Positions 1 through 34,409 of a stretch of 34,409 bases of DNA are shown here, one piece after another (the first letter of the stretch is position 1; each line of letters begins with the position of its first letter). The notes under the pieces are model-generated. The model saw only the letters and a list, made by a program, of their open reading frames with translations, did not search any database and was not told the DNA's origin. The stretch covers positions 1-34,409 of the forward strand of contig CANRGO010000020.1 in the NCBI GenBank assembly GCA_947630125.1, in the 5' to 3' direction. This stretch comes from an uncultured Lachnospiraceae bacterium. GTDB taxonomy: Bacteria > Bacillota > Clostridia > Lachnospirales > Lachnospiraceae. Made by a program: the position numbers and the translations under genes.

Positions 1-2452
1 GGTGCTCCTGTGGTAATAAAGTCATAGTTCCCATAACTTTGAAAGGGCATAATTCTGTTGCAGGAAAACCTGTATACTGGCAGATATTTCCATAGTAGTG
101 AACATCACAAGTCGCTTCTGGAACAGTGCCTTCTTCAAAATATTCTGTAACGAGAGAACCATCACAGAGACCTGGAACAGGTAACTTACCAGACTGGGAA
201 CATACTGTTGCGGTTACAATACCAGCTGGAACGGTAAAACTTTCTTCTGGTAAATCTGTATGAATTTCCTGCATGATTTTTTTCCACAGTGTTTTCGCTA
301 GATTTTTTTCAGCAGTATTGGTCATGGAAATGTTATTGTCATAACCAGCCCAAGTAGTTGCTGTGTAATAAGGGGTAAAGCCTGCAAACCAAACGTCTTT
401 ATAATCAGAGGTTGTCCCTGTTTTCCCGGCAATAGCCATACCAGGGAAATTAACGGATGCTCCAGTTCCTTTTGACACAACATCCATCATGGCACTGGTT
501 AGTAAAAATGCAGTAGTTTCTTTTATAACCTGGGTTCCATTTGCCTGGGTATTGTCAATAATAACATTCCCATCATGATCTAAAATTTTAGTATATAATT
601 TTGGCTCCAGATAGGTACCATTATTTGCTATCGTTGCATATGCAGCATTTAGCTCCATGTTTGTGACGCCATCAGTAATTCCACCCAGCGAAAGGGACTG
701 GTTAATATCAGATAGGATTCTTCCATCAGGTAGCACTCGACTTTCCACTAAGGTTGTAAAACCAAAGTTCAGAAGGTAGTCAAAACCAAGCTGAGGAGTA
801 ATCTGTGTAAGAGTCTTAACGGCAACAATATTCAAAGAGTCCTGAATACCATAGCGAAGAGAACATAAACCACGATATTTTTCTCCATACCAGTTTGCCA
901 CAGGTCTACCATCATCATAAAAGAAGGGCGCGTCATTTTGAACGTTTGCAAGTGTTAAACCAGCAGCATCCAAAGCGGGAGCATAGGTAGATACAACTTT
1001 AAAGGTAGATCCAGGTGGCCTGGTGGTGTTGGCGGCTCTGTTTAAAGTCCTGCTTCCAGCTTTTGTTCCACGACCGCCTACCATCGCAACCACATAGCCA
1101 GTACTCTGGTCCTGTATCGTGATGGATACCTGTGGCTGCGGTGTAATATTTATACTCTCTGCAAAGACCGTATCACCTTCTAAAAGAAATGCTGCTTTAT
1201 ACGATTCAATATCTACATAAAGATCATCCTGATTGGAATAAATCAGGTTATATTTGCTGTTTGTTTCTTTGAAATAGTCTCTGAACATTTCGGTACTGTG
1301 ATTTTCCATGTCGCCATTTGCTTTTTCAATGGTTAAGGCATAATTTAAATACCATTTGGTATCCTCAGGAAAGTTTTCTTCATTGGTAAATGTGGTATCA
1401 CAAATTGCCTGGATAGAACTATCCTGCGCACTATAGATGGAAAGACCACCACTATAAAGAATGTTATAAGCCTGTGTTTCGTTATAGCCAAGTTTTGTCA
1501 TTAGATCTTCGTGAACCTGTTCTACAAGTGCATCCAGATAATAACTTTGCACTGCAGTAGATTCGACTTCTTTATTGACGGTCTGAATTTTGGCATACAC
1601 ATCATCTGAAACTGCTTCCTCATACTCATCTTTGGAAATATATCCCTGATCCAGCATATTTTTCAATACTTTTGCTCTACGCTCTGCATTATCTTCAGGG
1701 TGAGATATGGGATTATATTTGGAAGGATTTTGGGTGATGGAAGCAATAACAGCACATTCTGAAAGTGTTAAGTCACTACAGGATTTATTAAAATAGCGTT
1801 GTGACGCAGCCTGTACACCTAAGGTGTTTTGACCTAAATTAATACTATTCATATAGTATTCCAAAATCTGATCCTTACTTAAAGATTTTGATATCTCAAT
1901 AGCCAAATACTGTTCTTGAATTTTACGCTTTATTTTTTCTCCAAAATTTGATTCGCTGGTCCAGTCTGTAAAGACATTGTTTTTTAGAAGCTGCTGGGTT
2001 ATGGTGCTGGCTCCCTGCATAACATCAAATTTTGTTTGCACAGCGGTAAAAACTGCACGAATCAGACCACGAATATCGATACCATTGTGTTCGTAGAAAC
2101 GTTCATCTTCAATTGCAACAAATGCATGTGCTAAATTTTCAGGGATTTTATCCATGCTAACAAAAGTTCGATTACTGTCGGCAGCAACCAATTTGGTTAA
2201 TTGCTGTCCATCGTTGTCATAAACAGTTGTAGCATAACCTGTTGGCATAATGCTAAATACATCAGTCTCAGGAGTGGAACTTAAAATTCCTTTAAAGATA
2301 CCAATTCCAAAACTTAAGCCAATGACTGCTATAGCAAGCAGACAAATGAGAATTGCTTTTAATAAAGTTACGGAAAACATCTTTGTGATTTTTGTGGTTT
2401 TTGAATTCATGGATTGTTGTTTATCTATAATTCCTTTTTTACTATAATTCAC
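1..2452 (-). CDS. Class A penicillin-binding protein (PBP1A-like), 3' end beyond window
   Basis: Bifunctional peptidoglycan synthase: an N-terminal GT51 glycosyltransferase polymerises lipid II and a C-terminal transpeptidase cross-links stem peptides outside the membrane. Translating the minus strand gives about 817 codons that stay open to the window edge. A basic cytoplasmic N-terminus is followed by one membrane segment (about residues 28-52). The GT51 motif EDERFYEHNGID lies at about 115-126 (Glu115 the expected catalytic residue), followed by QGASTITQQLLKN. Transpeptidase motifs are STFK (Ser about 482, in RPPGSTFK), SLN (about 539) and KTG (about 677, in AGKTGTTSDYKD). The start is GTG at 2452, chosen because AAGGAGG lies 9 bases upstream; a later ATG at about residue 15 has no such site. 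The C-terminal end is missing. It is transcribed divergently from the yigZ-like gene. The family is certain; whether it is this organism's PBP1 or another class A paralogue cannot be told. Confidence 0.95.
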   Translation of the reverse strand, partial: MNYSKKGIIDKQQSMNSKTTKITKMFSVTLLKAILICLLAIAVIGLSFGIGIFKGILSSTPETDVFSIMPTGYATTVYDNDGQQLTKLVAADSNRTFVSMDKIPENLAHAFVAIEDERFYEHNGIDIRGLIRAVFTAVQTKFDVMQGASTITQQLLKNNVFTDWTSESNFGEKIKRKIQEQYLAIEISKSLSKDQILEYYMNSINLGQNTLGVQAASQRYFNKSCSDLTLSECAVIASITQNPSKYNPISHPEDNAERRAKVLKNMLDQGYISKDEYEEAVSDDVYAKIQTVNKEVESTAVQSYYLDALVEQVHEDLMTKLGYNETQAYNILYSGGLSIYSAQDSSIQAICDTTFTNEENFPEDTKWYLNYALTIEKANGDMENHSTEMFRDYFKETNSKYNLIYSNQDDLYVDIESYKAAFLLEGDTVFAESINITPQPQVSITIQDQSTGYVVAMVGGRGTKAGSRTLNRAANTTRPPGSTFKVVSTYAPALDAAGLTLANVQNDAPFFYDDGRPVANWYGEKYRGLCSLRYGIQDSLNIVAVKTLTQITPQLGFDYLLNFGFTTLVESRVLPDGRILSDINQSLSLGGITDGVTNMELNAAYATIANNGTYLEPKLYTKILDHDGNVIIDNTQANGTQVIKETTAFLLTSAMMDVVSKGTGASVNFPGMAIAGKTGTTSDYKDVWFAGFTPYYTATTWAGYDNNISMTNTAEKNLAKTLWKKIMQEIHTDLPEESFTVPAGIVTATVCSQSGKLPVPGLCDGSLVTEYFEEGTVPEATCDVHYYGNICQYTGFPATELCPFKVMGTMTLLPQEH

Positions 2453-2495
2453 TTGATAAAGCCTCCTTAGTAATACGCATATCTGTACGCACTAC

Positions 2496-2524
2496 ATTAT
2501 ACCAAAGAAAAATCATGAAAGAAA
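2496..2524 (-). promoter_or_regulatory. Putative promoter of the class A PBP gene
   Basis: On the minus strand a perfect -10 TATAAT (2501 to 2496) lies 17 bases from a poor -35, TTTCTT (2524 to 2519). The start codon is about 45 bases downstream of the -10. The weak -35 limits confidence. Confidence 0.45.
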
Positions 2525-2558
2525 GGATTTTATTTTATCTTAAGAAATCCTATGGAAA

Positions 2559-2587
2559 TTCACAAACTCCACGGTTTATGATAGGAT
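2559..2587 (+). promoter_or_regulatory. Putative sigma-A promoter of the yigZ-like gene
   Basis: TTCACA, a 17-base spacer, then TAGGAT, ending 28 bases before the ATG at 2616. It sits back to back with the PBP promoter. Confidence 0.5.
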
Positions 2588-2615
2588 AAGTTATTGGAAA
2601 TAAAGGAGTATAAAA

Positions 2616-3263
2616 ATGGAAGAAATTTTGGAATATAAAGAAATTCAAACAGAAATAATGGCAGAAGTGATTGAGAAGAAGTCGAGATTTATAGCAACTG
2701 CAAAACCTGTTTATTCTGAAGAGGAAGCATTGCTCTATATAAATGAAACAAAAAAGAAGTATTGGGATGCAAGACATCATTGCAGTGCCTTTGTCATTGG
2801 AAAAGATGGTAGATTAGTGAGAGCAAACGATGATGGAGAACCAGCTCAGACAGCAGGAAAACCGATGCTTGATATCTTGGTGCAGGAGGAACTTAAAAAT
2901 ATCTGCGTAGTAGTTACCAGGTATTTTGGGGGAACTCTCTTAGGGACAGGAGGTTTAGTTAGAGCATATCAGGCTGCAGTGAAAGAAATGATCAAGCAGG
3001 CGATGGTAGTCCGTTATCGGTATGGATGTGTTTATCAGGTGCTTCTTGATTATCATGAGTATGGAAAACTTCAGTACTTTTGTAATCAAAACCACTATAC
3101 AATAGAGGGTGCAGAATTTTCAAATAATGTCCTTGTTTTGGTATCTATTCCTTATGAAAAATCGGAATTGTTCTTACAGGAACTTACCCAGTTAAGCAGT
3201 GGAAAGGCGGAAATTAAATTGATGAAACAATGCTATTACATTGACAAAGAGTGGAAGGAATAG
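2616..3263 (+). CDS. YigZ / IMPACT family protein
   Basis: A 215-residue protein of the YigZ/IMPACT (UPF0029) family, whose bacterial members have an N-terminal domain related to ribosomal protein S5/EF-G domain IV folds and a C-terminal ferredoxin-like domain. The biochemical role in bacteria is not settled. Recognisable N-domain motifs are KKSRFIA (about 21-27), DARHHCSAFVIG (about 51-62), NDDGEPAQTAGKPML (about 71-85) and VVVTRYFGGTLLGTGGLVRAY (about 98-118). The C-terminal half (DYHEYGKLQYF onward) matches the second domain. Length is normal. An AAAGGAG lies just upstream of the ATG. It is followed by a 97-base gap holding a possible weak terminator before the PHP gene. Confidence 0.9.
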   Translation: MEEILEYKEIQTEIMAEVIEKKSRFIATAKPVYSEEEALLYINETKKKYWDARHHCSAFVIGKDGRLVRANDDGEPAQTAGKPMLDILVQEELKNICVVVTRYFGGTLLGTGGLVRAYQAAVKEMIKQAMVVRYRYGCVYQVLLDYHEYGKLQYFCNQNHYTIEGAEFSNNVLVLVSIPYEKSELFLQELTQLSSGKAEIKLMKQCYYIDKEWKE

Positions 3264-3302
3264 TAAACTAAAGAGGCATTTTAGAGAAAAATCAAGTACG
3301 AT

Positions 3303-3333
3303 AAAGGTGGCCAAGCAGTTGGCTGCCTTTTCT
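3303..3333 (+). terminator. Possible weak intrinsic terminator after the yigZ-like gene
   Basis: AAAGG-TG-GCCAA pairs with TTGGC-TG-CCTTT around a GCAG loop: two 5 bp stems separated by a 2x2 internal loop. The following T tract is short, so read-through into the PHP gene is plausible. Confidence 0.35.
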
Positions 3334-3360
3334 ATGGCAAACCCAAAGGAGGCATATGTT

Positions 3361-4110
3361 ATGGGGATTTACTACGAAAATAATAACTATCCTTATTTAT
3401 ATGAAACTCACTTACATACCAATCAAGCCAGTGCCTGTGCCAACCACAGCGGATCTGAAATGGCCTTGGCATTACATCAGGCAGGATATAGTGGAATGTA
3501 TGTAACGGATCATTTTTATTACGGGAACAGCTCGATTTCCAAGCAATTATCCTGGACTGATTGGGTGGAAGCTTTTACAAAGGGATATGAAGACGCAAAA
3601 AAGACTGGTGACAAACTTGGACTTCAGGTTTTTCTGGGTTGGGAATCCTGTTATCAGGGAACAGAATTTTTAATTTATGGTTTAAATAAGGAATGGCTTT
3701 TAAAACATCCTGAAATTAAGGATGCTACGATTCAGGAACAGTTTACATTAGTAGATCAAGCCGGTGGAATTGTAATTCATGCTCATCCATTTCGAAAAGA
3801 GTGGTATATTCCAGATATTCGTTTGTATCCAGAATATGTGCATGGAGTTGAAGTAATCAATGCCACACATTCCAATCGAAATAGTATGTCTCATAATATT
3901 CCAGAGTTTGATACTCAGGCTAAAACCTATGCCATGGAGCATAACTTAGCGATGACGGGAGGAAGCGACATACATTCTACATTACTTTTCGGTGGCGGGG
4001 TTGCATTTCGCGAGAAGTTGTTAACAGAAAAGGATTATTGCAGCGCAATAAAACAAAAAAAAGAGTATCAAATCTTCAATGGAAATGAAGATTATTATAA
4101 AACGGTATAA
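3361..4110 (+). CDS. PHP-domain metal-dependent phosphoesterase
   Basis: A 249-residue protein of the PHP (polymerase and histidinol phosphatase) superfamily, probably a stand-alone phosphoesterase with a multinuclear metal site. Visible metal-ligand motifs are ETHLHTNQAS near residue 15 (HxH), a TDHFYYG loop near 50, GWESCYQGTEFLIYG near 100, HAHPFR near 140 and GGSDIHS near 202. The open frame extends upstream to a TTG at 3241 overlapping the previous gene. I chose ATG 3361 because AAAGGAGG sits 8 bases before it and the PHP domain begins just inside; upstream codons look non-conserved. It is followed by the FAD oxidoreductase after 26 bases, so the two are probably cotranscribed. The substrate cannot be inferred. 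Confidence 0.85.
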   Translation: MGIYYENNNYPYLYETHLHTNQASACANHSGSEMALALHQAGYSGMYVTDHFYYGNSSISKQLSWTDWVEAFTKGYEDAKKTGDKLGLQVFLGWESCYQGTEFLIYGLNKEWLLKHPEIKDATIQEQFTLVDQAGGIVIHAHPFRKEWYIPDIRLYPEYVHGVEVINATHSNRNSMSHNIPEFDTQAKTYAMEHNLAMTGGSDIHSTLLFGGGVAFREKLLTEKDYCSAIKQKKEYQIFNGNEDYYKTV

Positions 4111-4136
4111 GGGAAAGGCAAGGTTTAAGAAAGAAT

Positions 4137-5540
4137 ATGAAAGAAAATTATGACGTAATTATCATTGGGGCAGGTCCAGGGGGAATTTTTTGTGCCTATG
4201 AATTATTGGAAAAAAATAAGGATTTAAAGGTTTTGATGATTGAAAAGGGAAGATCCATTGAAAAGCGAAATTGCCCTAAACGAATAACAAAAACCTGTGT
4301 AGGCTGTAAACCATGTTCTATTACCACAGGTTTTGCAGGAGCGGGTGCTTTTAGTGATGGTAAGTTGTCCCTATCTCCAGACGTTGGGGGCAATTTGCCA
4401 GCAATACTTGGATATGAAGAGACGGATAAACTGATTCACGAATCAGATGCCATATATCTTAAATTTGGCGCAGATACTAAAGTTTATGGAGTAGGAAAAG
4501 AAAAAGAAATCAGAGAAATTCGAAGAGCTGCAATCAATGCAAACTTAAAGTTAGTGGAATGTCCAATCAGACACCTTGGAACAGAAGAAGGTTATAAAAT
4601 ATATGGGAAATTACAAGCACATCTGGAACAAATAGGTGTGACCATACTTTTTAATACCATGGTAACTGAAATTTTGATGGAAGAGAACAAGGTGGTAGGA
4701 GTCGTTACAAATCAGGGTGATCATTTTTATAGTAAGGATATTGTATCTGCTGTTGGCCGAGAGGGTGCCGATTGGTTTAAGGATAAATGTCAGGAAATGG
4801 GTATTGAAACAACCCCTGGAACAGTTGATGTTGGGGTTCGTGTGGAAGTACGTGACGAGGTTATGCAATTTTTAAATGAAAATCTTTATGAAGCAAAACT
4901 GATTTATCATACTCCAACCTTTGATGATAAAGTGCGTACATTTTGTACCAATCCTTCAGGAGAAGTGGCAACGGAATATTATGAAGGAGGTCTTGCTGTA
5001 GTAAATGGACATGCGTATAAGTCAAAAGAATATAAAACAGATAATACTAATTTTGCGATTTTAGTTTCGAAAAATTTTACCAAACCATTTAAAACACCTA
5101 TTGAATATGGAAAGCAGATTGCGCAGTTATCCAACATGCTTTGTGGTGGGAAAATACTGGTTCAAACCTTTGGAGACTTTCGTAGAGGAAGAAGAACAAC
5201 AGATGAGCGTTTATGTAGAAACAACCTGATTCCAACCTTGAAAGATGCTGTGCCTGGTGATTTGTCACTTGTATTTCCACATCGTATTATGGTAGATATC
5301 GAAGTGATGATTGTTGCACTTGATAAGGTATCACCAGGTGTTGCTGGTGATGAAACACTTCTTTATGGTGTTGAAGTAAAGTTTTATTCCAATAAGGTGG
5401 TTGTTAATAAAGATTTTGAAACCAGCATTGAAGGACTGTATGCCATCGGGGATGGAGCAGGAGTAACCCGTGGACTACAACAGGCCTCCGCAAACGGTCT
5501 ATCTGTAGCAAGAAGTATATTAAAAAAACTTGGAAATTAG
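4137..5540 (+). CDS. FAD-dependent oxidoreductase (COG2509-type)
   Basis: A 467-residue flavoprotein resembling the uncharacterised FAD-dependent dehydrogenases of COG2509. The N-terminal dinucleotide-binding motif is GAGPGGIFCAYELL (about 12-25), followed by a basic segment with clustered cysteines (CPKRITKTCVGCKPC, about 46-60) and the family-typical GAGAFSDGKLSLSP (about 68-81). The C-terminal FAD motif is GLYAIGDGAGVTRGLQQASA (about 432-451). The four cysteines could bind a metal or Fe-S cluster, but I cannot show this. The physiological electron acceptor and substrate are unknown for the family. It lies 26 bases after the PHP gene and 48 before the lipoprotein foldase. Confidence 0.85.
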   Translation: MKENYDVIIIGAGPGGIFCAYELLEKNKDLKVLMIEKGRSIEKRNCPKRITKTCVGCKPCSITTGFAGAGAFSDGKLSLSPDVGGNLPAILGYEETDKLIHESDAIYLKFGADTKVYGVGKEKEIREIRRAAINANLKLVECPIRHLGTEEGYKIYGKLQAHLEQIGVTILFNTMVTEILMEENKVVGVVTNQGDHFYSKDIVSAVGREGADWFKDKCQEMGIETTPGTVDVGVRVEVRDEVMQFLNENLYEAKLIYHTPTFDDKVRTFCTNPSGEVATEYYEGGLAVVNGHAYKSKEYKTDNTNFAILVSKNFTKPFKTPIEYGKQIAQLSNMLCGGKILVQTFGDFRRGRRTTDERLCRNNLIPTLKDAVPGDLSLVFPHRIMVDIEVMIVALDKVSPGVAGDETLLYGVEVKFYSNKVVVNKDFETSIEGLYAIGDGAGVTRGLQQASANGLSVARSILKKLGN

Positions 5541-5588
5541 GATAGATAGTAGAAGCCTGGAATGTACTAGAAAGGTATGGTTATTGAT

Positions 5589-6656
5589 ATGAAGAACAGA
5601 TTTGTTTTTTTAACGGTTTGTTGCCTGATCTTCTTAGGAATATCAGCCTGCGGGGGAATTAATGAAAATACGGAAGTTGTTTTAACAACTGGATTTCAAA
5701 AAGATGAAGTATTTCGGATTGAGTCTGCGTCTGCCATGTTAAATGAGGTTATGGTTTATTTAACCAACACACAAAATCAATATGAGACCGTGTATGGAGA
5801 CAATATCTGGGATAAAGAATTTCCAGAAGGCTCCTTGAAAAATCGAGTAAAAGAAACTGTTTTAGCTAAAATTGCACAAATCAAAACAATGACACTACTT
5901 GCAGGTAATTATGGAATTGCATTATCCGAAGAGGAAGAGCTAATTGTACAAGCGGCAGCAAAGGAGTATTATAAGTCCTTAAATCAGACAGAAATCGAAA
6001 CGATGCAGGTGACAGAAGAACTGATTGCACAGTTATACAGAGAGTACGCTTTGGCTGATAAAGTGTATCAGTACATTATAAAGGATGTAAATCCGGAAAT
6101 TAGTGATGACGAGGCAAGAAGTATCATTGTTTCACCGATTTTTCTAGGAACTTATAGTTTGGATCAGGAAGGAAATAAAATTCCTTTTGAAGAAAATGAA
6201 AAAAATGAAGTATATAGTACGGCGGTTACTTTAAAAAAACAGCTGGATGAAGGGGAAGCTTTTTCTACCTATATGCAATTGTACAGTGAAGACAGTGTGA
6301 GAAGTCTAACAATTGGAAAATTCTCTGCCGATAATGGACAAGTAGAACAAGAAGTGGTTGATGCTGCATTTCTATTAGGAAATGGAGAAATTAGTGATGT
6401 AATTGAAACTTCCAATGGCTTTTATATCTTGCAATGCGTGAGCACCTTTGATTTAGAGGAAACCAATCGAAATAAAATTGTTATTTTAGAACAACGAAAA
6501 AAGGAAGCTTTTAGCCAAGAATATGATACCTTTGTGGCATCCATTAAGAAAAATCTCAATGAAAAGCTTTGGGAAGAATTGAATTTTATTCACGATGAAC
6601 AGGTTACAACGGCCTCATTTTTTGATGTGTTTGATCGATATTTTATTGTAGAGTAA
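5589..6656 (+). CDS. Parvulin-type peptidyl-prolyl isomerase lipoprotein (PrsA/SurA-like)
   Basis: A predicted extracytoplasmic lipoprotein of about 355 residues. The signal peptide MKNRFVFLTVCCLIFLGISA ends in a lipobox-like GISAC, so the Cys at about 21 should be lipidated. An N-terminal SurA_N/PrsA-like helical region is followed by a rotamase domain at about 160-290 (IIVSPIFLG, then AFSTYMQLYSEDS and GNGEISDVIETSNGFYILQ). Such proteins help fold secreted proteins at the membrane face. The parvulin domain is divergent, so isomerase activity is uncertain. The start is ambiguous: ATG 5577 lies only 1 base after AGAAAGG, while ATG 5589 lies 13 bases after it. I take 5589 because the signal peptide begins there. 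Confidence 0.8.
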   Translation: MKNRFVFLTVCCLIFLGISACGGINENTEVVLTTGFQKDEVFRIESASAMLNEVMVYLTNTQNQYETVYGDNIWDKEFPEGSLKNRVKETVLAKIAQIKTMTLLAGNYGIALSEEEELIVQAAAKEYYKSLNQTEIETMQVTEELIAQLYREYALADKVYQYIIKDVNPEISDDEARSIIVSPIFLGTYSLDQEGNKIPFEENEKNEVYSTAVTLKKQLDEGEAFSTYMQLYSEDSVRSLTIGKFSADNGQVEQEVVDAAFLLGNGEISDVIETSNGFYILQCVSTFDLEETNRNKIVILEQRKKEAFSQEYDTFVASIKKNLNEKLWEELNFIHDEQVTTASFFDVFDRYFIVE

Positions 6657-6716
6657 GATTTTAGGAAAAATTTATAATTTAGAAAACCTTGATTTTACTG
6701 AGGTTTTGGTATGTTA

Positions 6717-6743
6717 TTAGCACTCATTAACAATGAGTGCTAA
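6717..6743 (+). promoter_or_regulatory. CIRCE operator (HrcA binding site)
   Basis: TTAGCACTC, 9 bases, GAGTGCTAA: an exact match to the CIRCE inverted repeat bound by the heat-shock repressor HrcA. It lies immediately upstream of the htpG promoter. Confidence 0.95.
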
Positions 6744-6750
6744 TTTTGTC

Positions 6751-6779
6751 TTGACTTTTTATTTTTACAATATTAAACT
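6751..6779 (+). promoter_or_regulatory. Putative sigma-A promoter of htpG
   Basis: TTGACT, a 17-base spacer, then TAAACT, starting 7 bases after the CIRCE repeat. HrcA bound at CIRCE would overlap the polymerase footprint. The -10 is imperfect; TATTAA at 6771 is an alternative with a 14-base spacer. Confidence 0.55.
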
Positions 6780-6819
6780 TGTATTTGTGAATAAACAAAA
6801 AGAGAGGAATGAGAACATT

Positions 6820-8787
6820 ATGGCACAAAAACATGGTAGTTTATCAATCAACAGCGATAATATTTTCCCGATTATAAAGAAATGGCTGTATTCGGATCAT
6901 GACATTTTTTACAGAGAATTGATTTCAAATGGATGTGATGCAATCACAAAATTAAAGAAACTGGATATGATGGGAGAATATGCCCTTCCAGATGAATATA
7001 AGGCAAGCATTAAGGTGGTTGTGGATCCAGAAGCTAAGACGATTCAATTTACAGACAATGGACTTGGAATGGATGCAGAAGAAGTAGAAGAATACATTAA
7101 TCAAATTGCTTTTTCTGGTGCCACCGATTTTATTGAAAAGTATAAAGATAAAACCAATGATGATCAGATTATAGGACATTTTGGTTTAGGTTTTTATTCT
7201 GCATTCATGGTTGCTGATCAGGTACATATTGACACCTTATCCTATAAAGCAGGAGCAAAACCTGTACACTGGGAATGCGATGGTGGAACAGAATATGATA
7301 TGGAAGAGGGAACGAAAGCAGAAGTTGGTACAACCATAACACTTTTTCTGAATGATGATAATCTTCGTTTCTGTAACGAATATGAGGCAAAAGAAGTTAT
7401 TAAAAAATATTGCTCCTTCATGCCGGTTGAAATATTTTTTAACAAAGCAAATGCAAAAAAAGAAGATGGAACCGAAATTGAAGCAGAAGTTTTAAATGAT
7501 ACAAACCCACTTTGGACAAAACATCCAAATGAATGTACCAAAGAGGATTATATCGCTTTTTATAGAAAAGTTTTTAAAGATTATAAAGAACCTTTATTCT
7601 GGATTCATTTAAACATGGATTATCCATTCAACCTAAAAGGGATTTTATATTTTCCAAAGATTAACAGCGAATATGAATCCATGGAAGGAACCATTAAATT
7701 ATATAACAATCAGGTATTTATCGCGGATAACATCAAAGAAGTAATACCAGAATTTTTATTGCTATTAAAGGGTGTTATTGATTGTCCAGATTTACCGTTG
7801 AACGTTTCCAGAAGTGCTCTTCAAAATGACGGTTTTGTTAAAAAGATTTCAGATTATATCTCAAAAAAAGTGGCAGATAAATTATCTGGAATGTGCAAAA
7901 CAGAAAAAGACGAGTATGAAAAATACTGGACAGATATCAGCCCATTTATTAAATATGGCTGTTTAAAAGATGATAAGTTCTGTGAAAAAATGACAGACTA
8001 TATTTTATTTAAAAACCTGGATGGAAAATTCTTAACCTTACCTGAATGTCTGGAAGTGAAAAAAGTAGATGTTGAAGAAACAGCTGTGGATGAAGATGGT
8101 AATCAGGTTGATGCTGAAATTGTTACGGATGAAGAAGAAGCAAACGAAGCAGATGAAAAACAGGAAAAAACCATTTACTATGTAACAGATGAAGAGCAGC
8201 AGGGTCAGTATATTCAAATGTTTAGGTCTGCTAAAATGGATGCTGTAATTTTGAAAGATACCATTGACCAACCTTTTATTTCTCAATTAGAATCAAAAAA
8301 TGATAAAGTTCGCTTTATGAGAATTGATGCTGATTTGACAGAAGCTTTAAAAGCGAAAACTTCTAAAAAAGCAATGGAAGAACTGGAAGAAACTGCAAAA
8401 GGATTAACAGAAGTTTTCAAAAAAGCTTTAAAGAAAAAAGAACTTGCTGTAAAACTTGAAAAATTGAAAAACAAGAAAATTTCCTCTGTTATTACTATAT
8501 CAGAAGAAAGCAGAAGAATGCAGGATATGATGAAAATGTATGCGATGCCTGGTATGGATCCATCCATGTTTGGAGGAAAAGGTGGAGAAACGCTTACCTT
8601 AAATGCAAATCATCCGCTGGTTCAGTTTGTGATGGAACATGAAAAAGATGAGGATACAACCAAAACAAATCTGATATGCGAGCAGTTGTACGATTTGGCG
8701 GCATTGCAGAATAAGGCCTTTACTGCTGATGAATTGGCACGATTTGTACAAAGAAGTAATGAAATTATGTTATTATTAACCAAATAA
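6820..8787 (+). CDS. htpG: Molecular chaperone HtpG (bacterial Hsp90)
   Basis: ATP-dependent dimeric cytosolic chaperone of 655 residues. The N-terminal GHKL ATPase carries ELISNGCDA (with the Mg/ATP-binding Asn), DNGLGMDAEEV and IGHFGLGFYSAFMVAD. The middle domain shows FNLKGILYFPK, LYNNQVFI and the family signature LPLNVSRSALQND. The C-terminal region ends in a dimerisation domain. An acidic Glu/Asp-rich stretch (about residues 420-450) interrupts the late middle region. The frame extends upstream to an ATG at 6733, but that lies inside the CIRCE repeat and upstream of the promoter. ATG 6820 has AGAGAGG about 10 bases before it and begins the typical MAQKHGSLSINSDNIF. It follows an extracytoplasmic foldase and has its own terminator. 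Confidence 0.97.
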   Translation: MAQKHGSLSINSDNIFPIIKKWLYSDHDIFYRELISNGCDAITKLKKLDMMGEYALPDEYKASIKVVVDPEAKTIQFTDNGLGMDAEEVEEYINQIAFSGATDFIEKYKDKTNDDQIIGHFGLGFYSAFMVADQVHIDTLSYKAGAKPVHWECDGGTEYDMEEGTKAEVGTTITLFLNDDNLRFCNEYEAKEVIKKYCSFMPVEIFFNKANAKKEDGTEIEAEVLNDTNPLWTKHPNECTKEDYIAFYRKVFKDYKEPLFWIHLNMDYPFNLKGILYFPKINSEYESMEGTIKLYNNQVFIADNIKEVIPEFLLLLKGVIDCPDLPLNVSRSALQNDGFVKKISDYISKKVADKLSGMCKTEKDEYEKYWTDISPFIKYGCLKDDKFCEKMTDYILFKNLDGKFLTLPECLEVKKVDVEETAVDEDGNQVDAEIVTDEEEANEADEKQEKTIYYVTDEEQQGQYIQMFRSAKMDAVILKDTIDQPFISQLESKNDKVRFMRIDADLTEALKAKTSKKAMEELEETAKGLTEVFKKALKKKELAVKLEKLKNKKISSVITISEESRRMQDMMKMYAMPGMDPSMFGGKGGETLTLNANHPLVQFVMEHEKDEDTTKTNLICEQLYDLAALQNKAFTADELARFVQRSNEIMLLLTK

Positions 8788-8794
8788 GTGAGAA

Positions 8795-8838
8795 AAAGAG
8801 CAGCAACTTACAAAGTGTTGCTCTTTTTTGTTGTTTTT
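8795..8838 (+). terminator. Intrinsic terminator of htpG
   Basis: AAGAGC(ag)CAAC... pairs imperfectly with GTTGCTCTT, followed by a long T tract (TTTTTTGTTGTTTTTTT). It lies 8 bases after the htpG stop. Confidence 0.75.
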
Positions 8839-8891
8839 TTCTTGAAAACTAGGTAGAATAAAAAAAACACTGGAAATATGTGAGGTAATAA

Positions 8892-10217
8892 ATGCAAGGA
8901 AATAAACAACAAACAGAGTATCAACCAGGTTTTGAACGGGCACTTTTAGTTGGAGCTAACCTGAATCATGAAAAGGGCTTTGACAAATCTATGGAAGAAT
9001 TAGCAAGTCTTGCCGAAGCCTGCCAGATGGAAGTGATAGGTACAGTAGTTCAAAATATCAGTGCCATACACAAAGGGCTTTATATTGGAACAGGTAAAGT
9101 AAAAGAAATCAAAGAAATAGCTCAGGAAAAAGGCGCAGATATGATCGTTTTTGATCAGACAATCTCGCCTATGCAGTTAAGAAATTTAGGGCAGGAACTG
9201 GATTTGCCAGTGATGGATCGAACAGGACTTATACTAGATATTTTTGCAAAAAGGGCTCAAACCAGAGAGGCAAAACTACAGGTAGAAGTCGCTAAACTTC
9301 AATATATGTTACCACGACTGATTGGCATCAATGCTTCCTTAAGCAGACAGGGTGGCGGAGGAGGTGGTGGAAGCAGTAGTGGCGGAACGCTCAGTAACAG
9401 AGGTTCTGGTGAAAAGAAATTAGAACTGGATAGAAGAACCATTGAAGTGACGTTAAATGCTTTGAAAAAGGAATTGGAAGAAGTAGATAAAGAAAAAGTT
9501 ACGCAAAGAAAGTTACGTAAGCAATCAGGAATACCTAGAGTTGCACTAGTTGGATATACCAATGCAGGCAAATCAACCTTAATGAATCAAATGGTTCGAA
9601 TCTACCTGGATGCGGAGGATAAACTGGTTTTAGAGAAGAACATGTTATTTGCAACATTGGAAACCACAGTAAGAAAAATAACTGTTGAAAAGAACAAAGA
9701 TTTTCTCTTGTCTGATACGGTAGGATTTATCAATAAATTGCCTCATGGATTAATCAAAGCGTTTCGCTCCACGCTTGATGAGGTGAAAGAAGCCGATTTG
9801 TTACTTATGGTTGTGGATTACTCAGATGAAGATTATGAAAACCAACTAAAGGTAACAGAAGAAACTCTTGAAGAATTAGGAGCAGCAGATATCCCAAGAC
9901 TATATGTTTATAACAAAGTAGATTTAAGGGAAGATGCAGGTACTGAGTTTCAAATGACAGAACAGGGAATTTTTCTTTCAGCAAAAAATACAGACATGGT
10001 GAAAACACTGTGTAAACTTATCTTAGAGAAAGTTTATTCGGATTATGTGGACTGTAATATGTTGATTCCATTTGATAAAGGTCAGATTTTAGGCTATTTA
10101 AATCAGTCAGCCCAAATCTCAAACACAGAGTACGTGGAAGAAGGTTCTCTGCTTCGACTACGCTGCAGCATGTCGGATTATCAGAAATACCAGCAATATG
10201 TTGTAGAAGAACGTTAG
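8892..10217 (+). CDS. hflX: GTPase HflX (ribosome-rescue/splitting GTPase)
   Basis: A 441-residue HflX-family GTPase. Family members bind 50S subunits and can split stalled or hibernating ribosomes. The N-terminal HflX domain contains IGTGKVKEIKEIAQEKGAD and DQTISPMQLRNL. It is followed by the Gly-rich linker typical of the family (SRQGGGGGGG, about 150-160) and a coiled helical segment (ELDRRTIEVTLNALKKELEE). The G domain begins at about 215, with G1 GYTNAGKS, G2 region ATLETTVR, G3 DTVGFINKLPH, G4 NKVD and a G5-like LSAKN. A short C-terminal domain ends in RLRCSMSDYQKYQQYVVEE. GAGGT precedes the ATG. It converges with typA on a shared bidirectional terminator. Confidence 0.95.
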   Translation: MQGNKQQTEYQPGFERALLVGANLNHEKGFDKSMEELASLAEACQMEVIGTVVQNISAIHKGLYIGTGKVKEIKEIAQEKGADMIVFDQTISPMQLRNLGQELDLPVMDRTGLILDIFAKRAQTREAKLQVEVAKLQYMLPRLIGINASLSRQGGGGGGGSSSGGTLSNRGSGEKKLELDRRTIEVTLNALKKELEEVDKEKVTQRKLRKQSGIPRVALVGYTNAGKSTLMNQMVRIYLDAEDKLVLEKNMLFATLETTVRKITVEKNKDFLLSDTVGFINKLPHGLIKAFRSTLDEVKEADLLLMVVDYSDEDYENQLKVTEETLEELGAADIPRLYVYNKVDLREDAGTEFQMTEQGIFLSAKNTDMVKTLCKLILEKVYSDYVDCNMLIPFDKGQILGYLNQSAQISNTEYVEEGSLLRLRCSMSDYQKYQQYVVEER

Positions 10218-10224
10218 ATAATAG

Positions 10225-10262
10225 AAAAACCGGAAGGATTTTAAATCCCTCCGGTTTTTATT
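10225..10262. terminator. Bidirectional terminator between hflX and typA
   Basis: AAAAACCGG...CCGGTTTTT with an inner, nearly complementary arm (aaggattt / aaatccct) around a short loop. A tracts on one side and T tracts on the other serve both converging genes. The typA stop codon overlaps its edge. Confidence 0.85.
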
Positions 10263-12090
10263 ATTTTTTACTTGATGCGCGTTTACGAGTAGTAGGGTCC
10301 AGTAATTTTTTACGAATACGCAGACTTTTTGGAGTTACTTCCAATAGTTCGTCGGTATCGATAAATTCTAAGGCCTGTTCCAAACTTAAGATTTTTGGAG
10401 GAGAAAGACGCAATGCTTCATCCGCACCAGAGGAACGGGTGTTAGTTAACTGTTTTTTCTTACATACATTAAGTTCACAGTCTTCAACTTTTGCACACTG
10501 TCCAATAATCATTCCAGAATAAACTTTTTCTCCAGCACCAATAAAGAGGATTCCTCTTTCCTGGGCATTGAATAAACCATAGGTTACCGATTCACCAGAT
10601 TCGAAAGCTATTAATGAACCAGTTTTACGGTATTGAATTTCACCTTTAAAAGGGCCATAGCCATCAAATACAGTATTCATAATACCATTTCCTTTGGTAT
10701 CCGTCATAAATTCGCCACGGTATCCAATTAAACCACGAGATGGAATGGAAAATTCAAGTCTTGTATATCCGCCGTTTCCAGCACCCATGTTACGAAGTTC
10801 ACCTTTTCGCTGGCTTAATTTTTCAATTACAGCTCCTGAAAATTCGTCGGGAACATCAATATAACAAAGCTCCATAGGTTCTAAAGTTTTCCCCTGTTCA
10901 TCTTTTTGATATAAAACTTCTGCTTTACTTACTGCAAATTCGAAGCCTTCACGTCTCATGTTTTCAATTAAAACAGATAAATGAAGTTCTCCACGACCAC
11001 TTACTTTGTAAGATTCGGTAGAATCTGTTTCTTCAACACGAAGGGAAACGTCTGTATTTAACTCACGGAAAAGTCTTTCTCTTAAATGTCTGCTGGTAAC
11101 AAATTTGCCTTCTAATCCTGCAAGAGGAGAGTCATTTACAATAAAGTTCATAGCAATGGTTGGTTCGGATATTTTCTGGAAATGAATAGGACTTACATTT
11201 TCAAGTGAACATAAAGTATCACCAATATGAATATCACTAATTCCTGATATTGCAACGATAGAACCAATTCCTGCTTCCTGAACATCCACTTTGTTTAATC
11301 CATCGAATTCGTAGAGTTTATTGATTTTAACTTTTTTCTGTTTTTCAGGGTCATGAGCATTTACAAGAATAACTTCCTGATTTACACGAACAACTCCATT
11401 ATCTACCTTACCAACTCCAATACGTCCCACATATTCGTTGTAATCAATGGTACTAATCAGAATCTGTGTTCCTGCATCTGGGTCACCAACTGGTGCTGGG
11501 ATGTAGTTGATGATAGTCTCAAATAATGGACTCATGTCGGTACCAGTTACTGTGATATCATTTGAGGCAATTCCCATTTTTGCAGATGCAAAGATGAAAG
11601 GACAGTCAAGCTGCGTATCATTTGCATCTAAATCCAGAAATAGTTCCAGAACTTCGTCTATTACTTCTTCACATCTGGCTTCTGGTCTGTCAATTTTATT
11701 AATACAGACGATAACTGGGAGATTAAGTTCCAAAGCCTTTCTAAGTACAAATTTTGTTTGTGGCATAGCACCTTCAAAGGCATCAACCACAAGAACAACA
11801 CCATCTACCATTTTAAGAACACGTTCAACTTCTCCACCGAAGTCTGCATGTCCTGGAGTATCAATGATGTTAATTTTGGTATTTTTATAAGTAACGGCAG
11901 TGTTTTTAGCCAGAATGGTGATTCCACGTTCACGTTCGATGTCATTGGAGTCCATCATTCTTTCCACAACTTCCTGATTTGCACGGAATATACCACTTTG
12001 TTTCAATAATTCATCCACCAAAGTAGTTTTTCCGTGATCTACGTGGGCTATAATTGCTATGTTACGAACATCTTCTCTGTTTTGTTTCAT
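10261..12090 (-). CDS. typA: Translational GTPase TypA/BipA
   Basis: Ribosome-binding translational GTPase of 609 residues, needed in other bacteria for 50S assembly and growth under stress. The G domain shows G1 AHVDHGKTT (about 15-23), G2 RERGIT, G3 DTPGHADFGGEV, G4 NKIDRP and a G5-like SAKMG. Domain II, EF-G-like domains III and V and the BipA-specific C-terminal domain follow (SRGLIGYRGEFMTDTKG, GPFKGEIQYRKTGSLIAFE, ending in RIRKKLLDPTTRKRASSKK). Length is normal. AGAAAGG lies 7 bases before the ATG. A consensus promoter lies about 55 bases upstream, divergent from the CobO-like gene. Confidence 0.97.
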   Translation of the reverse strand: MKQNREDVRNIAIIAHVDHGKTTLVDELLKQSGIFRANQEVVERMMDSNDIERERGITILAKNTAVTYKNTKINIIDTPGHADFGGEVERVLKMVDGVVLVVDAFEGAMPQTKFVLRKALELNLPVIVCINKIDRPEARCEEVIDEVLELFLDLDANDTQLDCPFIFASAKMGIASNDITVTGTDMSPLFETIINYIPAPVGDPDAGTQILISTIDYNEYVGRIGVGKVDNGVVRVNQEVILVNAHDPEKQKKVKINKLYEFDGLNKVDVQEAGIGSIVAISGISDIHIGDTLCSLENVSPIHFQKISEPTIAMNFIVNDSPLAGLEGKFVTSRHLRERLFRELNTDVSLRVEETDSTESYKVSGRGELHLSVLIENMRREGFEFAVSKAEVLYQKDEQGKTLEPMELCYIDVPDEFSGAVIEKLSQRKGELRNMGAGNGGYTRLEFSIPSRGLIGYRGEFMTDTKGNGIMNTVFDGYGPFKGEIQYRKTGSLIAFESGESVTYGLFNAQERGILFIGAGEKVYSGMIIGQCAKVEDCELNVCKKKQLTNTRSSGADEALRLSPPKILSLEQALEFIDTDELLEVTPKSLRIRKKLLDPTTRKRASSKK

Positions 12091-12144
12091 TCTTTAACCT
12101 TTCTCTCTGGGTCCTGCCCAGTACAATCCATTAAAAACTTAGTC

Positions 12145-12173
12145 AGTATATCATTTCATATAGATGCTTGCAA
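12145..12173 (-). promoter_or_regulatory. Sigma-A promoter of typA
   Basis: On the minus strand: TTGCAA (12173-12168), a 17-base spacer, TATACT (12150-12145). The leader of about 50 bases contains a small CTGGG/CCCAG hairpin just upstream of the ribosome binding site. Confidence 0.7.
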
Positions 12174-12200
12174 GAAAAATATGGGAATATTAAAACAGGA

Positions 12201-12229
12201 TTGATATTTTCATGGTTTAGAAGTATAAT
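12201..12229 (+). promoter_or_regulatory. Sigma-A promoter of the CobO-like gene
   Basis: TTGATA, a 17-base spacer, then a perfect TATAAT. The ATG at 12309 lies about 80 bases downstream of the -10. Confidence 0.75.
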
Positions 12230-12308
12230 AAAGCCGTTCTTTCGTAACTTAATGTAGATATACGAATCCAGGTTCTATTTTGGAAGAAGAGAAAGGCCGG
12301 CATATAAT

Positions 12309-12803
12309 ATGAAGCAGGGAATGATACAGATTTATAGTGGAGAGGGACATGGAAAATCCTCCGCAGCACTGGGAAGAGCAATCAAAGCTGCCAGCCAGAA
12401 TCAGACAGTTATCATTATTCAGTTTTTAAAAGGGATAGAAGTGAATGATTTTATCAAACGTTTGGAACCGGAGATTAAATTCTTCCATTTTGAAAAATCC
12501 CAGACAGATTTTAACAAGTTAACAGAAGAACAACAAAAGGCAGAGATTCAAAACATTCATAATGGTCTTAAGTTTGCAAAAAAAGTTCTTTCAACAGAAG
12601 CTTGCGACATGTTGATTTTAGATGAAGTACTGGGCCTAATTGATAATAAGATTATTAGCAACGAAGATTTGAAGAATATGATTGAAGCAAAACCCGAAAA
12701 TATGACATTAATCATGACGGGTATACAGCTAAGCATGGATACCTGCGTGATTGCAGATGAAGTATCAAAGATTGAAACAGTGAAATTTAAAGTGTTTAAT
12801 TAA
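12309..12803 (+). CDS. CobO/BtuR-like P-loop protein (corrinoid adenosyltransferase family)
   Basis: A 164-residue P-loop ATPase resembling cob(I)yrinic acid a,c-diamide adenosyltransferases (CobO/BtuR), which adenosylate corrinoids. Walker A is GEGHGKSS at about 11-18 after a short beta strand (MIQIYS). A Walker B-like LILDEVLGL lies at about 102-110, and MTLIMTG begins the last core strand. It is somewhat shorter than characterised CobO proteins and lacks the usual C-terminal tail. The P-loop has Ser where CobO usually has Thr. No other cobalamin genes and no cobalamin riboswitch lie nearby; it has its own promoter. Adenosyltransferase activity is therefore an inference from family; another nucleotide-dependent role is possible. 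The ribosome binding site (AAAGG about 12 bases upstream) is weak. Confidence 0.7.
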   Translation: MKQGMIQIYSGEGHGKSSAALGRAIKAASQNQTVIIIQFLKGIEVNDFIKRLEPEIKFFHFEKSQTDFNKLTEEQQKAEIQNIHNGLKFAKKVLSTEACDMLILDEVLGLIDNKIISNEDLKNMIEAKPENMTLIMTGIQLSMDTCVIADEVSKIETVKFKVFN

Positions 12804-12839
12804 GAGTTCTTATTTATGAAATATATAACTTAGAATAGA

Positions 12840-12868
12840 TTGACACCAAGAAAATCGTTTGATATGAT
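12840..12868 (+). promoter_or_regulatory. Consensus sigma-A promoter driving the lysine riboswitch and dapA
   Basis: TTGACA, a 17-base spacer, then TATGAT: 11 of 12 consensus positions. It is immediately upstream of the lysine riboswitch aptamer, giving a leader of about 320 bases before dapA. Confidence 0.85.
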
Positions 12869-12884
12869 TATAAACGTAATAATA

Positions 12885-13122
12885 ACGGATAGAGGTTGCG
12901 TACTTTATAAGTAGATTCTGGGATGTGGCAGACACAGGAGAACAGAATCAAAAGGAAAGCACGCCGAAGGAGGAGATGACTGCAGTCGATTCCTGGGCAT
13001 ATAGTGAAGAACTGTATGACTGTCATCTTAAACAGATGGGGAGCTATCGTAATGTAAAGAGACAGGTGTATTCACTTTGCAGAACAAAAGTATTTTAGCC
13101 GACCCCTTTTGTCGGCTTTTTC
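12885..13122 (+). ncRNA. Lysine riboswitch (L box) with transcription terminator
   Basis: The 394-base gap before dapA holds an L-box leader. Conserved blocks in the right order are AGAGGTTGCG (12891), GCCGAAGGAGG (about 12963), CTGGGCATA (about 12994) and ACTGTATGACTGTCAT (about 13010-13026). A P1 stem can form between about 12885-12895 and 13044-13053 (gatag/ctatc core). The expression platform is a strong terminator: AGCCGAC (13097-13103) pairs with GTCGGCT (13111-13117), followed by five Ts. ACAAAAG (13084-13090) is complementary to CTTTTGT (13106-13112), which overlaps the terminator's 3' arm, so it could be an antiterminator. By the known mechanism, lysine binding favours termination. 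Confidence 0.92.
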
Positions 13123-13197
13123 TATTGTAATGTAATGTATAAATAGTCAGATAAAAGTGAGTTTGTTAGAATAAGCCCCGATACAAGGAGGAGAAAC

Positions 13198-14082
13198 ATG
13201 TCATTATTTCAAGGAGCAGGTGTAGCGATTTGTACACCCTTTGATCAAAGCGGAGCAGTAAATTATGAAAAGTTAGGGGAACTCATCGAGTTTCAGATTG
13301 CAAACAAAACAGATGCTATTATTGTTTGCGGCACAACAGGGGAAGCTTCAACATTAAATCATGAAGAGCATCTAGAGGTAATTCGTTACTGTGTAGAAAA
13401 AACAGCAAAACGTATTCCTGTAATTGCAGGAACAGGTTCAAATTGTACTGACACAGCAATTTATTTATCAAAAGAAGCAGAACAGTATGGCGTTGATGGT
13501 TTGCTTGTGGTAACACCTTATTATAACAAAGCAACACAAAAAGGCTTAATTCAGCATTTTACCATGGTTGCAGAGTCAGTTAATATTCCAATTATTCTAT
13601 ATAATGTTCCATCCAGAACAGGCTGTAACATTTGTCCTGAGACAGCAGTTACACTTGCAAAATCAATACCGAATATTGTAGGGATAAAGGAAGCCAGCGG
13701 AGATATTTCTCAAATTGCCAAACTTGCTTACCTTTCTGGAGGTTCTATTGATATTTATTCAGGAAATGATGACCAGATCGTACCCATTCTTTCTTTGGGA
13801 GGAGTAGGCGTGATTTCTGTACTTTCCAATGTGGTTCCAAAGGAAACCCATGATATTGTGGCTTCCTACCTTAATGGGGATGTAGAAACCAGTAGAAAAT
13901 TACAGCTTTCCATGATTCCACTTGTGAAAGCCTTGTTTTGTGAAGTAAACCCAATCCCAGTTAAGAAAGCATTAAATCTTATGGGAATGGAAGTGGGTGG
14001 ATTAAGACGTCCATTAACTGAAATGGAAGATGCTAATGCACTTGTTTTAGAAAACGAATTAAAAGTTTTAGGGATGCTGTAA
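13198..14082 (+). CDS. dapA: 4-hydroxy-tetrahydrodipicolinate synthase
   Basis: Condenses pyruvate with aspartate semialdehyde in the diaminopimelate/lysine pathway. The 294-residue TIM-barrel protein shows GTTGEASTLNHEEH (about 45-58, with the Thr-Thr of the active-site triad), TPYYNKATQKGL (about 104-115; YYNK region), YNVPSRTGCNI (about 135-145), the Schiff-base lysine in GIKEASGD (about 161-168) and YSGNDD (about 187-192). Length is normal. AAGGAGGAG precedes the ATG. It sits directly behind a lysine riboswitch, which fixes its biosynthetic role. Confidence 0.97.
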   Translation: MSLFQGAGVAICTPFDQSGAVNYEKLGELIEFQIANKTDAIIVCGTTGEASTLNHEEHLEVIRYCVEKTAKRIPVIAGTGSNCTDTAIYLSKEAEQYGVDGLLVVTPYYNKATQKGLIQHFTMVAESVNIPIILYNVPSRTGCNICPETAVTLAKSIPNIVGIKEASGDISQIAKLAYLSGGSIDIYSGNDDQIVPILSLGGVGVISVLSNVVPKETHDIVASYLNGDVETSRKLQLSMIPLVKALFCEVNPIPVKKALNLMGMEVGGLRRPLTEMEDANALVLENELKVLGML

Positions 14083-14087
14083 CAATT

Positions 14088-14117
14088 ATGGATAAGTACC
14101 AAGTGGTACTTATCCAT
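14088..14117 (+). other. Perfect 13 bp hairpin between dapA and dapB
   Basis: ATGGATAAGTACC, loop AAGT, GGTACTTATCCAT: a perfect 13 bp stem starting 6 bases after the dapA stop. No T tract follows, so it is not a classical terminator. A second palindrome, GCACC-AATT-GGTGC, is at 14166-14179, flanked by a direct CTGGCAC repeat (14163 and 14185). The likely roles are mRNA processing or stability between dapA and dapB, but this is inference. Confidence 0.6.
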
Positions 14118-14216
14118 TCCGAATTTATATAGGCTTTCATTTAGTCAATAAACAAATAGAACCTGGCACCAATTGGTGCAGAATCTGGCACAAAAAAGAG
14201 CAGATGGGAGTAACGT

Positions 14217-14981
14217 ATGATAAGAGCAATTATGCATGGATGTAATGGAAGAATGGGACAGGTGATTGCCGGTCTGATTAAAGAAGACACACAGATTGAA
14301 CTAGTAGCAGGAATTGATGTGAGTAATCACATTGCAAATTCTTTTCCTGTATTCTCTACCATCAAAGAATGTGACGTGGTAGCGGATGTAATTATCGATT
14401 TTGCAACTGCTTCGGCAGTAGAAGGATTGCTTGCATTTGCAGTAGTGAAGCAAATCCCAGTGGTACTATGCACCACCGGTTTATCTCCAGAACAATTAAA
14501 ACAAGTAGAAGAAGCCTCTGGAAAAGTAGCCATCTTGAAATCAGCCAATATGTCTTTGGGAGTAAATCTACTGATGAAACTTTTAAAAGATGCCGCAAAA
14601 GTTCTTGCTGAAGCAGATTTTGATATTGAAATTGTAGAAAAACATCATAACAAAAAATTAGATGCACCAAGTGGAACTGCACTTGCTCTTGCAGATGCAA
14701 TCAACGAAGAATTCGATATGGCATATGAATATAAATTTGATCGTAGCCAGGAACGCGTTCAACGTGAGAAAAAAGAGATTGGTATTTCAGCAGTTCGTGG
14801 AGGTACTATTGTTGGTGATCATGATGTGATATTTGCTGGAAATGATGAAGTCATAACGTTTAGCCATACGGCTTATTCCAAAGGAATATTTGCAAAAGGG
14901 GCGATTCAGGCGGCAAAATACCTTGCTGGAAAGGAGGCAGGTCTTTACAATATGCATGATGTGATTTCAAATCAATGTTAA
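14217..14981 (+). CDS. dapB: 4-hydroxy-tetrahydrodipicolinate reductase
   Basis: NAD(P)H-dependent reductase, the step after DapA. The 254-residue protein has an N-terminal Rossmann motif HGCNGRMGQVI (about 7-17), IDFATASAVEGL (about 59-70), the loop TTGLS (about 85-89) and NMSLGVNLL. The catalytic and substrate loop is EKHHNKKLDAPSGTALALAD (about 141-160), and AVRGGTIVGDHDVIFAG lies further on. The start has a modest GGGAG about 7 bases upstream. It is separated from dapA by 134 bases with two hairpins and followed after 26 bases by fbp. Confidence 0.97.
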   Translation: MIRAIMHGCNGRMGQVIAGLIKEDTQIELVAGIDVSNHIANSFPVFSTIKECDVVADVIIDFATASAVEGLLAFAVVKQIPVVLCTTGLSPEQLKQVEEASGKVAILKSANMSLGVNLLMKLLKDAAKVLAEADFDIEIVEKHHNKKLDAPSGTALALADAINEEFDMAYEYKFDRSQERVQREKKEIGISAVRGGTIVGDHDVIFAGNDEVITFSHTAYSKGIFAKGAIQAAKYLAGKEAGLYNMHDVISNQC

Positions 14982-15007
14982 TCAATCTTCGTCAGGAGGA
15001 AATCGGA

Positions 15008-16966
15008 ATGAAGGAATTAGAATTAAAGTACTTAAACAGTCTTGCGGGACATTTTCCTACCATAGCAAAAGCATCTACTGAAATTATTAATTTACAAGCG
15101 ATATTAAACCTTCCAAAGGGAACGGAACATTTTTTGACCGACATTCACGGAGAAAGTGAACAATTTAACCATGTCTTAAAAAATGGTTCTGGCAGTGTAA
15201 GAAGAAAAATTGATGAAGAATTCGGAAATACCTTAAGCAATAAGGATAAAAAAAGTCTGGCTACCTTGATTTATTATCCTCAGGAAAAATTAGAAATCAT
15301 AATGAACGAAGAAGAGAGTATTGAAGACTGGTATAAGATTACCCTCTATCGCCTTGTGCAAATTACAAAGCGAGTGGCTTCCAAATATACTCGTTCAAAA
15401 GTTCGCAAGGCTCTCCCTCAGGATTTTGCTTATATTATCGAGGAACTGATTACGGAAAAAGCGGAAGTTCAGGATAAAGAAGCTTATTACAATGAAATTA
15501 TTCACACGATTATTAAAATTGGCAGGGCACCTGACTTTATAATCGCCCTAAGCAATCTGATACAACGACTGGTAATTGATCATCTTCACATTGTTGGTGA
15601 TATTTATGACAGAGGACCAGGGCCACATGTGATTTTAGACACCTTAAGAAAATATCATTCTGTTGATGTGCAATGGGGAAATCATGACATCGTATGGATG
15701 GGGGCTGCCAGTGGACATTTAGCATGTATTGCCAATGTTATTCGTATGTCCGCACGATATGGGAATTTGGATACCCTGGAAGAAGGGTATGGAATAAACC
15801 TGATTCCGCTGGCAACATTTGCGTTGGAACATTATAAAGATACCAATTGCGATGCCTTTACCATTAAGTATAATAAAAATTACAACACTAAGGATTTACA
15901 TCTGGATATTAAAATGCATAAGGCAATTGCCATGATTCAGTTTAAACTGGAAGGTGCACTTATTAAACGTAGACCAGAGTTTGGTATGGACGACAGACTC
16001 TTATTGGATAAAATTAATTTTGAAGATCAGACCATAACAATCAATGGAAAAGTATATCCTATGAAAGAAACTGATTTTCCAACGGTAAATCCAAAAAATC
16101 CTTATGAATTAACCAAAGAAGAAGCACAGGTAATGGACAGACTGAGACAGGCTTTTGTGAGATGTGAAAAACTACAGAAACATGTACGCTTTTTATTTTC
16201 ACAGGGAAGTCTTTATAAAGTGCATAACTCAAACCTGTTATACCATGGCTGTGTTCCTTTGGATGAGTCGGGTAATTTTACAAAGGTTCAAATCTATGGT
16301 CATGAATATTCAGGAAAAGCACTGTATGATGTGTTGGAGAATTATGCAAGAAAAGGCTATTACTCAGCACTTGATTTAGTGGAAAAATTAAAAGGTCAGG
16401 ATATTATCTGGTATATTTGGGCTGGTCCCAACTCACCGGTTTTTGGTAAGGATAAAATGACAACCTTTGAACGTTATTTTGTTGCAGATAAGGAAACCCA
16501 CAAAGAAAAGAAAAATCCATATTACAAATTATATGATAATGAAGAAGTGCTCAATCGTATTTTGGAAGAGTTCGGTTTGGATGCCGACAAATCACATATT
16601 GTAAATGGGCATGTTCCTGTTGAACTTAAGAAAGGCGAAACACCAATTAAATGTGGCGGAAAGCTTTTAGTTATTGATGGAGGTTTTGCAAAAGCTTATC
16701 AGGAGAAAACAGGAATCGCAGGGTATACACTTGTTGCAAATTCCCATGGAATGCGTTTGGTTGCGCATGAACCATTTGAGTCCACGGAAGCTGCGATCAT
16801 CAATGAATCAGATATTTTCTCGGATTCCATCAATGTTGAGACTTATGGAACCCGTCAGAGAGTTGCGGAAACGGATATGGGTGCCAGTCTAATTGAAAGC
16901 ATTCACCAATTGGAACTTTTACTGGAAGCATATCGAGATGGACGAATTGTAGAACGAGGAATTTAG
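15008..16966 (+). CDS. fbp: Fructose-1,6-bisphosphatase, class III (Firmicutes type)
   Basis: Gluconeogenic phosphatase converting fructose-1,6-bisphosphate to fructose-6-phosphate. At 652 residues it is the long class III form built on a metallophosphoesterase fold. It shows FLTDIHGESEQFNHVLKNGS (about 40-59), GDIYDRGPGPHVILDTL and WGNHDIVWMGAASG (about 197-230; metal ligands in GDxxDRG and GNHD), WYIWAGPNSPVFGKDKM and NGHVPVELKKGETP followed by GGKLLVIDGGFAKAYQ. The open frame starts at 14975, overlapping dapB, but AGGAGGA at 14994-15000 lies 7 bases before ATG 15008, giving MKELELKYLNSLAG. It is 26 bases after dapB and 20 before hisA, so it is likely in the riboswitch-led transcript. Confidence 0.96.
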   Translation: MKELELKYLNSLAGHFPTIAKASTEIINLQAILNLPKGTEHFLTDIHGESEQFNHVLKNGSGSVRRKIDEEFGNTLSNKDKKSLATLIYYPQEKLEIIMNEEESIEDWYKITLYRLVQITKRVASKYTRSKVRKALPQDFAYIIEELITEKAEVQDKEAYYNEIIHTIIKIGRAPDFIIALSNLIQRLVIDHLHIVGDIYDRGPGPHVILDTLRKYHSVDVQWGNHDIVWMGAASGHLACIANVIRMSARYGNLDTLEEGYGINLIPLATFALEHYKDTNCDAFTIKYNKNYNTKDLHLDIKMHKAIAMIQFKLEGALIKRRPEFGMDDRLLLDKINFEDQTITINGKVYPMKETDFPTVNPKNPYELTKEEAQVMDRLRQAFVRCEKLQKHVRFLFSQGSLYKVHNSNLLYHGCVPLDESGNFTKVQIYGHEYSGKALYDVLENYARKGYYSALDLVEKLKGQDIIWYIWAGPNSPVFGKDKMTTFERYFVADKETHKEKKNPYYKLYDNEEVLNRILEEFGLDADKSHIVNGHVPVELKKGETPIKCGGKLLVIDGGFAKAYQEKTGIAGYTLVANSHGMRLVAHEPFESTEAAIINESDIFSDSINVETYGTRQRVAETDMGASLIESIHQLELLLEAYRDGRIVERGI

Positions 16967-16986
16967 CATAGAAATAGGAGCAATTT

Positions 16987-17772
16987 ATGGAATTTAGACC
17001 TTGTATTGATATTCACAATGGGAAAATAAAGCAAATTGTTGGCGGCAGTTTAAATGACCAGGAAGAAAAGGCTGTTGAAAATTTTGTGTCAGAACAAGAT
17101 GGTGCATACTATGCCAAGTTTTATCGAGATAGACAGATAAAAAATGGTCATATTATTCTTCTAAACAAAAAAGACAGCGATTTTTATGAGGCCACAAAAA
17201 AGCAAGCAATTCTGGCATTGCAAACATATCCTAAAGGTTTGCAGATTGGTGGGGGAATTACCCCTGAAAATGCTGAAGAATTTATTCGTGCAGGGGCATC
17301 TCATGTGATTGTTACATCTTATGTGTTTCAGGATGGAATGCTAAACTACAAACATTTAGACAACATGGTGAAAGCGGTTGGAAAACAACGGCTGGTCCTG
17401 GATTTGAGTTGTAGAAAAAAGGATGAGAGTTATTATATCGTAACCGATCGCTGGCAGAAATTTACGGATTTACAGCTGGATTTGGACTTATTAGATAATT
17501 TAAGTGAATTTTGTGATGAATTTTTAGTTCATGGAGTTGATGTGGAGGGTAAAGCCGCTGGAATTGACGAATCTTTGGTTTCCATGCTAGGGAAATTTAA
17601 TAAATGCCCAATTACTTATGCAGGTGGCGTACATAACTTTGAAGAACTTAAGAAGTTAAAAATACTTGGAAATAATAAAGTTCATGTTACCATAGGAAGT
17701 GCACTTGACTTGTTTGGTGGCCCTATGAAGTTTGAAGAAGTGTTACAATATATCAATGAGGAACATAAATAG
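16987..17772 (+). CDS. hisA: Eukaryotic-type HisA (ProFAR isomerase)
   Basis: Predicted 1-(5-phosphoribosyl)-5-[(5-phosphoribosylamino)methylideneamino]imidazole-4-carboxamide isomerase of histidine synthesis, 261 residues, (beta/alpha)8 fold. It has the expected acidic residues in CIDIHNGKIKQIVGG (Asp8) and VLDLSCRKK (Asp139). Phosphate-binding glycine motifs are GLQIGGGI (about 84-91), AGGV (about 212-215) and GSALDLFGG near the end. The features DLSCRK, DRWQKFTDL, DVEGKAAGIDE and FVSEQDGAYYAKFYRDR resemble the yeast HIS6-type branch rather than ordinary bacterial HisA. No other his genes are in the window. It is 20 bases downstream of fbp with GGAG before the ATG, and is followed by a strong terminator. 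Confidence 0.88.
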   Translation: MEFRPCIDIHNGKIKQIVGGSLNDQEEKAVENFVSEQDGAYYAKFYRDRQIKNGHIILLNKKDSDFYEATKKQAILALQTYPKGLQIGGGITPENAEEFIRAGASHVIVTSYVFQDGMLNYKHLDNMVKAVGKQRLVLDLSCRKKDESYYIVTDRWQKFTDLQLDLDLLDNLSEFCDEFLVHGVDVEGKAAGIDESLVSMLGKFNKCPITYAGGVHNFEELKKLKILGNNKVHVTIGSALDLFGGPMKFEEVLQYINEEHK

Positions 17773-17788
17773 TTTGATTATATGCAAA

Positions 17789-17816
17789 AAAAGAACCGGA
17801 AAACCGGTTCTTTTTC
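17789..17816 (+). terminator. Intrinsic terminator after hisA
   Basis: AAAAGAACCGG, loop AAAA, CCGGTTCTTTTT: an 11 bp stem with T tract. It is the first clear terminator after the riboswitch-led dapA-dapB-fbp-hisA run. Confidence 0.9.
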
Positions 17817-17931
17817 TAATCCGTAAAACAATATTGCTTATTTCTAAATAAAATTTTTTTATACTTGTAAAAAACATTTATATTTAAGAAAAGGCACATA
17901 TGAAGAACTGATTAATGATGTTATAATTGGA

Positions 17932-18132
17932 TTATAACTTTGCTACGTTAACAGCCTGAGGACCTTTTTCGCCATTGATTACTTCGAATTCAACTGCAGC
18001 GCCTTCTTCTAAAGACTTGAAGCCATCCATGTTTAATCCTGAGTAGTGAACGAAAACGTCATTTCCCTGTTCGTCTGAGATAAATCCGTAGCCTTTTTGG
18101 TTGTTAAACCATTTTACTGTACCTTTGTTCAT
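17932..18132 (-). CDS. Cold-shock protein (CspA family)
   Basis: A 66-residue single cold-shock domain (OB fold) that binds single-stranded RNA/DNA. RNP1 is KGYGFIS (about 13-19) and RNP2 is DVFVHYSG (about 25-32); it begins [18 protein letters not shown] five codons upstream is in frame but forms part of the Shine-Dalgarno region; GGAGGA lies 7 bases before ATG 18132, which decides the start. It is divergent from niaR. The untranslated leader is only about 40 bases, unlike the long thermosensing leader of E. coli cspA. Confidence 0.95.
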
Positions 18133-18180
18133 TTGATATTCCTCCAAAATTTAAAAATCATCGTCTACGACAACAAATAA

Positions 18181-18209
18181 AGAATACCATAGGTCTACAC
18201 AATTGTAAA
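18181..18209 (-). promoter_or_regulatory. Sigma-A promoter of the cold-shock gene
   Basis: On the minus strand: TTTACA (18209-18204), a 17-base spacer, TATTCT (18186-18181). Confidence 0.65.
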
Positions 18210-18365
18210 GGCTATTTTGACTAATTTCTAAAAAAAAAATCATATATTTATAGGAAAATTACATAAAACATACACAGACTTTAAAAAAAATAAAAAAATT
18301 TACTTGTAAAATCAATCATATGGTATAGTATTTTTAACATATTGAACATAGAAGAGGAGATAGGT

Positions 18366-18884
18366 ATGGAAGGAGATAAAAGAAGAGAAGCCATCATTGC
18401 CATGCTTGCTACCAATAGACAGCCTATATCAGGCACAGACCTGGCAAAGCTATATCAGGTTAGCAGACAGGTAATCGTTCAGGATATCGCACTGCTTCGA
18501 GCTAGTAATCGTAATATTATATCTACAAACAAAGGGTATCTGTTACTTCAAGAAGAAGAACAAAAAAATAAAATTCGAAGAACCATGAAAATGCTTCACA
18601 AAAATGAAGACATGGAAGAAGAACTGTACACCATCGTTGATTTAGGTGGTAGAATTTTGGATGTGGTAGTAGAACATGACATCTATGGGCAGATTATGGT
18701 TGATTTGATTATCAACAATCGCGCGGATGTAGATAGTTTTTTAGAAAAAACTAAAAAGTTTCAGACAAAGCCACTGAATGAGCTGACGGGTGGAATCCAT
18801 TTTCATACCATCGAAGCAGATAGTAAGGAAATTTTAGATAAAATAGAAGTAAACTTAATGAAAAAAGGCTTTCTTAAGAATTAA
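18366..18884 (+). CDS. niaR: NiaR-type transcriptional repressor of NAD metabolism
   Basis: A 172-residue regulator with an N-terminal winged helix (HTH_11 type; RREAIIAMLATNRQPISGTD then LAKLYQVSRQVIVQDIALLR, about 6-45) and a C-terminal 3H domain. In the family (YrxA/NiaR) the 3H domain senses nicotinic acid through conserved histidines, here VVEHDIYGQIMVDLII (about 104-119) and GGIHFHTIEA (about 143-152). The frame could extend to a TTG at 18342, but AGAGGAGA lies about 6 bases before ATG 18366. No NAD synthesis or niacin transport gene is nearby, so its targets must be elsewhere. A strong terminator follows. Confidence 0.9.
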   Translation: MEGDKRREAIIAMLATNRQPISGTDLAKLYQVSRQVIVQDIALLRASNRNIISTNKGYLLLQEEEQKNKIRRTMKMLHKNEDMEEELYTIVDLGGRILDVVVEHDIYGQIMVDLIINNRADVDSFLEKTKKFQTKPLNELTGGIHFHTIEADSKEILDKIEVNLMKKGFLKN

Positions 18885-18922
18885 TTGTTACGAAAATATT
18901 AAGAAAAAGTTGTCAGAAATAC

Positions 18923-18969
18923 GTCATCTGTGGTAGAATGAAGCGAGTTTACCACAGGTGACTTTTTTT
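18923..18969 (+). terminator. Intrinsic terminator of niaR
   Basis: GTCATCTGTGGTA (18923-18935) pairs with TACCACAGGTGAC (18950-18962) with one wobble, loop of 14 bases, followed by seven Ts. Confidence 0.85.
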
Positions 18970-19057
18970 ATTGTCATAAAAAGTTCACAAAAAGAATGAT
19001 GAAACTTAGTTCAAAACAAAATACTGTGTATACAGCAGACTACCTATGGGAGTGAAC

Positions 19058-19798
19058 ATGAAAAAGAAAAAGAGAAAAAGCCGCTATACCATGGTTATCG
19101 TTTCTCATAATCCAGAAAAGCAGGATAAGCAGTTGTTTTTATCAAGTTGGTACTTGCGTTTATTAAGCGTATTACTTGTTTTAACCATAACAGCTGGACT
19201 TATTTTTTTTACTGTAAATATGGTGATGAATGGAGCCTTACTACAGGGAAGTGAAAAAAATCTGGAGGAACTTAAGAAACAGATTGTAGAATTAACAGAA
19301 GCGAATCAAATATTGACGACAGAGAATACAGACTTAACGGATAAGAATACGATTTTAATTACCACAGTCAATGAAAAGCTACAACAAGAAGAAGCCTTTA
19401 ATGCAAAGAAGATTCCAGTTGGATTTCCAATCCTTGGAACAACAAGTATTTTGGAAGAACCCTCCACAGTTGTTGTGGATCCCGCTATTCAGCCGGCTTA
19501 CATACCAATCATTATTTTTCAGGCAGCAAAAGATGTATCTATTATTTCTAGTGGCTATGGTATTGTTACTGAGATAGCAGAAGATGGTGAATATGGGTAT
19601 CGTGTTGTATTAGATCATGGAAATGGTTATGTTTCCATATATCGCTTTAAAGAAAAACCGAAAGTACGTGTGAATGATGAAATTACCAGAGGTACCATGT
19701 TGGGAGAAACCACTGAGGATAACGAAAAAGTGGGATATCAGATTATGATGGATTCTGAATACATCAATCCTATGGAAATTATGGAAATTTATGGATAA
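19058..19798 (+). CDS. Membrane-anchored M23-like protein lacking catalytic residues
   Basis: A 246-residue protein with a strongly basic N-terminus (MKKKKRKSRYTM), one membrane segment (about 29-55), a coiled-coil stretch (about 65-115, KNLEELKKQIVELTEANQIL) and a C-terminal domain with the shape of an M23/LytM peptidase. GYRVVLDHGNGYVSIYRFKE resembles the M23 strand motif, but the zinc ligands are absent: no HxxxD, and the usual HLHFE position reads YQIMMD. It is therefore probably a non-enzymatic, periplasm-facing scaffold or activator. ATG 19046 is in frame, but GGGAG serves ATG 19058. It precedes a bactofilin by 23 bases; M23 proteins and bactofilins are partnered in cell-shape systems of other bacteria. 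Confidence 0.75.
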   Translation: MKKKKRKSRYTMVIVSHNPEKQDKQLFLSSWYLRLLSVLLVLTITAGLIFFTVNMVMNGALLQGSEKNLEELKKQIVELTEANQILTTENTDLTDKNTILITTVNEKLQQEEAFNAKKIPVGFPILGTTSILEEPSTVVVDPAIQPAYIPIIIFQAAKDVSIISSGYGIVTEIAEDGEYGYRVVLDHGNGYVSIYRFKEKPKVRVNDEITRGTMLGETTEDNEKVGYQIMMDSEYINPMEIMEIYG

Positions 19799-19821
19799 GA
19801 GAAAAGGAAAGGTAGAATAAC

Positions 19822-20232
19822 ATGATGAAACGTGCAGAAAAAGAAATGGCAAAAATAAATACCGTAATTGGAGTTGGTACCGTTGTAGATGGGAATTTAA
19901 CCACTAAGGAAACCACTCGTATTGATGGACAGGTAAATGGAGATGTTTTCTCAAATGGGAATATCATTGTAGGAGATCAGGGAAGTGTAAATGGATCGAT
20001 TACAGCATACAGCGTATTTGCTTCAGGAAAAGTGGTTGGAAACGTGATGGTGAAAGATAAAATCGATATCACTGCTACTGGTAGCATTATTGGAGATATT
20101 TATACCAAATTATTATCGATTGATGAAAAAGCTGTATTTCAAGGACAGTGTAAAATGAATCAAGATGGAAATAAACTTCTGAAAGAAGTTGCAGAAAAAC
20201 AGATAGAAGAACCAGTTACAGAAGAAAAGTAA
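19822..20232 (+). CDS. Bactofilin family cytoskeletal protein
   Basis: A 136-residue bactofilin (polymer-forming, DUF583). These proteins self-assemble without nucleotide into filaments that localise wall enzymes. The central right-handed beta-helix (about 12-110) shows repeating short strands with Gly/Asn turns: TVIGVGTVVDGNLTTKETTR, IDGQVNGDVFSNGNIIVGDQ, GSVNGSITAYSVFASGKVVG. The charged tail (KQIEEPVTEEK) is disordered-looking. AAAGG lies upstream; ATG 19822 and ATG 19825 are both possible. Coupling to the M23-like gene suggests a joint role in envelope shape or localisation. Confidence 0.9.
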   Translation: MMKRAEKEMAKINTVIGVGTVVDGNLTTKETTRIDGQVNGDVFSNGNIIVGDQGSVNGSITAYSVFASGKVVGNVMVKDKIDITATGSIIGDIYTKLLSIDEKAVFQGQCKMNQDGNKLLKEVAEKQIEEPVTEEK

Positions 20233-20262
20233 AAAAAAGCGTCGCTAAGCGACGTTTTTTTA
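20231..20262. terminator. Bidirectional terminator between bactofilin and yerC
   Basis: An A tract, CGTCGC, loop TAA, GCGACG, then seven Ts. It ends both converging genes; the yerC stop codon overlaps the T run. Confidence 0.9.
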
Positions 20263-20547
20263 TTTGGTCATTCTTCCAAAAATCAATTCGTAACCATCTG
20301 AGCCATAGTTTAAAGAGCGATTTACTCTACTGATGGTAGCAGTGGATGCTCCTGTTTTCTCTGCAATTTCCAGATACGTTTTGTGATCACGTAACATGGT
20401 AGCCACTTCAAATCTTTGTGAAAGTGACAACAGCTCATTAACGGTGCATAAATCTTCAAAGAAACTATAACACTCTTCCTTTGACTCCAGGCAGAGAATT
20501 GCTTCAAACAAATGATCTACCGCACCCGTTTTAATTTTTTTATTCAT
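20260..20547 (-). CDS. YerC/YecD family TrpR-related DNA-binding protein
   Basis: A protein of about 95 residues related to B. subtilis YerC, a Trp-repressor-fold protein. Family-typical motifs are DHLFEAILCLESKEECYSFF, EDLCTVNELLSLSQRFEVA and the helix-turn-helix region EIAEKTGASTATISRVNRSL, ending in NYGSDGYELIFGRM. Target genes are not known from the sequence. The start is ambiguous: ATG 20559 lies only 1 base after AGAAAGG, ATG 20547 lies 13 after; family alignment favours the latter (MNKKIKTGAVDHL). A 9 bp inverted repeat overlaps its promoter/leader region. Confidence 0.88.
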   Translation of the reverse strand: MNKKIKTGAVDHLFEAILCLESKEECYSFFEDLCTVNELLSLSQRFEVATMLRDHKTYLEIAEKTGASTATISRVNRSLNYGSDGYELIFGRMTK

Positions 20548-20568
20548 TTTAATAACCATGCCTTTCTA

Positions 20569-20596
20569 TTATTATCCATTTTTGGAGGGATAATAA
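20569..20596 (-). promoter_or_regulatory. Inverted repeat upstream of yerC (possible operator)
   Basis: TTATTATCC, 10 bases, GGATAATAA: a perfect 9 bp inverted repeat ending just upstream of the Shine-Dalgarno. It fits an autoregulatory operator of the TrpR-like protein, or an mRNA hairpin; not proven. Confidence 0.45.
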
Positions 20597-20760
20597 CAAC
20601 GAAATTTTTTTACTTACTTGCCACTCTGTCACAGTGAAGTTTCACAGTTAAATTTAATCAAAGTTTAGCATAATAACGTTATAAAGTAAAGATAATCAAG
20701 ATGTCAGAACATTAAATTTTGATGAACTATTTTGGCCAGTAGAAAATATAATCTCAGTTG

Positions 20761-20789
20761 TTTACAAGTAGTTTTTAATACTATATAAT
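20761..20789 (+). promoter_or_regulatory. Sigma-A promoter of the DUF1836 gene
   Basis: TTTACA, a 17-base spacer, then a perfect TATAAT, 41 bases before the ATG at 20831. Confidence 0.85.
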
Positions 20790-20830
20790 AGATGAAACAA
20801 GGCGTTTATGGTTGGGGGTTTTAAGAGTAT

Positions 20831-21454
20831 ATGACAATAGATAAAAATGATTTAATAAATAGTATTATGGAAAGTTTTGGTAGGATCGAACATATTAAAG
20901 CAGCGGATATTCCAAACATTGATTTATATATGGATCAGGTTACAACTTTTATGGATCGCAAATTAAAATCAACCACAAGAAACCCGAAAGAAGACAAGAT
21001 TTTAACCAAAACTATGATTAACAATTATGCAAAGAATAATTTGCTGCCACCACCAGACAAGAAAAAATATAGCAAAGAACATATTTTGGTGTTGATTTTT
21101 ATTTACTATTATAAAAATATTCTTTCCATCAATGATATACAGACGCTTCTTAAACCGTTAACGGATCAATACTTTCATAAGGACAAGAATTTTTCTATGG
21201 AGCAAATATACGAAGAGGTTTTTCGTATGGAGGACTCCCAGAAGGAAGATTTAAAGAGAGATGTATTAGAAAAGTACCAAAAGGCGTCTACTACCTTTGA
21301 GGATAGCCCTGAGGAGGAAAAAGACTTTCTCCATATTTTTTCATTTATCTGTATGCTTAGTTTTGATGTATATATTAAGAAGATGCTAATCGAAAAGCTG
21401 ATTGATAACATCACGAAGGAAGAGCCGAAAAAGAAACCAGAAGAATCCAAATAA
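20831..21454 (+). CDS. DUF1836 domain protein, putative DNA-binding
   Basis: A 207-residue protein of the DUF1836 family, common in Clostridia and thought to contain a MerR-like helix-turn-helix. The recognisable core is KILTKTMINNYAKNNLLPPP followed by DKKKYSKEHILVLIFIYYYK (about 55-96), where a MerR-type recognition helix and wing would sit. The C-terminal half is helical. The tail is Lys/Glu/Pro-rich (EEPKKKPEESK), and its stop lies in a 12-base tandem repeat. It has its own consensus promoter. It precedes the ABC exporter by 95 bases with a terminator between, so it could regulate that exporter or be independent. The function is unknown. Confidence 0.8.
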   Translation: MTIDKNDLINSIMESFGRIEHIKAADIPNIDLYMDQVTTFMDRKLKSTTRNPKEDKILTKTMINNYAKNNLLPPPDKKKYSKEHILVLIFIYYYKNILSINDIQTLLKPLTDQYFHKDKNFSMEQIYEEVFRMEDSQKEDLKRDVLEKYQKASTTFEDSPEEEKDFLHIFSFICMLSFDVYIKKMLIEKLIDNITKEEPKKKPEESK

Positions 21455-21483
21455 GAACCCAAATATGAACCCAAATATGAACC
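21443..21483 (+). repeat. 12-base tandem repeat spanning the DUF1836 stop codon
   Basis: Units GAATCCAAATAA, GAACCCAAATAT, GAACCCAAATAT, then a partial GAACC. The TAA stop is the last three bases of the first unit; later units have TAT at that place and stay open. Confidence 0.7.
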
Positions 21484-21486
21484 AGG

Positions 21487-21518
21487 AAAGCCGCCGTTAA
21501 CTGGCGGCTTTGTTATTG
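21487..21518 (+). terminator. Intrinsic terminator after the DUF1836 gene
   Basis: AAAGCCGCC, loop GTTAACT, GGCGGCTTT, followed by TGTTATT: a 9 bp stem with a weak T tract. Confidence 0.75.
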
Positions 21519-21549
21519 CATTTAAACCTATAAATGAAGGAGACTTTAT

Positions 21550-23307
21550 ATGTTTTCATTACTTCGTTATATGAAAGAATATAAAAAAGAAGCGATTCTA
21601 GCACCTGTATTTAAAATGCTGGAGGCTTTTTTTGAGTTATTAATTCCTTTTCTGTTGATTCAGTTATTTGATGTGGGAATTGGTGAACAGAATCAGAGAG
21701 TTATTTGGCTACAAATAATACTGATGCTTATATTTGCACTTATTGGCTTGATCAGTTCCATCACGGCTCAGTTTTATGCAGCAAAAGCCGCGGTATCCTT
21801 TACAGCAAAAATAAGAGAAATTCTCTTTGATAAACTGTTGCATTTTTCATGGTTCCAAATTGATAGGATGGGAACATCAACCCTGATTAACCGTATGAGT
21901 CAGGATATGAACCAGATACAGTCTGGGGTAAATATGATTTTGCGCCTCTTTCTAAGATCTCCATTTGTTGTATTTGGATCGCTGGTGATGGTATTTATAC
22001 TAGATAGAAAAGCAGGATTTTTCTTTGTTGCATTGATTATTCTATTGGGTATTTTAGTTTTTATGGTTTTGGTTGTTACCCTCCCATTGTATGGAGAAGT
22101 TCAAAACAGACTGGATCATATGGTTTTATTACTAAAAGAAAATCTAAGTGGGATACGCTTCATTCGTTCTTTTGTTGTAAAAAGACAAGAAATTGAAAAT
22201 TATGATGCGAAGGCAGATGCTTTGTACCGTTTGCAGAAGAGAGCTGCAACCTTTGCATCCTTTTTAAATCCTGGGACAATTTTGATTTTGAATGTATTTA
22301 TGGTTCTTTTACTGTATACTGGTGCGTTTCGTATCGGGGAAGGAACCTTAAGTAAAGGGGTTTTGATTGCACTCTTAAACTATATGGCTCAGATTTTAGG
22401 CGAATTTGTGAAGTTTGCCAATTTAATGTTGATTATAAATAAAACGGCGGTAAGTGGAAGACGTGTACAGGAATTACTTTCATCCGAGGTGGAAGTAGAA
22501 CAGCCTGACCACGTTTTTGTTCAGTCAGAAGATGGAACGAAACAGATAGATAAAACAGCGGCTGTGGAGTATCAACATGTGAATTTGATTTATGGTTCAA
22601 ACAAGGAGCCCTCATTGAAAGATATTAATTTTTCAGTGAAGAAAGGACAATTTATTGGAATAACAGGTCCAACAGGAAGTGGAAAATCCTCCCTTCTTTA
22701 TCTGTTGGCGGGATTTTATACGAAGACTAGCGGTGAGATTTATGTGGATGGGCAAAAACAGTCCGCATATTCTCTGAACCAGTTACGAGCCAAATTTGGG
22801 ATTGTTTTACAGAAAACAGTGTTGTTTCAGCGTTCTATTTTAGACAATCTCAAGATGGGAAAGCCAGAGTGTAACACAGAGGAAGCTCTTTTGGCTTTGG
22901 AACAGGCAGAAGCACTTTCTTTTGTAAAAGAAAAGATGGATGGGATACAGGAATTGTTATATCAGGGCGGAAATAATCTTTCAGGTGGTCAGAAACAGAG
23001 ACTGGCAATCGCAAGAGCTTTAATCAAGAAACCAGAAATCCTTATTCTGGATGATTGTACATCTGCCTTGGATTATCAAACGGAAAAGAGATTATGGAAT
23101 ACTTTAAAACATTTACCATTTCAGCCAACCATTTTTATGGTTTCTCAAAGAATACAAAGTATGGATCAGGCAGATTTGATTTTGGTTATGGATCAAGGAG
23201 AATTGGTAGGCTATGGAACAAGCACCGAACTTCTTGAAACTTGTAAGGTATATCAGGAATTATACCAGAGCCAGAAGGAAAGTCAGGTGAATCATGAAGC
23301 GATATAA
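21550..23307 (+). CDS. ABC exporter subunit A (permease-ATPase, degenerate catalytic site)
   Basis: A 585-residue half-transporter with six predicted membrane helices (about 15-300) fused to an ATPase domain. It shows Walker A GPTGSGKSS (about 373-381), canonical signature LSGGQKQ, and Walker B ILILDDCTSALD, where the catalytic Glu is Asp. The switch position reads VSQR where His is usual. This matches the degenerate-site subunit of heterodimeric exporters such as TM287/288. GAAGGAG lies 7 bases before the ATG. Its 3' end overlaps the partner gene by 14 bases, indicating translational coupling. The substrate (drug, lipid or peptide) is unknown. Confidence 0.92.
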   Translation: MFSLLRYMKEYKKEAILAPVFKMLEAFFELLIPFLLIQLFDVGIGEQNQRVIWLQIILMLIFALIGLISSITAQFYAAKAAVSFTAKIREILFDKLLHFSWFQIDRMGTSTLINRMSQDMNQIQSGVNMILRLFLRSPFVVFGSLVMVFILDRKAGFFFVALIILLGILVFMVLVVTLPLYGEVQNRLDHMVLLLKENLSGIRFIRSFVVKRQEIENYDAKADALYRLQKRAATFASFLNPGTILILNVFMVLLLYTGAFRIGEGTLSKGVLIALLNYMAQILGEFVKFANLMLIINKTAVSGRRVQELLSSEVEVEQPDHVFVQSEDGTKQIDKTAAVEYQHVNLIYGSNKEPSLKDINFSVKKGQFIGITGPTGSGKSSLLYLLAGFYTKTSGEIYVDGQKQSAYSLNQLRAKFGIVLQKTVLFQRSILDNLKMGKPECNTEEALLALEQAEALSFVKEKMDGIQELLYQGGNNLSGGQKQRLAIARALIKKPEILILDDCTSALDYQTEKRLWNTLKHLPFQPTIFMVSQRIQSMDQADLILVMDQGELVGYGTSTELLETCKVYQELYQSQKESQVNHEAI

Positions 23308-25033
23308 AGTAATTTTGACCATGTTTCTATCTTATTTAGGAGCTAAGAAACGATTGTTATGGCTTTCTTTTGGATTAACATTTTTATCACAAATTGCATT
23401 GCTGTATTTGCCAATACTTACAGGTAAGGCTTTAGATCAGATTATGGATGATCAAATATACTATCAGAAACTGTTTGTTTATCTGATTGTGATGTTGCTG
23501 TTAAGTGTGACCCTTGGAGCTGGGCAATGGTTGGTGGCAAAAATAAACCAAAAAGTAAGTTTGTATTTAGTTAAGGAAATTCGAAAATCTGCATTTCAAA
23601 AACTTCATCGACTGCCACTAAGCTACCTGGATCAGCAATCCCACGGGGATTTGATTAGTAGAAACATTGGAGATGTGGAGCAACTTGGAGAAGGAATGCT
23701 GATGACCTTATCTCAATTAGCATCTGGAATAACCACCATACTGGTGACTGTATTTTTTATGTTTCGTCTAAGCCCAGCGATTTCTCTTGTTGTAATTGCG
23801 TTGACGCCTATGTCTTTGTTTGTGGCTTCTTTTATAGCGGGAAAAAGTTTTGTTTTCTTTCAGATGCAGGCGAAGGAAAAGGGTAAGCAGACTGGTTTTG
23901 TGAATGAAATGCTGGAAAACCTAAAGGTGGTAAAAGCTTGCCAGAGAGAAGAACAAATTGCTACTGAGTTTTCCGTTATCAATACTTCTTATGCAAAGAC
24001 CAGTTTAAAAGCAATTTTTTATTCGTCTACGGCTAACCCTGGAATACGATTTGTGAACAATCTAATTTATACCGTAGTTGCATTGTTTGGAGCAGGTTAT
24101 GTTCTTCGTGGGGTCCTAAGTATTGGTGGATTGACTGCTTTTTTATCCTATGCAAATCAATATACCAAACCTTTTCATGAAATATCAGTTGTTGTTACAG
24201 AACTTCAGAATGCGCTTGCCAGTGCAGAGCGTGTGTTTGCATTATTAAGTGAAACAGAAGTGCCAGATGAACGGCAAGAGATGGTGGAAGAAATAAAACC
24301 CACTTGGCTAAAAGAAGGTACAATAGAGCTGGAACATATTTGTTTTTCTTATGATGAAAAACCATTTATTCAAAATTTAAATATTCAGATTCATGCAGGA
24401 CAAAAAGTAGCGTTGGTTGGTCCAACAGGTTGTGGAAAAACAACCTTGATAAATTTGCTTATGAGATTTTATGAACCACAAAGCGGAAGAATTTTAATGG
24501 ATGGGAAAGATATCAAAACTGTAAATATGGATGAGTTACGTCATTCTTTTGGCTTGGTACTTCAGGATACCTGGATTCGTAAAGAAACGATTCTGAATAA
24601 CATCAAGATTGCAAAACCAGATGCTAGCAGAGATGATATTATACATGCTGCCAAGGAGGCATATGCGGACTACTTTATCAGACAATTACCTTTTGGGTAT
24701 GATACTTTGATGGAAGAAGGAGGAGGAAGCTTATCAGAAGGTCAGAAACAGTTAATTTCCATAGCTAGAATCATACTTCAGAAACCAAAACTTTTGATAC
24801 TGGATGAAGCGACCGCTTCTATGGATACCAGGACAGAAGTAAAGATACAGCAGGCTCTTAGTAAGCTGATGGAAAACAAAACTAGTTTTATTGTGGCCCA
24901 TAGACTGTCAACCATTGTAAATGCAGATGTAATTCTTGTGATGAAGGCTGGAGAGATGATAGAAAAAGGAACCCATGAAGAGCTGTTAGAAAAACAAGGA
25001 TTTTATGAAAAACTGTACTACAAATTAAATTAA
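23294..25033 (+). CDS. ABC exporter subunit B (permease-ATPase, catalytic)
   Basis: A 579-residue partner of the preceding half-transporter: six membrane helices (about 20-310), then an ATPase domain with Walker A GPTGCGKTT, Walker B LLILDEATASMD (catalytic Glu present) and switch His in IVAHRLST. The signature is LSEGQKQ rather than LSGGQ. The complementary pattern of intact and altered motifs in the two subunits predicts a heterodimer with one functional ATP site. It starts inside the first gene; AGGTGA precedes the ATG. The substrate is unknown. Confidence 0.93.
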   Translation: MKRYKVILTMFLSYLGAKKRLLWLSFGLTFLSQIALLYLPILTGKALDQIMDDQIYYQKLFVYLIVMLLLSVTLGAGQWLVAKINQKVSLYLVKEIRKSAFQKLHRLPLSYLDQQSHGDLISRNIGDVEQLGEGMLMTLSQLASGITTILVTVFFMFRLSPAISLVVIALTPMSLFVASFIAGKSFVFFQMQAKEKGKQTGFVNEMLENLKVVKACQREEQIATEFSVINTSYAKTSLKAIFYSSTANPGIRFVNNLIYTVVALFGAGYVLRGVLSIGGLTAFLSYANQYTKPFHEISVVVTELQNALASAERVFALLSETEVPDERQEMVEEIKPTWLKEGTIELEHICFSYDEKPFIQNLNIQIHAGQKVALVGPTGCGKTTLINLLMRFYEPQSGRILMDGKDIKTVNMDELRHSFGLVLQDTWIRKETILNNIKIAKPDASRDDIIHAAKEAYADYFIRQLPFGYDTLMEEGGGSLSEGQKQLISIARIILQKPKLLILDEATASMDTRTEVKIQQALSKLMENKTSFIVAHRLSTIVNADVILVMKAGEMIEKGTHEELLEKQGFYEKLYYKLN

Positions 25034-25040
25034 ATATTTG

Positions 25041-25069
25041 TTTACAAGTTACGAAATCCGTTCTATAAT
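25041..25069 (+). promoter_or_regulatory. Sigma-A promoter of the GGDEF gene
   Basis: TTTACA, a 17-base spacer, then a perfect TATAAT, starting 7 bases after the ABC stop and leaving a leader of about 70 bases. Confidence 0.85.
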
Positions 25070-25148
25070 GTTAAGTAAATAGGTAATTATTCCTATATAA
25101 AATTGTTATGTAGCGTAGAGTGTTTTTTATAATGATCAGGTGAATGTC

Positions 25149-26249
25149 ATGCGAGAGATAAAAACAACCCAGTCAATCCTTCATTATCCAGGAACGGAAG
25201 TACATGCAATACAGGAATCCAATACAAGAACAGGTATGCTTCGGGCATTATGTGTTCTTATGTCGGGTTATTTCTTGATTCTATTTTTTATGTTTTACGA
25301 CGTGAATCAGCCAGTTTTGATGCTGGCAGCTTTATTATGTCTGATGGCACATTTACTTTTGCTATTCATGACCTTTTATAACAAAAGCTTTCTTACCTAT
25401 ATTTTGATGAATGTATTTTCGGTAGGCTGGTTCTTGTTATTTATCTATATGCTGGGTTGGGATTGTGGAGTACAGCATTTTGTTTTTGTACTGTTAGTGT
25501 TGGCTTGTTTTTCGATTTATAATCATCTGGCTGTTAAAATTACTTATATTGTATTTCTGTGTGGAGTTCGAATTGGGATGTATTTTTATACCAATGCATT
25601 TCCTCCCATGATAGAAATTACGGATGGGGTGAATACAGCATTTCAAATTATTAATACAGTGACCATCTTTATTGCAGTTGGAATTGTTGCGATTATTACC
25701 AGTAATTATGCAGAGGATGTGGAGAAAAAGTTACTTTTATATAATAAAAAACTGGAGAAAGCTGCCAGTACCGATGCTTTAACCATGCTTCCCAATCGAA
25801 GAGGGATTTTAAATTACCTGGATCAATTGTACGAGAAGCATGAATCACAGGTTCATGGTCATAAATTTACCATAGTGATAGGCGATGTTGACTTCTTCAA
25901 GAAAGTGAATGACCAGTTTGGACATGAGTGTGGTGACGTGGTATTAAAGGAATTATCCAAAGCCTTTTCAGACTTTATGACAGGACTTGGACAGGTTTCC
26001 CGCTGGGGAGGGGAAGAGTTTTTGTTTGTGTTTGAAAATCATGGTAAAGATGAAACCTGCTATCAGTTAGAAAGACTCAATGAACGACTGAAAAAACTAA
26101 TTTTAATCTATGAGGAACATCCGCTTCATGTTGCATTAACCTATGGAGTTGCAGAATATCAGGGCGGTGATTACCATAGCACAATCATCCAGGCGGATCA
26201 GAAACTTTTTGTAGGAAAACGATCGGGTAGAAATCAGATTGTTCTTTAG
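25149..26249 (+). CDS. Membrane-bound GGDEF diguanylate cyclase
   Basis: A 366-residue protein predicted to make c-di-GMP. About six membrane segments fill residues 30-190 with little soluble loop. They are followed by a short helical linker (EDVEKKLLLYNKKLEKAAST) and a GGDEF domain (about 200-360) with DALTMLPNRRG, VIGDVDFFKKVNDQFGHECG and active-site motif GGEEF. The five-residue-upstream RxxD inhibitory site is absent (LGQVSRWGGEEF). A GTG at 25140 is in frame, but AGGTGA lies 5 bases before ATG 25149. No EAL or HD-GYP gene is nearby. The sensed signal is unknown. Confidence 0.9.
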   Translation: MREIKTTQSILHYPGTEVHAIQESNTRTGMLRALCVLMSGYFLILFFMFYDVNQPVLMLAALLCLMAHLLLLFMTFYNKSFLTYILMNVFSVGWFLLFIYMLGWDCGVQHFVFVLLVLACFSIYNHLAVKITYIVFLCGVRIGMYFYTNAFPPMIEITDGVNTAFQIINTVTIFIAVGIVAIITSNYAEDVEKKLLLYNKKLEKAASTDALTMLPNRRGILNYLDQLYEKHESQVHGHKFTIVIGDVDFFKKVNDQFGHECGDVVLKELSKAFSDFMTGLGQVSRWGGEEFLFVFENHGKDETCYQLERLNERLKKLILIYEEHPLHVALTYGVAEYQGGDYHSTIIQADQKLFVGKRSGRNQIVL

Positions 26250-26269
26250 GACATGATTGTCGCAGTAAC

Positions 26270-26298
26270 TTTACAAAAGCCAGAAATAAGTCTATAAT
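26270..26298 (+). promoter_or_regulatory. Sigma-A promoter of the EamA gene
   Basis: TTTACA, a 17-base spacer, then a perfect TATAAT; nearly the same quality as the preceding gene's promoter. Confidence 0.85.
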
Positions 26299-26338
26299 GT
26301 GGAATTTAAGAACATGAATAGATACGAGGAAAAATGAA

Positions 26339-27235
26339 ATGGCTTGGATGTTACTGGTTTTATTATATGGAATATTAAAAGGTGTTAGAGAAGTAATTAA
26401 AAAACAGGCAATGACAAAGAGCTCTGTTATGGAAGTCTTATTTTTATATACCTTATTAGGATTTATATTTGTGATACCGGATTACAAAAATGCAACAGGA
26501 ATGGAGCCAATTTGGTTCTTTTATGTGGCTGTGAAATCCGGTATCATTTTTCTTGCCTGGATTTTAAGTTTTAAAGCAATTAAACGAATGCCTATTAGTT
26601 TGTATGGGGTCTTGGACTTGTCCAGGGTATTGTTTGCAACTTTACTTGGAACCATTGTTTTACAGGAAGTGTTAAGTAATTATCAAATTATTGGTTTGGT
26701 GTTTGTATCAGCAGGACTGTTGTTACTTCGTTATAAACCTGCTTTTTTACGAACTCTTTTTGGAGTGGTTGATAAGGCAGATATAGATTCAAAACAGAAA
26801 CATCATGAACCGGTAGATAAAAAAATGGTTCTCTATGCATTTTTCTCCTGTTTACTCAATGCGATCAGTGGAACCATGGATAAAGTGCTGATGAGAGACA
26901 TGACTTCTTCTCAGTTGCAATTCTGGTATATGTTTTTCCTTGTGCTGATGTATGGGGCATATATTGTACTGACCAGAACCAAAGTACATATGAAATCCTT
27001 GATCAAGAATTATTGGATTTGGATTTTAAGTATTTTATTTATTATTGCAGACAGAGCCTTGTTTATCGCCAATGGTATGGAGGACAGCAGGGTTACGATT
27101 ATGACTTTAATTAAACAGTCGGGAAGTCTTGTTACCATCGTAGCAGGGAAAGTGATTTTCCAGGAACAGCATATTCGTTATAAATTATTTTGTGCCGCTG
27201 TCATTGTATTTGGTATTATGATTGCTGTCTTATAA
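26339..27235 (+). CDS. EamA/DMT-family transporter
   Basis: A 298-residue integral membrane protein of the drug/metabolite transporter superfamily. It has about ten hydrophobic segments in two EamA repeats (about 3-130 and 160-298), separated by a charged cytoplasmic loop (KADIDSKQKHHEPVDKKMV). The first repeat ends in the typical LGTIVLQEVLSNYQIIGLVF and the second in VIFQEQHIRYKLFCAAVIVF. CGAGGA lies 8 bases before the ATG; an ATG 5 bases upstream is out of frame. The substrate cannot be assigned. Confidence 0.85.
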   Translation: MAWMLLVLLYGILKGVREVIKKQAMTKSSVMEVLFLYTLLGFIFVIPDYKNATGMEPIWFFYVAVKSGIIFLAWILSFKAIKRMPISLYGVLDLSRVLFATLLGTIVLQEVLSNYQIIGLVFVSAGLLLLRYKPAFLRTLFGVVDKADIDSKQKHHEPVDKKMVLYAFFSCLLNAISGTMDKVLMRDMTSSQLQFWYMFFLVLMYGAYIVLTRTKVHMKSLIKNYWIWILSILFIIADRALFIANGMEDSRVTIMTLIKQSGSLVTIVAGKVIFQEQHIRYKLFCAAVIVFGIMIAVL

Positions 27236-27261
27236 AATTTTCAGGAACTTGTGGTTTCATA

Positions 27262-27290
27262 TCGACAGTGATGCCAAAATCAGATATAAT
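27262..27290 (+). promoter_or_regulatory. Sigma-A promoter of pspA
   Basis: TCGACA, a 17-base spacer, then a perfect TATAAT. The leader carries a hairpin at 27305-27336: AAATACA pairs with TGTATTT, with an inner GATT/AATC stem. No sigma-54 type element is seen, unlike enterobacterial psp. Confidence 0.7.
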
Positions 27291-27367
27291 TTAAAACGAA
27301 GTCAAAATACAGCAGGGATTCGCGCAATCTGTATTTCAATAGGAAAGAAATAGCAGGAGGTAAAGAA

Positions 27368-28051
27368 ATGGGTATCATGACAAGATTTAAAGACATTATG
27401 GCAGCTAATTTTAATGCATTACTGGATAGGGCTGAAGATCCTGAAAAAATGATTGATCAGTATCTTCGTAATCTGGAACAGGATATGGCTAGTGTAAAAG
27501 CAGAAACAGCATCCATGATGGCTGAGGAAAAAGCAGCAAAGAGAAAAGTAGATGAATGCCAGGATGAAATGACAAAAATGGCAGACTATGCAAAGAAGGC
27601 AGTGTTGGCTGGTAATGATTCAGAAGCAAAGACATTTTTGAATAAAAAAGCAGAACTCACAGAGAAAACAACTATTTTAGAAAAAAGTTATGCTATGGCA
27701 GTTGCAAACTCTGCAAAAATGAAAGAAATGCATGATAAATTAGAGGATGATATTGCAACTCTTAAGTCAAAACAGGACTTGTTAAAAGCAAAAATCAAAG
27801 TAGCAGAAACCCAGAGTAAAATTAACAAACTGGGTGCTGGTGTAGAGAGTGCCGGAGGCAATATGGCAGCCTTTAACAAAATGGAAGATAAAGTGAATAA
27901 AATGCTGGATGAAGCAGATGCGATGGCAGAACTAAGTCAACCTGATGAAGCAGATGACATTGAAGCTTTAACAAGCAAGTATGATAAAAATGAAACATCC
28001 GTTGAAATCGAGGATGAACTGGCGGCGTTAAAAGCAGAACTAGGAATGTGA
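27368..28051 (+). CDS. pspA: PspA/IM30 family membrane-stress protein
   Basis: A 227-residue ESCRT-III-like coiled-coil protein that assembles on damaged or stressed membranes. It begins with the amphipathic helix MGIMTRFKDIMAANFNALLD and the family-typical AEDPEKMIDQYLRNLEQDM (about 22-40). Long Lys/Glu/Ala-rich helices follow to about 175. The C-terminal helix EIEDELAALKAELGM matches the helix that in this family helps polymer assembly. AGGAGG lies 7 bases before the ATG. It is 10 bases upstream of the SPFH/zinc-ribbon gene, echoing the B. subtilis ydjFGHI (pspA) operon. Confidence 0.94.
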   Translation: MGIMTRFKDIMAANFNALLDRAEDPEKMIDQYLRNLEQDMASVKAETASMMAEEKAAKRKVDECQDEMTKMADYAKKAVLAGNDSEAKTFLNKKAELTEKTTILEKSYAMAVANSAKMKEMHDKLEDDIATLKSKQDLLKAKIKVAETQSKINKLGAGVESAGGNMAAFNKMEDKVNKMLDEADAMAELSQPDEADDIEALTSKYDKNETSVEIEDELAALKAELGM

Positions 28052-28061
28052 GGATAAGAGC

Positions 28062-29036
28062 ATGGGATTTTTTTCTAGAGAATTAGCCAATGTGGTTGAA
28101 TGGAACGAAAGTCAGCCAGGTGTATTATTTTATAAATGGGAGAATCAGGAATTAAAGAAGGGTTCGAAATTAATCATTCGTCCTGGTCAGGATGCTATTT
28201 TTCTATGGAATGGAAAAGTAGAAGGTATCTTTACTGAGGAAGGAAGCTTTGATGTAGAATCGGAAATCATTCCTTTTTTAACCACCTTAAAAAGTTTTAA
28301 ATTTGGATTTAACAATCCATTTCGTGCAGAAGTATTGTTTATCAATACAAAGGAAATACTGGTAAAGTGGGGAACAAAGAATGCAATTAATCTTCCAGCC
28401 CCTAACTTACCAGGTGGTATGCCAATTCGTGCTTTTGGAACCTTTAATTGTAAAATAGCAGAACATGATGTGGTAATCGAAAAGCTTGCAGGCATCCGAC
28501 AAATCTATACCGTAGAAGATGTGAAAGAACGTATTATGGCAAGCCTGGATCAGCTTTTGATGAGCTGGATTGGAAAAGAAGGTCATGATATGTTTAACCT
28601 TCAGATGGATGCCAGAAAGATTGCAGCCGGTATTGAAGCGGATCTTGATATGGAAATGAGAGCAATTGGTATCTCTATTTTAGACTTTACCATTGAAAGC
28701 TTTTCTTATCCGGAAGAAATCAGAAAAATGCAGGAAAAGGCAGCAGGCCAATCTATGGTAGGTGATTTGAATCGTTATCAGCAGATGGCTATGGCAGATT
28801 CCATGGCAAATGGTTCCACCGGTGGTGGAAGTGTGGCAGGAGATATGGTTGGACTTCAGATGGGTATGATGATGGGGCAGCAAATGGTAAACCAGATGCA
28901 ACAGAATCAAACAGGAAGTCAAACACAGCAAAGTACAAGTGGTCAGACCTTGGAAACTCCAAAGTTCTGTCCAGACTGTGGAACAAAAACAGAAGGTGCA
29001 AAATTCTGTAGTAACTGTGGAAAGAAACTAATATAA
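28062..29036 (+). CDS. SPFH-domain protein with C-terminal zinc ribbon (YdjI-like)
   Basis: A 324-residue SPFH-superfamily (flotillin/stomatin-like) protein resembling B. subtilis YdjI, which works with PspA. The SPFH region spans about 20-225 (KKGSKLIIRPGQDAIFLWNG, IRAFGTFNCKIAEHDVVIEK, IGISILDFTIESFSYPEEI). A low-complexity Gly/Met/Gln linker follows (about 245-290). The C-terminus is a zinc ribbon with two CxxC pairs (CPDCG at about 304, CSNCG at about 317). No transmembrane helix is seen, so membrane contact is probably via PspA or the SPFH domain. It is coupled to pspA by a 10-base gap. The intervening ydjG and ydjH homologues of B. subtilis are absent. Confidence 0.88.
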   Translation: MGFFSRELANVVEWNESQPGVLFYKWENQELKKGSKLIIRPGQDAIFLWNGKVEGIFTEEGSFDVESEIIPFLTTLKSFKFGFNNPFRAEVLFINTKEILVKWGTKNAINLPAPNLPGGMPIRAFGTFNCKIAEHDVVIEKLAGIRQIYTVEDVKERIMASLDQLLMSWIGKEGHDMFNLQMDARKIAAGIEADLDMEMRAIGISILDFTIESFSYPEEIRKMQEKAAGQSMVGDLNRYQQMAMADSMANGSTGGGSVAGDMVGLQMGMMMGQQMVNQMQQNQTGSQTQQSTSGQTLETPKFCPDCGTKTEGAKFCSNCGKKLI

Positions 29037-29170
29037 TATAGGAATCAGGTGGCGCAGGATATCCAATCCAAGGAGTAGTTACAGGTAGGAGAAAGACTGT
29101 GCCCCTTCTTTTTTAAAAAGTAGACAACGAATGTATGTATTAGTAGGATGAATGAAAGTTTGGAGATTGT

Positions 29171-31546
29171 ATGAGTAATTATGATAGCATGAATAAAAGG
29201 CAAAAAGAAGCGGTGTTTCATACAGAGGGACCATTGCTGATTCTGGCAGGAGCTGGATCAGGAAAAACCAGGGTTTTGACCCATCGAATTGCTTATATGA
29301 TAGAAGAAAAGGGCGTGAATCCCTGGAATATTATGGCAATTACCTTTACCAATAAGGCTGCAGGAGAAATGCGGGAACGTGTGGATAAGATTGTGGGTTT
29401 TGGTTCAGAAAGTATCTGGGTTGCAACTTTTCATTCCAGCTGCGTACGTATTTTGAGACGACATATTGACCGATTAGGGTATGATAGCAACTTTACGATA
29501 TATGACACAGATGATCAAAAAACACTCTTAAGGGAAATCTGCAAACGTCTGGAAATAGATACCAAAATGATCAAAGAGCGTGCTATTCTGAGTGCGATTT
29601 CGTCTGCAAAAAATGAATTAATATCACCTGTGGAATATGAACTAAGAGTTATGGGAGATTATGTTAAGAAAAAGATATCTCAGGTATATAAAGAATATCA
29701 GGCAGCATTAAAAAAGAATAATGCCCTGGATTTTGACGACTTACTGGTTAAAATGGTGGAGTTATTTAAGGCCTGTCCTGACATTCTGGAAATGTATCAA
29801 AATCGTTTTCAATATATTATGGTGGATGAGTATCAGGATACCAATACCGTTCAGTTTGAGTTGATCAGACTTTTGGCATCCAAAAGCAGAAATCTCTGTG
29901 TGGTTGGTGATGATGACCAGTCTATCTATAAGTTCCGAGGAGCAAACATACGAAATATCCTGGATTTTGAATCGGTATATCCAGAAGCCTATGTGGTAAA
30001 ACTGGAACAGAACTATCGATCTAGTAAAAACGTGCTTCATGCAGCAAATGGTGTGATCCGAAACAACAGGGGGCGTAAAGAAAAGGCTCTTTGGACTGAA
30101 AAGGATGCAGGAAATCCCATTCATTTTAAACAGTTTGATGAAGCCTATGAAGAAGCGGATTATATCGTAAGAAGCATCAAAGATAAGAAAAAGAGTGGGG
30201 AAGCGGATTACAGAGACTGTGCAGTCTTATACCGAACCAATGCCCAATCCCGTTTACTGGAAGAGCGCTTTGTTATGGACTCCATTCCTTACCAGGTGGT
30301 AGGTGGTGTTAATTTTTACTCCAGAAAAGAAATTAAAGATATGCTGGCATACTTGAAAACCATTAACAATGGAAAAGACGACATTGCCGTGAAGCGTATT
30401 ATCAATGTACCAAAAAGAGGTATTGGTGGAACAACCATAGACCGTGTGCAGGCTTATGCCATTGAGGAAGGGATTAGTTTTTATGAAGCCCTGCAGCAGG
30501 CAGAAGATATCGCATCCATTGGAAAAGGCTTTGTAAAGCTACAACCATTTGTGAGTCTGATTCAGACCTATCGAAGCAAAGTAGAATATTATGGTTTATC
30601 CAATCTATTAAAAGATGTGATGGAAGGAACTGGATATATCAAAGAGCTAGAAGAATCTGAGGAAGAAGATGCCGAAGACCGTATCAACAATATTCAGGAA
30701 TTACTCAATAAATTAATTGCTTATGAAGAGGGAAAATTAGAGCTTGGAGAAACACCATCTCTCAGTGAATTTCTGGAAGAAGTGGCACTTATCGCAGATA
30801 TTGATACCACCAATTCAGATAATAATCGCGTCATGTTAATGACTCTTCATAGTGCCAAAGGCTTAGAGTTTCCGCATGTGTACATGGCAGGAATGGAAGA
30901 CGGTTTGTTTCCAAGTTATATGACCATCACAGCAGACGATAAAACGGAAATCGAAGAGGAACGACGTCTGTGTTATGTAGGAATAACCAGAGCAATGGAG
31001 GACCTAACTCTAACCTGCGCGAAACGCAGAATGATGCATGGGGAGACTCAGTATAATGCAGTAAGCCGCTTTGTGAAGGAAATCCCTCAAGAACTCTTAG
31101 ATAATAAACCGCAACAAAGCAAACAAATGGTAGAGCGTTATGAAGAAGAGTCTTTTGAACGGGCTGCCTTTCGAAGTAAACCTTTTGAAACCAGATCAGC
31201 TGGAAGCTTTACAGCAAAAAAAGAAAGTGATTTTGATTTTGAATTGCCAACGCCAGGAAACCGACCAAAAGCAGTTTTGAAAAAAGCCATAACCAAAGAG
31301 GGCTCCAAACCTTTCATCGCACAAAATGGTGGAGTTATGTCAGGTGGTGGTATCGTCAAGGGTGGAAGTATGGGCCTTGGAGAATTGCCTTATGGAACAG
31401 GGGACAGAGTAAGTCATGTGAAGTATGGTCAGGGTCAGGTTGTGCAGGTGGAAAAGGGACCTCGTGACTATCAGGTTACTGTAACCTTTGATGATTACGG
31501 CGATAAAGTCATGTACGCAGCCTTTGCAAAATTGCAAAAGTTATAA
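29171..31546 (+). CDS. pcrA: ATP-dependent DNA helicase PcrA (UvrD family)
   Basis: A superfamily 1A 3'-5' helicase of 791 residues acting in repair, replication restart and transcription-coupled processes. Motifs in order are MNKRQKEAV (Q motif), ILAGAGSGKTRVLTHRI (I), TFTNKAAGEMRERV (Ia), VDEYQDTN (II), VVGDDDQSIYKFRGA (III), LEQNYRSS (IV), MTLHSAKGLEF (V) and EERRLCYVGITRA (VI). A disordered linker (about 640-735) leads to the C-terminal Tudor-like domain (GDRVSHVKYGQGQVVQVEKG), which in PcrA binds RNA polymerase. Length is within the family norm. GGAGA lies about 6 bases before the ATG. I see no clear terminator in the 134-base gap upstream. Confidence 0.97.
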   Translation: MSNYDSMNKRQKEAVFHTEGPLLILAGAGSGKTRVLTHRIAYMIEEKGVNPWNIMAITFTNKAAGEMRERVDKIVGFGSESIWVATFHSSCVRILRRHIDRLGYDSNFTIYDTDDQKTLLREICKRLEIDTKMIKERAILSAISSAKNELISPVEYELRVMGDYVKKKISQVYKEYQAALKKNNALDFDDLLVKMVELFKACPDILEMYQNRFQYIMVDEYQDTNTVQFELIRLLASKSRNLCVVGDDDQSIYKFRGANIRNILDFESVYPEAYVVKLEQNYRSSKNVLHAANGVIRNNRGRKEKALWTEKDAGNPIHFKQFDEAYEEADYIVRSIKDKKKSGEADYRDCAVLYRTNAQSRLLEERFVMDSIPYQVVGGVNFYSRKEIKDMLAYLKTINNGKDDIAVKRIINVPKRGIGGTTIDRVQAYAIEEGISFYEALQQAEDIASIGKGFVKLQPFVSLIQTYRSKVEYYGLSNLLKDVMEGTGYIKELEESEEEDAEDRINNIQELLNKLIAYEEGKLELGETPSLSEFLEEVALIADIDTTNSDNNRVMLMTLHSAKGLEFPHVYMAGMEDGLFPSYMTITADDKTEIEEERRLCYVGITRAMEDLTLTCAKRRMMHGETQYNAVSRFVKEIPQELLDNKPQQSKQMVERYEEESFERAAFRSKPFETRSAGSFTAKKESDFDFELPTPGNRPKAVLKKAITKEGSKPFIAQNGGVMSGGGIVKGGSMGLGELPYGTGDRVSHVKYGQGQVVQVEKGPRDYQVTVTFDDYGDKVMYAAFAKLQKL

Positions 31547-31630
31547 GTTTCTATAGTAAAACAAATCAATTGGTGTTATGATACTGTTATGTAATCGAAA
31601 CAAAAGGCCAAATAGAATAGGGGGTTTCTC

Positions 31631-31906
31631 ATGAATAAATTTGAAGATATTATCAACATGGTAAAGGTGAATGAAATGTTAGGAAAGAAACAGAAAAAAG
31701 AGAAAAAAGCAAATACCTTATTATGGGTACTTGGAATTATTGGAGCTGTTGCAGCTATTGCAGGAATCGCTTATGCGGTTTATCGTTATTTAACACCAGA
31801 TTATCTGGAAGATTTTGAAGATGATTATGATGAAGACTTTGATGATGATTTTTTTGAAGAAGATGACGTGGCAGCAGAAGACTATGCGGAAGACACACAG
31901 GAATAG
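31631..31906 (+). CDS. Small membrane protein with acidic C-terminal tail
   Basis: A 91-residue protein I do not recognise with certainty; similar short proteins are frequent in Lachnospiraceae. It starts with an amphipathic segment (MNKFEDIINMVKVNEMLGKK), then a Lys-rich patch (about 18-28) and one membrane helix (TLLWVLGIIGAVAAIAGIAY, about 29-48). The last 35 residues are almost entirely Asp, Glu, Phe and Tyr (for example EDDYDEDFDDDFFEED). Positive-inside logic predicts the acidic tail outside, but a cytoplasmic tail cannot be excluded. AATAGGGGG lies before the ATG. It lies between pcrA and rlmD and has its own terminator. Function unknown. Confidence 0.8.
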   Translation: MNKFEDIINMVKVNEMLGKKQKKEKKANTLLWVLGIIGAVAAIAGIAYAVYRYLTPDYLEDFEDDYDEDFDDDFFEEDDVAAEDYAEDTQE

Positions 31907-31955
31907 ATTCTTAGAATTTATCTGATAAACATAATTGCAGTAGATAGCAAGAGAC

Positions 31956-31984
31956 AGGATGCATGCAAATGCATCCTTTTTTTC
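31956..31984 (+). terminator. Intrinsic terminator after the small membrane protein gene
   Basis: AGGATGCAT, loop GCAA, ATGCATCCT, then seven Ts: a perfect 9 bp stem with a tetraloop. Confidence 0.92.
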
Positions 31985-32032
31985 GGAGTGAAAGTTTTAT
32001 TGCAAGCAAAAAGGATACAAGGCGGATAAGAA

Positions 32033-33865
32033 ATGAAAAAAGGACAATATGTAGTAGGATTTGTAAGAAAATTAGAATTTCCAAATAAAGGAATCGTAGA
32101 TGTATATCAGATTTTAGACATTGAGAGTCTGGAAGAAGTAAATCCCTTAGAACAGATTGCAATTACTGAACAAAGTGTTGTTCTGGGAAAAGCAGTTGTA
32201 AAAAATGTTCTTCCAGGTCAGAAAATTGCGTTTCGCATTAATAAATATCGAAATGGAAGAGGAGAAGGTGGTCTATTCGTTGTATTAGAGCCATCGCCTC
32301 TTGAAATAGAGTCACAATGCCCACATTATGGAATTTGTGGCGGCTGTAATTATCAATCCTTGCCTTATGAGACACAGCTCATCATCAAAGAGGAAATGGT
32401 GAAATCCTTACTGGAGCCTGTGCTTGCGTCTCAGGGACAAACCTTAGAAGAGGTCTTTGAACCAATCAAGGGTAGCCCGACACAAGCTGAATACCGAAAT
32501 AAAATGGAGTTTTCTTTTGGAGATGAGATTAAGGATGGTCCCTTATCCTTAGGTATGCATAAACGTGGTAGCTTTTACGATGTGGTAACGGTGGATCACT
32601 GCCAGCTAATCGATGAAGATTATCGTTTGATTCTGACCACAGTTAAGACTTTTTTCGAACAATTGGAAGAAAAACAGCAACAGAAAGTAAGCTTTTACCA
32701 TCGTTTGCGACACATCGGTTATTTACGTCATTTACTGGTTCGTAAGGCCCAGAAAACAGGAGAAATCCTGATTGCACTTGTTACCACAACCCAGGAGGAA
32801 GTGGATTTAACACCTTTGGTTGATTCTCTGTTAGCCCTTCAATCAGAAGGCTCAAAAAAATTAAAGGGCAGTATCGCGGGAATCTTACATACCAAGAATG
32901 ATTCGGTTGCGGATGTGGTACAAAGTGATGAGACTTTGATTCTTTATGGAAAAGACTATTTTTATGAAGAATTATTAGGATTAACCTTTAAAATATCACA
33001 GTTTTCTTTCTTTCAAACCAATACTTTAGGAGCGGAAGTTCTTTACACTGCAGCCAGAGATTTCTTAGGAGAAATGCAATTGGTGGACGGAATGAAGCCT
33101 ATCGTTTATGACTTATACAGTGGAACTGGAACCATAGCCCAGATGCTTTCAGCAGTCTGCAAAAAGGTCATCGGAGTTGAAATCATAGAAGAAGCTGTGG
33201 CAGCAGCCAAGAAAAATGCAGTACATAACAACATAACAAATTGCGAATTCATCGCAGGGGATGTGTTAAAGGTCATCGATACCATCACAGAGCAACCCGA
33301 TGTTATTGTTTTAGATCCACCTAGAGATGGCATCCATCCAAAGGCATTACAGAAAATCATTGATTATGGTGTTGATAAACTGCTTTATATTTCCTGCAAG
33401 CCTACAAGTCTTGCCAGAGATTTGCAAGTGTTAATGGAACAAGGATATAAGGTAAGTCGTGTGACGGCAGTGGATATGTTTCCTGGGACGGTACATGTTG
33501 AGACGGTTTGCTTATTGTCCAAACTCCATGAAGCAAAACATCATGTAAGTGTGAAGCTGGATATGGATGAGTTGGATTTGACAGCTTCAGAGAGTAAAGC
33601 TACATATGAAGAGATCAAGAAGTATGTGGCGGAGCATTATGATGGGATGAAGGTTACGAACCTGTATATTGCTCAGGTTATGAGAAAATGCGGTATAGAG
33701 TTGGCGGAAAACTTTAATTTGCCTAAGTGGGAAGGTGCTAAAGGTCTGGGGGACCTTTGTTCAGAGAGGACCGGAGTGGGAACGAAGACTGCTAAGCAGC
33801 CGCAGTGTCCGAAAGAGAAGGAAGATGCGATTGTGGAGGCGCTTAAGCATTTCAAAATGATATAA
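32033..33865 (+). CDS. rlmD: RlmD-family 23S rRNA uracil-C5 methyltransferase with C-terminal extension
   Basis: A SAM-dependent RNA m5U methyltransferase (RlmD/RumA family), 610 residues. An N-terminal TRAM-like domain is followed by a cysteine motif for a 4Fe-4S cluster (CPHYGICGGCNYQSL, about 97-111) and the methyltransferase domain. This has motif I YDLYSGTGTIAQ, the DPPRDGIHPKAL loop and the catalytic-cysteine region YISCKPTSLARDL, ending near VETVCLLSK (about 500). The remaining ~110 residues are a Clostridia-type extension (VKLDMDELDLTASESKATYE, NLYIAQVMRKCG, KQPQCPKEKEDAIVEALKHF). The extension contains an 18-codon segment with a palindrome and raised GC. The exact rRNA target (U1939 or U747) is not decidable by eye. 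The ribosome binding site is weak. Confidence 0.92.
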   Translation: MKKGQYVVGFVRKLEFPNKGIVDVYQILDIESLEEVNPLEQIAITEQSVVLGKAVVKNVLPGQKIAFRINKYRNGRGEGGLFVVLEPSPLEIESQCPHYGICGGCNYQSLPYETQLIIKEEMVKSLLEPVLASQGQTLEEVFEPIKGSPTQAEYRNKMEFSFGDEIKDGPLSLGMHKRGSFYDVVTVDHCQLIDEDYRLILTTVKTFFEQLEEKQQQKVSFYHRLRHIGYLRHLLVRKAQKTGEILIALVTTTQEEVDLTPLVDSLLALQSEGSKKLKGSIAGILHTKNDSVADVVQSDETLILYGKDYFYEELLGLTFKISQFSFFQTNTLGAEVLYTAARDFLGEMQLVDGMKPIVYDLYSGTGTIAQMLSAVCKKVIGVEIIEEAVAAAKKNAVHNNITNCEFIAGDVLKVIDTITEQPDVIVLDPPRDGIHPKALQKIIDYGVDKLLYISCKPTSLARDLQVLMEQGYKVSRVTAVDMFPGTVHVETVCLLSKLHEAKHHVSVKLDMDELDLTASESKATYEEIKKYVAEHYDGMKVTNLYIAQVMRKCGIELAENFNLPKWEGAKGLGDLCSERTGVGTKTAKQPQCPKEKEDAIVEALKHFKMI

Positions 33866-33939
33866 TTATTTTGTTAAGTTGGTTTGATGGTTATTCGAGA
33901 GTTTAATAGGTTATGAGAATTGATATATTAAACTAATGA

Positions 33940-34038
33940 AAATCTGTCCAGATGCAGGGAGTAATATATAATACTAGTGAAGTATTTTTTAAGGAAGATA
34001 CCTTTTTGGATATATTACTGCTTGACATAAGGATGCCA
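33940..34038 (+). pseudogene. Remnant of a response-regulator receiver domain
   Basis: A start-less frame open from 33940 reads TSEVFFKEDTF then LDILLLDIRMP at about 34006-34038. That is the phosphoacceptor-strand motif of LytTR-type response regulators (the Asp in LLLDI being the phosphorylation site). Homology stops abruptly after the Pro; the frame ends at a stop at 34072. There is no start codon or upstream beta-1 motif in frame and no output domain downstream, so this is a fragment of at most ~33 codons. It is recognised from the motif alone. Confidence 0.5.
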
Positions 34039-34039
34039 C

Positions 34040-34141
34040 GGCAACATCCGAGACTAGTGACGAAACCCGCATAAATACTGGGGTTGTGGAGATGACGAAA
34101 GTGAATTTACACCTTTTTTATACCGAATGGCGGATGTTACC
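34040..34141. repeat. ~100-base element with 11 bp imperfect terminal inverted repeats
   Basis: GGCAACATCCG at 34040-34050 is complementary, apart from one mismatch, to CGGATGTTACC at 34131-34141. Inside is a hairpin AACCC (34064-34068) / GGGTT (34081-34085), and GACGAAA occurs twice (34059 and 34094). One frame is open from 34026 to a stop at 34170 and contains MTKVNLHLFYTEWRMLPEIK from 34092. It could be a structured RNA, a MITE-like element or a degraded mobile element. No known family is assigned. Confidence 0.45.
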
Positions 34142-34172
34142 TGAAATCAAGATGTTTAAAAATGATATTTAA

Positions 34173-34188
34173 TCTGGATATATCCAGA
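34173..34188. repeat. 16 bp perfect palindrome
   Basis: TCTGGATATATCCAGA is perfectly self-complementary, between the palindrome-ended element and the terminator. It may be a protein-binding site or part of the degraded region. Confidence 0.6.
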
Positions 34189-34208
34189 AAGTAGTTTGGA
34201 TTAAAAAC

Positions 34209-34254
34209 AAAGCCTCGAGAATGGCGTGATTACGTGATTCTTGAGGCTTTTCTA
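34209..34254 (+). terminator. Intrinsic terminator in the rlmD downstream region
   Basis: AAAGCCTCGAGAAT pairs with ATTCTTGAGGCTTT with one wobble. The inner loop also has a CGT/ACG pair. A short T tract follows. It is the first plausible terminator after rlmD, 340 bases downstream. Confidence 0.75.
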
Positions 34255-34318
34255 TGGAGTACCAGTAGCAACACGTTTTTTATTGAAATAATGGTTGTGA
34301 TTTAATTTCGAAAATCGT

Positions 34319-34367
34319 TTGTTTTGCAAAAGTGGTTATGGTAAAATGGTTTTAAAATTAAACCATT
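34319..34367 (+). promoter_or_regulatory. Promoter with overlapping operator-like inverted repeat for the last gene
   Basis: TTGTTT (34319-34324), a 17-base spacer, TAAAAT (34342-34347). AATGGTTT (34345-34352), 7 bases, AAACCATT (34360-34367) is a perfect 8 bp inverted repeat covering the -10 and the likely start point, the usual place for a repressor site. Confidence 0.5.
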
Positions 34368-34400
34368 AAAAAATGATTTTTAGATAATGAGGATTAGAAT

Positions 34401-34409
34401 ATGAATGAA
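34401..34409 (+). CDS. Start of a truncated gene at the window edge
   Basis: ATG with GAGG about 8 bases upstream, reading MNE before the window ends. It lies downstream of a promoter and operator-like repeat. Nothing can be said about its product. Confidence 0.45.

Follow-up and report, generated by a model that had tools for sequence, protein, structure and literature searches.

The window examined here is a stretch of 34,409 nucleotides from an uncultured Lachnospiraceae bacterium, and the features of interest lie near its right end, beyond an rlmD-like gene. They comprise a short core, a spacer, a dyad and a pair of tandem repeats, arranged as follows.

33866–34033, no strand assigned: left flank after the rlmD-like gene; not the phosphatase gene
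34034–34048, plus strand: putative core TGCCACGGCAACATC, an exact match to codons of a low-molecular-weight phosphatase gene; the block in common with genome G352 has its left edge here
34040–34050, plus strand: left arm of a previously proposed inverted repeat, made up of most of the core and two element bases
34049–34066, no strand assigned: 18-nt spacer from the core to the 15-mer of the motif
34063–34085, plus strand: dyad AAACCC-GCATAAATACT-GGGGTT, with a widespread centre; read here as a putative bend module
34106–34113, plus strand: first candidate arm-type repeat TTTACACC, 57 nt from the core; found as GGTGTAAA in lysS elements
34117–34124, plus strand: second candidate arm-type repeat TTTATACC, at a period of 11 and 7/8 identical to the first
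34125–34409, no strand assigned: element side past the arm sites, resembling G352 as far as 34222; 34409 is the contig end
34131–34141, minus strand: right arm of the proposed inverted repeat; pairing not conserved

The 3′ part of the rlmD-like gene (33558–33865) is 70–82% similar to a second place in the genome, on contig C9, where the copy likewise ends a methyltransferase-like ORF. Elsewhere in the window a lysine riboswitch aptamer at 12882–13054 is the sole Rfam match at gathering score.

A sequence-only reading had taken 34040–34141 for a small element bounded by inverted repeats and lying beside a truncated receiver domain. The landmarks it described are present. The inverted repeat pairs at 10 of 11 positions, the heptamer TGACGAAA is repeated at 34058 and 34093, an ORF (33952–34074) crosses the left end, and the interior hairpin is located at 34063–34085. 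The inverted repeat is ordinary for the window, in which 49 pairs of equal quality (11 nt, at least 10 paired, 30–100 nt apart) occur, while 10 first-order Markov sequences have 41.9 on average; 34000–34200 contains one such pair, and at least one is seen in 4.3% of 300 Markov sequences. Its arms do not appear to be element ends, the right arm changing from CGG to TAG in the related genome G352 with no matching change in the left arm. The proposed boundaries also shift, with the block shared with G352 starting at 34034 and blastn similarity running past 34141 to 34222. What survives of the proposal that a mobile element has joined here is the junction with other sequence and its sharp left end, and what falls away is the identification of the 100 bases themselves with that element. 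The 32 residues up to LDIRMP gave neither a Pfam match (E ≤ 1, with HMMER filters that lose weak hits) nor a PDB sequence match at E ≤ 10, so that the receiver domain is suggested only by LDIRMP, which we take to be a response-regulator receiver motif.

The structure of the left edge is clarified by comparison with relatives. We found the block that starts at 34034 in one other genome, G352, where a 17-mer search of 397 family genomes located it; the two copies agree at 168 of 189 positions, and the G352 copy starts at exactly that base. Upstream of the block, G352 has the first 12 codons of a phosphatase gene, which then breaks off. Another genome, G398, has the phosphatase gene intact, with no stop over 150 codons and a match to the low-molecular-weight phosphatase family (LMWPc; Pfam, E 2.7e-35), and the nucleotide match between G398 and G352 stops at the same phosphatase codon. 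Taken together, the G352 junction and the intact G398 gene suggest that the 15 bp at 34034–34048 are a piece of the target gene carried along as a core. The window and G352, two genomes whose left flanks differ, have the same left edge, and the window's own left flank is other sequence and not the phosphatase gene; the element in the window seems to have joined sequence other than its usual phosphatase target. The draft genome contains one copy of the core with no mismatches and one other place with two. When 299 family genomes were searched at the DNA level, the inner motif turned up but the complete block was not seen elsewhere; 33880–34409 had no match in plasmids or phages, and GGCAACATCCGAGACTAGTG had none in viral contigs. 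Right behind the G352 arm (L344, 402–11220) are encoded a large protein without a Pfam match, a DEAD helicase with an MZB domain and a NERD plus helicase protein, genes that we take to be possibly a defence island.

The dyad is far more widely distributed than the block around it. A 181-base query gave weak matches in 7 of 298 other family genomes, each overlapping the inner hairpin. The exact 17-mer CCCGCATAAATACTGGG, at 34066–34082 in the window, is present in 34 of 397 family genomes, the window's own included, with none for the reversed control in that table. It was also found in at least 119 genome-collection stretches and 91 viral ones, although chance 17-mer matches are expected in such large collections and were judged by eye, from the loss of the A and T flanks. 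With E ≤ 1 as threshold, a covariance model of the motif had matches in 121 of 150 family genomes, of which many are weak and the E-values approximate. Among the variants of the centre are GCATAAACACT, GCATAAATACA, GCATGAATACT and GCATAAATAAA. One set of motif rows consists of 46 of 63 selected rows plus L030, the other 17 being omitted as likely chance 17-mers or doubles, and the scans of the ORFs nearest to motif sites covered 83 of 151 and 90 of 170 ORFs. Among 187 motif contexts, 20 lie within 100 bases of the limit of the sequence retrieved, in many cases but not all the end of a contig. The motif in the window is inverted relative to the guaA and lysS motif sets described below, as it is at L069 and L208.

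Several other contexts of the motif were seen. It lies near the 3′ end of serine recombinase genes at six loci (L016, L079, L109, L131, L133 and L136), with no tandem repeats by eye. The motif or close variants are also found outside clear attachment sites, in small MobQ plasmids, in the IncP-typed plasmid pRSB105 and a near relative, and in a Klebsiella jumbo phage. The variant GCATGAATACT lies between mobC and the replication gene of small E. coli MobQ plasmids and occurs twice between convergent genes of Klebsiella phage RaK2 (L259 429–450 and L261 2991–3114 being listed for both), and GCATAAATAAA is near a ParA gene in p60512-NR and pRSB105 (L260 5001–5035; L262 105–128). Phage intergenic sites with direct and inverted GTGGGC repeats (L196, L205, L210, L230, L366–L444 and others) have the motif at mid-site in 17 of 81 distinct cases, with different centres at that place in others. 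At L324 (2475–7580) two related surface-protein-like genes stand inverted with 349-nt inverted arms and the motif upstream of each; we considered this arrangement as an element and rejected it as an inverted repeat of such genes and their upstream regions. A multi-copy transposon was likewise rejected, the copies in G109 and G141 lying near contig ends with no interior found.

Some motif sites lie at the ends of target genes and obey a spacing rule. In guaA motif contexts, whose rows are not independent, the motif stands 19 nt from the conserved gene end in 49 of 51 (18 and 20 nt in the other two), and an exact tandem repeat, in every case of period 11, lies 23–25 nt on the motif's other side in 27 of 51. 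The distances in the window, 18 nt from core to motif and 57 nt from core to repeat, match this rule. In 19 lysS rows the motif distance is 18–20 nt in 8 and 28–29 nt in 11, with the repeat distance shifting along; these two spacing classes differ by about one helical turn. Of the 15 lysS repeats found, 12 have period 11, two period 12 and one period 9. Four phosphatase loci (L023, L025, L197 and L255) have a different repeat, GTTGATAAAA, and a motif 19 nt from a matching core. The layout of core, dyad and 11-bp-period repeat in the window is thus shared with guaA, lysS and phosphatase sites that have other cores and repeats. 'Lapin' MAG contigs with different taxon labels have identical element ends joined to different guaA genes, which implies that the motif belongs to the element.

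Gene ends were also chosen by protein match, independently of the motif. For guaA the protein matched in 106 of 120 genomes; we used the 30 loci returned and 40 chosen places, skipping some near contig starts, and 54 of these 70 loci were usable (the stop was missed by the pattern in 12, and fewer than 100 nt were left in 4). An 11-bp-period repeat 54–59 nt past the stop was present in 32 of the 54, compared with 0.18 expected from shuffling that, as in the Fourier tests below, preserves base composition only. In 28 of these 32 ends the strongest hairpin centre falls 25–28 nt after the stop, and in 4 it is elsewhere. By pattern, a GCATAAATACT-type centre is found in only 3 of the 32 arms, suggesting that GCATAAATACT is one version of a more general module. 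For lysS (protein matched in 98 of 120 genomes) we took 30 loci and 20 chosen ones, skipping long fused frames and contig edges; of these 50, 37 were usable and 21 had a repeat, 16 being of the short class and 12 of them nonredundant. A strict test over 165 nonredundant motif sites found an exact period-11 repeat in 14 on the 5′ side and 12 on the 3′ side, with period 9 also raised on the 5′ side (10 of 165). That most of these sites are without an exact period-11 repeat counts against the attachment-arm reading, as do the mismatch in the window's second repeat, the left flank that is not the phosphatase gene, a contig that stops before any integrase, the inverted motif in the window, and motif copies beside serine recombinases or in plasmids and phages with no visible attachment site.

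The guaA spacers have a pronounced rhythm, in which A/T and G/C alternate with a period of 10–10.5 bp. In the 32 guaA arms, A occupies position 17 in 31 and T position 37 in 31, G/C is dominant at 20–21 and 31–34, and A/T at 24–30. After removal of similar rows, which left 21 of 32 ends with the repeat and 20 of 22 without it, the Fourier power at 10.5 bp was 0.624 for the arms and 0.058 for the nonredundant ends without repeats, and none of 2,000 shuffles exceeded 0.089. For the 12 nonredundant lysS arms the power at 11 bp was 0.49, the highest shuffle reaching 0.135. The IHF consensus WATCAANNNNTTR was found between core and repeats in none of the 32 guaA elements and not at that place in the window either.

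Tyrosine integrases adjoin several of the guaA, lysS and phosphatase-type sites. All eight of the neighbouring integrases that were scanned have a Phage_integrase domain; three have the Tn916-type DNA-binding domain PF02920 and one the PF14657 arm domain. In one cluster of 17 neighbouring ORFs are six integrases that each lie closer to the motif than any other ORF and are directed towards it. No integrase was seen in the window, because the contig stops at 34409. At L197 (13854–13870) a phosphatase start region lies on the core's far side, followed by an integrase with the Tn916-type domain 754 nt from the motif, and the target gene may receive a new 5′ end from this element.

The window thus has a core at its junction identical to the target gene over 15 bp and tandem repeats at a set distance of 57 nt, with a period of 11 and one mismatch in 8. 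We consider it probable that the feature represents one half of the attachment site (attL or attR) of an integrating element served by a two-domain (heterobivalent) tyrosine integrase. Such an integrase would act at the core through its catalytic part and hold the repeats with its small N-terminal domain. For the integrase to sit on core and repeats at once, the intervening spacer would have to bend sharply, and the spacer appears fit for this, with A/T tracts one helical turn apart and G/C between them, around an A/T-rich dyad; the predicted bending is based on layout and base composition. GCATAAATACT, a common centre, would be read by a host DNA-bending protein (HU- or IHF-like), as its sequence conservation suggests. 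We infer that the dyad is a DNA-bend module at the place of lambda's IHF site, which may bend on its own, with HU or with some other reader protein.

In lambda, bending-protein sites between core- and arm-type sites let one integrase hold both (PMC4880445). The layout resembles the P′ arm of lambda attP (core, IHF site H′, P′1, P′2), in which core and arm-type sites are likewise split by a bend site and served by a two-domain integrase (PMC4880445). The Clostridia sites differ from this arm in having no IHF consensus, an 11-bp repeat period and a dyad with a 10-bp A/T–G/C rhythm. They resemble Tn916-type attachment sites in the PF02920 arm domain of three of the eight neighbouring integrases, and differ in having specific target genes with a shared core. 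For Streptococcus ICEs and IMEs in guaA or lysS, a paper on integration specificity contains the terms guaA, lysS and tyrosine integrase (PMC4701971). Searches of the literature by sequence string gave only unrelated papers, and no paper on the phased dyad was among those listed by topic.

Other explanations of the dyad account for parts of these data. The most serious, which we nevertheless think unlikely, is that it chiefly serves as a substitute transcription terminator, supplied by the element to a gene whose 3′ end it occupies, the central place of the dyad reflecting only the limited room between core and repeats. Many guaA-side dyads are indeed long hairpins (mean −22.0 compared with −11.2 kcal/mol when shuffled), and among 21 nonredundant guaA dyads the 8 bases following the stem include 5 or more T in 7 when read in the sense direction but in 1 when read antisense. 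Averaged over the guaA dyads, the T fraction on the sense strand is nevertheless only 0.42 against a background of 0.39, and over 148 motif sites it is 0.35 against 0.31, with at least 5 T in 24 forward and 22 reverse; given this small bias a plain terminator was rejected. No site combining a G+C-rich stem with a T run was found within 33866–34409, and a terminator by itself predicts neither the helical period nor the one-turn spacing classes at lysS. A second role as replacement terminator is plausible at some guaA sites, though not in general. That the motif and its flanking repeats form a replication origin, with the repeats as initiator sites and no attachment arm, is much less probable again. 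Such a reading draws on the phage family described above, in which GTGGGC is repeated directly on the left and in inverted form on the right of the same place, and on one neighbour cluster that looks like a D5-type primase, as we presume to name it, but it leaves unexplained the fixed distance of the repeats from the target-gene end at guaA, lysS and phosphatase sites, some of which adjoin integrases.

The two readings closest to the original description have little to recommend them. A structured RNA with a conserved loop, which now gives way as the best reading and has a marginally smaller chance of being correct than an origin, would fit the minus-strand fold, which is more stable than shuffles (z −3.14), and the pairing of the flanks (−12.2 compared with about −10.1 kcal/mol with swapped flanks). 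The plus strand, however, is no more stable than shuffles (z −1.14), no Rfam match was found at the window site or at the motif in 20 related loci, the per-position pairing excess is modest, and the motif has no single orientation relative to the genes beside it. The least credible of all is a small, independent mobile element bounded by terminal inverted repeats. The inverted repeat exists and the left edge is constant in two genomes, which is the part of the expected multicopy, constant-ended pattern that was borne out, but similarity continues beyond the right repeat, whose pairing was lost in G352, and the window has many repeats of this kind. The window's own draft genome (84.7% complete, 170 contigs) contains the stretch once, the next matches having E ≥ 0.39, and the multiple copies with constant terminal repeats of a MITE-like element were seen neither there nor in G352.

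The half attachment site that we favour for the window appears to be one instance of a broader pattern, in which a short module with the sequence rhythm of bent DNA looks to recur at the edges of many integrating elements of gut Clostridia. More tentatively, and with rather less than even confidence, we suggest that these elements share an interchangeable, conserved bend module with a host protein in the role of IHF, such that one module would serve many integrases, repeats and targets in either orientation. The presence of the motif in phage arrays, MobQ plasmids, pRSB105 and a jumbo phage indicates that its use may be wider than integration. To our knowledge, it is not well established how the integrases of Gram-positive mobile elements join core and arm sites when an IHF site is lacking. 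This joining would become directly testable with a module that is recognisable and helically phased, which would also provide a sequence handle for finding the edges of such elements in draft genomes.
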